DNA from: Bolinopsis microptera
Taxonomy: Eukaryota > Ctenophora > Tentaculata > Lobata > Bolinopsidae
Assembly: GCF_026151205.1 (NCBI RefSeq)
Contig: NC_087081.1
Coordinates: 15,984,837-16,048,836, forward strand
Length of the DNA stretch: 64,000 nucleotides
Direction of reading: 5' to 3'
Every line of letters starts with the position of its first letter. Position 1 is the first letter of the stretch. This document shows positions 1 to 64,000 of this stretch, piece after piece. Under the pieces are notes generated by a model that was not told the origin of the DNA, did no database searches, and worked only from the letters and a program-made list of their open reading frames with translations. Made by a program: the position numbers and the translations under genes.

Positions 1-1521
1 AAAACTTAATTAAAAAATTTTGCTTGAAAATTTGCTAACTTTGTTACTTAAGTTGGTTTTCGGAACGGATTTTAGCAAAAAAGGGAAAACTAAGCAATAT
101 TTACTACTAAGTTCTATTTCGGAAAGGACCCCCTGGTGACGTCACGAGATATCCTAGTCAGCATTCGACACGTTACGAATGTGATCACGTGACCAAGGAT
201 TTACGAATCAATCAATCAAGGTCACGTGATAGGATTGGCGGTCACGTGACTTCAGTTATCCCTTATATGGCACAAGTAGCTGCAACTGATCAGCTCTTAA
301 TTGGGCTGCAATCATTGACAGGCCTATAATTATTCATTTTTCAATGACCGATATCTCGATTTTTAATAGGATTAGAGCGTAAAACGAATGCTTCCCGGAA
401 TCAGCACAATGAAGAGAACAAGATCCTGTTGGATTCTCAATTATTCATCACCCACCGGTAGTCCCTACTGTTAGTGTTAGCACGCAATTCACAATTGTAA
501 ATGTAAGTTGTATATAATTTATCAAGACGCGCGTCGAGTTAAGTTGGACTCGCGTCGACGTACGACGGTCTAATCTGTAATCACTAATGGCAATGCTAAT
601 ATTTGATATTTGAAACAAATATTTTATGACATACGAGTATCACCCGTTACGGTTAAAAACACAAATAAAATTTTGGCGAACGGGAATTCAAAATATGTAT
701 TTGTGATTTGGTATCCGTATACATGGTGAATACATCATACTGATACATGATGCAACAATTTACGGGTGATACTCGTGACTCGTAGAATTCTTTGTATTAG
801 TAACAAGTAATAATTTACGGATCATTCATTTAATCTGTCAAAATTTGGAAAAACTTTTAAAAGATGCCCTTTGGCTAGAGAATACTTTCTTGAATATTTT
901 CGATAGTTTTTAATATTGGTAATTTTAATGAATTGTAATTGATTGATATGTAATATTTAGGCCCGTGGCCAGTTTTCACAAAAGATGCCCAAAATGATTG
1001 GAATTTTTTTGGAAATTAAAACGATTATAATTTAGTCAAAGACAAAAGCTTAAGTAGAAAAAAAATTTGAAGTGATGCAAAATGAAAATCAAAAATGCAA
1101 AAGCTTGAACATTGAAACAAAAATTTCGCCGCGGTAACACTACGCACAATCAAATTTCCCTACTGCCTACAATGTAATTGTTTTACTATTTATTGTATCC
1201 CGCCCAGAGTGGTGTTTGGCGCGCGCACGTGATAGTCGTTGTCATTATATTAGCAATTAGGCGTGCAGAACTTGTAAAATTCTGCGCGCATCTGAGGTGT
1301 CGCCGTCGATCTGTATGTGGTTTGGTTGTAGATCATTTCATATTTTGCGCGGTTTGTTTCTTGTTAACAATGCGTATCATTTTACGTCATATTATTACAT
1401 CGTATGCCAACTTTATTGACTGTAATAAAATATTCTGTCTCACCTTAGCTATTATTTTTATGAATCTAACATAAACTAATACATTTTGATGCTTAATCGA
1501 CACATCTACAGCACCATCACC
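1..1521. other. No recognisable gene
   Basis: I see no convincing coding exon, RNA gene or known element here. The stretch is AT-rich with several CACGTG/TCACGTGA E-box-like palindromes around 185-250. The open frame at 1178-1474 lacks any domain pattern. Confidence 0.5.
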
Positions 1522-1608
1522 TTACCTGGGGACCTCAGGCTATTATGTTCATAAACATAATAGCGAATAGATATTCGGCGGAATGACAGGCTGAGCGCCG
1601 CCCAGTAA
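1522..1608 (+). mobile_element. 87-bp hAT-like MITE, copy 1
   Basis: The element starts TTACCTGGGG and ends GCCCAGTAA, giving short imperfect terminal inverted repeats. It is flanked by the exact 8-bp direct repeat CCATCACC (1514-1521 and 1609-1616). Inside is a perfect hairpin (CTATTATGTT, loop, AACATAATAG). Three other complete copies and one truncated copy occur in this window. An 8-bp duplication is typical of hAT-type transposition; the superfamily is inferred, the duplication is seen. Confidence 0.85.
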
Positions 1609-2394
1609 CCATCACCAAGCTTACTCAAACTTCTACTGTTCCTTTTGCTAGGCTTACAGTTTATAGTCGGCTTCTTAATCTTTCTTTCCAAATTAAGTTA
1701 TTAGCTGTTTGAATTGCCATTTGAATTCCATCGGCGACCGAGAGCATTTCAAATCGCAGCTCACCCAGTTCATGCTATTTCTTCCGGATACACCGCCCAA
1801 CAGAAAATTATTTTTTCCCCTACTAGTAGGGGAAAAAATTATTTTCTAATTTTTTTTAAATGTAAAAAAAAAGATTCGGATTTTTGATGGTTTTGAATGC
1901 CTTAGCTTCTAGCGTTCATTTTTATGTCCGTTCATTTAACATCCGTCTAAATAAGGTCCGATAAGGTAGAACACGAGAAGCTTGGTAATTGCCGGGCTAT
2001 CTGTATTATCACTAGATAGAAGGAGCACATAATCGAATCAATGATGGAAATCCGTATCACTTCACGACTTCCTCGGTTCTATTCGATTCTTTAGTGTAAC
2101 CACGGATCTTAAAGTTAAGGGGGGGGGGGGGGGGGGAAGGGGGGCGTTTTTTTAGCAGGGGGCGCCAACAGGCAACGTTACGCCACTGGACACCAGATCA
2201 GACTTATCAACTTATCAGGATCAACTTTTGCGATTGACAATTGGACAATGTTTAGTCTACAGTGATAAGGATTCGAAGTCGTAATCTCTAATCGCCTGAC
2301 AATTAGAGACGAAAAAATGTATGTTGTATATCAACGAAATTCAATTTCCCTGTGAAGTTGGACGAATTTATTCGATTTAGACTCGTGAAAAATG
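1609..2394. other. Intergenic; palindrome and poly-G tract
   Basis: There is no gene. A near-perfect 46-bp palindrome centred on CTAG lies at 1802-1847 (arms contain CCCCTA/TAGGGG with one mismatch). A run of about 18 G residues lies near 2119-2136. Confidence 0.6.
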
Positions 2395-3276
2395 ATATGG
2401 ACGTGTTCAAACCTGGTTGGTGGTTTTGTTTCATTTTTCCCACTCATTACTTCTGGGCCCCCAGATTGAAATCTGTAACATTTTAAGAAAAACTGAAACT
2501 ACTGACAAAAACTAAACCCTTTGACTGAGGGCACCCTTGAATCAGAATTTTTGTAACATATTCAGGTCCTGAGATATAGCAGTTTAGTTGGGGGCCCTGG
2601 ATATTGAATTTTGTAACACATTTCTATGTTACACTTTTTCAATGGGTTTTTAGAGAAGCTTCTTGATAGTTTTTCAAGTTCAGACCAGTTTTTATAGGTC
2701 ACAAAGGGTTCCATCAACCATATTTTTGACCAAATTTTGTACTTGGGCCCAAAACATTGAATTCTGTAACATATTTATGTTTTCACTGCCAAGGTCATAT
2801 CTGGAATATTCAATATATTTTTGTATTGGTAACATGGTTTTTAGATTCTCATACAAAATTCTGAAGCAATCCTTATTCATATAATTTGATAAAATGGCTG
2901 CGGAACTTGAATTATGTAACATTAGAAAGTAAGTGTATAGAGTATGTACCCTAGTGTGAGGGGTGTTAGGTAAGCTATATTATAGTTTTTGAAGTTCAGA
3001 CCAGTTTGCCTAGGTCATAAGGGTTCCATCAACCATATTATAGACCATATTTTGTACTTGGGCCCAAAACATTGAATTTTGTAACATATTTATGTTTTGA
3101 CTACAAAGCTCATTATATCTGGAATGTTCAATATATTCTCGCACTGGTAACATGGTTTTTAGATTCTCATACAAAATTGTAAAGCAATCCTTATTCGTAT
3201 AATTTGATAAAATGGCTGCAGAACTTGAATAATGTAACATTAGAAAGTAAATGTATAGAGTATAGTACATATTATA

Positions 3277-4910
3277 CAGGGTGGCCCATAAGTGACTACC
3301 CACACGCAACCTCTTAATAACTCACGTAATTCGTCTCCAAATTGCACCAAAATTTCAGAGATTATAGATATGGGTCAAACTTAGATTTCCTGAAAGTTTC
3401 GTAAGCCACGCCCAATTACAGTGGGCGTGGCGTGACACTCCCTCTTTTTCACTATTGTCTTCATAAAATGAGAACGCTTTAAGCTAAGAACTCAAAATTT
3501 TTTGCACACATTTGGCTTGATAATTGAAAACCTTTCCCAAAGTTTCAAGTTCATTGAAAATATGGCTAAGTTATGACCATTTCAAAACTCATCGGATACG
3601 TGATCCGAGCATCAGTCAGTGATCTCGTCACTTGGTTAATGGCCTGTTTGGCTCACATGCATGATTGGTTGCAGCCTGCTTATGGGCCGGCCTATACAGC
3701 TGACAGCACCTAAAACGCTATCACACGAATTTATGGTGGTGTCACCATTTCAGGGCTTGTTAGCCCTGCTAGTCACAGGTTCCTTACAATCAATAAAAAG
3801 GAATGAACCATCCATTGAATCATCGAAAATGGTTTACTATCCTCCCTTTACTGCAGAACAACGATTGTTCGTCTACCTGAAGAAAGAAAATGGGGAGTTC
3901 TACCCTCAGATTAAACGACAATTTCAGATGAAATTCAACCGACCACCCCCTTGCCGGAAAAGCTGCTTTGATATTCATCACAAGATCAAGTTTACGTTTT
4001 CTGCACACGATCGGCGAAGAGTCGGCAGAAGACGAACTGCGAGGACTGTAGAAAACATCACGATGGTTGTTGGTGACGTGATGGACACACCTAAGATTGG
4101 CACCCGGAAACGAGCTCCTGCCTTAGACATCAGCAGGACAACCCTTCAGCGAATCCTAAAGCAAGACCTTTCTAACCGGGCCTACCGAATCACAAAGAAA
4201 CACAAACTTTTGGACCGTGATTTCCAATCGAGGATAGATTTCGCCAACACATTCCTGTCCAAGCAGAATGTGGATCCCTACTTTGAGGACGAAATCTGGT
4301 ACAGCGACAAGGCCATATAAACGGATATGTCAACTCCCAGAATGCAATTCACTGGGGCTCTACTAGACCGGATGAAGTAGTGGAGAGAACGGCTTTTCCT
4401 GAAAAGGTCACGATCTGGTTTTTATCCTAAAAATTTGTGTTTTCCTTTCTAGCAAAGTCATCATCGGTATCCAATCAAAGCCTAATGAACCTCATTAATA
4501 CACGCTAACGCCTTACTCTTGATCAGATTGGGTGACGAGATCACTAATTGAGTGCAAATATCACTGACTGAGTGCTTGGATCACATATCCGATGGATTTT
4601 AAAATGGTCATAACTCAGCCATATTTTAACCAATGAAATTGAAACTTTTGGAAAAGTTTTCAATTATCAAGCCAAATGTGTGCAAAAAATTTTGAGTTCT
4701 TAGCTTAAAGCGTTCTCATTTTATGAAGACAATAGTGAAAAAGAGGGAGTGTCACGCCACGCCCACTGTAATTGGGCGTGGCTTACGAAACTTTCAGGAA
4801 ATCTAAGTTTGACCCATATCTATAATCTCTGAAATTTTGGTGCAATTTGGAGACGAATTACGTGAGTTATTAAGAGGTTGCGTGTGGGTAGTCACTTATG
4901 GGCCACCCTG
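3277..4910 (+). mobile_element. Tc1/mariner transposon, non-autonomous, long TIRs
   Basis: The termini are CAGGGTGGCCCATAAGTGAC and its reverse complement, each flanked by a TA dinucleotide (3275-3276 and 4911-4912), the standard target duplication of IS630-Tc1-mariner elements. The inverted repeats run about 350 bp, unusually long for the group, and are almost identical for the first ~260 bp. The 1.63-kb element encodes only a truncated transposase. It sits inside the ~320-bp tandem repeat, so it is younger than that array. Confidence 0.92.
3829..4421 (+). pseudogene. Mariner-like transposase remnant
   Basis: A frame beginning MVYYPPFTAEQR encodes the N-terminal helix-turn-helix region and the segment up to the first catalytic aspartate context (IWYSDKA, near 4300). 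There a stop occurs at 4318-4320. The next frame then resumes with the family pattern NGYVNSQNAIHW and VTIW, so about ten bases were lost at the first catalytic site. Sequence after VTIW, which would hold the second and third catalytic acidic residues, is absent; the element passes directly into its 3' inverted repeat. The protein cannot be active. A longer upstream frame begins at 3661, but the family start is the methionine at 3829. Confidence 0.85.
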
Positions 4911-5960
4911 TATATATATAGTATGTATCCTAGTGTGAGGGGTGTTAGGCAAGCTATATTATAGTTTTTGAAGTTCAGACTAGTTTGCCTAGGTCATAAG
5001 GGTTCCATCAACCATATTATTGACCATATTTTGTACTTGGGCCCAAAACATTGAATTTTGTAAGTCCACAGATCTGGACATGGAACTCTGCCATTTCAGT
5101 GGATAAACTCGTGACCTGGCATTTTATTGTTACAAATTTCAATATATAGGGCCCAATTTCTATTTTCTATACAATTTGATATATAATAAAGTTTTTAAAT
5201 ATCCAACCTTTAATCTAATTAGCTATATTCATTTGATTAAATTTACCGCGTTCTGTCGCGGATTGTCAATTTAATTACATTACATTTAAATTGTTACAAA
5301 ATTCAATAATTTGGTCCCAATTATCATTTTTAAAATTTGTTAAGTTGTTTCATGTCTTTATTTTAATGCATCAACCAACTTAAAACCAATACTAGATCAA
5401 ACAACTCTGTATAACATACTCATTTGTAACCATGTTACGTTATTCAAAGAAATGGGCCTTTTATTGATTATGAACCATATACCAAGATTGTGGTAATGCC
5501 TTTATATAACAATCGCTGCACTAATTACCTGATTTGAGAGTTAAATACATATCCTACACTAGCTGTGGTTGTAACAAACTATAAAGATAGATTCATGAAA
5601 ACAAGATGTTACAAAATTTTCATTTTGGGCCTTTTTATGAAATCAAAAGTGGGCCTTTTTTCATTCTACAGCTAAGCAAATACCTAAAGTACATTTTTGT
5701 GAAGCAAGAATCTTTAAAATTTAATAATTGGCTGAGCCATTGAAAAGTGTAACCAAATGTTACATTTTTCAACATAACTGGGCCATTTTACAATATTATT
5801 CATAGCCGATGACCTGAGACTATTTGTTATCACAATTATAATCATCTCTGAAAGTTTCACGACCATCGAGTAATTATTAATGGAGTTATTGTAAAAATGA
5901 GAAAATCGCCGATTTTGGCAGTGAAACAAAACCACCAACCAGGTTTGAACATGTCCATAT

Positions 5961-7130
5961 TATAAACCAATTTAGCCACGAATTTAGCCAAAAATGTGAT
6001 AAATTTCCTGAGCTGACGTGGGCTGATCATGGGGGGAGAGGTATATAGGGGGGGGGGGGGTCATTGTTTAACGGTGTGCTTAGTTGGTTTATTTCCCTTG
6101 TCTTACTTATAATTCGAAAGATTATGTTTGTTTGTCTGTATAAGGTATAATGTATGTAAGACTGCCCACGTACAAATTAGGTAGAAAACAGGGAGTTGCA
6201 TAGTGACCATGGTAACGGTGGTGAACATGCACGTGCAAAGATTTTAGAGCGATATTTTGATCGATTTTGTTGTTAAAACATTAACGTTGTGTTTAACTTA
6301 AGAAGCAACACGCTCTTTGAGCAGTTTAAATTAACCTGCTGATTTTCTGCACACTAAATTTACTATTAGCGGTGACTACTGACTTGGATGAAGTCCTGGC
6401 AAGCAAAACTATAACTGTAGATTCTGTACGACACATGAAGCAGCAGCTTGCTTCTTTCATTTTATCTTTCGTTTTATTTGCGATAATCTAAATAGCGCTA
6501 TTTACTGATGATTTAATTGAGTTGGGTTTTAGACGGGATCGTCTTAGTAAAATATACTTATCTGTGGTAAAGAGACATGGGCTAAAGAATAAGTTTGGTA
6601 TTGGGTGTGGAAATATATTAACGCCATAGCTTGACCTATTGGCATCTATTTCTATTGTTGCGCAATATTTGTTGCACGTGTTGAATTTAGTTTTATAATA
6701 ACTTTGCAACGGCGCAAATCGGAGTTCTAGAATTGCACGGGAGATTAAGCGGGAGATCTATTAGTTTAATTATTGGGTCAGTTCGTTTCATGACGTGTTG
6801 ACTACGTTTCGGTATACTTTATCCCTACCGTTTTATTACATTTTCTTAATTACCTATTACTATACATATTTAATCTTAAATTATCATTTTAGTGGAACTA
6901 TGTAAAAGGGGATCGTTGCTAGCGTCGAGATTGTCTTAACCCTGCCTTAGTCAGTTGAAAGTCTGATAGCATATGTTCCGTTTGATTTGACCAAACTAAT
7001 GCCTTCATTTCCTCTCAGTATTACACTAATTGCATACGTTGCTCTTTTCTTACTCTCTTATCTTAGTGCTTATCTCTGTTGATTGTAACGTGCAGCTACA
7101 GTGGTTTGTGTATCACCGTGTTACACGACC
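5961..7130. other. No recognisable gene
   Basis: A poly-G tract of about 12 bases lies near 6049-6060. I see no exon with domain signal. The last few hundred bases may be 5' flank of the ORF1-like gene that starts at 7131. Confidence 0.45.
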
Positions 7131-7493
7131 ATGACCATCCCGCCCAGCGAGTATGGTGAAAAGGAGATCAACATGTTAAGGGGTGACTCAGTTGAACTTC
7201 TCAGCAAGGCTATGTACGAGATGGAGATCACAGCAATAAGGCAACTATCCCCTTCGTGCGTGAAGAAGATGACTAAGAACACTGCGTGTGACTTGTTGCA
7301 CGATGCGTTAAGATATTTGGAGGAGTTCACTGGTGTCGTATCCACGGACTACAAGATGGCCTCAAACTCAGTTAAACATCTTATGTTCGAGACACAGGAG
7401 ACCATCATTAAGCTGCAGTCAGAACTACTAGCCTGCAAAAATGAACAGTTGGAATCGTTGCAGACGTCAGTTAAATCGTCAGTCGGAGAGTCT
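7131..7493 (+). pseudogene. ORF1-like gene, 5' part (split by transposon)
   Basis: This encodes the N-terminal 121 residues of an ORF1-type protein: a charged, helix-rich region ending in a segment (CKNEQLESLQTSVK) that matches the coiled-coil end of the intact paralogue at 11089-11931. The reading frame is cut at 7493 by a 15.1-kb transposon and continues exactly in frame at 22645. Joined without the transposon and one target duplication, the gene would be about 293 residues, close to the 280 of the intact paralogue. An upstream GTG at 7101 is also in frame, but the ATG at 7131 is preferred. Proteins of this plan (coiled coil, RRM-like fold, C-terminal domain) are usually non-LTR retrotransposon ORF1 nucleic-acid chaperones; no reverse transcriptase follows here. 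Confidence 0.8.
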
Positions 7494-7753
7494 AGTAAGG
7501 GGAAAAGTGGCATTCCGTTGGATCGGTTTGTTCACGACGATTTCTCAACGGAATATGGTAGTTAAGACCCTTACGAACATAATTAGACTTGTTGCCAATT
7601 TTTTATCTCGCCGCCACACCCTTTTTTTGCCACGCCCATTTTGAGGGTCTCGCGTGTAGTGAAAATCAGAGTTTTTGATAATTTTGGTCGAATTTGTCAT
7701 GCTATATATCAAACTAGGGGTTTTAAGACTCAAGAAACACGTTGCAACTATCT
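7494..7753 (+). repeat. Left terminal inverted repeat of 15-kb element
   Basis: This pairs with 22370-22639. It includes GCCACGCCCATTTTGAGGG. The two copies differ at few positions apart from the 14-15-bp substitution near the tip. Confidence 0.92.
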
Positions 7754-8136
7754 ATTTTAGTCTAAAACAATTCAAAATCAACATTTCGATAAATTTTATT
7801 GAATTTTGATCTTGAAAACAGGAATAAACAAAGTTTCCCATCTCAAGGTACTGAAATGATATTTAAAACAATCAAATCTAGTATCATTGTTGGACTGAAA
7901 AATACTCAGAATACCATAGGCATTTGGTATAATAGAGAAACATCATAAAACAAACTCCTCGCCAAGTGTAAACACGCTGGCAGTGAAATAAACAAGGTAC
8001 AATATACTGACGAAATATGGTACAATTCAAAATTAAAGTGCACTTCATAACCAAAATATCCATATTATATATTGTGTTGATGCATTTTGATCATAGTTCA
8101 TTAAAATTTGTTCATTGTGAAGCACTTCATTTAAAG

Positions 8137-10614
8137 CTAGTCGACGGTTTCAAACATACTATCTTCGTTATCGCAGTCTATGCATAAACAGGCTTCTGAA
8201 CACCTTTGATTGTTTTTGTGGCAACCACATTGGTTGTTCACGCACTTGTTCTTTTTACATTTGCAGGTTATCATCTCTATACAAAATTCCGGTGCAGGTA
8301 AAATGTCCGTCATGACAGCTGCCAATCTGCCATCTTCAATCTTCCACCCCTGGTCTACAGAACAATCGGGAAGTGTGGGATGAAAGCTTAAAATTGAACG
8401 TTTCCACATGAGTGTGACGTAGTTTGCTCGTTTTATATGGAATTTAAGTGCTGCTTCCGTTGGAGGCAGGACTTCTCCATCTTCCTGATGTTTGGAATAT
8501 AGCTCCCATCTCAAGGAGCCAACGTCCTTGACATTAGAGTATCTATTGAGATCGTCTTGTCTCTTTATATACAGTTTTACAGTGAACAAACTAAGACAGT
8601 CAATCACATCATGTGCGATTTCTTCACCTCCACCGAACAGTTTCAGGCCTCTCATCATAGCTTCGTCATCGGCAAACAAACGAAGTGTTTTTAACGCCCT
8701 TGATTTGGTGATTTTGTTGAACCTGCCTGTGTAATCACATCCCGTGAAAATGTAAGCTCCAAGGAGGGCCTCGCATAAACTTAATCCAAGAGAATTCACC
8801 ACCGACTTTATTGGGACTACTTTTCTTCTTTTACTCGTTATCAGCTCAAATATTATATCTATACCAGTTACCTGCGTTGTAAGATATATAGCTAGTATAA
8901 ACACATCGGTATCTGGAGATACTATCCGAAATGTCGGAGGGTTCACAGCATCAGAGCTAAGCTGCCTGATAATGCACAGCAAAAGTGTATCAGCTTCGTG
9001 CTGGCTATGTGTTTCAATTTCCCACTCTGGCATATTTGATAGTATCTCAGTTCCTTGCACAATGATAAACAACTTGTGCAAGGAACCTAATTCAGCCATG
9101 ACCATCTTTGAGAAAAACTGACACATGATTTTTTTGTTCTCTGGGTGAGACATAAGCTCCTTAAGTTTGATGTTTTTGATAATGGTCCGCTCTGACAGTT
9201 TGTATTCAATTTGATTTTTGTGTCTGTCACACCATGTCTGTTTCTTCAAATTGGACAATGATTGGTCGTAACGATCAAATACTAAGACAACCTTTGGATA
9301 CAGAGAAGTTTCGTCAATAATCCGTTTAGTAAATTGTTTCGAAAGATCTTCTAGTGTAACAATATCTGGAGACATTTTCAGCTGGTTTGCAATACCCATA
9401 CCGTCAATAACAATAAAGTCCTGCGATGGGGAATGTGATGATTTCTCTGTTGAAACTCCGACGTGACCAATTATATCATTGAAAAAGTCAGACTTGTCAG
9501 TGCACTTCAATAATCTTCCTTCAGAGTTGAACAAAGAGTGAGGAACCACGGTAAACTCGTAAGTCTTCACCAGTTCTGCAACATCCAGGCTTGATCTTGA
9601 GCGTGATATTACGAGGAGACGTGTCATTAGCCCTCGCTCCTCTCTGAGTTTAACAATCTTTTCTGTGGTCTTGATCGTTATGGCTTTATTCAGAGTCTTG
9701 AAGGTTTTCAGTTTCCGTTTTGTTAATGTTTCCCATATAGAGACGTTTGTTTTCGACCCTTCAAATCTTTCAGTTGTGAAATCATTCAACATTACCTCCC
9801 CAATTTCTTTGATGTTCAGTATCTCCATATCGTCTTTCAGTACGGTGTGAGACATCACATTGAACACTATTTTGGTCGTCTTCAAGTCAACATCAAGGAA
9901 ATCAACTAACGCAGCTTTGTAAACTTGGACTCGTTCGGTGTGGAACTTTTTATAACCATTTGCGTCTTCATAGTGAATATGGTTTGTTGTATCAGGATTT
10001 GATGTCTCAAACTGCTTAGTAAATTGCTCCCGCAGTAATCGTTTAATCGGTGCAGTTAAAACGTACGTGTCAATTCCTTCGTCTGACAAACCTACTATCC
10101 CTCCCATCGACTTAAGCTCTTTGTTAACTTGCTCAAGACAGTGGTCCACTCCTATCGCTACGAAAGGCGCTTCAGTTTTATTACAACAAAAATTTTTGGA
10201 GAGGAATAACCACGTTGCTGGATCTTCGGTTCGGAGTTTATTCATTGAGGACAAGTACACAGGTGTCATTCTGGCGTAGTTTTGCAAATCCAAAGCAAAG
10301 AAGTATTTTGTGAATTTATCCAATGATACTAGGTGTAAGTTCCAAAGTTGTTGCCTTGTAGCTCTCATAAATAGTAACATTGTTTGTATCATTTCTAACA
10401 CATTATTGAGAAACTTTCCCTGTTTCGGAAGATCTTCCCTGAATGTCTGGAACTTTGAAAAGATTTTACCCGACTTCAATTCCTCGATGAGCTGATTGTG
10501 ACAGGAAGGCACATCTTGTAAGCCTGTTCTCATCTTATGCAGAATGGGACCGACAATTTCTTTTACCTTTTCCTTAGATTCATCGTCAGTGTCCAGAAAT
10601 TGATCGTATAATGT
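8137..10614 (-). CDS. XPG-nuclease transposon protein, exon 6
   Basis: This last exon gives 825 residues. The acceptor CATTTTTCAG ends at 10615, in phase 0, matching the phase-0 donor of exon 5. The first part has the pattern LLFMRATRQQLWNLHL and ALDLQNYARMTPVY, shared by a multicopy family in cnidarian and mollusc genomes. An XPG/FEN-like nuclease follows, with acidic residues in VIDGMG (exon residue D404), LVFDRYD (D447), EAD (E540, D542), SPDTD (D568, D570) and FTGCDYT (D627). The C-terminus is a tesmin/TSO1-like CXC cluster (CKCKKNKC, CGCHKNN, from about residue 784). The nuclease probably cleaves branched DNA or transposon ends; this is inferred. The frame extends upstream to a methionine at 10734, but those 40 codons lie in the intron by the splice evidence. 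Confidence 0.85.
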   Translation of the reverse strand, partial: TLYDQFLDTDDESKEKVKEIVGPILHKMRTGLQDVPSCHNQLIEELKSGKIFSKFQTFREDLPKQGKFLNNVLEMIQTMLLFMRATRQQLWNLHLVSLDKFTKYFFALDLQNYARMTPVYLSSMNKLRTEDPATWLFLSKNFCCNKTEAPFVAIGVDHCLEQVNKELKSMGGIVGLSDEGIDTYVLTAPIKRLLREQFTKQFETSNPDTTNHIHYEDANGYKKFHTERVQVYKAALVDFLDVDLKTTKIVFNVMSHTVLKDDMEILNIKEIGEVMLNDFTTERFEGSKTNVSIWETLTKRKLKTFKTLNKAITIKTTEKIVKLREERGLMTRLLVISRSRSSLDVAELVKTYEFTVVPHSLFNSEGRLLKCTDKSDFFNDIIGHVGVSTEKSSHSPSQDFIVIDGMGIANQLKMSPDIVTLEDLSKQFTKRIIDETSLYPKVVLVFDRYDQSLSNLKKQTWCDRHKNQIEYKLSERTIIKNIKLKELMSHPENKKIMCQFFSKMVMAELGSLHKLFIIVQGTEILSNMPEWEIETHSQHEADTLLLCIIRQLSSDAVNPPTFRIVSPDTDVFILAIYLTTQVTGIDIIFELITSKRRKVVPIKSVVNSLGLSLCEALLGAYIFTGCDYTGRFNKITKSRALKTLRLFADDEAMMRGLKLFGGGEEIAHDVIDCLSLFTVKLYIKRQDDLNRYSNVKDVGSLRWELYSKHQEDGEVLPPTEAALKFHIKRANYVTLMWKRSILSFHPTLPDCSVDQGWKIEDGRLAAVMTDILPAPEFCIEMITCKCKKNKCVNNQCGCHKNNQRCSEACLCIDCDNEDSMFETVD

Positions 10615-11088
10615 CTGAAAAATGGACGTGTATGTTTGTTTGAAAACCAGTTTTTGCTGGTACCCATAAGGGCTTTGGAACCAATATATAATAAATTGTA
10701 TGAATAAATCAAAACCCCGTGGGGCACGCGACATTCAAGATCTAGTTGCAAGCACATGTTATAAAACATTGTAAAATAGCCTCAAGACCAGAACTGCATA
10801 TTGCTTGGGCTTCCAGCCCAGTTTGCTCAACAGTTCGTGGCCTACTTACCTAACTTAAAACCTTAGTGCAATGCTTGCAACAACTAAAATCCTATTCTAT
10901 AACTAAGTTACCCTATTACGTATAATCTAGAAGAGTGATGCAAAAAGTCAACTGATAACGCAACACAGTCTAATCATACTCTTATCAGTAGTTCCTCTAA
11001 CCTCTGTTCTCAGTTATACAAAAAGTTTTAACTCCATGAAATTAACGTCACACACATACACAAATGCTTGACTTTCTCAAATAATTAG

Positions 11089-11931
11089 TCACTCAGCGAC
11101 ACAAACTTTATTGTTTTTTATGTAATATTTCTTGCTCGGGTCCTTCTTGATTCCCTCTTTCATTTCCTGTACGAGCTTTTGGCGAGAGATTCGCTCATCC
11201 TGCGACCTGTCTGGAGATAAGTAGAGTTTGTTGTAGTTGAAATTGTAGTCTGCCACATCAACCGATTTCAAGACTTTTGCTCTGCTCAGAAATTCACGTA
11301 CAATTTCAGGATCTCGCAAAGTAACTTTTATCGGCCGTGATCGAGGGCTGTCAGACTTCTTTACTCCCACTCTCTCAATGTTTGTTATAGTCGGCCTTCC
11401 AATGAACTTCATAAAACCCCAAATATCACCCACGAGATCCCGTTCGTTCATTTCTTGCTTTTCACATTCGAGCTGTTCTGGGGCCCCGAAGATGATAAAG
11501 TTTTTCGACCGATCATCTTCTGTAATCGCCGATTTCACAGCCATTTTGATTTTAGCTGGAGAGATATCAGAAGCTACGCTGTTATTCTTCACAACATCTG
11601 TAAACAGTTTCATTTCTGTTTTCACTGTCTCCTTCACTGAAGCTAGTTTACCAGATTTGCATTGGATGAGCTCGTTCTGAGTTTTTATCTGTTCTGATTT
11701 CTGTTGGTCAAGCGTCTCTGCTGCTGATCTCAAAACATTTCTCGATTTACATATCATAGACCCCATCTTCAAAACTATTTCGGTTATTACATCCTTTGTA
11801 ACGCCTTTTGGCTTGAACAAGTCATGAGTGAGGTCCTCTAGTTTCCTGCAATTAAGATTCGCTAAAACCGAGTCTGATAAGTCCTCAATCTGTTTCTCCA
11901 GTTCGTGAAGTGTACTGACCGAAAATTCCAT
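11089..11931 (-). CDS. ORF1-like nucleic-acid-binding protein (intronic)
   Basis: This is an intact 280-residue protein. Residues 1-115 are helix-rich with probable coiled coil. An RRM-like core follows (DDRSKNFIIFGAPEQ at the first strand, later RPIKVTLRD), then a basic C-terminal domain (LYLSPDRSQDER). This is the plan of ORF1 proteins of L1/CR1/Jockey-type retrotransposons, which coat RNA and act as chaperones. No reverse transcriptase frame adjoins it. It lies in the intron between exons 5 and 6 of the transposon gene, same strand, and is a diverged paralogue of the gene the whole transposon interrupts. It could be an inserted ORF1 copy or a passenger gene. The methionine at 11931 is chosen; an in-frame upstream ATG at 11964 would add 11 residues. 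Confidence 0.7.
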   Translation of the reverse strand: MEFSVSTLHELEKQIEDLSDSVLANLNCRKLEDLTHDLFKPKGVTKDVITEIVLKMGSMICKSRNVLRSAAETLDQQKSEQIKTQNELIQCKSGKLASVKETVKTEMKLFTDVVKNNSVASDISPAKIKMAVKSAITEDDRSKNFIIFGAPEQLECEKQEMNERDLVGDIWGFMKFIGRPTITNIERVGVKKSDSPRSRPIKVTLRDPEIVREFLSRAKVLKSVDVADYNFNYNKLYLSPDRSQDERISRQKLVQEMKEGIKKDPSKKYYIKNNKVCVAE

Positions 11932-12021
11932 ATTGTGTATACTTCGTGTATAGCAAAGCTGCACAGTAAAAGGCAGTGCAATTACCTATTTACTGATAAG
12001 AGACAACTGATATCAACTCAC

Positions 12022-12439
12022 AAGCGAAAAGATTGATTGCACACTGTATAATATCAGGCTAGCAGCCACGCACCGTTTCATGTGCTTTCCTTCTAGAATC
12101 TTCCCTATGGCTAATGGACCGTAAATACCGCAGTGACTGAACAGCTTCTCGAGTCCACTATTGTCAATATATTTCCCAATAGCTCTACACATAGCAAAAA
12201 CTACATGTAACTCGCCCATCTTGAATATGAAGTGATCTCCGATATCCCCTTTGGAATACAACTGTATCGCCTTTATGTACAGCTGCAGATCTAAAGTGAC
12301 GATCGTTTTTTGATCTGGTGTGATTTTTGTAGATATGCCTTGGCACATCTTCAATGCTGTATACAGTGTCGACCAATCTGTAGGCGGTGACTTTATAAGA
12401 GGAAGCATTGCAATGTTTGTGACCCCAGCTTTGGAACAA
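12022..12439 (-). pseudogene. XPG-nuclease transposon protein, exon 5 (frameshifted)
   Basis: The exon carries a strongly conserved part of the family: SPPTDWSTLYTALKMCQ, VTLDLQLYIKAIQLY, FKMGELHVVFAMCRAIGKY and GKHMKR. It ends at the donor CTT|GTGAGT in phase 0. Its start coincides with the 3' end of the inserted LINE; the target duplication GAGACT lies at 12440-12445. When exon 4 is joined to it across the LINE, one base is in excess, somewhere within 12409-12439, so the gene is frameshifted as well as interrupted. A sequencing error could also explain this. The conserved core reads cleanly from the ATG at 12408. Confidence 0.8.
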
Positions 12440-12869
12440 AGTCTCGCGTTGTATTTTTTTTATTAAATACTTTTCAAATTTTACAGAGTACAGCAATAGA
12501 TGAATATAAAATAGAATCGTTCAAAATATCGCCCCCATCTGTAAAATATGATGGGCACCCAAACACGGTAAACACATAGTGAACTATGTCCGCAGTAACT
12601 TGGACCCATTACATCGAATTAATCTAAATCCAAAAATTTATGAAAAACTATTTAATAACAAACAAATCCATGGTGAATAACTGTGGATATATAGTCAAAA
12701 TTGGTATTTCAATACGTCAAATTCCAGATACATTAGATACAGGTCTGATATGGTCATTAATGTGTGAGGTGTGCGGGTGAAGTGTGATATGATGTTGAAA
12801 GTATAGGAAGGTAGATAAAAAAATTAATAAAACAAAAATAATAATAATATGGGGAGCAAAGAGACTAGG

Positions 12870-15800
12870 CTAGGCTGTTGTTTCACTATCCAATAAACAT
12901 TTCCATAGATGCTTAGTGACCTCAGCTTTGAAAACACTTGTAGACACAATCTGTCTTACCTGTAAAGGGAGTCCATTCCACAGTATATGAGTTCTGTAGA
13001 AAAATGATTTTGCCAGTGGGCTATTTGAGGTACATAAGGTGTGTGAATTCTGACTTAACTTAGGTAAAATTGATGACACAATAGACAGACTGTCGAGGTG
13101 GCAACGTCTTAGTCGAGAAGTGCCCTGATATAAAGTGAGATAGTGAGGCAGCCATACAGGAATTAAATTGTTCAGAACTTTGTGGAAAAAAATAAGATCA
13201 TTCAAGTCAAACTTTTGAGACAAAGGGAGAATGTCGACAAGCTTGCACTTTTTGACATATTGCTCAGGTGGATAACTGCGGCCCTCTTCAGACAGAATCC
13301 ATTTAATAGCTCTCTTTTGGAGACTTTCTAATTTATCACTAAGTGATTTATTACAAGGGCGCCAGATTATGGAACAATTTTCGAATTGGCTACGAACCAG
13401 GGAGAGGTAAAGCGCCCGGCGACGTTTCTGATCAATGACAATATTGCCATCTCTTCTGACCATACCAAGTTGTTGGCAGGCCTTAGTATAAATTCTGTCG
13501 CACTGACTATTCCAACTGAGCTTAGGAGTAACATCGACTCCAAGATCTTTTTCTAACTCTACATACACAAGAGGAGAGCCATCAAGATTATATGCGAATG
13601 GAGGAGATAAAGATGGTTTTCCTGAAACAATAAGCACTTTACATTTTGCTGGATGGAATCGCATTTTGTTTCTAAGTGCCCAGTCAGAGAGATAGTCTAT
13701 GTCCATTTGTGAATTGGTATTATCAGAAGATGAATGTATTTTACGCCAGATTTTTGTATCATCGGCATACAAAACAATATCAGTATTATCCGAAAGGCCA
13801 AGAGGAATATCATTGATAAACAATACAAAAAGTAAGGGACCAAGGATAGAGCCCTGGGGGACACCAGAATTAACTGAGAGGGTAGATGACATCTCATTAC
13901 CAATAACCACTCTTTGGTAACGGCCTTGAAGGTAATTGGTAAGAAATTTGAGAAGTGTACCATCAATGTTATATAAGGTCTTTAGCTTATGAAGAAGGAT
14001 ATCATGATTTACAGAATCAAATGCCTTAGCAAAATCAAAATACACAACATGATTGATAATGTTTTCGTTAAGAGACAATGCCAGGCTATCACAAAAATCA
14101 ACCATATTGGTTGTGCATGACTTGTGCTCTAGAAAACCATGCTGCCTGGGATCAAGAAGGGTACTTGTCAAAGAAAGCAGTTTACGTTTAACAATGCGCT
14201 CAAAAACTTTCATGACTAAACAAGTAAGGGATATTGGTCTATAGTTTTCAACCTCACTTTTCTTACCTTTCTTAAATATTGGGACAACATTTGCAAGTTT
14301 CCATTCTTGTGGAATGTAGCCGCTGTTGTAGGATCCACGAAAAATGCATGTTAGAGGGTAAGCTAAACCTACGGAACAATTTTTTAGAATTTTACCGTGT
14401 ATGCCATCTGGTCCCTGGGCTTTATTTGAATTAATATTTGAAAGAAGCTTACGAACATCCCGATGATCGAAGTCAATATCAAAATCAACATCATTGACAT
14501 AAGAGATGTCAGTGTCATAAAGTGAAGGATCCGAAAACTGGTTATAAAAGAAAGAATTGAAAAGTTCAGCTTGATCTTTGGGATTGAACCGAAGCTGTCC
14601 AGAATAACTAACACAATTAGGAATACGGCAGGAGTTAGATTTATACTTAACATGTGACCAAAACTTCTTAGTTATAAGCGCTGGATCATCACTATTAAAA
14701 AGATTATCTCTTATTTTGGCTGATGAGAGCCTCTTAAAATCTTTACGGCTAGTAACAAACTTTAACTCATCAGAAATAGAACCAGAAATTTTAAATTTAG
14801 CTCTGAGTCTATCTTTTTTACGGCATGAAGAAAAAAGTTCACTATCGAACCACGGGGGTTGGAACTCTGATTTAATAATTACTTTAGGAATATGTATATC
14901 AACTAAATTCATAATGCAGTCTTTTACTAACTTCCAAGACGAATCAGGATCTAGGCATTCTAGGACTTGCCAATTAATCGAGCATAATTCACGATTAATC
15001 ATGTCCCAGTTTGCTTTCTTAAAATTATAGATTTTACGTTTAGGAGTTTTCTTACGGGAAAAGGAGCTTTTAATTGAAAAAGTGACAGGAAAATGATCAG
15101 ATTTGCACACGGAATGAGGATCACAGACATTTAAGTTATCGATTGTGTTATCATAATTACTGAGAAGAATGTCTAATGTATTACCACTTTTATGGGTGGG
15201 TGATGTGATCAACTGGGAGAGAGAAAGATCACTGAAAGAATCTATGAAGGATTGCTCAATAGGTACGGTACTGGATGAAGATAGCCAGTCTGTATGGGGG
15301 AGATTAAAATCACCAATAACATAGATTTTAGGGGGATTCTTTTTGGAAACTAGCTTGCGAATATAACTAACTATGACATCATGATTAGGTAACCCAAGAG
15401 TTCCTACTCTATAACAAGTACAGATTACAATACTCTCTTTGTTAGGAAAAGAAATTTTAACGGCAAGCATTTCTGCACCTAGGCTAACTGGTAGTCGGGT
15501 TGTAGTGGCGTCAAGATCAGACCGAACAGCCAAAAGAACACCACCTCCATTTTCCCTAAACTTTTTAGGGTTATTAGGATCTTGAGGATGAGTCTTTCTC
15601 GTGCGGTCATTGCGGAAGATTTCATATTGAGAAGAAGGAAAAATTTCGTTGCTAGAAATAGATTTTTTGAGCCAAGTCTCATTTAGGGCAATTATGTCAG
15701 GCTGCTCTATGTTAGCAAAGGATTGAAGTTCGGAAATCTTATTACCATCAAGAAGGGGATGGGAGGAGCTTAGGTTACTGAAAGGAATGAGACCTTGGAC

Positions 15801-16385
15801 ATTTTGGTAGAGTACAGATAGGGAGTTGGGACCTGGATTAAGCATAGAAGGATTAACAAGAGTTATCAAAAGAAAGTTAAGAGAGAAAACCCAAAGAATG
15901 AATAAAGAGACTAGACGCCTGAGGCGGCTGGAATACCTGACTCTATTCATCTTACCAGGGAGAAGAACATTTCTTATAAACCATGAGGAGATAATTACAA
16001 AGAAAAGTTTGATGTGGGAGCAAGCAAGAAATGGTATAAGATAACGTGGGCTGTCAAGGAGTAGAGAGGAATGAATATTAGAATCTAGGGGGAATACGGT
16101 GTTCATGGACCTAACCGTGGAGAGAAGAATTGGGAGAAAGTAAGTCATGATGAGAGAATAGAAGAGAAACATATGATTATGATAATTGTAGTTGATGTGT
16201 GGGGTGTATGGAGACTTAAATGTGTAAATTTTGTTAGGTATAAACGTGTTGATATGTATAAGTGCATTTCTTGACTGTGTACGAGGCCTTTTGCATGCAA
16301 AAAGACCTATTCTAAGTCTAAACGATTCATTGTCTAACATATTGGAAAATGGACAGTGACCGAATGTACCTGAAATGGGAGGCAT
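12870..16385 (-). CDS. LINE ORF2: endonuclease-reverse transcriptase
   Basis: This is an intact 1171-residue ORF2. Residues 185-435 are an APE-like endonuclease (YQNVQG N195, NETW E236, GDFN D359, SDH 429-431). Residues 690-960 are the reverse transcriptase (NYRPISLT, FDFAKAFDS with D784, SGVPQGSILGPLLF, YADD 873-876). The C-terminal region has the usual CR1/L2 pattern. It nicks target DNA and copies the RNA there. The first ~180 residues have three hydrophobic stretches (about 72-92, 124-141, 158-177) and then LNPGP at 182-186, resembling the 2A-like leader known in some CR1-type elements. The true start could be the methionine at residue 146. No internal stop or frameshift was seen. Confidence 0.93.
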   Translation of the reverse strand: MPPISGTFGHCPFSNMLDNESFRLRIGLFACKRPRTQSRNALIHINTFIPNKIYTFKSPYTPHINYNYHNHMFLFYSLIMTYFLPILLSTVRSMNTVFPLDSNIHSSLLLDSPRYLIPFLACSHIKLFFVIISSWFIRNVLLPGKMNRVRYSSRLRRLVSLFILWVFSLNFLLITLVNPSMLNPGPNSLSVLYQNVQGLIPFSNLSSSHPLLDGNKISELQSFANIEQPDIIALNETWLKKSISSNEIFPSSQYEIFRNDRTRKTHPQDPNNPKKFRENGGGVLLAVRSDLDATTTRLPVSLGAEMLAVKISFPNKESIVICTCYRVGTLGLPNHDVIVSYIRKLVSKKNPPKIYVIGDFNLPHTDWLSSSSTVPIEQSFIDSFSDLSLSQLITSPTHKSGNTLDILLSNYDNTIDNLNVCDPHSVCKSDHFPVTFSIKSSFSRKKTPKRKIYNFKKANWDMINRELCSINWQVLECLDPDSSWKLVKDCIMNLVDIHIPKVIIKSEFQPPWFDSELFSSCRKKDRLRAKFKISGSISDELKFVTSRKDFKRLSSAKIRDNLFNSDDPALITKKFWSHVKYKSNSCRIPNCVSYSGQLRFNPKDQAELFNSFFYNQFSDPSLYDTDISYVNDVDFDIDFDHRDVRKLLSNINSNKAQGPDGIHGKILKNCSVGLAYPLTCIFRGSYNSGYIPQEWKLANVVPIFKKGKKSEVENYRPISLTCLVMKVFERIVKRKLLSLTSTLLDPRQHGFLEHKSCTTNMVDFCDSLALSLNENIINHVVYFDFAKAFDSVNHDILLHKLKTLYNIDGTLLKFLTNYLQGRYQRVVIGNEMSSTLSVNSGVPQGSILGPLLFVLFINDIPLGLSDNTDIVLYADDTKIWRKIHSSSDNTNSQMDIDYLSDWALRNKMRFHPAKCKVLIVSGKPSLSPPFAYNLDGSPLVYVELEKDLGVDVTPKLSWNSQCDRIYTKACQQLGMVRRDGNIVIDQKRRRALYLSLVRSQFENCSIIWRPCNKSLSDKLESLQKRAIKWILSEEGRSYPPEQYVKKCKLVDILPLSQKFDLNDLIFFHKVLNNLIPVWLPHYLTLYQGTSRLRRCHLDSLSIVSSILPKLSQNSHTLCTSNSPLAKSFFYRTHILWNGLPLQVRQIVSTSVFKAEVTKHLWKCLLDSETTA

Positions 16386-16479
16386 AAAATTGAGAAGATT
16401 AAATCAGAGATTTGTTTGAGTTTTAATTTTAGGCGCAACGTCTTAATCAAAATATTAAATGGAAGAAAAGATCAAAGAT

Positions 16480-17862
16480 TTAAATTCCCAGAAGATTATT
16501 TACAACCCTGTCAAAACTGTGTTCGTTTACAACAAACTTAAGCCAAGTGGACAGTAAACCTACTCCTCTCATGTTGAGATGAAGCCAATCATGGTATAGA
16601 AGTTCATTACATGATCTAAAGTCTCGAGTTAAAAAGACTGAGAAACAGTCTAAAAACACGCAATTATTATTTAGGCATAAGTCTTTAAGTAGATTATTAA
16701 AATCTAGAACATTCTTTGCTATGTAGGAATATAAACATTTAATAGGAAGACAACATTGGATAATTATAATTGCAGCGGGAAATAACTGCTTAGTGGTGTC
16801 AATTAATTCAGTAAGATACTTCCTAAGGAACTGAACCCCATACTTAGAATGTTTAATGTCATTTGTACCAACACTCAATATAATTTTTTCAATATCGTCA
16901 GCTTCTGCAGCTGCATGAGTTTTATGAAAATTATGAATGTTTTCAGTGATGTCTCTAATTTTTGCACCACTTTGAGACACATTGATTACTTTCCTTCCCC
17001 GGAATCCCAACTTATTTGTCCGTACGAATTTTGTCATTGACGTACCAAACAGGACAGTGGTTTTCCTGCTCTTCGGTTTTCTTGGAGTATTTCGGTAGTA
17101 AAGGGTTGGTGTTGAGGTGGTGGTGGGCAGCATAGGAATTGTAGTGCGGGCAATCTGCTCCTTGACTACATTTGTATCTGTCTTCGGTATCTGGCAGCGA
17201 AAAGATAAGCTATACCGAGTCCCCTTAACTGAGCTCTCTGCACGAACCTTGTGAAGACAATATTCCTGACACCCCGGTTTCATAATATACAAACTACAGT
17301 CCTTTGGGGTGATATAGCATTTACTGTTACATCGCTTATCCCCATTTTCTGGAATTATGTCGATGGTCCTCTCAGCTCCAAATGAAACTACATAAATACC
17401 TTGCGACTGGTCAAGAGACACCTCGTCGTCGTTGTGGTACCTAGTTGCACAAGAACCAGACTTGTACATGCTTGCTAGGCATGAGTTTAGCTTGCAGCCA
17501 AACTTGGAGTTGATATCATGCATAAGCTCTGATATCCCAGGATAATTTAAAATATCGATTGGCTCCTTAGTCGTGGTGTGTCCATTTGAGGAAGACCATA
17601 CATATTCTTCTCCAGTCGAAGTGAGCCACTTTGTGGCAGTTTTCACAGCAGTTTGTTTGGCCATAAGTGTTTCAAGTTCAGACATCAACGTGCCATGTTG
17701 AACACTCTTGTTCTGAACAAAATCTGAATGCAACTCCAAGAAGTCCTCGCATTTAACAGAATTTCTCTTAAGTTTCATGACATTCTCAACACTGGCCTTG
17801 AGAGCTTTCAGCTCATTTAATGAAAACGAGTTTAAAACATTGGTAACAGAATTCAGATCCAT
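16480..17862 (-). CDS. LINE ORF1: AlkB-like dioxygenase fused to SGNH esterase
   Basis: This encodes 460 residues. Residues 85-224 match AlkB-type 2OG-Fe(II) dioxygenases: LNSCLASMYKSG, the iron pair H143-x-D145 in RYHNDDE, distal H204 in YCLHKV, and R216...R222 in RYSLSFR, which fits the AlkB RxxxxxR 2-oxoglutarate and substrate signature. Residues 268-445 match SGNH/GDSL hydrolases: S275 in FGTSMT, G299 in SQSGAK, G332-T-N334-D335, and D425-x-x-H428 in DWLHLN, so every catalytic block is present. The N-terminal ~80 residues look helical. SGNH esterases are known in CR1-type ORF1; AlkB enzymes remove alkyl groups from RNA or DNA, and some RNA viruses of plants carry one. A role in demethylating the element's RNA is inference. 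Confidence 0.9.
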   Translation of the reverse strand: MDLNSVTNVLNSFSLNELKALKASVENVMKLKRNSVKCEDFLELHSDFVQNKSVQHGTLMSELETLMAKQTAVKTATKWLTSTGEEYVWSSSNGHTTTKEPIDILNYPGISELMHDINSKFGCKLNSCLASMYKSGSCATRYHNDDEVSLDQSQGIYVVSFGAERTIDIIPENGDKRCNSKCYITPKDCSLYIMKPGCQEYCLHKVRAESSVKGTRYSLSFRCQIPKTDTNVVKEQIARTTIPMLPTTTSTPTLYYRNTPRKPKSRKTTVLFGTSMTKFVRTNKLGFRGRKVINVSQSGAKIRDITENIHNFHKTHAAAEADDIEKIILSVGTNDIKHSKYGVQFLRKYLTELIDTTKQLFPAAIIIIQCCLPIKCLYSYIAKNVLDFNNLLKDLCLNNNCVFLDCFSVFLTRDFRSCNELLYHDWLHLNMRGVGLLSTWLKFVVNEHSFDRVVNNLLGI

Positions 17863-17976
17863 AGTGATGTGAGGAAGAGGGAGGAGAAAATGGCGGTGAG
17901 GGAGGAGAAAATGGCGAAGTCAATACTGTAGCCCAGGAAGTAGATGCGTTGCTTAGGATACAAACGGTCACGTCAT

Positions 17977-19405
17977 AGTCTCTTCTATCGCTTTGACATT
18001 GGGACCCTTATATGATTTCCAGGTAAGTGTAAACTGATTTTCTTCATCATATAGCTGTTGTAAGCCCCAGGTTTCGTCGTAATGTTGATATCTTTGCTCG
18101 TCAACACATACAGTTCCACGATACTTTGGAAGAGGTGGAGATAACATCTTTGGGGGGTAACATTGCTGCAGCTTAACGTTGAGATCGCTCCGTGTGTCAT
18201 CATTTTGAGTTGATGATACCCTTGACAACTTAATGACTTGTTCTCCCAACTTAACATCATTCTGGAAAACTGTTATCAATGTACCATGGAGCTGACCTTT
18301 CCCATCTTTACTGTCCCGCTGGAAATCAGAGTTATCAATGGCAAAATAGGGTCTTGTTTTTTTGCAGATTGTTAAAGGCACGTAGCAGTTGTTTTCATCT
18401 AAACAATGTACCTTGGCGTAACTCTCGATGCAATCTTCAATGAGCTTTATTTTTTTGTAGTCTTCAGAAACATTAAGGCCCTTCGTTTCCGTAATAATCT
18501 TTTTGCTCCGAGTACTGTTGTGGATGGAGAGTCCTAAACCAACAGAGAAAGGGGTTTCATTACTGTGGAATCGCTGTTGTGGGCCATTAACATCACCTTT
18601 GGCTAAGCTTCTTCTCACAGATCGATCACTTTTCGTGTTAATGGAGATGAGCTGACACAGCATATCTATTGTCTTGCTGGTTTCTTTAGCCTTAAATTGT
18701 GTAAGATCGCCGGTAACATCACCATACAGCAGCCATTTCAGAAACGATTTCAATTCAATAGGAGACTGGAATGAGGTAAAATCTCCTGTAAACGTCCATT
18801 TGCTTAGCTCTGCGTCCTCCATCGACTTTCGAATCACAAGTGCTGCCTTACGAATATTCCACATATTAAGATCCTCAATCAATGCATCAACTGCAAAAGA
18901 GACAACTCTAGTAGAACATACAGTATCAGGACGATTTTTTAGTGTGTTCGGGATGAAGACTATACCACTTAGATTGTCAAGAATCAATTCCTTAATGTGC
19001 TTTTTAGACTTATTTGCTCCAAGAACACTCTCATCGACATGAACATGGTGCGAAAAAATGGTGACGTACTGTTTATGTAGCTCCTTGGTATTGGTCCGAA
19101 AGTCTCTGTAACCAACAGTCTCGCACTTATCTAATAGCCAAATAAGAAACTCAAGGTCTACGGCCTGTCCTGGCTCGGTACTCTGCACCCTCTTCTGTTC
19201 AATTTGATCGGCATTTCTCTCTGCTTCAACCAAACACTTCTTATGATACATGATATCTCCAGCAACCGCATCTGGGACAGCTCTCAAGCGAATCCCAAGC
19301 TGTTCATCAGTAGTGACCCTAGCAATACGACAAAATGATTCACTTACAGGGAGAGTGAGAACGAGATGCAGTGTATCAGCTGTCCCCAGGCAGAACACAC
19401 ACGAT
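17977..19405 (-). CDS. XPG-nuclease transposon protein, exon 4
   Basis: The acceptor TCTGTTCGCAG ends at 19406. The exon opens with a single base completing an AGA codon with exon 3, then SCVFC, the first half of a Cys-x2-Cys motif followed by MYHKKC, a probable zinc-binding module. Later family motifs include VSFAVDALIEDL, VGLGLSIHNSTRSKK and YFAIDNSDFQRDSKDGKGQLHG. The frame runs to GAG ACT at 17982-17977, where the LINE begins, and hits a stop at 17968-17970 inside the LINE's 5' end. Roughly 476 residues belong to the transposon protein. No function can be assigned beyond its being the N-terminal half of the presumed transposase. Confidence 0.82.
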
Positions 19406-19519
19406 CTGCGAACAGAAATAAAATAGAATCAATTGAACTCCTGAATTTATCTTTAAGATTAATAATAATTAACAGTTAATTAGGGTTAATATTTATCAAT
19501 TACATCACCAGCAACACGG

Positions 19520-20750
19520 CTAAACGGACACAAGGACAATATCACGAAAATAAACCGACTTTATCACGCACACAGGGACAATATCACGCAAAAAAACGGA
19601 CTTAATCACGCACACAGGGATAATATCACGCAAATGAACAGACTTTATCACGCACACAGGGACAATATCACGCAAATGAACAGACTTTATCACGCACACA
19701 GGGACAATATCACGCAATTGAACAGACTTTATCACGCACACAGGGACAATATCACGCAAATAAACAGAGTTGATTACGCACACAGGGACAATGTCACGCA
19801 AATAAACAGACTTTATCACGCACACAGGGACAATATCACGCAAAAAAACAGACTTTATCACGCACACAGGGACAATATCACGCAAAAAAACGGACTTAAT
19901 CACGCACACAGGGATAATATCACGCAAATGAACAGACTTTATCACGCACACAGGGACAATATCACGCAAATGAACAGACTTTATCACGCACACAGGGACA
20001 ATATCACGCAATTGAACAGACTTTATCACGCACACAGGGACAATATCACGCAAATAAACAGAGTTGATTACGCACACAGGGACAATGTCACGCAAATGAA
20101 CAGACTTTATCATGCACACAGGGATAATATCACGCAAATGAACAGAGTTGATTACGCACACAGGGACAATGTCACGCAAATGAACAGACTTTATCATGCA
20201 CACAGGGATAATATCACGCAAATGAACAGACTTTATCACGCACACAGGGACAATATCACGCAAATGAACAGACTTTATCACGCACACGGGGACAATATCA
20301 CGCAAATGAACAGACTTTATCACGCACACAGGGACAATATCACGCAAATGAACAGACTTTATCACGCACACGGGGACAATATCACGCAAATGAACAGACT
20401 TTATCACGCACACGGGGACAATATCACGCAAATAAACAGAGTTGATTACGCACACAGGGACAATGTCACGCAAATGAACAGACTTTATCATGCACACAGG
20501 GATAATATCACGCAAATGAACAGACTTTATCACGCACACAGGGACAATATCACGCAAATGAACAGACTTTATCACGCACACAGGGACAATATCACGCAAA
20601 TGAACATACTTTATCATGCACACAGGGACAATATCACGCAAATGAACAGACTTTATCACGCACACAGGAACAATATCACGCAAATGAACAGACTTTATCA
20701 CGCACAAAGGGACAATATCACGCAAATGAACAGACTTTATCATGCAAATA
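19520..20750. repeat. 42-bp minisatellite, about 29 units
   Basis: The unit reads like ATGAACAGACTTTATCACGC followed by ACACAGGGACAATATCACGCA. It encodes a 14-residue repeat in one frame on the plus strand and another on the minus strand, so both strands stay open for ~1.2 kb. Variants (GAGTTGATTACGC, GGACTTAATCACGC) recur in a pattern suggesting higher-order duplication. It lies in the intron between exons 4 and 3 of the transposon gene. The long open frames are a consequence of a unit divisible by three, not evidence for a protein. Confidence 0.95.
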
Positions 20751-20855
20751 ACGTACTCCTACACGAACAATTATAAGATAACACAATATGACCTTGTTTT
20801 AATTATTACCAATTTAAAACGAAAAGTGCTGCAGTCTTTTAAATCTAAAACTGAC

Positions 20856-20979
20856 CTGAACACTGAAGACGGCAATGCTTGAGATCTTGTTAGTATTCCT
20901 TCATGAGGTTCAGGAGAGATGTGCGGGGGATCTTTATTAGCAGGCTTTCCTGGACCACGATTTAGCTGACAGGGTTCTC
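20856..20979 (-). CDS. XPG-nuclease transposon protein, exon 3
   Basis: This 124-bp exon is bounded by acceptor TATTTTCTCAG and donor TTCAG|GTCAGT. It enters in phase 1 and leaves in phase 2, agreeing with both neighbours. It encodes EPCQLNRGPGKPANK, then LTRSQALPSSVF, a basic linker leading into the SCVFC zinc motif of exon 4. Confidence 0.75.
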
Positions 20980-21221
20980 CTGAGAAAATAAAATAATCAA
21001 TACGCGTTTTGCATTTAATTCTATGTTTGCAACTGTCAGACAGCGACAGGATGCACAAATATGTAATTTTCATAAATTAAATTTAAAGGACAAAAGGCAC
21101 CTGTAAAATTTTGAGTCAGTATATTTTTAAATGCCTTAATTGGTAATCAGAATCCAGTAAGAAGATGGTGGCTTAGTAAATACGTTGCATAAACTTTATA
21201 CAAAAAGCACATAGACCGTAC

Positions 21222-21449
21222 CTGACTCAATCGATTCTTGGTAGCGCCGTTTGCACCGTTGAAGTTTACTTATGGAGCTGAATTCCTGATAACAGATGCG
21301 ATGATACCAGCCAGATAGCAGGTCAATAGCAGTTTTGCCAGATTTTAGGAGAATTTGGCACGTCTCCAGTACCTTTTGGTCTCCCCAAGATGCTCGATCA
21401 TGGACATTCTTAAGAAGCTTGTCGATAATTTCGACACTGCTTGGGCAAC
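21222..21449 (-). CDS. XPG-nuclease transposon protein, exon 2
   Basis: This 228-bp exon has acceptor TTTGTTTCTAG and donor TCAG|GTACGG and is phase 1 at both ends. It encodes 76 residues with a probable metal-binding set: CPSSVEII, ETCQILLKSG and WYHRICYQEF, followed by a basic KLQRCKRRY. The Cys of exon 1 (CILCQ) and this WYHxxC probably form one zinc module repeated again in exons 3-4. Confidence 0.75.
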
Positions 21450-21673
21450 CTAGAAACAAACACAATTAACTTATACATATAGTAAGAGGACATAAATTAG
21501 ACCATGTACGATGTTTACACTGCAATATAGATATTCGGTACTGCACATTTGAAAGACAAAACTGGACGATTACATAGCAAATGTTGTTGCTGATATTAAT
21601 TCCTGCAACTAGTTATTCGTTTACAAAAGTTTTGAAAAAACAAAGCGGGATATATATAGCAATTTAAACTTAC

Positions 21674-21764
21674 TTTTTGTTTGGTTGCCATGCACCTCTT
21701 GGCAAAGAATGCAGTTATCTAGTGTAAAGTCGACCCGACGACGTTTCAATTTAGACAAGATCAT
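21674..21764 (-). CDS. XPG-nuclease transposon protein, exon 1
   Basis: This is the first recognisable coding exon. From the ATG at 21764 it encodes MILSKLKRRRVDF and DNCILCQEVHG and ends at the strong donor AAAA|GTAAGT in phase 1, which matches exon 2. An acceptor-like CACTTTCAG lies 19 bp upstream of the ATG, so a 5' non-coding or short coding exon may precede it. I found no upstream exon whose phase fits. Confidence 0.6.
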
Positions 21765-22369
21765 GTAATAGCAATACTCTGAAAGTGAGGACGGTTAAAT
21801 TAAATTTAAAAACTTACAAAAGTAAAAAGTAAGTTAGATTAAATTCGAATTTCTAACAATTTCTTTGTGCACAAATATTCATGGCAGTATAAAAAGTTGA
21901 AAGAAGAGCACACGTACCGATTGCAGTTCAAAACGAAAAATGTGAGAGATCTTCGTCTATCGGGCATCCCTGGGGAAGGCAGGGCGGGCCTACGCCCCAT
22001 ACACTTCGAGTTTAAGTCTTCCTCCACAGAGCATTCCGATAGTATGAGCCCAGCAAGTTAGAGATCATCTTATCCCATCGTGCATACACAAATATATGTG
22101 TAATATATATGCATATATGCAGCGTGGGAATACCAGGGACTGTCTTTTGCTTAATGTCTAATTGTTTACCAGACATTGTGATACCAGTTAACTTTAGTAT
22201 TTGAACATTGTAATTAAGTTCTTGAGACTGAATAATTAAACAAAACGCTAAATATAGAAATATGTATTCGCAAAGTACTCATGTAACGGCACCCATTTTA
22301 TCATAATTTGTTTCATTCTAATCTAGATAATATCAGAGAACGCGTTTCCTGAGCACATTGGCTTTAAAC

Positions 22370-22639
22370 AGATAGTTGCAACGTGTTTCTCGAGTCTTAA
22401 AACCCCTAGTTTGATATATAGCATGACAAATTCGACCAAAATTATCAAAAACTCTGATTTTCACTACACGCGAGACCCTCAAAATGGGCGTGGCAAAAAA
22501 AGGGTGTGGCGGCGAGATACAAAATTGGCAACAAGTCTAATTATGTTCGTAAGGGTCTTAACTACCATATTCCGTTGAGAAATCGTTGTGAACAAACCGA
22601 TCCAACGGAACCCTTAAATCGACCACTTTTCCCCTTACT
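22370..22639 (-). repeat. Right terminal inverted repeat of 15-kb element
   Basis: This is the inverse partner of 7494-7753. It ends CTTTTCCCCTTACT before the AGTCT duplication. Confidence 0.92.
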
Positions 22640-22644
22640 AGTCT

Positions 22645-23163
22645 GTCAAGGCTGAATTCCAATCCTTCAGCTCGGTATTACAGGCGAATTGTCCAGAATC
22701 TCAGAAGCCTGTCAGTTCTGAAATGATCAAGAAAGCTGTGAAAACTGTGGTACAGGAGGAAGACCGAAACAAAAATCTGATGATTTTTGGTTTATCGGAG
22801 CAGGACAATGAGGAGCTCAGCACCGTGGTCAGTGAAGTGTTCTCAGCAATCGGAGAGAAACCCAGAATCGAAGCTAGTAGAGTCGGAAAGCTCAAACCTG
22901 GCAAGGCTGTGAGACCAGTTAAAGTGACTGCGGCAAGTGCAACAATTGTTAATCAGATTCTCGCTAAATCGAGAAACCTGCGAGCAACGGAAAAGTTTAA
23001 AACTGTTTTTATCAGCCCAGATCGATCTCCAGAACAGAGAGCCAAGCAAAGAGAACTCGTCAGGGACATGAAAAAACTGGTAACTGAGCAGCCTGATAAG
23101 CTACACTTTATCAGAAACGGTGCTATAAAGAGTACTGATAAGACTAATAAGACTGCAGAATGA
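22645..23163 (+). pseudogene. ORF1-like gene, 3' part (split by transposon)
   Basis: This continues the frame broken at 7493. It encodes the end of the coiled coil (SVKAEFQSFSSVL region), the RRM-like domain (EEDRNKNLMIFGLSEQ, later RPVKVTAAS) and the C-terminal domain (VFISPDRSPEQRAKQR), ending with a stop at 23161-23163. Alignment by eye with the paralogue at 11089-11931 is good throughout this half. From the ATG at 22723 it could make a 146-residue fragment, but nothing suggests that it does. Confidence 0.8.
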
Positions 23164-24934
23164 GCTTGTGTGTTTTTAATAATTGATTATTATTAGTGTA
23201 TTCAAGTTTTTGTTGTGTGGAGGATGTTTTAACTCACTCTTGTGTGCCCAGTCTTGCACTGTCAGTATTTCTTGACACTTTGAGCACACAAAACTGTCAG
23301 TTTTCGCGACATTTGTCAGATTTCGTTTTCAGTTCTGTCAATTTCAAGCGCTACTAGCTCTACTACTAGTAGTCTACTTCAGCTCACATTAAAGGGAGTT
23401 TTCGCCGTGCGTGTAGCGCCTTTCAAGTTTAACTTGGACGGATAGGATTTATAAAACTTCTGATTATAATATTTATACTATATTGTATTTTGTATCTATG
23501 TATTTTAGTAAATGGTCATTAGAACCACCGGCACCGTCCGGGCCCAAACAAACAAAATTGCTTTATATGCTATTTGTGCGAAAGTGTCGCGCACCCGATA
23601 GTTTGAAGAGTTTGTGATATTCGATTGCTAGCGCTATTGTCAGTTAGCGTAAGTTAGCGCAAGTTAGCGCAAAATGTCTAAATAGGACTTTGTAATATTA
23701 TTCGTCAGCTAACCAGTGCTAGCAAGTACTTTCGACAGCTGGCGCTAGCAGTAGCAATATATTAAAATTGTATTTTGCAACAATATTATATCCCCTAGTT
23801 TATTGTTTTTCAGGCATTAAGACTCATCGAAAGTATAGTAGTTCAGCAGGTATATTTAAGTTCAAAACATTCTAATTCAATGTTAAAGATGACAGGAATA
23901 AGAAATAGTTATGTAGGGGTTTTTAAGAAATTTGCGTAAAATACGCGCCAGCATGTTATACGGAATTTCGACTTTGTAAAGGCACCCTGACATTATAATA
24001 AAAAAGAGATGATATTTGACCAAAACCCATTATCATGGAGTCATGGGTAGAGTGGACTGCTGCCATTGTTTCTCTTTCCCAAACAAAAGGAAATGATATT
24101 AATTTGAATAACCGTCCGCAAATGCAAAATGATACCGAGATTGAAATCGGTCGCTCGCTTTCCCATTCATATACAATTGTAATAGATTAAGAAGAACTAC
24201 CCGAAGGCAACTGTACTCGGCTATAAAGATTCAATAAACATCAGCTAATTGAACACTTACTACCACCCTTATCCCGAAATACTAGGTATCGACCCGAAAG
24301 CAACCCAAAGAGATTTTTACAGCATGCGATTCAGATTGATGTAATTTATCGAAACTTATTAAAATCCGTAAGCCGTGAATGAATGGGAAATAGTTAAGGA
24401 ATTATTCACAATGTCTAGGAAAAAATTTTCGACAAGCAGTTTTCTGCAGGAATGTGTTGTCCATAGTGTCAGGAACCACCCCAAAGAGTTTTGAATCTCG
24501 ATCTGATTGGGAAAACAGTTAGAGCAATCTTCTCCAAGCGCCTAACTCAGCCTGAGAACCGCACTTCTATTCAAAACTCGTTACTATTGTTAGAAAGACA
24601 CCTAGGAGCCCTATAGGGGGTGCAAAATGACCGCAATAATGACAATATGTGGGGCGAATCAGTGTTTCAGGTTCATCATAGTATTAGTTCAATTTTGATC
24701 TATTTAATTTCATCCTGTTCGGTGAGGTTGTAATCCAAGTACTGTTCAGTGTTCGGTTATTAATTTAGCACGTGAATTTTCACTGCTAAAGTAGACACTT
24801 AAATTTAGTTATAAATTTCTATTCCGCTTCATCTTTGCAGGTGCACTATTTTTGTTGTCTTTGCTAAATCCAGTAATTCAAATAAAAAATTAACCATTTT
24901 TTCTAATTGTTCTTATCATTTTCTGTTATACCAG
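23164..24934. other. Upstream region of sulfotransferase gene
   Basis: No coding exon was recognised. A segment near 24044-24150 recurs in diverged form near 27303-27410 on the other side of the gene. Short GTTAGCGC iterations lie near 23643-23670. The promoter and any 5' non-coding exon are probably here but cannot be placed; an acceptor (TTATACCAG) directly precedes the first coding exon. Confidence 0.45.
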
Positions 24935-24935
24935 G

Positions 24936-24992
24936 ATGCTTCAATGTTTTACCGGGACTTGCGAATCAAGGAAGTGGAAATTAAAATATGGT
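24936..24992 (+). CDS. CHST15-like sulfotransferase, coding exon 1
   Basis: The first coding exon gives 19 residues from the ATG at 24936 (MLQCFTGTCESRKWKLKYG). It is preceded by an acceptor (TTATACCAG|G), so at least one 5' non-coding exon lies upstream, and it ends at GGT|GTAAGT, a perfect donor, in phase 0. The next exon also starts in phase 0. The basic residues just before the membrane anchor fit a type II membrane protein with a short cytoplasmic tail. This exon is inferred from splice signals and phase. Confidence 0.65.
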
Positions 24993-25495
24993 GTAAGTCG
25001 TTATTGTTTGTAATTCGAATCCCCAATAAATGAATTATTTCATAGACTGTAATCATCATTATACACAAAGGTATTGGCTAACTCTCAAATGTTCTCAACC
25101 AACTGTCCTATAGTAATAGAAATTCATAATTGTTTTTTTGTTTGTAAAATAGTAAAATGGGGCTAAATCTGACGTCCAGAATTAAGTTTTTAATTCAATT
25201 CCTATCACTTTTTACCGAACCATTATATCAATGCTATGTTTAGAACCTGTAGGCTGTAATATTAAATTAATATGCTTTTCAAACAGTGAAATTAATTTAA
25301 AACTGTTATTTTAACTGGTTGTGATGTTAACATTAAATTAGTCCATTTGAGACGATCCCCTTACGAGGGGCTTTTAAACTGCAGGTTATACTGTCAGTAT
25401 ACCTATACACGTATTTAACTACTATAATAATAATAGTAATATACATAGGTATATAACGTATTTTTCTTTCGTTTAAATTCCATTTCTCTTTACAG

Positions 25496-26890
25496 ATAAA
25501 ACTGTTGCTGTTGGTTGCTGCAGGGGCGGCACTATTTAAGTTTAACATCGAATATCCGATCATGCCGGTTTCTCTTTCCTACTCCTACACTACGTTCAAC
25601 AAAACAGATTCAAGTTTGGAGCAAGTGAGCTACGACACAAACACAGACACAGGAGAAACATCTGCAGCAGTGTTTCAAAATGAAACAGAAAACGTCTTAG
25701 TCGACGAAGCACTGCAAGGGGGCACGGTAGGAACCAAAGTGCTTTCCTTTCAACGCGACGAAAGAAACACTATCGCACCTTCTTTTAAACAGAAAACTAC
25801 ACATATCAAACCATCCTTAAATCAGAATTTGTCTGAATCTATCGATAAAGTCGAGAGCTTTTTGACCAAACAAAAAAGTTTACAAATACTGTTTGAGGAG
25901 TCAAAGGACGTGTTTGATCTTTTACCAGAAACATATATGCCTGATTACAAGAGTTTTTGTTGGTATGATAGTCAGGAGGAATTTCAGTGTTTAGCGTCTG
26001 TGTATTTAGCAGGGATGCCAAAATGTGGCACCACGGACCTGTTTGATAAACTCATGTGGCACCCTCAGCTCACTGAACAATCTCATAAAAAAGCTACCGA
26101 TTCTCAAAAGGAGTATTTCTATTGGTCAAGATTAAGAATTGGACGACCGGGATGGTTTCTAGAGAAATCAAAGGGCCCCGTTCCCAAACAATTATTTAGT
26201 CAGTTTTTAGCGGGCACAGGGTCAGAGAAAGTGAAGAATAACAAAGAGGCAAGGATAGTAGATGGGACACCCTCTTTATTGTGGGACTTGCGAGGATGGG
26301 AGACTAGATACCCGGGACTAGATGAGCCCCCTTATCACAATGCAGACTTAATTCATGCTGTTGCTCCGGACGCTAAAATATTGGCTATGGTTAGAAACCC
26401 TACTGAAAGACTGTATTCAGAGTATCTTTACTTTGGGCGTGGTGGAACTCCACAGAAATTTCACCTCGAAGTTGTTGTGGAATTAAGAAAATTTAATAGT
26501 TGCCTCGAGAAGAAAACACTTAAAAATTGCTGTTACTCTTCAGATCATGGTCTCAAATTGAGGGTTGCACTTGGGGTTTATGTTTGCTTCATCAGCGACT
26601 TTTTAGACGTATTTGGGGGTAACCTTTTAACAGTAAGTTTGAATGAATATCATTTACATCCGATAGAAACTCTCACCAAAATTTTTAATCATATTGGTGT
26701 AACAAAACCAAATTTAGAAGATTTGGGGAATTTTATAGAAAATTCTAAGACAAGCAATGTGAACACAATTGCAAAGTTGAGCATTGGTAATATGCTTAAT
26801 GAAACTGCAAAGTTATTGGATGAATTCTATAGCCCTTATAACTCCGAGCTATCGAAGCTTTTAGGGGATACCAAATTTCTTTTTCGTTAA
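25496..26890 (+). CDS. CHST15-like carbohydrate sulfotransferase, exon 2
   Basis: With exon 1 the protein is 483 residues. The exon opens after acceptor TCTCTTTACAG with IKLLLLVAAGAALF, a short signal anchor, so the enzyme should be a Golgi type II membrane protein. After a polar stem, the sulfotransferase domain starts near residue 180. The 5'-phosphosulfate loop is PKCGTT (194-199); the 3'-phosphate-binding motif is RNPTERLYSEY (from 319, S327). The wording of AGMPKCGTTDLF, VDGTPSLLWD and the C-terminal FYSPYNSELSKLLGD matches CHST15 (GalNAc-4-sulfate 6-O-sulfotransferase) better than other families. It would move sulfate from PAPS to a glycosaminoglycan. Cysteines at CLEKKTLKNCC suggest disulfides. 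All key motifs are present and there is no break. Exact substrate is unknown. Confidence 0.88.
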   Translation: MKLLLLVAAGAALFKFNIEYPIMPVSLSYSYTTFNKTDSSLEQVSYDTNTDTGETSAAVFQNETENVLVDEALQGGTVGTKVLSFQRDERNTIAPSFKQKTTHIKPSLNQNLSESIDKVESFLTKQKSLQILFEESKDVFDLLPETYMPDYKSFCWYDSQEEFQCLASVYLAGMPKCGTTDLFDKLMWHPQLTEQSHKKATDSQKEYFYWSRLRIGRPGWFLEKSKGPVPKQLFSQFLAGTGSEKVKNNKEARIVDGTPSLLWDLRGWETRYPGLDEPPYHNADLIHAVAPDAKILAMVRNPTERLYSEYLYFGRGGTPQKFHLEVVVELRKFNSCLEKKTLKNCCYSSDHGLKLRVALGVYVCFISDFLDVFGGNLLTVSLNEYHLHPIETLTKIFNHIGVTKPNLEDLGNFIENSKTSNVNTIAKLSIGNMLNETAKLLDEFYSPYNSELSKLLGDTKFLFR

Positions 26891-29129
26891 ATCTATTATT
26901 GTTGTAAATATGAAAAAGCGTGTTTCATTGTTTGGATCACTGATTTGTGATTGCTGGACTTGGCTTGGGTTTTATCGCCTGTCAGCTATGGATTGAGTCT
27001 ATGGATAATTCAGTATAATTAAGTTAATTAATCTGAATACTAATGTTTTTCAATAGAACGATTAGGATTGGCAGATTATCTTGATTTATCATCGAAATTG
27101 TATTGCTTCAAGTTTTCAAGTTTTTTTCGATGGCCTTAATTACTACCGACTAAATGAAATATTAGTGGATCGGATATTTCTAAATCGCCCACTTTTCTGT
27201 CATTATCCAACTTTATCAGAATTTGGATCAAATATTTTACCAAAACCCAGAATTAGGTAGAGTTTGATACATGTTGCGGTGAAAAGTGGCATGCAACGTA
27301 TGTCAAGGTAGAGTGGACCGTTGCCAGTGTCTCCTTTTCCCAATCAAGGAGAAATGATTATCAATTTGAATATCTGTTCTCAAATCTGAAATGTAAAATA
27401 ATACCGCTTTTCCCTAATTCGGTGATCTGTGAAGCTGTGACGCAGACGTGAGGATGTGAGTGTGATGGTATCCAAAACTCACAATTTAGTGATCAGAGCC
27501 ACGCCTGACGCCTCATCCAATAATTTTATCCGCTCAGTCGAAAAAGTTAACAAATTAGCCGAGAATTACAGACCACAGTTAGTAAGCCATTATTACTTTA
27601 ATACTAATCATGAATTTGTACCGGTGAGCTTGGATTCTGTTTATATTTGAAAATTTTCACACTATCCCAAATTAAGGAAGGCAATATAGTGAATAGTATC
27701 GCATTTGCAGTGGTACATTTAGAATCGTTGTTGATGCCTCCCGTTTATTTTTCGGAGCCTCCGGAAAAGTTTCGAGAAAATTGAAGCACTTTGCCAGATT
27801 ATCCGGCATCTTGAGCACAAAATAGCCTTAGAAACATGGGTCATATAACAGACAAGGCTGGCCGGTCGGAGGTCGGTCGGATGCCGGACGGCGGTAGTTG
27901 AGCGCCGGTCGGAGGTTGGTCGGAGGTCGATCGGAAGTTGGTCGGAGGCGGGAGGTCGATCGCTAGCTTTTGGGTTATATTCTCAGGGCAAGCAACTAGC
28001 AAGGCTATCATAGCAGGGGATCCTTCGCCTGTCCTGGTGGAAACCAGGACTGGTATTTATTATATCGGAATAAAGTAAAAATATCATTTAATCAAACAAT
28101 TTACAAATCTACGGGTTGTACGTGTGGTAAAAGTGACGGAAGAGATAATTTAATGAAATCGGATAAAAATTGAATCAAGTATAAGCAAGCTTTCTGTGTT
28201 TGGTGTTAATTTGAATTCCAAAGATCCAAATTCAATTCACACAGAGGACCTTTATTTGTTAAGTTGCAACCCGAGCCACGTTGACAATTTTTGATCGGTT
28301 GAGTTAAATTACGAGATGACAATCTGTGTTTACCAACTTATGTATATAGTTTATCTTTATTCATGGTTTTCAGCTTTTGGTAGTCTCGACCAACATTTCT
28401 TTTGAAAGAGCAATAACTGATTGAATATTAGCATAATCATTAATTATTAATTATTAATGTAATTTCACACTCAGCAAGATGGCTTAACACACACGAGCGA
28501 AACAAGAAATAAATTATTACCAAGATTTCCGGATCCTTCATTGATATCCTGATTGTTGTATATGAACTTGGGGCACTTTAAGAGCGCTACTTTAATAGCA
28601 CAGACAGACATTTTGGCAGATTAACTATTAAGAAAGCTAACTGCTACGACAACAATATCGAGGATCGGATGACGCTGAGGAAGATGAATTGTGATGATGA
28701 AAAAATTGTGGCATATGAACTAATAAAAAGCTAACTGCAAGAAAAATATATGGTGTATGAGTGACCTTAAAGAAAATGACGAAGATGGTGATCATTACTT
28801 ACGAAACAAAAATGTGGCAGATGAAGAAAATGTTGACAATGGTGACGAAAAGGTTGTGGCATATGAACTACTGGGTGTTTCAAGACCAAATTTCGACTCA
28901 CGACGGGGCTAATGTAGCAGTATTAACTATTAAGGATGAATATCGAGGATGCCACTGAGGAAGACGAATTAAGTGAAGATGAAAAGTTGTGGCAGATGAA
29001 CTACTGGGTGTTCAAGACTCGTTACCAAATTTCAAGTGCTGCTCAAAATTTAAGAAACTAGGCAAACTGTTTAAATTTTTTGCATCTTGCGTATAACATT
29101 TAAAATAAGTATACATGGATACAGGCCTG
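26891..29129. other. Intergenic, low-complexity patches
   Basis: No gene was recognised. A diverged direct repeat of 24044-24150 lies near 27303-27410. A GGTCGGAGGTCGG-type minisatellite lies at 27868-27965. Around 28660-29030 two or three diverged copies of a ~150-bp unit occur (GTTGTGGCAGATGAACTACT and relatives). Confidence 0.5.
27868..27965 (+). repeat. GGTCGGA-type minisatellite
   Basis: Irregular iterations of GGTCGGAGGTCGGTCGG and TCGATCGGAAGTTGG occur. It is short and GC-rich against an AT-rich background. Confidence 0.8.
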
Positions 29130-32100
29130 AAAGTTTGATTCGGGTCGGAGGAAGCTCACAGGAGAAATCTTAACAAAACGAAAAGTTGTATTTTTAAAAC
29201 TCTGTCCCATTTTCAGATATGAAAATTTCTGAACACACATTTGACAGATTAGATGAAATTTTTGCCCACAAACCAATTAGTCAGTTAATTGATGATGGTG
29301 TGAAACCAAATTGGGGTACTGGAAGTCAAAATCTCGAAAAAAATTGCAAAATCATACTGTCCCATACTCTGTCCCATTTTCAGTTTTTGGAGCTGAAATT
29401 TCCAGGGCCGAAATTTTACAGTTTCGGCCGAATTTCTGACCTGCAACCAATTAGTCAGTCAACTATAGATGCCAAATGACACGATCGAGGTGCTAAACGT
29501 TTGATTTGGGTCGGAGGAAGCTCACAGGAGAAATCTTAACAAAACGAAAAGTTGTATTTTTAAAACTCTGTATTGATGATGGTATGAAACCAAATTGGGG
29601 TACTGGAAGTCAAAATCTCGAAAAAAATTGGAAAATCATACTGTCCCATACTCTGTCCCATTTTCAGTTTTTGGAGCTGAAATTTCCAGGGCCGAAATTT
29701 TACAGTTTCGGCCGAATTTCTGACCTGCAAACCAATTAGTAAGTCAACTATAGATGCCAAATGACACGATCGAGGTGCTGGAAATTTGATTTGGGTCGGA
29801 GGAAGCTCACAGGAGAAATCTTAAACAAAACGAAAAGTTGTATTTTTTAAAAACTCTGTCCCATTTTCAGATATGAAAATTTTTGAACGCACATTTGACA
29901 GATTGGATGAAATTTTTGCCCACAAACCAATTAGTCAGTTAATTGATGATGGTATGAAACCAAATTGGGATACTGGAAGTCAAATTCTCGAAAAAAATTG
30001 GAAAATCATACTGAATCATACTCTGTCCCATTTTCAGTTTTTGGACCTAAAATAATCCAGGGCCGAAATTTTACAGTTTCGGCCGAATTTCTGACCTGCA
30101 ACCAATTAGTCAGTCAACTATAGATGCCAAATGACACGATCGAGGTGCTGGAAATTTGATTTGGGTCGGAGGAAGCTCACAGGAGAAATCTTAACAAAAC
30201 GAAAAGTTGTATTTTTAAAACTCTGTCCCATTTTCAGATATGAAAATTTCTGAACGCACATTTGACAGATTGGATGAAATTTTTGCCCACAAACCAATTA
30301 GTCAGTTAATTGATGATGGTATGAAACCGAATTGGGGTACTGGAAATCAAAATCTCGGAAAAAATTGGAAAATCATACTGTCCCATACTCTGTCCCATTT
30401 TCAGTTTTTGGAGCTGAAATTTCCAGGGGCCGAAATTTTACAGTTTCGGCCCGATTTCTAACCCTCAAAAAATTTTATCAATATAATGCCAAAAAACTGG
30501 GTGTAAATTTGATTTTTGGGTCATTACCCCCCACAAAAAATCTAACAAAAAAATTGATTTAAAAAACCCCCCCATTTTCAAAAAAAATTTCAACCCCCTT
30601 TACAATTATAAAATTTTTACAAAACCTTATATAATTAGATTAGAAACCAAAGGGGACTAACAAAACCAAAAAAAATTTGGAAAAAACGTCCCTCTCTTTC
30701 CCCTTTTTTACTAAATTCACCATATTTTTCTTCCCAATTTCTCCTTACCCTTTGTCATCACTATAAACCCCAAAAAACAATAAATCTAAAATTTTTTGGG
30801 GGGGAAACCCGGGAAATCTTCAAAACAAAAAATTTTTTTTAAAACCATTATTGGTTGGAAAAAAATTGGGGTCTGAATCAAAATCCTTAAAAAACCCCAT
30901 ACCCCCATTTTAAGGGTTTTTATAAATTTTCCAACCAAATTTTAACCAAAATTTTACCTGCAAAAAAATTTCGCAAAAAAATCCAAAAAATAGGGGTGGG
31001 TTTTTTTCAAGGGCTTCCAAAAACAACAAAACAAAATTGTATTTTTAAAAAACGCCCATTTTCCCAAAATAAAATTTCTCGCACATTTAAGTTGGGGGAA
31101 ATCTTTCCCCCCAAAAAACCTTTCAGTTAAGAGAGGATTCCCCCCCCCCAAAATTTTATGGAATCAAAAATTTCCCCCCCCAATAAAATTTGGTTTTTGT
31201 CCCCAAACCTGTCCTTTCAGTTTTTTGGAGCTGAAATTTACAGGGCCGAAATTTTCCAAGTTTCCGGCCGAATTTCTGACCTGCACCCACTTAGTAAGTC
31301 AACCTATAGATGCCAAATGACACGATCGAGGTGCTGGAAGTTTGATTTGGGTCGGAGGAGCTCACAGGAGAATCTTAACAAAACGAAAAGTTGTATTTTA
31401 AAACTCTTTATAGATGATGGTATGAAACCAAATTGGGGTCTGGAAGTCAAAATCTCGAAAAAATTGGAAAATCATAGTGTCCCCCTACTCTGTCCCCATT
31501 CAGTTTTTGAGCTGAAATTTCCAGGCCGAAATTTTACAGTTTCGGCCGAATTTCTGACCTGCAACCAATTAGTCAGTCAACTATAGATGCCAAATGACAC
31601 GATCGAGTTGCTGGAACGTTGATTGGGTTCGGAGGAAGCTCACAGGAGAAATCTTAACAAAACGAAAAGTTGTATTTTAAAGCTCTGTCCCATTTTCAGA
31701 TATGAAAATTTCTGAACGCACATTTGACAGATTGGATGAAATTTTTGCCCACAAACCAATTAGTCAGTTAATTGATGATGGTATGAAACCAAATTGGGGT
31801 ACTGGAAGTCAAAATCTCGAAAAAAATTGGAAAATCATACTGTCCCATACTCTGTCCCATTTTCAGTTTTTGGAGCTGAAATTTCCAGGGCCGAAATTTT
31901 ACAGTTTCGGCCGAATTTCTGACCTGCAACCAATTAGTCAGTCAACTATAGATGCCAAATGACACGATCGAGGTGCTAAACGTTTGATTTGGGTCGGAGG
32001 AAGCTCACAGGAGAAATCTTAACAAAACGAAAAGTTGTATTTTTAAAGCTCTGTCCCATTTTCAGATATGAAAATTTCTGAACGCACATTTGACAGATTG

Positions 32101-34430
32101 GATGAGATTTTTGCCCAAAAACCAATTAGTCAGTTAATTGATGATGGTATGAAACCAAATTGGGGTACTGGAAGTCAAAATCTCGAAAAAAATTGGAAAA
32201 TCATACTGTCCCATACTCTGTCCCATTTTCAGTTTTTGGAGCTGAAATTTCCAGGGCCGAAATTTTAGAGTTTCGGCCGAATTTCTGACCTGCAACCAAT
32301 TAGTAAGTCAACTATAGATGCCAAATGACACGATCGAGGTGCTGGAAATTTGATTTGGGTCGGAGGAAGCTCACAGGAGAAATCTTAACAAAACGAAAAG
32401 TTGTATTTTTAAAACTCTGTCCCATTTTCAGATATGAAAATTTCTGAACGCACATTTGACAGATTGGATGAGATTTTTGCCCAAAAACCAATTAGTCAGT
32501 TAATTGATGATAGTATGAAACCAAATTGGGGTACTGGAAATCAAGATCTCGAAAAAAATTGGAAAATCATACTGTCCCATACTCTGTCCCATTTTCAGTT
32601 TTTGGAGCTGAAATTTCCAGGGCCGAAATTTTACAGTTTCGGCCGAATTTCTGACCTGCAACCAATTAGTCAGTCAACTATAGATGCCAAATGACACGAT
32701 CGAGGTGCTGGAAATTTGATTTGGGTCGGAGGAAGCTCACAGGAGAAATCTTAACAAAACGAAAAGTTGTATTTTTAAAACTCTGTCCCATTTTCAGATA
32801 TGAAAATTTCTGAACGCACATTTGACAGATTGGATGAGATTTTTGCCCAAAAACCAATTAGTCAGTTAATTGATGATGGTATGAAACCAAAATGGGGTAC
32901 TGGAAGTCAAAATCTCGAAAAAAATTGGAAAATCATACTGTCCCATACTCTGTCCCATTTTCAGTTTTTGGAGCTGAAATTTCCAGGGCTGAAATTTTTG
33001 AGTTTCGGCCGAATTTCTGACCTGCAACCAATTAGTAAGTCAACTATAGATGCCAAATGACACGATCGAGGTGCTGGAAATTTGATTTGGGTCGGAGGAA
33101 GCTCACAGGAGAAATCTTAACAAAACGAAAAGTTGTATTTTTAAAACTCTGTCCCATTTTCAGATATGAAAATTTCTGAACGCACATTTGACAGATTGGA
33201 TGAAATTTTTGCCCACAAACCAATTAGTCAGTTAATTGATGATGGTATGAAACCAAATTGGGGTACTGGAAGTCAAAATCTCGAAAAAAATTGGAAAATC
33301 TTACTGCCCCATACGGCATACTCTGTCCCATTTTCAGTTTTTGGAGCTGAAATTTCCAGGGCCGAAATTTTACAGTTTCGGCCGAATTTCTGACCTGCAA
33401 CCAATTAGTCAGTCAACTATAGATGCCAAATGACACGATCGAGGTGCTAAACGTTTGATTTGGGTCGGAGGAAGCTCACAGGAGAAATCTTAACAAAACG
33501 AAAAGTTGTATTTTTAAAGCTCTGTCCCATTTTCAGAAGTGAAAATTTCTGAACGCACATTTGACAGATTGGATGAAATTTTTGCCCACAAACCAATTAG
33601 TCAGTTAATTGATGATGGTGTGAAACCAAATTGGGGTACTGGAAGTCAAAATCTCGAAAAAAATTGGAAAATCATACTGTCCCATACTCTGTTATGTCCC
33701 ATTTTCAGTTTTTGGAGCTGAAATTTCCAGGGCCGAAATTTAACAGTTTCTGCCGAATTTCTGACCTGCAACCAATTAGTCAGTCAACTACAGATGCCAA
33801 ATGACACGATCGAGGTGCTAAAAGTTTGATTTGGGTCGGAGGAAGCTCACAGGAGAAATCTTAACAAAACGAAAAGTTGTATTTTTAAAACTCTGTATTG
33901 ATGATGGTATGAAACCAAATTGGGGTACTGGAAGTCAAAATCTCGAAAAAAATTGGAAAATCATACTGTCCCATACTCTGTCCCATTTTCAGTTTTTGGA
34001 GCTGAAATTTCCAGGGCCGAAATTTTACAGTTTCGGCCGAATTTCTGACCTGCAACCAATTAGTCAGTCAAATATAGATGCCAAATGACACGATCGAGGT
34101 GCTGGAAGTTTGATTTGGGTCGGAGGAAGCTCACAGGAGAAATCTTAACAAAACGAAAAGTTGTATTTTTAAAACTCTGTCCCATTTTCAGATATGAAAA
34201 TTTCTGAACGCACATTTGACAGATTGGATGAAATTTTTGCCCACAAACCAATTAGTCAGTTAATTGATGATGGTGTGAAACCAAATTGGGGTATTGGAAG
34301 TCAAAATCTCGAATAAAATTGGAAAATCATACTGTCCCATACTCTGTCCCATTTTCAGTTTTTGGAGCTGAAATTTCCAGGGCCGAAATTTTACAGTTTC
34401 GGCCGAATTTCTGACCTGCAACCAATTAGT
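29130..34430 (+). repeat. 366-bp satellite, about 14 units, ORF in each
   Basis: Complete units repeat every 366 bp (starts of the internal ATG at 31702, 32068, 32434, 32800, 33166; the next at 33539 after a 7-bp gain). Each full unit has an 86-codon frame beginning MKISERTFDRLDEIF and ending QSTIDAK, followed by a non-coding spacer with GGTCGGAGGAAGCTCACAGG. TGTCCCATTTTCAG occurs twice per unit, once just before the ATG, and CCAATTAGTCAGT also twice, so the unit looks like a dimer of a ~180-bp ancestor. Two shortened units (near 29490-29760 and 33820-34088) lack the same ~104 bp, a sign of block duplication. Both ends of the array stop within a unit. Confidence 0.95.
30450..31320. other. Degraded stretch inside satellite, probable consensus errors
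   Basis: Within the array, about 870 bp are full of A, C and T homopolymer runs and indels, while recognisable satellite words (CAGGGCCGAAATTTT, GATGCCAAATGACACGATCG) persist at about the expected spacing. Flanking units are near identical. This is what a poorly polished part of a long-read assembly looks like, although real decay cannot be excluded. Confidence 0.7.
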
Positions 34431-36348
34431 CATATTTTTGGGCGTTCGTGTAGTGTTTTGTTTCCGAGTTTCAACATCTTTTCAGTTTCAACGAGTCAGC
34501 TAGAAACTTGATCTTTATTTCCAGACTTTCATAATGATCATTAAACTCACAACAGCTGGAATAAAATAAGTTAACCTTTTTTCTGGCTCACTTGTGGGCT
34601 GCTTCAGAAGGCTATACTATATATAACTGTCTAATTGAATAATTGGAAGAGAACTCCATCAGGCCTAGCTGAACCAAGCGGGGATTTGATATACTTTTCA
34701 CAAGCAAGAGCCACTTTGGTCTACTTGCTGTGAGGTGTCTCAGCTACGCCTACATGGGTTGGGGGTCCCCACTTTTATTTTCTTTTGGCTTTGCTGTTTG
34801 GTCTGCACTGATCACCATTATTTAGGACTCGACATGATTTAGTGTTTTACTGTGTGGGAGCTTGGGAGTAACTCTTAGAGGGAATATCTTCGATAAGATT
34901 TGCAAGGGTTTTGCAGTTCCCGCTCTCATTAGCGATTCATCAAGAGCGCTTTTTCTATGGGATTTATTTTCGTTGACTCACATATTGCGTAGTCTGAACT
35001 CTGATATCATTGTGGTAATTTAATTTCCCGAAGCTGCAAGAGTTTGCAGTTTTTAATTCCCGGGTGCAGATAATTATATAAACTTAAAATAGAATTAAAG
35101 TAGATGTACCAAGCGCTTAAGGGCCGTTGCAATCTATAAATCAATTTTATATTCGAGAAACTCTTTAGTCTCGTCTAATAGACAATGTCCTTGGCAACAC
35201 GATTTCCGATCTACTCTAATTTAAAACGTTTAAAATGATACTTCATGCTTGACCCGTGCTGTTCTCTAGAACTATAAGGATGTGAATCTAATCTCACATA
35301 TATATTCAGAAAAACCGGTTTTACTCTGAGATAAGACGCTTGTGAATGGCCATTGCAGCAGAGTGCTGTGTCACGGGGGCATGTCTCGTGACTACGTCAC
35401 TCGAATACCACGTGCTAACTAACTTATACTAACTTCCCTAACTTATAACTAACTTATAACTAACTTATAAACAACTTATAACTAACTTATAACTAACTTC
35501 CTTAACTTATAACTAAGGTTATATATCAGTCACTCATATGAGAGCTGGCAATACACATCGGGATTGTGGTGCTGAACTCTGCCATATTCTTTGCATCAAG
35601 AGATATATATAGTCGCGTGGGTGATCATGTGACCCACGTGCTTGAATGATCATGTGACAATGATTTCATGTACTTGAAGCGACTGACAAGGTACGTGATA
35701 AATTGATAGTGGTAATATCTTGCAGCTCTCCGCGTCGAAGAACCTGCTCGATCGCCTGTACCAGGGCTGTCAATGTCCGTGAGGTAGTTGAGCCGCTTCA
35801 GTTGTGATTAGAAGATAAGGATAAGATTTGATTTTGATAGTTACTTAGTAACAGCCGTTACCAGCTGTCACCCGATGGTAGAACTATAGGGTGCATTTAT
35901 AGGGTGCATTTGTAGGGGCTATAGTGAGCGAGAAGCTATACATGTGTGAGGTGATAACCAATTTCAATAAGTATGGTTGAGTGCACTAATGTTCACTTGT
36001 CACGCCGTGTTGCATTTTAAAGAGCTTGACGGGCCGCCCCATTGGAAGAGCTCCTATGCGGGCAAGAGATAATGCCTAGATGACACATTTACTATCTTGT
36101 GGGTGACCTGACAACTATGGATGAATCCGTGTGGCATGTCATGTAATGTTGATACCGTAATCTTTCAGCAGAGTTCACCAACGTACTCAAGATAAAAGTT
36201 AAACTTAGTTATGGTAAATAAGGAATATAAATGAAGGTCCTTAAATCGCCTCGACTCAGGGATATCATCCATACCATTACACTACAACTGGTGAATAAGA
36301 ACTAAATGAAATCCACCATGTTCGCCTTGACACAGCGAAACCCATCTA
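34431..36348. other. No recognisable gene; AACTTATA minisatellite
   Basis: No exon was recognised. An AACTTATAACT repeat lies at 35415-35515. E-box-like TCACGTG and CATGTGAC words occur around 35600-35660. Confidence 0.5.
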
Positions 36349-39300
36349 TAACACCTAGGAAGTAAAGTTGAAACCGAAAGATCGAGGCAATCGAACAAGT
36401 ACTAGTAGGTACTAACACAATTTTCAGATAGAAATGTTCGTTGCAATATGTTTATTGCAGCTTTGCAACTTGAGCGTAAGAAGCAAAGTACGAAAAAACA
36501 CAGCAGGCAAGCAACTCATTTTGGTGACTATTCCTCATTTAACTGCTAACGTTGCACGAGAAATCGATTTTAGTTGGTTTTACAGCCCAATAACGCTTTT
36601 ACGCTTCCTTATTCCTGAAAATTATTATGTTACTCAAACAAACAACCTCGCTCTAGTCCTAATGCTCTCTGGTCCTGAATTTATCTCTCTGATCCTGACT
36701 CTCTCTCTGATCCTGACTCTCTCTCTGGACCTGACTCTCTTTCTGGTCCTGACTCTCTCTCTGGTCCTGACTCTCTCTCTGGTCCTGACTCTCTCTCTGG
36801 TCCTGACTCTCTCTCTGGTCCTGACTCTCTCTCTCTCTGGTCCTGACTCTCTCTCTTATCCTGACTCTCTCTCTCTGGTTCTGACTCTCTCTCTCTGGTC
36901 CTACCCCGTATGATTTTGGGCCTCGCTCTGGTCCTGACTCACTCTCTCTGGTACTGACTACTGCCTCTCTATGGTTTTGGGCCTCGCTCTGGTTCTAACT
37001 CTCTCTAGTCCTGACTCTCTCTATGGTCCTGACTCTCTCTCTGGTCCTGACTCTCTCTCTCTCTGGTCGGTCCTGGCTCTCTCTCTGGTCCTGACTCTCT
37101 CTCTGGTCCTGACTCTCTCTCTGGTCCTGACTCTCTCTCTCTCTGGTCCTGACTCTCTCTCTTATCCTGACTATCTCTCTGGTTCTGACTCTCTCTCTCT
37201 CTCTGGTCCTACCTCTGTATGATTTTGGGCCTCGCTCTGGTCCTGACTCTCTCTGGTCCTGACTCTCTCTGGTCCTGACTCTCTTTGCTTCTTTGGTCCT
37301 GACTCCCTCTCTCTGGTACTGACTACTGCCTCTCTATGGTTTTGGGCCTCGCTCTGGTTTTGGGCCTCGCTCTGGTTCTCTCTCTCTCTGGTCCGGACAC
37401 TCTCTGGTCCTGACTGTCTTTGGTCCTAACTCTCTCTGGTCCTGACTCTCTCTATGGTCCTGACTCTCTCTCTGGTCCTGACTCTCTCTCTCTCTCTCTG
37501 GTCGGTCCTGGCTCTCTCACTGGTCCTGACTCTCTCTCTGGTCCTGACTCTCTCTCTGGTCCTGACTCTCTCTCTCTCTCTGGTCCTGACTCTCTCTCTT
37601 ATCCTGACTATCTCTCTGGTTCTGACTCTCTCTCTGGTCCTACCTCTGTATAATTTTGGGCCTCGCTCTGGTCCTGACTCTCTCTGGTCCTGACTCTCTC
37701 TGGTCCTGACTCTCTTTGCTTCTTTGGTCCTGACTCCCTCTCTCTGGTACTGACTACTGCCTCTCTATGGTTTTGGGCCTCGCTCTGGTTTTGGGCCTCG
37801 CTCTGGTTCTCTCTCTCTCTGGTCCGGACACTCTCTGGTCCTGACTGTCTTTGGTCCTAACTCTCTCTGGTCCTGACTCTCTCTATGGTCCTGACTCTCT
37901 CTCTGGTCCTGACTCTCTCTCTCTCTGGTCCTGACTCTCTCTCTTATCCTGACTATCTCTCTGGTTCTGACTCTCTCTCTGGTCCTACCTCTGTATGATT
38001 TTGGGCCTCGCTCTGGTCCTGACTCTCTCTGGTCCTGACTCTCTCTGGTCCTGACTCTCTTTGCTTCTTTGGTCCTGACTCCCTCTCTCTGGTACTGACT
38101 ACTGCCTCTCTATGGTTTTGGGCCTCGCTCTGGTTTTGGGCCTCGCTCTGGTTCTCTCTCTCTCTGGTCCGGACACTCTCTGGTCCTGACTGTCTTTGGT
38201 CCTAACTCTCTCTGGTCCTGACTGTCTCTGATCCTGACTGTCTCTTGTCCTGACTGTCTCTGGTCCTGACTCTCTCTCTCTCTGGTCCTGACTCTCTCTG
38301 GGTTTCAGACTTGCTCTGGTCCTGACTCTCTCTCTTGTCTTAACTATCTCTCTCTGGTCCTGACTCTCTCTCTCTGGTCCTGACTCTCTCTCTTGTCTTA
38401 ACTATCTCTCTCTGGTCCTGACTCTCTCTCTGGTCCTGCCTCTCTATGATTTTGGGCCTCGCTCTGGTCCTGACTCTCTCTGGTCATGACTCTCTCTCTC
38501 TCTCTCTGGTCTTGACTCTCTCTCTCTGGTCCCGACTCTCTCTGGTCCTGACTCTCTCTCTGGTCCTGACTCTCTTTGGTCCTAACTCTCTCTCTGGTCC
38601 TGACTGTCTCTGGTCCTGAGTGTCTCTTGTCCTGGCTGTCTCTGGTCCTGACTCTCTCTGGTCCTGATTCTCTCTGGTCCTGACTCTCTCTCTGGTCCTG
38701 AATCTCTTTGTGTTTCAGACTTGCTTCGGTCCTGACTCTCTCTCTGGTCTTGAGCCTCTATCTGGTCCTGACTCTCTCTCTCTGGTCCTGACTTTCTCTC
38801 TCTGGTCCTGCCTCTCTATGATTTTGGGCCTCGCTCTGGTCCTGACTCTCTCTGATCCTGAATCTCTCTGGTCCTGACTATCTCTCTGGTCCTGACTCTC
38901 TCTCTCTGGTCCTACCTCTGTATGATTTTGGGCCTCGCTCTGGTCCTGACTCTCTCTGGTCCTGACTCTCTCTGGTCCTGACTCTCTTTGGCCCTGACTC
39001 CCTCTCTTTGGTACTGACTACTGCCTCTCTATGGTTTTGGGCCTCGCTCTGGTTCTAACTCTCTCTAGTCCTGACTCTCTCTATGGTCCTGACTCTCTCT
39101 CTGGTCCTGACTCTCTCTCTCTGGTCGGTCCTGGCTCTCTCTCTGGTCCTGACTCTCTCTCTGGTCCTGACTCTCTCTCTGGTCCTGACTCTCTCTCTCT
39201 CTGGTCCTGACTCTCTCTCTTATCCTGACTATCTCTCTGGTTCTGACTCTCTCTCTCTGGTCCTACCTCTGTATGATTTTGGGCCTCGCTCTGGTCCTGA

Positions 39301-40468
39301 CTCTCTCTGGTCCTGACTCTCTCTGGTCCTGACTCTCTTTGCTTCTTTGGTCCTGACTCCCTCTCTCTGGTACTGACTACTGCCTCTCTATGGTTTTGGG
39401 CCTCGCTCTGGTTTTGGGCCTCGCTCTGGTTCTCTCTCTCTCTGGTCCGGACACTCTCTGGTCCTGACTGTCTTTGGTCCTAACTCTCTCTGGTCCTGAC
39501 TGTCTCTGATCCTGACTGTCTCTTGTCCTGACTGTCTCTGGTCCTGACTCTCTCTGGTCCTGACTCTTTCTGGTCCTGACTCTCTCTCTCTCTGGTCCTG
39601 ACTCTCTCTGGGTTTCAGACTTGCTCTGGTCCTGACTCTCTCTTGTCTTAACTATCTCTCTCTGGTCCTGACTCTCTCTCTCTGGTCCTGACTCTCTCTC
39701 TTGTCTTAACTATCTCTCTCTGGTCCTGACTCTCTCTCTCTGGTCCTGCCTCTCTATGATTTTGGGCCTCGCTCTGGTCCTGACTCTCTCTGGTCATGAC
39801 TCTCTCTCTCTCTCTGGTCTTGACTCTCTCTCTGGTCCCGACTCTCTCTGGTCCTGACTCTCTCTCTGGTCCTGACTCTCTCTCTGGTCCTGACTCTCTT
39901 TGGTCCTAACTCTCTCTCTGGTCCTGACTGTCTCTGGTCCTGAGTGTCTCTTGTCCTGGCTGTCTCTGGTCCTGACTCTCTCTCTCTGGTCCTGAATCTC
40001 TTTGTGTTTCAGACTTGCTTTGGTCCTGACTCTCTCTCTGGTCTTGAGCCTCTATCTGGTCCTGACTCTCTCTCTCTGGTCCTGACTTTCTCTCTCTGGT
40101 CCTGCCTCTCTATGATTTTGGGCCTCGCTCTGGTCCTGACTCTCTCTGATCCTGAATCTCTCTGGTCCTGACTATCTCTCTGGTCCTGACTCTCTCTCTG
40201 TTCTCTAATGAAGCGTAAAAGCGTTATTGGGCTGTAAAACCAACTAAAATCGATTTCTCGTGCAACGTTAGCAGTTAAATGAGGAATAGTCACCAAAATG
40301 AGTTGCTTGCCTGCTGTGTTTTTTCGTACTTTGCTCTTTACTTCGCTCAAGTTGCAAAGCTGCAATAAACATATTGCAACGAACATTTCTATCTGAAAAT
40401 TGTGTTACTACCTACTTGTTCGATTGCCTCGATCTTTCGGTTTCAGCTTAACTCCCTAGGTCATATCA
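36349..40468. mobile_element. Terminal-inverted-repeat element filled with CT-rich satellite
   Basis: About 280 bp at 36349-36632 recur inverted at 40206-40468, with shared words CTGAAACCGAAAG/GAAACCGAAAGATCGAGGC and GTGCAACGTTAGCAGTTAAA. Each arm holds the same short open frame (MFVAICLLQLCNLS...SWFYSPITLLRF) after TTTTCAG. The interior is almost wholly a simple repeat, so the element has no transposase. The likely class is a non-autonomous DNA transposon whose middle was replaced or expanded by satellite. No certain target duplication was found; CCTAGG occurs at both tips. Confidence 0.75.
36650..40203 (+). repeat. CTCTCTGGTCCTGACT satellite
   Basis: About 3.5 kb of iterated CTCTCTCTGGTCCTGACT with inserted TATGATTTTGGGCCTCGC and TTGTGTTTCAGACTTGC variants. 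Larger blocks of ~500-1000 bp are themselves repeated (for example 37250-37650, 37680-38000 and 39290-39500). Open frames here are by-products of the repeat. Confidence 0.95.
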
Positions 40469-41735
40469 TGAGTAGAACCATAGGTGATAGGATCAAAATA
40501 TATGTTGCTTGTTGCTCGTATTAACTATTAACAAGAATTGCGCCGGTTAGCGGACGCTAGATTTCCATCGACCGTAGGCATTACCTTTTGTCGATCGTTT
40601 AAATTTATGTTTGCAAAAATAATTAATAATGTTTCTTCATTCTACATTATTGGCCCCTACGAGGTAGGAAGTGGAAAGGTTGCCTTTATCATGTTTGCGT
40701 GTGAATATAAAAATAAAGCTTCTAATGTATGCCGTCAGTCGCGCAGAGAATATTTTAAACAGTGTTTGAAAAGCCGCGCGGCATGATGATGTCTGACTAA
40801 AATAGTCTGAGGCGCAGGAGTTGTTTCGCGTTGGATAAAAACTCTTCACGTGTTTTGAGTTGGGGTGTGGGTGGCACAGGTGCTAGGGTCGCGTGATCGA
40901 ACAATTATAGAAGGAAACGTTATATTGTCTCCCCTTCTTTTGCAACAGTCATGACGTAGCAGGCCATCTTTAAGTTAATAAACTGTACCAATACAAATGG
41001 TTTTATTTGGTAAGACTCAGTGGTATTGTAAAATTGACATACTTGTACGGGGCATGGTTTGTAAGATTATGTTATCATAAATATTTCATACATTCGCTGT
41101 AAACGTTCTTTAATGTTTAATTTGAGCAACAATGAAACAACTAATTGAAGAAATAAATTTTAAGTAATATTGAACAGAACATGAACTATTAATGAAAACC
41201 ATTAGACAGATCAAATGACAAGAAACTACTTTTATCATTTAAAAAAGTTGTATATTCTTAATTCTTCTTGACATCTCAATTATATTGGTCATGGGAACCT
41301 AGATTTCTTTACTGAATCTATTCGGACAGATAAACCCTTAACCCCGCAGTAAGTTTACTGAAACATTCAGTCGATTGTATTACTATAAATATCCAGATCC
41401 TCACGGGAGGTTGCACTGGGCGGTTTGGAATGAATACGGGGTAGTCGAAGTTAAGCAGTATGCACTTTTGTTTAAGCTTAGTCTTTAATGATAAACAGAT
41501 TGAGTGGATATCGATATACATTTGAAGACTTATATTAGTCGAATTGTAGGTTAAAATGCCGTTCCTAACTTGTCATGGTTAAATAAATTGATACGAGGAT
41601 GGATACGTGTAATTGTAGAATGAGGAGTTGTTGGTTTTCGCATCAGATTACGTCAGCGGTAGGAAAATAATTCCTGTTGAAAGTCTGCTGATTGGGATCC
41701 CTCTTTAACGTTTGCAATTTTAGTTCTGATATGCA
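40469..41735. other. No recognisable gene
   Basis: I see no domain-bearing exon, RNA gene or known repeat. Confidence 0.45.
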
Positions 41736-42350
41736 CAAACAAATGATGTGGTGGTGGTTGTTATTGTTGACAAACACAGACAAATGATGTGGTGGTTGTA
41801 ACTGTTGTTAGTGTTGATAAACACAGACAAATGATGTGGTGGTGGTTGTTAGTGTTGACATGCACAGACAAATGATGTGGTGGTGGTTGTTAGTGTTGAC
41901 ATGCACAGACAAATGATGTGGTGGTGGTTGTTAGTGTTGACAAACACAGAGAAATGATGTGGTGGTTGTTGTTAGTGTTGATAAACACAGACAAATGATG
42001 TGGTGGTTGTTGTTAGTGTTGATAAACACAGACAAATGATGTGGTGGTTGTAACTGTTGTTAGTGTTGATAAACACAGACAAATGATGTGGTGGTTGTAA
42101 CTGTTGTTAGTGTTGATAAACACAGACAAATGATGTGGTGGTGGTTGTTAGTGTTGACATGCACAGACAAATGATGTGGTGGTGGTTGTTAGTGTTGACA
42201 TGCACAGACAAATGATGTGGTGGTGGTTGTTAGTGTTGACAAACACAGAGAAATGATGTGGTGGTGGTTGTTAGTGTTGACAAACACTTCCAAATGATGT
42301 GGTGGTGGTTGTTAGTGTTCAAAAACACTTACATATGATGTGGTGGTGGT
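41736..42350 (+). repeat. ~41-48-bp GTG-rich minisatellite
   Basis: About 14 units of the type CAAATGATGTGGTGGTGG plus TTGTTAGTGTTGACA plus CACAGA. Units differ in GTG number and by a TAACTG insertion, and blocks of four to five variants repeat in order. Confidence 0.93.
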
Positions 42351-43837
42351 CATTTTTAATGCTAATGTGCACTTCATATTTTACAATAACCACAATCGTA
42401 TCGATTATAAGTAACCAAAAGACAAGTTAGATACGGAAAACATACCAGAAGAGTATCAAAACGATTACGACACTGGGAGAACTACTCATTATGAAGGATG
42501 TAGCTTAAACAAAAGGCAGATGTCGGAGATTTTAATTTCATGTTTTTGTGAATGTAAGATAGACAGAAACATAATGTATTAGGATATATAGCAGTACCTT
42601 CTCGGACATTGAAGTTTACCTTCTTATGCCACCAAAAAAGAAAAGGAATCGTATTGTGATTGAATATAGCTCGATATGTATTACTACTTACATCACCCAC
42701 CAAATGCGATATGAACAACTCGGTTTGATTGTTGAGGAAAAGAAGAGGTCTGGTAATACAGGTAATACAGGTAGGCCGGTTAAGGTTAGCACAATTGACG
42801 GTACAGAGAGGTTTTATCTATTACAAATGTGATTATCTTAACCCCACTGATTCATCATTGAAATCAATAAAATGACAATACAGCAGGCTATCGTTTTGAT
42901 CTTGACTGTGCCATTCATGGTGCAGTTTCTGTGAAAATCGATAAGGCTGTATTGTAATTAGTTATGAAACTCTTATATCGCGATCGTATGGTTAAACTTA
43001 ACGTTTTTCAGTTTCAGACCTTTCCACTTAGAGTTAGTAATTCCTGATTATTACTAAAATCTGCCGAGATTTACTGAACTCCAACTACAAATATTGGTTA
43101 TTTAAGTATTCTTGAAAAGAAAAATTGACTAAGTTCTTTTTGAAAATCATTTTTCTCCGCTTTTCATGCAATTTGATCACTTTTGGCGGAAAAAAATATT
43201 TTGAATTTTCGAAATTTTTCCAAGTCTCGAAAAAAAAATGTAAGTGAAAAATTTTCAAATTTTTTCTAAAAACTACTTTTCTCCGTGTTTTAAGCTATTC
43301 CGATCATTTTTAGCCAATAAAAATTTTTTAGAATTTTGCTAATTAGTTAATTGATAATTATCCAATTAACTTATTATCTGACGTAAAAATTGTTTCAACA
43401 AAAGTTTTTCTTCCTGATAATATGAACACACTCGATTGATTCGCAACCTTTTACGATGTTCACAACTAAAGATATTCGACAAACAAGAAAGGTGGTAAAA
43501 AGTGGTAAAGTGGCAAAAAGTGGCCTTAAGACACGTGGAAAAGTTTGGAAAAGTTGGTCAGCCATAAAGGGCACCTAATGGAACTCAAAAACGTCAAAAA
43601 TCCTCTGAAAGCTTCGTGTGTCAGCAGATCGATTTTTTCAAACGGATCTGTCTGTACTATATCTATTTAACTTATGAGTGTTTTAAAATATTCGATCTAA
43701 TTTTGTATTTATGTATTGTTATGCGAGGGGTGTACAGATAAAGGATGACATACACATCTCTGTAACATCTATCTTTATAACATAATATATAAATCTAGAC
43801 GGAAGACAGTTTATTAATAATCGAAAGAGAAACTAAC
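42351..43837. other. AT-rich intergenic DNA
   Basis: No gene was recognised. Two similar AT-rich segments with TACTTTTCTCCG/ATTTTTCTCCGC lie around 43140-43320. Confidence 0.45.
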
Positions 43838-43904
43838 CGTAGACACAAGGAGCAGTATTTGCACAAATAGCAGCTGCCCCAAGCAGCATGATCGCGGCAA
43901 TCAT
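43838..43904 (-). CDS. Possible first coding exon of a secreted peptide
   Basis: A short exon is suggested by acceptor TAATTGTTACAG ending at 43939 and donor TACG|GTTAGT at 43838/43837. From the ATG at 43904 it encodes MIAAIMLLGAAAICA then NTAPCVY, which looks like a signal peptide with a cleavage site after ICA, leaving in phase 1. I could not find the following exon, and a longer frame through the region (to 44270) also starts with a signal-like MRYKLLILLWVLG. Treat as a hypothesis. Confidence 0.25.
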
Positions 43905-43959
43905 TAGTCCATGCGATGTTCGCCCGAAGAAGACGGAACTGTAACAATTAAAAGAGCGG

Positions 43960-45800
43960 ACACTATAGCCTGTGTGGTGGTACGCAATTACAAGTTTAAA
44001 GAACAAAAGCCATATAAACGAATGGTTATTTACATAAGTTGTTACATTAAGTAAAGTGGTCGTAGTAAAATCCGTTGTAGGTAATATAATGTTAATAATA
44101 ATAAAATCTACTGTCCATTCCGTATAATAAATCAATTTCTCTACTATCATGTCCAACATAAAATCAACATCATGGTTTATACAACAATATAATAAATGAT
44201 TACTAATATCGGGAGCCAAGTCGGTGGTTGAACCAAGCACCCACAACAAAATGAGAAGTTTGTATCGCATGAAGTTAACGAAAGCTTAAACGACAAATAT
44301 CAGTACAAAACAAAATGTACAGCAGGGTGTCATAATTATTGGCGCGTAGACAATTTTGCGTGAAATTTTAGCTTACCCAAGCTTTTAGAAACGATCATTA
44401 CTTCTGAGGGTCAGTTTCCTATGGAGTCTTGATCATTCGAGAGATAGTCCTTTATACTACAGTTCAGTCTAAAAACAAAGTCCGAAAGAAGTTAAATTGC
44501 GGCGATAATCACGACGAAAGAGAAAAATTTGGATTATTGGACTTGAAACCTTCGGCTGCTTCCCCTGAATTCCAGGATGAGTCCGCTCGACTAAATTTTG
44601 TTTCATCAGTTAGAGGAGAAAGAGAGCTTTTATAAAATCTATAGTTTTCCATATGTTTCGCTATCGCCTGAAGAGCTGTACACTTTAGTTTAAAGAATAA
44701 TTTCAGAAAAAATTCACCGAAAAAAAAATTACACATAAATCCCTTACTCCTTCGTAAATCTAACCAAGTATGGAATCGACCCTTTAAATAACGGCCTACA
44801 TTATGGGTTTTGAGGTACATCAACACAAAATTCTGAAATTAAGAAAAAGTTCAGACGATTGTCTACAGACCAGTTTTTGAATTTTGTAATTTCGATATTC
44901 AGAAGTCAAGTTATGAACCGTCGAAAAATATTGATTTCATCATAAAATACACATAAAATTTCAAACACGCCAATAATTCTGACACCCTGCTGTATTATAG
45001 CGGAAAGAGAAATTTTATATGCGCGACGCACACGCGATTTATCAGCTGCAGTCATGGTATAGAGTCCACCTTGACATAAAAACAATGTAAAATTCACGCG
45101 CGCAACAATCACGTGATAATATCAGCGTCCAAAAATACAGCGATTGAAGTAGGTTTCAACTGTCGTGGGCCCTTTTAGAACAATCTCGAAGACCGACCGA
45201 AGAGTGATTTAGCATGCTCGCCTGTGTGGTGATTGATATGCAGTTAAAAGTTTGAAGAACAAAGCCATGTGAAGGAATGGTTGTTTACAAGTCTACATAA
45301 GTTGTTAGATTGAATAAAATGGTAGTCGTGAAATCCGTATTAGGTAATCATAATGTAACTCATAATAACATTTACGGTCCATTTCGTATAACAAATTAAT
45401 CGCTCGACAATCATGTTCAACATAATATCAGCATCATAATTTGTTCAACAAAGGATGATCATGATAATTAATTACTCTGCACTCGACTGTCACGTTACGT
45501 ACGTAACTTTTTCAACTCGTTCTCTAGCTGGCCCTGAACGACTATTCGAAACCCAAACCGAAGCCCTATTATCTGATATATTAATTCCAATTTTACTTTT
45601 AGAACAATCTCGAAGATCGACTGTAAAGTGATTAAGCACGCTCGTTCAACAATATAATTATAACGGATTATTAATAATCATCATTTAACTGATTGGGATC
45701 TGAGTTCTGACACGTGTAATTTTGCAATGATCTTTCTAATTTCTAATTTCTAATAGCATTATCGGGAACCAAGTCGGTTGTTGCACCAATAACTCACAAC
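43960..45800 (-). repeat. Local duplication (43.96-44.27 and 45.23-45.80 kb)
   Basis: Words such as CATAAGTTGTTA, GTAAAATCCGTTGTAGGTAAT/GTGAAATCCGTATTAGGTAAT, CATGTCCAACATAAAATCA/CATGTTCAACATAATATCA and GAGCCAAGTCGGTGGTTG/GAACCAAGTCGGTTGTTG occur in the same order in both places. The second copy carries an extra ~170 bp. The copies are separated by ~1.25 kb that includes a Tc1-like MITE. Confidence 0.8.
44320..44992. mobile_element. Tc1/mariner-like MITE, 673 bp
   Basis: The ends are CAGCAGGGTGTCATAATTAT and, inverted, CAGCAGGGTGTCAGAATTAT, followed by TGGCG, with TA on both sides (44318-44319, 44993-44994). The interior has no transposase. Termini of this style are typical of Tc1-like elements. 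Confidence 0.88.
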
Positions 45801-46369
45801 AAAACGTGAAATTAGTATGTTATACTTGTACTTGTAGCGCATCAATGATCATCATTATTTATATTAAAATCCATTTAAAACAACAGAATAAATTATTGTA
45901 ATTACATACGTACGCTGACCCATGACCGTAACTTGTAACTGTTATGAAAACTTCAGTCAGCTTGGCGCCGCGCATTTAAAAGTTTAATACAATCGTCGAA
46001 TCGTGCAAACGTGTGCGGAGAGTAACCATGGAGATGACACCATTACTGCTCCGCGCGCAGAGAAGATGCATTTAAATGGTTATGCGGAGGGTAATGCATG
46101 TTTTCCTTTGTGACACAATTCATGACTCACGTGACACGAAAAACATACCTACCCACTATACCCGTCCTCAATTCCTACAACTTCTAACCATCTATTGCCT
46201 TTTTAAGGCGATGGAAAAAATCAATTTTGAGGGATAAGGAATTGTTTATAGGTTCTGAAACATAGTTAAATCGATTTTTCGTGCAATTTCTGATCAGAAA
46301 CAGTCATCAAAATAAGTTAATAAAAAGGTCGATTTCTCGGTAAATTTTGAGCTTTCGTTCAAATAAATA
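44993..46369. other. Intergenic, part of local duplication
   Basis: Beyond the duplicated segment (45.23-45.80 kb) nothing coding is recognised. Confidence 0.45.
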
Positions 46370-46600
46370 TTTTGCTAAGAACTTAAAAACGCGCATATTC
46401 AATCCTCGCGCGCGCGAATAAATCATAAGGAGGCGAATATTTTGCTAAGAAAGCGTAGATTTAACTCTCGCGCAAATAAATTATAAGGAGGCGAATATTT
46501 TGCTAACAATGCGAAGATTTTATTATCGCGTAAACAAACTAAAAAGGAGCGTGCAACGCGCGTCAGACCGTTATTAGGCAAATATTTTTTTAAAGAATTC
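46370..46600 (+). repeat. 58-bp tandem repeat, array A
   Basis: Three to four units of about 58 bp contain GGCGAATATTTTGCTAAGAA and AGCGTAGATTTAACTCTCGC, ending in GCGTGCAACGCGCGTCA. The same array in the same orientation and with the same last unit occurs at 51370-51720. Confidence 0.9.
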
Positions 46601-47538
46601 GAGTAAAATCGATTGAAATATCACGAAGTTTTAAGTTTGTAAAGAAACGTAACTCAATTAGGATATAATGTTACTGGATCATCATATCCATAGATGAATT
46701 AGCTATTTTATGAACATAACTTAATTCACAAGGAGTAATACTAATAATTGTTTTTTAACAAAATAAACATATTTTCGCCATGTTGTGATGTTATATAATT
46801 GTGTCAATATTTAAATCTTACTACCTCTTAATAATATAATATTTGATCGGTACCTGGTTGCAATCATATTGATTGATCAATGTATTGTGTTAAAATTAAA
46901 CGTAAAGTCGGTACGTGTCGTACCTACACATCATGATCTCTTTCACTTTTTACTAGTTTTTAGCATAATTCCAATATGTGAGGCCAGGGCCAGGTGATAA
47001 TAATAAATTGTGGTAGCTGAATTAAGCGCACAAAGACTTCATCGGACGACTTTAGTTCGTCAGATTAGATGTTTCAATATATTCCCCTGGTGGACTTCAG
47101 TGCGTGTTCAGTAGTTGACTTTAGTTCTGGTCAACTTTAGTTCCGGTACCTAATGTTCAGGTTCTGCAAAGACTTCGAAGTTGTCGTTCCCACGATGCAC
47201 AGCACTTAGTTGTTAGTGCATGAGAACATACTACAATGGGTAAATGAACATAATCATACATTATTCAACGTGTGTGCCAGCTCATTATATCCGGCATTAC
47301 CTACCTATTGATTCACGTGCTGTGGTTTGAAACGCGCGATACGGACGTACTGAAACTCTAAGTTCTATTTCGAACACTAAAGTTCGCTAGGTAGCTTCCC
47401 TAGTGTCCAATTCTTTGAATTTTATTGTTTCTAGCGGAGTAAAGTCTAGGTCATAGGTACCGCACTTAAGTTAGGAATATGCTGTTTTGTAAAAACATCG
47501 AAGCTGTTACCGTTATAATCGTACACAGTTATAATTAA
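46601..47538. other. No recognisable gene
   Basis: AT-rich, without a recognisable exon. Repeated words like ACTTTAGTTC occur around 47050-47150. Confidence 0.45.
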
Positions 47539-48797
47539 GGCACTATCCGTCGCGGAGTCGAGTCCGCGGCGGAGCCGCCGGACTTCGAGCGGACTCCGAG
47601 CGGACTCCGGCGGAGCCGCCGGACTCCGAGCGGACTCCGGCGGTGCTCCGCCAAAATGTATTTACAGTGGACTCGAGTACATTTTGGCGGACTCCGAGCG
47701 GAGCCGAGCGGACTCCGAGCGGACTTTAAAGTCCGCCGCGGACTCCGAGCGGCTCCGCGGCGGCTCGGCGGAGTGTCCGCCGCGGACTAAGCCACTAGGC
47801 GGACTCCGGTCCGCCGCGGACTCCGGCGGAGTGCTTGGCGGACTCCGCCGGACCTCTACGCCAGACTTGAATCCGGCGGAGTCCGGCGGAGCTTGGCGGA
47901 GTCCGCCAGCTCGGCGGACTCCGCTCGGAGTCCGCCGGACTCCAACAGAGTCCACTGACTTCCGACCTCCGTCTTCCGACCCTCGGCTAAATTTGTCACG
48001 TGACATACAACATAGCAATTTGCAATATTGTGGTCAGATGAAAAGGTCGCTAGTGATAAACCTTAACCATTACCCTCACAATGTCAATAGTGTACAACTC
48101 TAGTCCTAACTTTGACCCTATAATGTATAAACGTTGACCCTAACCCTCCACCAAACCGTCCGCAGCGAATTATCAATGTCATTGACTGGTCACGTGACCA
48201 AAACAATTTTTGTCATATTATCTCATATGGGGAAGCGTTTTTAGTTTTACCCTACACGTTGCATGTGGCGTCATTCGGCCGGATCCCAGCAAGCAAAAAT
48301 ACGTCGACCATCACAGGACGACGCCAGCCAGCACTCTCTACGCTCTTCGAGCTCCGATCGTCCTGTGACGAAGTAAGGACGAAGCCTGAGGTCCTCAGGT
48401 AACATCGACCACCGATTGAAAATTCAAAGATTTTTTGACATAAAGGTCAAATGTAAAACTAAAATCTTGATGCTGATTGATTGACGACGTCAATTTTTGA
48501 GCACAGCGCGAGCGCATGCGGAAAAGGACCGCGTAGCTAGTCAAGATGTTCATAAATATTTGGCTTGTGGCGCGATGTGTTGCTCTAACTATAGCCCTCT
48601 CGCTTGCAGTAGCGCGCGACCACCGGAAATGACTTGTGGAACAAGCGCGCCCGCAGCGGCGCGAAAGCACCTGGTTAGCTAAATGAACGCGATGTGCCTT
48701 GCATTGTAGAATGAAATCCTACTAGCTGACGCCACTCGCAGCTGTGATGTTCGCTGTACGTCAGCGATCGAAATTTATACGCGTATCACCCGTTAAG

Positions 48798-48884
48798 TTA
48801 CCTGAGGACCCCAGGCTATTATGTTCATTAACATAAATATGAATAAAGATTTGGCGGAATGACAGGCTGAGCGCGGCCCAGTAA
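48798..48884 (+). mobile_element. hAT-like MITE, copy 2
   Basis: TTACCTGAGG...GCCCAGTAA, flanked by the exact 8-bp repeat CCGTTAAG (48790-48797, 48885-48892). The opposite arm of the palindrome shows the empty site (CATCTTAACGGG). Confidence 0.93.
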
Positions 48885-49212
48885 CCGTTAAGATGTGCCA
48901 CCCGACGCGCCACGCAATTTTTCTCGTTGCTCGTCGCTCGTCGCACGTCAACGCCCTCATTAAATTTTTGGAGAAAATCGCTCGCCAAAATTTGTTGGAC
49001 CAGGACGATGTCCTAGCCTGGCAGCTCATTGCGCGGCGCGTCGCAACGAGCTTCGTTGTTCGTCGACGTGCGACGAGCAACGAAAAAAATTGTGTGGCGC
49101 GTCGAGTGGCACATCTTAACGGGGGATACGCGTATAAATTTCGATCGCTGACGTACAGCGAGCAGCACAGCTGCGAATGGCGTCAGCTAGTAGGATTTCA
49201 TCCTACAAGGCA

Positions 49213-49283
49213 TTACCTGAGGACCCCAGGCTATTATGTTCATTAAGATTTGGCGGAATGACAGGCTGAGCGCGGCCCAGTAA
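49213..49283 (+). mobile_element. hAT-like MITE, copy 3 (internally deleted)
   Basis: This 71-bp copy lacks the second half of the hairpin. It is flanked by the exact 8-bp repeat ACAAGGCA (49205-49212, 49284-49291). The empty site is in the other arm near 48700 (TGCCTTGCATTGTAG). Confidence 0.93.
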
Positions 49284-50383
49284 ACAAGGCACATCGCGTT
49301 TACCTAGCTAACCAGGTCATTTCCGCCTCCGGCGGTCGCGCGCTACTGCAAGCGAGAGGGCTATAGTTAGAGCAACACATCGCGCCACAAGCCAAATATT
49401 TATCAACATCTTGACTAGCTACGCGGTCCTTTTCCGCAATATGCGCTCGCGCTGTGCTCAAAAATTGACGTCGTCAATCAATCAACATCAAGATTTTAGT
49501 TTTACATTTGACCTTTATGTCAAAAAATCTTTGAATTTTCAATCGGTGGTCGATGTTACCTGAGGACCTCAGGCTTCGTCCTTACTTCGTCACAGGACGA
49601 TCGGAGCTCGAAGAGCGTAGAGAGTGCTGGCTGGCGTCGTCCTGTGATGGTCGACGTATTTTTGCTTGCTAAAAACGCTTCCCCATATGAGATAATATGA
49701 CAAAAATTGTTTTGGTCACGTGACCAGTCAATGACATTGATATTTAATTTCGCTGCGGACGGTTTGGTGGAGGGTTAGGGTCAACGTTTATACATTATAG
49801 GGTCAAAGTTAGGACTAGAGTTGTACACTATTGACATTGTGAGGGTAATGGTTAAGGTTTATCACTAGCGACCTTTTCATCTGACCACAATATTGCAAAA
49901 TGCTATGTTGTATGTCACGTGACAAATTTAGCCGAGGGTCGGAAGACGGAGGTCGGAAGTCAGTGGACTAGCTGTTGGAGTCCGGCGGACTCCGAGCGGA
50001 GTCCGCCGAGCTGGCGGACTCCGCCAAGCTCCGCCGGACTCCGCCGGATTCAAGTCTGGCGGAGAGGTCCGGCGGAGTCCGCCAAGCACTCCGCCGGAGT
50101 CCGCGGCGGACCGGAGTCCGCCTAGTGGCTTAGTCCGCGGCGGACACTCCGCCGAGCCGCCGCGGAGCCGCTCGGAGTCCGCGGCGGACTTTAAAGTCCG
50201 CTCGGAGTCCGCTCGGCTCCGCTCGGAGTCCGCCAAAATGTACTCGAGTCCACTGTAAATACATTTTGGCGGAGCACCGCCGGAGTCCGCTCGGAGTCCG
50301 GCGGCTCCGCCGGAGTCCGCTCGGAGTCCGCCCGGAGTCCGGCGGCTCCGCCGCGGACTCGACTCCGCGACGGATAGTGCCAT

Positions 50384-50435
50384 AATATATATATAATATA
50401 TATATAATATAAATAATATATATAATTAACATCAA
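50384..50435. repeat. TATATAAT simple repeat
   Basis: An AT dinucleotide-rich tract directly abuts the palindrome's right end. Confidence 0.8.
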
Positions 50436-51369
50436 TTAATAAAGTTCAATTGGTAAATAAACACATATTAACTTTAAGCGTGTGTTCTGGACCTCATTAT
50501 AAGTATAACTAGGAGGTGCACCATAAAAATAAACTTGCTCAGATTTTAAAAATTTTTGTACCATTGTTTTTTAGAGACTGTGAGAATTTTCACAATACCA
50601 AATTTGTTATACCTTTTTGGAAAGATCCGTGAGTTACGCCTAGGTGCCATATTTGATGGTGCGCGGCTTTTGGAGCAAAATTAGCTATAAAGGTCGCGTA
50701 ATTTGACCAAATTTGACCAAATTTGTTGATTTTTGTCGTATTATTTGGATATATCTTCAGTTCCTTGAATGAGATCATTCTGAAAATCGGCGACGACCTT
50801 CCAATAGGGCTTTCACAACTGTCCGAAAAATTTGGTGGATATTGGAGTTCTAGTTGGTATGGTGATCAAAATAGAGCAAAATACGCTGCTTTTAGCTGTA
50901 ACATAATGCCTAATAGTTGGATATGTTTTAAACTTTTCGGACACTTTCCTTGTAAGTCTATGAGTAATCTGACCATGACCAATTTTTTTTGCAATCGGAG
51001 GTCGGGAAGGATACTTAATATTTATTTGTTTGAAGAAAATTGTGCTGGCCGAAATTAGCGCTAAAAAACCATCCTACAGTCGGCACGCGCGGCTCACTGT
51101 CGATGGCGCACTACCTAGTATAACCGGCGTCCGGCGCATAAGTGCAATAATTCGTACTGCACTGAAGTTTGAAATTTGAAACGGGATGAAGTTTTAACTG
51201 CTAACACTATAACAACTTTGAACTTAAAGATTAATAAGTAGCTTCTTGGTGTACTTCAGTCTATAAAGAGCTAAAGTTCAATTACCGTGCCTTCCAGTTC
51301 AACAAATATTAAATCAATATGTTAACATGAGTAGTTTAAACATAAGTATAACTATAAGGACATGTATTT

Positions 51370-51720
51370 GTAAAACATAAGGCGGCAAATATTTTGTTAA
51401 GAAAGCGTAGATTTAACTCTCCCGCAAATAAATTATAAGGCGGCAAATATTATGCTAATAAAGCGTAGATTTAACTCTCCCGCAAATAAATTATAAGGTG
51501 GCGAATATTTTGCTAAGAAAGCGTAGATTTAACTCTCGCGCAAATAAATTATAAGGTGGCGAATATTTTGCTAAGAAAGCGTAGATTTAACTCTCGCGCA
51601 AATAAATTATAAGGAGGCGAATATGTTGCTAACAATGCGAAGATTTCATTTTCGCGTAAACAAACTAAAAAGAAGCGTGCAACGCGCGTCATGAGACCGT
51701 TTGGAAAATATTTTGCTAAG
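51370..51720 (+). repeat. 58-bp tandem repeat, array B
   Basis: About five to six units of the same type as 46370-46600 (GCGGCAAATATTTTGTTAAG, AGCGTAGATTTAACTCTC), finishing with the same diverged unit and GCGTGCAACGCGCGTCA. Confidence 0.92.
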
Positions 51721-51859
51721 AATGCGCATTTTCCTAACGTAAAATTCGCCTCCTTATGAAATATTTGCATCATCACGCGCAGCCTGGCAAATACATTATA
51801 ACACGGCGCATATTTTGCTAAGATGGCAGATATTTCGTTAGCGCGGCAATTATTTGCGT

Positions 51860-52189
51860 AACATGGCAATGTTGCAACCCGGGAGGGGATTTTAAAGTTT
51901 TTGAATTTTGTCGAACACTGTTTAAGGCTAAGTTCCAGTTATTTGGTTCTCCTTCCTTTTGAGTGTGAGTGATGGTTATTTTTATGGATGATTTGAGGTG
52001 ATTGGGCTTACAGGTAAAGTAAAGTAAAGTAAAGTAAAATTTATGACATCACATCATCACACATGTCTACAAACTATCATCGCACTGTGTGAAAAAATAT
52101 ATAATAAATATTTCCCCACCAACATTAATTAATTATCAAATACAATATTTAAAAACAATTTCATCAAAAACATTATCCTATTTTAAAAA
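51860..52189. other. Non-coding; AAAGT microsatellite
   Basis: A short GTAAAGTAAAGTAAAG tract lies at 52013-52038. No gene is seen. Confidence 0.5.
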
Positions 52190-52972
52190 CTTCCCAGTGG
52201 AATAAAGATTTACAAAACGCTTCTTTGCCACATAAGGATGGAACCAAAGATAATTGTTATGTTTCTCTTTATTACTGACATAACTGGCTCCCTCAATTCT
52301 TACTAAAACTTCATTAGAAACATTCCAAAAAAAGCAATCATTTGTAATACTTTTAGAGATCATATCTATCTTATATCCTTCTAATTTAATTTTAAACCTA
52401 AAACTGTCACAGAGTTCTTGACGTCCGGAGGGAGTTTGTTCCAATATGGAATAACTCGCTCCGGGAGAAAAGACTTCTGGATATTCTTGACCTTTGTCAC
52501 ACTTTTACTACATCTATTGGATGAAACCAGATTAAGACCTGAGGGTTTAAAAGTAGTAGTGCAGTAAAAATAGCAGAATTAGATATAAATTTGGAGCCAG
52601 TTCTTTAAACTGGCTTACTTATACTACTTAAAGGGTGTTCAAGGGTTTTCTATTGAATTTCTATTGAATTTTATATAGGGTAATTGTTATATTATGTGTA
52701 TATTGTTTGAATAATTATTTTTGATTAAGACCTGATCTGCTTGGTCTGAACAAGTCTGAACCATAATCAGTCATACCATTAATAACCTTAAAAGCTTCAA
52801 TAAGGTCCCCACGTATTCGCCGCTCTGCCAGCGTTGTCAAATTGAGGATTTCCAGTCTACGGCTGTAAGGAAGAGTACCCACCTCATCAATCAGACGGGT
52901 AAACCGCCTCTGGACGCTCTCCAGCTCCAAAACAGTCCCCCAACTTCCATGAGCCGCAGGTGGATTCCACAA
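52190..52972 (-). pseudogene. LINE (CR1/L2-type) ORF2 3' fragment, split by insertion
   Basis: The C-terminal tail of a reverse-transcriptase polyprotein: LELESVQRRFTRLI, LPYSRRLEILNLTTLAERR and DLFRPSRSG, then after a 180-bp insertion the frame continues with LNLVSSNRCSKS and ERVIPYWNKLPPDV to a stop near 52395. The pattern VQRRFTR...LPYxxRL...LxxLxxRR...YWNxLP is typical for CR1/L2 LINEs. The 5' part, including the RT core, is missing, and a run of ~17 T (plus strand) borders it at 52973. Confidence 0.85.
52543..52722. mobile_element. 180-bp retroposon-like insertion with 13-bp duplication
   Basis: GATTAAGACCTGA occurs at 52530-52542 and 52723-52735 and flanks exactly 180 bp. Deleting the insert plus one duplicate rejoins the interrupted LINE frame without shift. 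A 13-bp duplication fits LINE-mobilised retroposition. The insert has a TTTAAA-centred stem (AGCCAGTTCTTTAAACTGGCT) but no recognisable tRNA-type promoter boxes. Confidence 0.85.
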
Positions 52973-54610
52973 TTTTTTTTTTTTTTAAACTAAAAAATCA
53001 TAAATTAACAGAGTTTAATATTTCAGGACCTGATCGATGATATATAAAGTGAAGAGTTACAAGTTCTACAAGACTTATCTGTTCACCGGTTTATCAAATC
53101 ATGATTTGGAAAAACTTAATTCATGAACTCGAGACTCTAAGTTACTGAGTTATATTATTATTTCGTGTATTGCCGGGAAGGCTGTTAATTTAGGATAGAG
53201 TTTTTGTGGCACTTATCGATAACTGAGATAATTATCTCAGTTTGTTCTTTTGTAGTTGTTCTCACACAGCTGAGTAAAAGTTTCAAAACTTGAGAGCAGT
53301 GTTTATAATTCAATTTATTATTAATTAGAATTAATTGGAGCATGGAACGACTACACTCTTTGAAGCCTGGAAAATACGGTAGATCTAGTTAAGACTCAAC
53401 AGTCAATACATGCTATGTGGGGGAGAAGATGGACGAACTTTTTCAAAAATTAAAAAAAAGATGACTGCCGGTATTGAACCGTGAACCTTACCCATGGGTA
53501 TTTTTAAATTAGTCACTTGTGCTAATCTAGCTTTTGAATTTTAAGATCTTGTTTGGTATTTATAATAATAGTATGTCATGACTAAAAGTGCGAGATCTCT
53601 TTTAAAGATTCCATCTGTGTTTGATGTTTACAACTGTCCAATGTTTATAAGGCATTAAAAACAAAGCCGCGAATTAGTATCACTATCAACATTGCCAAGT
53701 TTAAATTTGCAAAGCTAGTCTTAACTGTCATTGTTAGTTAAATTTTAAAATATTTGGTTAGTTAAATTTTGATGTTATACTTACTGCTTACTGTCACCAA
53801 GATGCAGTTAGACCTAACCAGTAAGGCCCAACGCAGAGTTAGGCCTAAAGTAGGCGTTAGGCTTAACTGCATCTTGGTGACAGTTACATTTGTTATCTGT
53901 CATCTGTAAAGCTGTAATACTAACATTGTACTATCTTGATGTTTCCTCCTAATTGTAGCTTACATACAGAATGGCATACGTTTCTGACCACGAATCACAC
54001 TTGACAATACTTCTTTAGTGCCAATAATTGTACGTGTTTGAATTCTTGATTTCATTTCATTAGGACCTCTAGTGTTGATCGGATGACTGAATTTTATGTT
54101 TTATTTCTCCTTGATACTATATTTCAAAACCATGTAAGGTACATAAACTGGGACACTCACATATCCCACATAAATGAGGACCGCCAAGGAATTTAAAACT
54201 AAATCTAATATAGACGATATCATAGAATGATAAAAATGCGACACGCGCTCAAATTGCAAATCATTATTATATTTGGGCACGCGCTTAGTAACCATAGAAA
54301 CGCGCTCGATTCTATTCCAAAATAATACTACGAGTGTTTACATCACTAAATTAGCTGTAACTTTGTGTGATTACCTGCGATTTTGCTAATTTTAAGGCGC
54401 TGTGGCTAAAATCATCCACCGAACCAACAGGCAAAATTTCAAAAATATCGCACCCAGCGCTCATTTCGACCTCACGAGTAATCAGCTCGCGGTTATAATC
54501 AAAACAATATTTCCCAACTAATTTGTAGATTTGGTAGTTAAGTATGATTGGAAGGTTTTGAAAAATTTCATGTCAGCATGATTCCTGTTTAGAAACCGAA
54601 ATTATGACAA
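52973..54610. other. Intergenic with two palindromes
   Basis: A perfect 22-bp palindrome (AACTGAGATAATTATCTCAG...) lies near 53219-53240 and a 93-bp stem-loop at 53791-53883. No gene was recognised. Confidence 0.5.
53791..53883. repeat. Stem-loop with 28-bp arms
   Basis: CTGTCACCAAGATGCAGTTA at 53791 is matched by its inverse TAACTGCATCTTGGTGACAG ending at 53883. The loop holds further self-complementary GTTAGGCCTAA words. It could be a tiny foldback element. Confidence 0.85.
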
Positions 54611-54658
54611 AATACGACAAAAATCAACGAATTTCGTCAAATTACGCAACTTTTACAC

Positions 54659-54738
54659 TTACCTGGGGACCTCAGGCTATTATGTTCATAAACATAATAG
54701 AGATTCGGCGGAATGACAGGCTGAGCGCGGCCCAGTAA
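54659..54738 (+). mobile_element. hAT-like MITE, copy 4
   Basis: TTACCTGGGG...GCCCAGTAA, 80 bp, flanked by CTTTTACAC on both sides (54650-54658, 54739-54747; 9 bp rather than 8). It is inserted in the right arm of the 4.4-kb element; the left arm near 50690 shows the unoccupied site. Confidence 0.92.
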
Positions 54739-54896
54739 CTTTTACACCTAATTATGCTGCAAAAGCCGCGCACCATCAAATATGGCACCTAGGCATTCTA
54801 AAAAGGCATAACAAATTTGGTACTGTGAAAATTCTCACTGTCTCTAAAAAACAATGGTACACAAATTTTGAAAATCCGAGCAAGTTTATTTTTATC

Positions 54897-55238
54897 GTGA
54901 ACCCTAATAATACAATGGCTAAACAGTTTCGTCGTTTCGAAGTGGCCGGTGGCTGATATATATAATATAGATTCGATTCTTAATACATTGCAAAAGATTT
55001 AAGCTTGATTCATGTAATGTGTTGTCATACCTTGTATGACCCACTGCGCACGAGTGCGCGGCTCTCCCTGTATCGTAAAAACTCTACACTATAGTGAAAT
55101 GACAATGGGAGTCACGACGTGATACAAAATTCATGCATGTATATTTATGTTCAAGTTTGATAGAAGTTATCGCAATGCACGCAATTTAGGGAGTGTGTTT
55201 TAGGTGGAGATATAACCTGCGCTTTTTTGCATTCCTCC
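54897..55238. other. No recognisable gene
   Basis: AT-rich spacer between the inverted-repeat element and the LTR element. Confidence 0.5.
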
Positions 55239-55346
55239 TGTTATATATTGTATTATTACTATAATTGATATTGTTATATTTACTAATCAATGAACTTCCC
55301 TAGCCTCTTATGGCTAGTTCTAAATAGACTGTTCCTTGTTATATCA
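55239..55346 (+). repeat. 5' LTR (internally deleted)
   Basis: It begins TGTTATAT and ends GTTATATCA. It shares GAACTTCCCTAGCCTCTTAT with the 3' LTR. Confidence 0.7.
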
Positions 55347-55358
55347 ACTGGCAACGAA

Positions 55359-56162
55359 ATGGCAAACAAGTTGGAGAACCTGTCACTAATGGCGGACGTG
55401 AAAAGTTGGTTAGAAAGGTTTGATTTTCACGCCCTGGCCAATTCTTGGATGGGGACAGTGCCGGACCTAGCAGAAGACAACAGTAACGCAGCAGAGCGAA
55501 CCTTGATCATAAAAAAGAATGTAGCCGTGTTCATATCTAAATGTGATGCTGAAATATTCAAGCTTTTAAAAGCTTTGTGTGCGCCGGAGAATGTAGCTGA
55601 CTCGAACCATCCGAGACTGAGGAAGTTGTTGTTGGACCACCTGGCACCGGCACCTACTAAATTCGCTCAAAGGCACAAATTTAGGAGTGGACGTCAGCAG
55701 TCAGATGAGTCTGGAGCCAGCTTTATATCAAGATTAAGGTCACTGGCAAATGAGTGTGAATTTGGCACAAACTATAACGAAGCTTTGCTAGATCAGATTC
55801 TGTGCGGTTTGAAGGACGAGAAACTGGTATCGGAACTGTTAGTCAAAACAGATTTGGATCTGGAAACAGCCATAAGAGAAGCGCTCAACAGAGAGCAAGC
55901 TCAGAAAGAGGCTCAAGGAATGCATGGTAGTATGTCTGCCACAGTGAACAGTGTTAAGTATAGTAAACATCCAACATTCAAGAGAACAGTAAATAACCCT
56001 TATCTGAAGAAGGGAGAGTCATCTCAAATGAAAAAAAAAAACAATATCAGCCGGAAAATCGGGACTCAAACAACAAATCAAAAACCAAGTGTAAGAAGTG
56101 TGGTTTCTACTACGCAATCCAGCACGAAGGCAGAGTGGTTAAGAAACACGCAGATGTGCTAA
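55359..56162 (+). CDS. Gag-like protein of Ty3/gypsy element
   Basis: Starting at ATG 55359 (MANKLENLSLMADVKSWLER) the frame gives 267 residues. The middle has the retrotransposon gag capsid pattern: a helical region with LRKLLLDHLAPAPTKFAQRHKF, then SGASFISRLRSLANECEFG and LLDQILCGLKDEKLVSELL. The C-terminus is lysine-rich (YLKKGESSQMKKKNN), but no complete CCHC zinc knuckle is visible before the stop; a homopolymer A10 near 56031 may have caused a frameshift just upstream of it. The frame also opens further upstream inside the LTR (55290), which is not a likely start. Confidence 0.8.
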   Translation: MANKLENLSLMADVKSWLERFDFHALANSWMGTVPDLAEDNSNAAERTLIIKKNVAVFISKCDAEIFKLLKALCAPENVADSNHPRLRKLLLDHLAPAPTKFAQRHKFRSGRQQSDESGASFISRLRSLANECEFGTNYNEALLDQILCGLKDEKLVSELLVKTDLDLETAIREALNREQAQKEAQGMHGSMSATVNSVKYSKHPTFKRTVNNPYLKKGESSQMKKKNNISRKIGTQTTNQKPSVRSVVSTTQSSTKAEWLRNTQMC

Positions 56163-56183
56163 AACCTAGATACGGTAATTAGT

Positions 56184-56585
56184 ATGAAGAGAGATGATGT
56201 ACCCGAGAGTCAAAGACGACGGTTGACAGAGGACGGGGACCAATATTTAATGATGAAGGGTCAAAAACTAAACAAGGTCCTGGAACGTAGACGACAGAGA
56301 GCGGAGTCACATATACCTGTTTCCGACCACATGACAACAAATGTTATTCCTCAGCAGTCAGCTCGATCAGCTTCACCTGTGGAGCAACCAGGTAGGGTGG
56401 TCCGTGAGTCCCAGTCGAGTCCGATTGTAAATAGTGAGTTAGAGTCTGGTTCGTCCGTGATTAGTAGCTCTAGCGTAGCGTCCAACAGTCCGTCTGTAGT
56501 CCGTCTGTCTGTAGCCAGACCAGATGAAAGGCCGAGTAGAAGGGCTAAGACTAATGCACTGATAAAGATGAAAGAGATGACGTAA
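56184..56585 (+). pseudogene. Pol C-terminal tail (integrase end)
   Basis: This 133-codon frame is rich in Ser, Arg and Pro and ends RRAKTNALIKMKEMT, like the disordered tail after integrase in Ty3/gypsy polyproteins. The enzymatic domains upstream are deleted. Assignment rests on position between gag and the 3' LTR and on composition. Confidence 0.5.
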
Positions 56586-56648
56586 GGGTAGTTGAGCTAA
56601 AATGTGTAATATTTTGGCCTTGTAATTGTAAATAATTTTTCGGACAGA

Positions 56649-57018
56649 TGTTATATTAAGACATTATTTTTATCGTTACCGTTTTATAGATGTTATAATA
56701 AGACAGAGAAATAATTTTACAGTTTTTGTTACTTTAATGTTATTGTGAACCGTTTGATAATGTGAGTTTTCAATATTTGAAATGTGGAGAGTAATAGTGA
56801 CAGTCAACCGAGCGCCAAGTGAGGGCCGGTATTGGACTGGAAAGAATATGTACATGTAACGCGCGGACGCCAAACAGTTCGTGGTCATACAGAAGCAATA
56901 GCGCTAAACATTTAGCGATTGACTTTATTACTATAATTGATATTGTTATATTTACTAATCAATGAACTTCCCTAGCCTCTTATGGCTAGTTCCAAATAGA
57001 CTGTTCCTTGTTATATCA
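56649..57018 (+). repeat. 3' LTR
   Basis: It ends GTTATATCA before the CCTCC duplication. The start is ambiguous between two similar TGTTATA words at 56649 and 56691. Confidence 0.6.
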
Positions 57019-57165
57019 CCTCCCATAATTGTATTTCATTAATTTGAACAAAGCAAAACAATGTTCCATGGAATTTGTGTTACATGTGAAATATCATTCA
57101 TCCTACCAAAGCAAAACTCACAAAAGTCCGTATTTAAAATCAAAAAGTATAAATGGAATCCCTTT

Positions 57166-57205
57166 TCTGGGGACCCCAGGCTATTATGTTCATAAACATA
57201 GCCTG
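57166..57205 (+). mobile_element. hAT-like MITE, truncated copy 5
   Basis: Only the left part is present: CTGGGGACCCCAGGC, the CTATTATGTT hairpin, and then unrelated sequence. Confidence 0.8.
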
Positions 57206-57352
57206 GCGTCATTGAACCCTAAAATAAGTAAACAAATTGTATTTTATCCCAAGTAAATAAAGTGATTACTCCTGCACCCTGGCTTAAACTATTTCCTTGC
57301 AGTTCATTCATCATTGTTCCTAATTTCTATGATACACATACAATATAAATGT

Positions 57353-57906
57353 CTAAACTGATTTTGTACTGATGTTTACCAGAGGAATCTCTTGATTGCT
57401 CCGTTCGACATCACTCCGTTGGAGGCTCGCTTCAGGACTTTGTACCTTGGTGGGATATGATACTCCCACCGTGCTGTGACGTGAAAACGACAGCCCGATC
57501 TGTGTCTTCACACGTGTGAAAAGGTATTTGCTCCTGTACCCATATATCACTGGATCTGTCAGACCATTCAAATAGTAGAACACAGAGGTTGCTATATTTA
57601 GAGAAGTTGGAAGTTTCATCTTGGTCTGTAGAAGCCGGGGGATATCTCGGAGCAGTAGTGAGGGCCAGTGGGAAATGTAGAAGAGAGCTAGCAGGGTTGT
57701 GATGGTGATGAAGGCGTGGTTGGTTACTCCTCCTATCTGCTTTCTCTTGTTCTTTACTAGGATGAAGACAATCCCAAGGTATAGACCCAGGCAGGTGAAG
57801 GAAGGTACAATGATAAAGATGGTTTGAAGGATCATGTGAGTTACTTTACCTTTTTCTGTGCTAGTTAGGGCGCAGCGGCTCATATCAGGATCGAATTCTG
57901 CTGTTC
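57353..57906 (-). CDS. Class A GPCR, exon 4 (TM5-TM7, tail)
   Basis: The acceptor GGTATTTTTCAG ends at 57907, phase 1. The exon completes G183 and encodes the end of extracellular loop 2 with C194 (disulfide partner of C87), TM5 with P217 and Y225, TM6 ending FYISHWP (P264) and TM7 with N296-x-x-x-D300-P-V-I-Y304, a DPxxY form of NPxxY. Helix 8 follows (GYRSKYLF) and a ~55-residue serine-rich tail. In TM6 the toggle position 6.48 is histidine (H262) instead of tryptophan, with W263 next to it. With exons 1-3 the receptor is 366 residues. The ligand is unknown. Confidence 0.88.
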
Positions 57907-58015
57907 CTGAAAAATACCAGTGATTCATTGAAGTCTGAGATTGATGTTTAAGTGCATACATTATTGATGATATCATATATAAAATAACTTATTGTTTCAT
58001 TACAAGAGTGTGTAC

Positions 58016-60198
58016 CACAGTATTGGCTCGGATCACAGAGTAGTCGTAGCAAGGGTAAAGCTTAGTCTACGGATAAGCAAGACGGAGAAGAGGGCTCCGG
58101 TTCTGGACTGGTCTAAACTTAAAACTGATATCGCTCTACAAGAGAGGTACACAGTGGAAGTTAAAAACCGCTTTTCCATACTTGAAAAGGATGATCAGAC
58201 GGCAACAGAAAGGTACCAATGCTTTATTGATGCGAATAGGACAACTTCTCGACTTTTACTACCTGAAAAGGAGAAAAAGAAAAGATGTAAAATCTCAGCG
58301 ACTCCAAGTGTTGAAATTGCCAGGCTGAAGCTGAGGGAATGTAGCATAAAATACCACTCAGATGCTACAGAAGACAACCGAATAGCTGTTCAAGAGGGCA
58401 AACAGAAGCTAGGCGATGCTTATCAAGCAGCCAAAGAGCACCTGCTGGAGGGGCAGGTCCGGGAACTGGAGGAAGCAAGTTGGCAGGGCAGACATGCTAA
58501 AAGCTGGACCATGATCAACAAGATCACAGGTAAAGCTCCATCATATACTGGCAAAATCAAGGGAAACTCACCAACGGAAAGGGTTCAGAAATGGAAGGAC
58601 TATTTTGCTACTCTTCTCGGCTCACCACCGACGGTAGAGAACGCGGAAGAGGATATTGATCCAGTCCACCCACCTCTGAATATCGGAACAGAACCGTTTA
58701 CGTTGGATGAGTACAGGAAAGCAAAGTCCAGCATAAAGGAAGGGAAAGCATGGGGTGACGACAACATAGCCCCAGAAGTCTTAAAACGATGCGACCTTGA
58801 TCAAATTGTCTTAGACTTCTGTAACAATGCTCTATTGAAAGGTGAGAAACCAGACCAATGGTCAACTGCCAACATCATACCAATTCCAAAGAAGGGCGAC
58901 CTTAGCGAACCAATGAACTATCGGGGAATAAGCTTGTCATCCCTAGTTGCCAAGTCTCTAAACAAGATGGTTCTAAACCGGTTGAAGCCAGAAATCGAGA
59001 CAATTCTGCGTAGAAACCAGAATGGATTCAGACCAGGAAGGTCAACAACTCAACAGATATTGGTACTGAGACGTCTTATAGAGGGTGTCAAGAGTCGGAA
59101 ACTGCCAGCTGTTCTGACATTTATAGACTTTAAGAAGGCTTTCGACAGTGTACATCGTGGGAAAATGCTAAAGATTCTAGAAGCTTACGGCATTCCAGTC
59201 AAAATCGTGCAGCTTATACGGCTCATGTACGAGAAGACAATGGCCAAAGTCCTAACTCCAGACGGAGAAACTGAATTGTTCGAGATACTTGCAGGTGTGT
59301 TACAGGGTGATACATTAGCACCTTACCTCTTTGCAATAGTCATCGACTACTGTATGAGGCAAGCCATAGGCGATGATGCGGAGCGACTTGGACTCACCCT
59401 CGAACGTAGAAAAAGCAGAAGAGTGGGGCCCAAGATCATCACCGATGTGGACTTTGCAGATGATATAGCACTTATATCTGAGGACATGGACAAGGCTAAC
59501 GAGTTCCTGCTCAGAGTAGAATCGGCGGCAGCAAGCGTGGGACTACACATAAACGAAGGCAAGACCAAGGTCATGACACTGAATATGGAGGATCGATCTA
59601 GCGACCTACAAAGTCGATCCGGGGAAGCCATAGAAAATGTAGATGATTTCATCTACTTAGGCTCCTGGATTGAGAGCACAGATAGGGAGATAAGGGTTAG
59701 AAAGGGAAAAGCGTGGGGTGCCCTACATAGACTGAAGGATATCTGGAAATCCAAACTCTCAAAGAGCCTAAAGATTAGATTGTTCATAGCGGCTTGTGAA
59801 TCAGTACTGCTCTACGGATCAGAAACCTGGACACTGACAAAGGCTCAAGAGAAAAGTTTGACGGGACATACACAAAGATGTTGCGTATGGTGCTGGGTAT
59901 CTCATGGAAGGACAAGGTCAGCAATATAACTTTGTATGGTAGCCTCCCAAGGCTGTCAAACAAGTTACGAAGCAGGAGATTAAAAATGGCGGGACACTGC
60001 ATCCGACATCCTGAGCTACTTGCCAGTGATTTAGTCTTATGGGAACCTACGCACGGTAGAGCACAGCAAGGCCGACCAAGACAAAGCTACTTGTCTATGT
60101 TACTGAAGGAAGTTGGGACAAACTCTAAAGAGGAACTGCGAACCCTGATGCGGGACAGGGATATATGGAGGGGGTTTTCTGGCGTAGATCGGACTTAG
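58016..60198 (+). pseudogene. RTE reverse transcriptase, truncated and frameshifted
   Basis: The frame opens at the end of the endonuclease (SDHRVVVARV), then a connector and the reverse transcriptase: MNYRGISLSSL, QNGFRPGRSTTQQ, FIDFKKAFDSVHR, GVLQGDTLAPYLFA and VDFADDIAL, so the catalytic FADD is intact. After QEKSLTG (about 59855) the frame is shifted by one base; the neighbouring frame continues TYTKMLRMVLGISWKD to the natural C-terminus (DIWRGFSGVDRT) and a stop at 60196-60198. The copy lacks most of the endonuclease and cannot be autonomous. Confidence 0.9.
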
Positions 60199-60219
60199 CT
60201 CCGACATAGTAGTAGTAGT
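58016..60219 (+). mobile_element. RTE-type LINE, 5'-truncated, in GPCR intron
   Basis: The element starts at 58016 in the last motif of the endonuclease (GSDHR) and ends with an AGT microsatellite tail. It is flanked by AGTGTGTAC on both sides (58007-58015, 60220-60228), a 9-bp target duplication. It lies opposite in strand to the GPCR gene, inside intron 3, and accounts for about 2.2 of the intron's 2.43 kb. Tails of short tandem repeats and 5' truncation are typical for RTE elements. Confidence 0.92.
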
Positions 60220-60332
60220 AGTGTGTACAAATAGCGTACAAGAATCTAGGCCCTAGCCGTTGTATTTTTATAACTTCAATCATTTCTAGACATAAACAAT
60301 GCCCAAACTCAATTAATAAACAATAAACATAC

Positions 60333-60504
60333 CAACACCGGTGTGTACAAGAAGAATGTATATACCAAGATAACCTAGAGCCACTCCCCAGGTTCCTGCT
60401 ATTGCTAGCAATATTTTCTTCTTTCTCTTTTGACTATTGTCCTGTGCAAAATGCGGTGAATTAAGTGACATTCTTACTGCATTTACCATGTCATGTGACG
60501 TCAC
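60333..60504 (-). CDS. Class A GPCR, exon 3 (loop 2, TM4)
   Basis: The exon enters in phase 0 after acceptor ATGGCACAG and leaves in phase 1 at GTTG|GTATGT. It encodes a long second intracellular loop with SPHFAQDNSQKRKKK and TM4 with the family's conserved tryptophan (W164 in AIAGTWG). Confidence 0.85.
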
Positions 60505-60691
60505 CTGTGCCATGCAATGATCTCGTTTAATCATTAAACAAAAAGGTGGGTGCAGTAAACAGCATTTCTGCCAGAATTCAGAATCTATGATTCAGATTCA
60601 GGAGGTAGATGCTATCGACTGTGCCAATTTTTTTCAAGAGTGACATGTATGGTTTAAAATTAGCATATTCGCAATAGTCAAAATAAAATAC

Positions 60692-60879
60692 CTGCGAGCC
60701 ATACTGTAATGGTCGGCTGATAACCATGAACTGGTTAAAAACCAGCAAAATGTAAGTGTTGAAGTTCACAGATATAATTGGGTATACAGCATAGAAAAAG
60801 AGGATGCAAAGTACTCTGCCTGCTTCACTGGAGGTGTAATAATCGTAGTATATCATCCCCGGACCTCTTATTGTCAAAC
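60692..60879 (-). CDS. Class A GPCR, exon 2 (loop 1, TM3)
   Basis: It is bounded by acceptor CTATCTGCACAG and donor TCGCAG|GTATTT (phase 1 in, phase 0 out). C87 is the conserved TM3 cysteine (3.25). Twenty-five residues on, where most class A receptors have DRY, this one has N111-Q112-F113, followed by the usual IxxPLxY pattern (ISRPLQY). The replaced arginine is notable because the rest of the receptor is intact. Confidence 0.85.
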
Positions 60880-61112
60880 CTGTGCAGATAGCTTGTTAAT
60901 AGTTATGGTATTTTATCCAGTTTCTTTAAGTGATTCACTGGGTGCATCACTCATCAGCTTTTAAAAAAAAACTCTTTTTTTGGTAGCAGAGTTTAGAAAT
61001 ACAATGAAAAAATCATCTTTCTAGCAGGCAATATCAGCAAACTTTTATTCAATTTGCTACAGGTGTTTCCCTGCCTTCAGAAAGATAATTTTAACGAACG
61101 AAGCTACACTAC

Positions 61113-61299
61113 CCTGACCTAGGAAAGCAAAGAGAATATCAGCAGCAGTGAGGTTGAATACCAGCCACATGTATGGGGGTAGAACCCGCCTATTGACCAC
61201 CAGGTTAATTAATACCATGATATTGAGGACTAGTGCTGCTCCGTTTATAAATATCATTATACACCCACTTACTATTCCATCCTCGTTTATATCATTCAT
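61113..61299 (-). CDS. Class A GPCR, exon 1 (TM1, TM2)
   Basis: The start is the ATG at 61299 (MNDINEDG). The short N-terminus is followed by TM1 with N26 (1.50, in LVLNIMVL) and TM2 with NLTAADILFA (D54, 2.50). The exon ends at CAGG|GTAGTG in phase 1, the phase expected by exon 2. No signal peptide is seen, usual for this class. Joined, the four exons give one open frame of 367 codons including the stop. Confidence 0.85.
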
Positions 61300-61399
61300 A
61301 TTGGTGAATGCTATTTATCAGCTCATTCACTAGTACAGAGTCTGAAAGAAAGTGTTGAGCAAAAACTGAGGGGAAACGTATGGAAATTTGAATACACTT

Positions 61400-61545
61400 T
61401 CAATTCACGTCCGTCTATGTCCGCTTGTCTCATAGAATCCAAAAAGGACAGGACATAGGCGGACATAGGCGGACATAGGCGGACATAGACGGACATAGGC
61501 GGACATTGGCGGACATATACGGACATTAGCGGACATTAATGGACA
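61400..61545. repeat. Palindromic GGACATAGGC minisatellite, copy 1
   Basis: TGTCCGC-type units, a spacer CTCATAGAATCCAAAAAGGA, then GGACATAGGC units in the other sense. The arms can pair. The same arrangement and spacer recur at 63768-63985. Confidence 0.88.
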
Positions 61546-61689
61546 CCTAAATTGCTAAATAAAATGTTCAATTTTTTGCTGTTATAGGGGGATCATGTTT
61601 TTTGTCCGTTCGGTACCCTATATTTTCAAAACGGACAAAAAATAGAGCGGACAAAACCGGACAAAAATGGACAAAAACGGACAAAAATG

Positions 61690-63310
61690 GAAATAACATT
61701 TAGATGCTTCCTCCTCCTACTCTTCCTCCTCCTCCTCCTGGGTCTTCCTGATCTTCCTCAGTCCTCTTCCTCATCCCCTCCTCAGTCCTCCTCCTACTCC
61801 TCCTCCTCGTCCTCAGTCCTCCTCATCAGTCCTCAACAGTCCTCCTCCTCCCCAGTCCACCTCCTCCTCCTGAGTCCTCCTCCTGGGTCCTCCTCCTGGG
61901 TCCTCCTCCTCCTCTTCATCCTCCTCCTCTTCCTCCTCAGTCCTCCTCATTCCTCCTCAGTCCTCCTCCTCATCCTTCTCCTCGATCCTCCATCCTCCTC
62001 CTCAGTCCTCCCCCAGTCCCCCTCCTCCTCCTCCTATTCAGTCCTCCTCCTCCTCCTCCTCCTCAGTCCTCCTCCTTCTCAGTCCTCCTCAGTCCTCCTC
62101 CTCCTCCTCCTGAGTCCTCCTCCTCCTCCTCTTCCCTCTCAGTCCTCCTCCTCATTCTTCTCATCAGTCCTCCTCCTCCTCAGTCCTCTCCCAGTCTCCC
62201 TCCTTCTCCTCCTCCTATTCAGTCCTCCTCCTCCTCAGTTCTCCTCAGTCCTCCTTCTCATTTCTCCTAAGTCCTCCTCCTGAGTCCTCTTCCTCCTGAG
62301 TCCTCCTCCTGAGTCCTCCTCCTGAGTCCTCCTCCTCCTCCCTCTGAGTCATCCTCCTCAGTCATCCTCCTCAGCCATCCTCCTCAGCCATCCTCCTCAG
62401 CCATCCTCCTCAGTACTCCTCAGTCCTCCTCCTTCTCAGTCATCGTCAGTCCTCCTCCTCAGTCCTCCTGAATCCTCCTCCTCCTCCTGGGTCCTCCTCC
62501 TCCTCCTCCTCCTGGGTCCTCCTCCTGGGTCCTCCTCCTGGGTCCTCCTCCTGGGTCTTCCTGATCCTCCCCAGTCCTCTTCCTCCTCCCCTCCTCAGTC
62601 CTCCTGAGTCTTCCTCCTCCCTCATCAGTCCTCAACAGTCCTCCTCCTCCTGGGGCCTTTTCCTGGGTCCTCTTCCTCCTGGGTCCTCCTTCTCCTCCTC
62701 AGTCCTTATCCTCCTCCTCCTCAGTCCTCTTCCTCCTCTTCCTCCTGAGTCCTCCTGAGTCCTCCTCCTCCCTCTCAGTCATCCTCCTCAGCCATCCTCC
62801 TCAGTCCTCCTCCTTCTCAGTCCTCCTGAGTCCTCTTCCTGAGTCCTTCTCCTCCTCAGTCATCCTCCTCAGTTCTCCTCCTCCTCCTCCTAGGTCCTCC
62901 TTCTGGGTCCTCCTCCTCCTCCTCCTCCTGGGTCTTCCTGATCCTCTCCTCCCTCTCAGTCATCCTCCTCAGTCATCCTCCTCAGTCATCCTCCTCAGCC
63001 ATCCTCCTCAGCCATCCTCCTCAGCCAGTACTCTTCAGTACTCTTCAGTCCTCCTCCTTCTCAGTCCTCCTCAGTCCTCCTCCTGAGTCCTCCTCCTCCT
63101 GAGTCCTCCTCCTGAGCCCTCCTCCTCCTCCTCCTGGGTCCTCCTCCTGGGTCCCCTTCCTGGGTCTTCCTGATCCTCCCCAGTTCTCTTCCTCCTCCCC
63201 TCCTCAGTCCTCCTCCTACTCCTCCTCGTCCTCAGTCCTCCTCATCAGTCCTCAACAGTCCTCCTCCTCCCCAGTCCTCCTCCTCCTCCTCCTGGGGCCT
63301 TTTCCTGGCT
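61690..63310 (+). repeat. TCC/TCAG polypyrimidine satellite
   Basis: About 1.6 kb of TCCTCC, CAGTCCTCC, GAGTCCTCC and GGGTCCTCC units, almost pure pyrimidine on the plus strand. Larger blocks recur, for example GGTCTTCCTGATCCTCCCCAG near 62550 and 63165. Long purine/pyrimidine mirror tracts can form triplex DNA. The 198-codon open frame is a by-product. Confidence 0.95.
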
Positions 63311-63767
63311 CCCTATATAATTTGATATAACTAGCAGGAACCCGTCAAACCTTTAAGACTGGTGTCAAGGCTCTTTGGTGGCCGGATCAGTTTCCTACCC
63401 TAAAGTCTCCCAGTGAAAATAATTATTACCTATTTAATTCGCGTTTTTGACACCACTTGGGGGTCCAAATTTTGGGTACTAAAATTCTTATTCCTTGGCC
63501 AATTTTCGATTTTTTCATGCTGATTTGAAGGCCATTAAAGCATTTGAATGAGTTAAAAAAGTTTCAGTTTTATATCTTGTACGGTTTTTGCGGAAACCCG
63601 TGTTAAAGTTGATGCCGTGGTGTCAGTAAAATGGTACAGATAAATATATATCGTCTCGCTTTATATATAGTAAGATAAGTTAAAGCTATTAATAGCTTTA
63701 GTGTGATTAACAAGTCGTTTGTTTTGTACAAGATTATAATACAAGTTGCGAAAAATTCTCAAAATGT
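63311..63767. other. No recognisable gene
   Basis: AT-rich sequence without a recognised exon or repeat. Confidence 0.45.
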
Positions 63768-63985
63768 TTGTCTGCTAATGTCCACCAATGTCCGCTAATG
63801 TCCACCAATGTCCGTCCGAGTCCGCCTATGTCTGTCCGGGTCCGCCAATGTCCGTCCGAGTCCGCCAATGTCCGTCCGAGTTCGCCAATGTCCGTCCGTA
63901 TCCGCCAATGTCCCAAAAAACACGTCCGTTGTCTCATAGAATCCAAAAAGGACAGGACATAGGCGGACATAGACGGACATGACAC
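63768..63985. repeat. Palindromic TGTCCG minisatellite, copy 2
   Basis: About 13 units of the TGTCCGCCAA/TGTCCGTCCGAG type, then the spacer CTCATAGAATCCAAAAAGGA and inverse GGACATAGGC units, followed by a C17 run at the window edge. Confidence 0.88.
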
Positions 63986-64000
63986 CCCCCCCCCCCCCAA

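Follow-up and report, generated by a model that had tools for sequence, protein, structure and literature searches.

The closest described counterparts of the protein reported here are the type IV, or esterase, ORF1 proteins of CR1/L2 LINEs, such as that of ZfL2-1. In the survey that assigned the ORF1s of 448 Jockey-superfamily elements to types I-V on the basis of their domains, esterase ORF1s came only from vertebrate L2/CR1 groups (PMC4120745). The esterase ORF1 proteins described so far contain a coiled coil and sometimes a zinc finger or a leucine zipper (PMC3905857, PMC4120745), those in Repbase having no known structured RNA-binding domain according to Schneider et al. (2013, PMC3905857), in which ORF1 proteins are presumed to be RNA packagers. 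The strings AlkB, oxygenase, 2OG and methyl are absent from the texts of PMC4120745 and PMC3905857.

The window, i.e., the whole 64,000-nucleotide stretch of Bolinopsis microptera DNA analysed here, contains a LINE copy whose ORF1 shares with the type IV proteins the C-terminal SGNH esterase, the helical N-terminus and the variable linker. However, an AlkB domain lies here between the N-terminus and the esterase. Type IV proteins were found to lack a structured nucleic-acid-binding domain (Schneider et al. 2013), whereas the present protein carries an AlkB-like one.

The element, its insertion and its two proteins

The 460-codon frame and the AlkB signature (H143-x-D145, H204, R216-x5-R222) announced in a preliminary description of this DNA were both recovered, the frame lying on the minus strand (Table 1). 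Residues 107-226 of ORF1 matched ALKBH3 with an E of 7e-8, and residues 270-438 matched 4c1b, the esterase of the ZfL2-1 LINE ORF1p, with an E of 3e-5 (phmmer against PDB sequences), both far beyond chance. With the esterase part alone, 4c1b was the best PDB match (E 9.5e-6), and Pfam returned Lipase_GDSL_2 in ORF1 at E 3e-12. The AlkB part of the window protein was matched in Pfam by 2OG-FeII_Oxy only, below threshold (E 0.0048), and PF13532 (2OG-FeII_Oxy_2) gave no match in the window ORF1 at E ≤ 1; Pfam alone would miss this part of the protein. The fold check that the preliminary description had set gave a positive answer: the predicted fold of the AlkB domain matches AlkB proteins in two families of the element whose mutual identity is about 28-30%. 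In structural alignments, the predicted domain showed about 19-27% identity to ALKBH2/3 and AlkB. The two-domain model had a pTM of 0.52, so the relative placement of the domains is not fixed by it. A helix spanning residues 15-34 is predicted ahead of the AlkB and esterase domains, and residues 1-35 may form a self-association region. The linker is the fastest-evolving part of ORF1; the net charge is +6 over residues 228-267, and the last 18 linker residues have a net charge of at least +4 in 47 of 84 members.

Table 1. Features of the LINE copy, given as positions in the window
Feature	Positions	Strand	Remarks
Whole LINE copy, ~5.56 kb	12451..18006	-	A-rich tail at end (GTATTTAATAAAAAAAATAC); sits inside another ORF
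ORF1, 460 aa, AlkB-SGNH fusion protein	16480..17862	-	
ORF1 residues 1-35, N-terminal helical part (helices 3-11, 15-34)	17758..17862	-	predicted structure
AlkB-like dioxygenase domain, ORF1 residues 36-228 (H143, D145, E147, H204, R216, R222)	17179..17757	-	
Variable linker, ORF1 residues 229-263	17074..17178	-	pLDDT < 50 at 239-258
SGNH/GDSL esterase domain, ORF1 residues 264-449 (S275, G299, N334, D425, H428)	16516..17073	-	
ORF2, 1171 aa, endonuclease-reverse transcriptase	12870..16385	-	
ORF2 endonuclease, Exo_endo_phos match, residues 208-434; NET, GDFN, SDH	15084..15764	-	
ORF2 reverse transcriptase, RVT_1, residues 708-918; YADD	13632..14264	-	
5' UTR, 144 nt in window copy; ~42 nt more in many other copies	17863..18006	-	
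3' UTR and A-rich tail	12451..12869	-	
Two GCCATTTT motifs in a duplicated stretch of the 5' UTR	17908-17915 and 17887-17894	-	

ORF2, which follows ORF1 after a gap of 94 nt, combines an Exo_endo_phos endonuclease with an RVT_1 reverse transcriptase (Pfam), as is characteristic of APE-type LINEs. As previously claimed, it is adjacent and intact: the motifs NET, GDFN, SDH and YADD are kept and the frame is free of internal stops. Among PDB sequences, its reverse transcriptase was best matched by R2 and L1, and also by group II intron and other bacterial reverse transcriptases. No RNase H family was found in ORF2 at E ≤ 1 (Pfam), the absence of an RNase H domain being a criterion of the CR1/L2 clade; this ORF2, labelled CR1-type in the preliminary description, is putatively of that type. 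The element is a dispersed multi-copy LINE, with a shared 3' end bearing an A-rich tail and some copies devoid of the 5' part. A second reverse transcriptase ORF of 645 aa (57992-59929; RVT_1 E 1.4e-33) is present in the window and shows 27.6% identity to the ORF2 of the element over 266 residues.

The ends of the element were set by comparison of copies: the first base falls at 18006 and the A-rich end close to 12451. The 5' stretch CCAATGTC..GAGACT was common to 24 of the 26 copies found (a lower bound), and the 3' tail was alike in all 13 copies fetched. A 6-bp target-site duplication, GAGACT, considered from the window alone, was rejected: as a stretch ending in GAGACT occurs in 24/26 copies, GAGACT is therefore part of the element. 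With the revised ends, the window insertion shows at most an AA/ATAyAA overlap and no clear target-site duplication. The 5' and 3' flanks matched over 89, 49, 43 and 22 nt at L022 (with L056) and over 18, 15, 13 and 11 nt at L003 (with L044), which suggests that the target-site duplications of some insertions are very long; at L005 and L018, no flank match above 8 nt was found. Outside the window, target-site duplications thus seem to be either long or absent. A blastn search of 12301-18000 against the window returned the self-match only, and a guessed 3'-end pattern was absent from the window.

The 5' part of the ORF interrupted by the element spans 17968-19398, its last 12 codons falling within the LINE, and had no Pfam match. 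When the flanks were joined without the element and without an ambiguous AAG (18007-18009), a frame of at least 345 codons remained open through the empty site, at a junction picked partly for restoring the reading frame. A head-to-tail array of units of about 42 bp (by eye) lies at 19520-20776; both of its strands are open, with ORFs of 407 and 380 aa, and it probably has no coding meaning. Further downstream on the strand of the LINE, an ORF of 865 aa that contains a CXC (TCR) domain is found at 8137-10734. The ORFs at 11089-11964 (291 aa) and 7101-7565 (154 aa) had no Pfam match and resemble by eye the helical ORF1 proteins of other LINEs.

The GCCATTTT motifs of the 5' UTR are YY1-like. 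Both are present in 24/26 copies of the window's family, hereafter family A; a second family, B, has one such motif, located 111 nt before ORF1, in 9/9 copies, and it occurs in none of the three copies of family C. In 16/26 copies, GGTCCCAATGTC is directly preceded by an additional 5' leader of some 42 nt (13 with one version, 3 with another), and 4/26 have it in a partial or variant form. The window copy, L016, L024 and L025 begin at or near GGTCCC, and part of the leader is repeated in L017.

Copies, families and conservation of the catalytic residues

At least 94 ORF1 matches were found in the same genome (264.65 Mb, 232 contigs). Of 916 first-look candidates, 92 were scored in the search with ORF1, and of 6905 in the search with ORF2, 39 were scored, so all copy numbers are lower bounds. 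At least 26 ORF1 copies (L002-L027) have an open frame of 453 residues or more, the remaining matches being fragments, members of families B and C, or old copies that show 37-44% identity and contain many stops; several old copies had identical scores at different places. The N-terminus of ORF2 lies within 1.5 kb downstream of ORF1 in 29 of the 30 loci L002-L031, the exception being L006, where it is 3.3 kb away. Seen from ORF2, an ORF1 was found at most 200 nt upstream in 32 of the 39 copies entered and farther off in 2, while 5 had none; this pairing used 43/94 ORF1 and 39/40 ORF2 matches, the second half of the split copy C13:4710391 being left out, and an inspection by eye of the remaining ORF1 matches revealed none near the five lone ORF2 copies. 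ORF1-ORF2 linkage had also been sought through equal-sized source contigs of database proteins, using 85/95 ORF1 relatives and 120 listed ORF2 entries, of which 23 and 56 of 4800-8000 nt were tested. The two coincidences obtained (5975 and 5531) are at chance level (P 0.14), and linkage was therefore judged instead from the copies found in the genome of the window.

Other ORF1s with both domains beside an ORF2, which the preliminary description had proposed to look for, were found as two further families, B and C, whose ORF1-ORF2 architecture is that of family A; the genome thus holds three multi-copy families. In family B (9 of 12 listed members fetched), ORF1 has 457 aa and ORF2 1176 aa, or 1164 aa in L043. 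In family C (3/3 fetched), ORF1 has 451 aa and ORF2 is open in one piece only in L032. ORF1 identities amount to 30.0% (A-B), 29.1% (A-C) and 40.0% (B-C), and ORF2 identities to 50.3, 45.9 and 47.0%, respectively. In the 12 copies of families B and C, every AlkB ligand is preserved, and the column aligned with D425 is K or G.

Beyond this genome, 95 relatives of ORF1 were retrieved among 5.8 billion proteins, down to 26% identity. Lipase_GDSL_2 was matched by 80/80 aligned members and 2OG-FeII_Oxy_2 (PF13532) by 61/80 at E ≤ 0.001. The OSK domain of Oskar in Pfam, itself SGNH-like, was matched by 6/80. In the alignment of 96 sequences, the AlkB columns were nearly invariant: H143 (90/90), D145 (90/90), E147 (89/90), H204 (94/94), R216 (94/95, with R216L in the relative P0070) and R222 (95/95). 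The five ligands, i.e., the HxD..H iron triad and the R..R pair with 2OG/substrate roles, were kept all together in 88 of the 89 relatives covering them. The SGNH set S275, G299, N334-D335, D425, H428, previously described as complete, is indeed complete in the window protein; in the family, S275 (93/95), G299 (95/95), N334 (93/93) and H428 (90/91) are kept, the Ser, Gly, Asn and His occurring all together in 86/88 relatives, but D425 is not constant (75/90). In the 15/90 relatives where this Asp is replaced, and in families B and C, the other four stay; the Asp may have shifted, the esterase may use a Ser-His dyad, or its role may be one of binding.

A maximum-likelihood tree was built from 84 of the 96 sequences, the 12 that cover fewer than 350 columns being left out of the rates and of the mirror tree. 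Its total length is about 40 substitutions per site, and the AlkB ligands fall in the slowest rate class, in which many sites are tied. Pairwise distances of the AlkB and esterase parts were correlated (r 0.76; largest of 2000 permutations 0.24), and the two domains have therefore travelled together. In viral contigs, no LINE context was obtained with a single protein, and a profile led to one AlkB-only gene, L001:9830-10585, on a 74-kb IMG/VR contig; it encodes an AlkB-like protein of 251 aa with HADKE and no esterase in frame. The genome-contig search gave no LINE context.

Selection among young copies was assessed from codon counts in 24 equal-length copies (L012 and L014, of differing lengths, were left out). 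The residues H143, D145, E147, H204, R216, R222, S275, N334, D425 and H428 are constant in 24/24, and G299 is S in one copy. Hence the AlkB ligands do not vary freely among copies or relatives, an outcome on which the preliminary description had made its proposal depend. Distinct variants numbered 15 nonsynonymous and 14 synonymous in the AlkB domain (per-site ratio 0.29, p 0.001), 26 and 31 in the SGNH domain (0.23, p 5e-8), 5 and 11 in the N-terminus (0.11), and 17 and 4 in the linker (1.49); these counts pool changes that preceded insertion with those that followed it, and they take mutation rates to be equal. Such purifying selection, as read from the sequences, shows these residues to be important for the element and says nothing of the substrate. 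Part of the data counts against the explanation preferred below. Of the 11 fixed differences between two subfamilies of family A (11 and 13 copies), 10 are nonsynonymous and 1 synonymous, which does not look like constraint; 4 and 0 of them, respectively, lie in the AlkB domain, none at a ligand. In addition, C128F and S220F occur among copies at AlkB sites that are nearly invariant in the family. The all-pairs mean ratio, based on few changes, is 0.60 for AlkB versus 0.18 for the esterase.

A proposed role for the AlkB domain and its rivals

ORF1p would be a two-enzyme RNP protein of a non-LTR retrotransposon. Its AlkB domain, which is ALKBH2/3-like, would be a working Fe(II)/2-oxoglutarate nucleic-acid demethylase acting in cis on the element's own RNA inside the ORF1p particle. 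It would remove methyl groups carried by the Watson-Crick face (m1A, m3C and similar), be they of host origin or the result of chemical damage, and the cleared RNA would serve as a full-length readable template for reverse transcription by ORF2p. The domain would also provide the structured nucleic-acid contact that is absent from described esterase-type ORF1ps, both holding and clearing the RNA. The esterase would have the same role as in ZfL2-type ORF1ps, for which lipid or membrane binding has been proposed. We give this explanation as a whole a probability of about one half.

ALKBH2 and ALKBH3 reverse m1A and m3C. E. coli AlkB does so too, and AlkB treatment in tRNA sequencing removes modifications that disturb reverse transcription (PMC7968990). 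In E. coli AlkB, the acidic residue that follows the iron Asp at a distance of two positions is close to the N6 of m1A, and its change to I leads to m6A demethylation (PMC7968990); the corresponding residue of the element, E147, is the one kept in 89/90 relatives. By similarity, ALKBH2/3 are the closest proteins to the element's domain and share this acidic residue, and ALKBH5 ranks below them in similarity; the AlkB domains of the elements group on one long stem with moderate support (84.4 / 51). These similarities point to the ALKBH2/3 (m1A/m3C repair) branch over the m6A erasers, thereby favouring template clearing over the erasure of m6A marks. A role as m6A eraser, in which the domain strips host-deposited m6A from the element's RNA and lets it escape m6A-based control (decay, granule storage), has a precedent in an orchid Gypsy element whose ALKBH5-like protein demethylates m6A RNA in vitro (PMC9289625); given the branch to which the domain appears related, we regard it as unlikely. 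Equally unlikely in our judgement is an action on DNA. The domain would then repair or demethylate either the target DNA or the newly made cDNA in the course of target-primed reverse transcription, or it would remove a DNA mark that silences insertions. DNA is a possible substrate since ALKBH2, known from complexes with double-stranded DNA, fits the fold as well as ALKBH3, but ALKBH3 in complex with single-stranded DNA fits equally. Moreover, RNA is what ORF1 proteins presumably package (PMC3905857), and the precedents for DNA marks are DNA transposons, the survey of TET/JBP dioxygenases reporting none in a retrotransposon (PMC12730594).

The domain might instead work in trans on host RNA or protein, e.g., tRNA or defence factors. 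Substrate preference differs among AlkB homologues (PMC544882) and no sequence feature ties the domain to the element's RNA; its place within the element's own ORF1 protein and its co-inheritance with the esterase nonetheless make a role in cis the simplest, and we see rather little room for action in trans. An AlkB fold serving as a structural RNA-binding module, in which catalysis no longer matters, would fill a gap, as esterase ORF1ps otherwise have no structured RNA-binding domain (PMC3905857), and the AlkB-like protein of the orchid element retains RNA binding when a mutation abolishes its catalysis (PMC9289625). Such a module would be hard to reconcile with iron and 2-oxoglutarate ligands kept in nearly all relatives and every copy counted, in the slowest rate class, and is very improbable. 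As for a motif arisen by chance, or a host gene that happens to adjoin a LINE, this is refuted by the 95 relatives, the three multi-copy families with the same order and the fold predictions, and is practically negligible.

Returning to template clearing in cis, a broader and more tentative view, to which we give slightly less than even odds, is that of an old, widespread LINE class with its own epitranscriptome eraser, whose gag-like ORF1p would clear RT-blocking base methylation from genomic RNA before target-primed reverse transcription; the AlkB-SGNH ORF1 would then be a new type beside types I-V. If true, host RNA base methylation of the m1A/m3C type would be a barrier to retrotransposons. 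LINE ORF1 proteins are mostly viewed as RNA packagers. An ORF1p with two constrained enzyme domains, one a demethylase by homology, would offer a handle on RNA methylation versus retrotransposition, and the AlkB-SGNH class one on what enzymatic ORF1 proteins do.

Comparison with other AlkB proteins and dioxygenase-bearing elements

AlkB domains in eukaryotes are said to have been reviewed by Aravind and colleagues. The HxDxE, H, R..R set of ALKBH2, ALKBH3 and E. coli AlkB is also that of the window protein, which is predicted to share their fold; compared with ALKBH3, one of eight further or shared key positions differs, G197 (A). In contrast to ALKBH2/3, the domain here belongs to a mobile element, where it is joined to an esterase. 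The fusion of AlkB and SGNH in a LINE ORF1, which the preliminary description did not know as a described LINE class, was not found among the open-access literature matches listed, and may be described elsewhere.

Other mobile elements carry related enzymes. The TET/JBP dioxygenases of fungal DNA transposons are likewise 2OG/Fe(II) oxygenases on mobile elements, but they belong to another family and are linked to DNA transposons and 5-methylcytosine, unlike the AlkB of the LINE (PMC12730594). Plant RNA viruses with an AlkB domain are, like the LINE, mobile RNA genomes with their own AlkB, for which viral RNA repair was proposed as a role; there, the domain adjoins methyltransferase, helicase and RdRp domains, and, unlike for the LINE, no reverse transcription is involved (PMC544882). 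Closest in kind is an orchid Ty3/Gypsy element with an ALKBH5-like ORF2, likewise a retrotransposon carrying an AlkB-type enzyme (PMC9289625). Because of this precedent, a retrotransposon with an AlkB enzyme is not in itself a novelty; it is the fusion to a LINE esterase ORF1, in several families, that had no counterpart in the matches listed. The orchid element is an LTR element of a plant, with its enzyme in a separate ORF and on the ALKBH5 branch (PMC9289625), whereas the present one is non-LTR, with an ALKBH2/3-like domain fused to an esterase ORF1 in several families, and we infer that the two acquired their AlkB separately.
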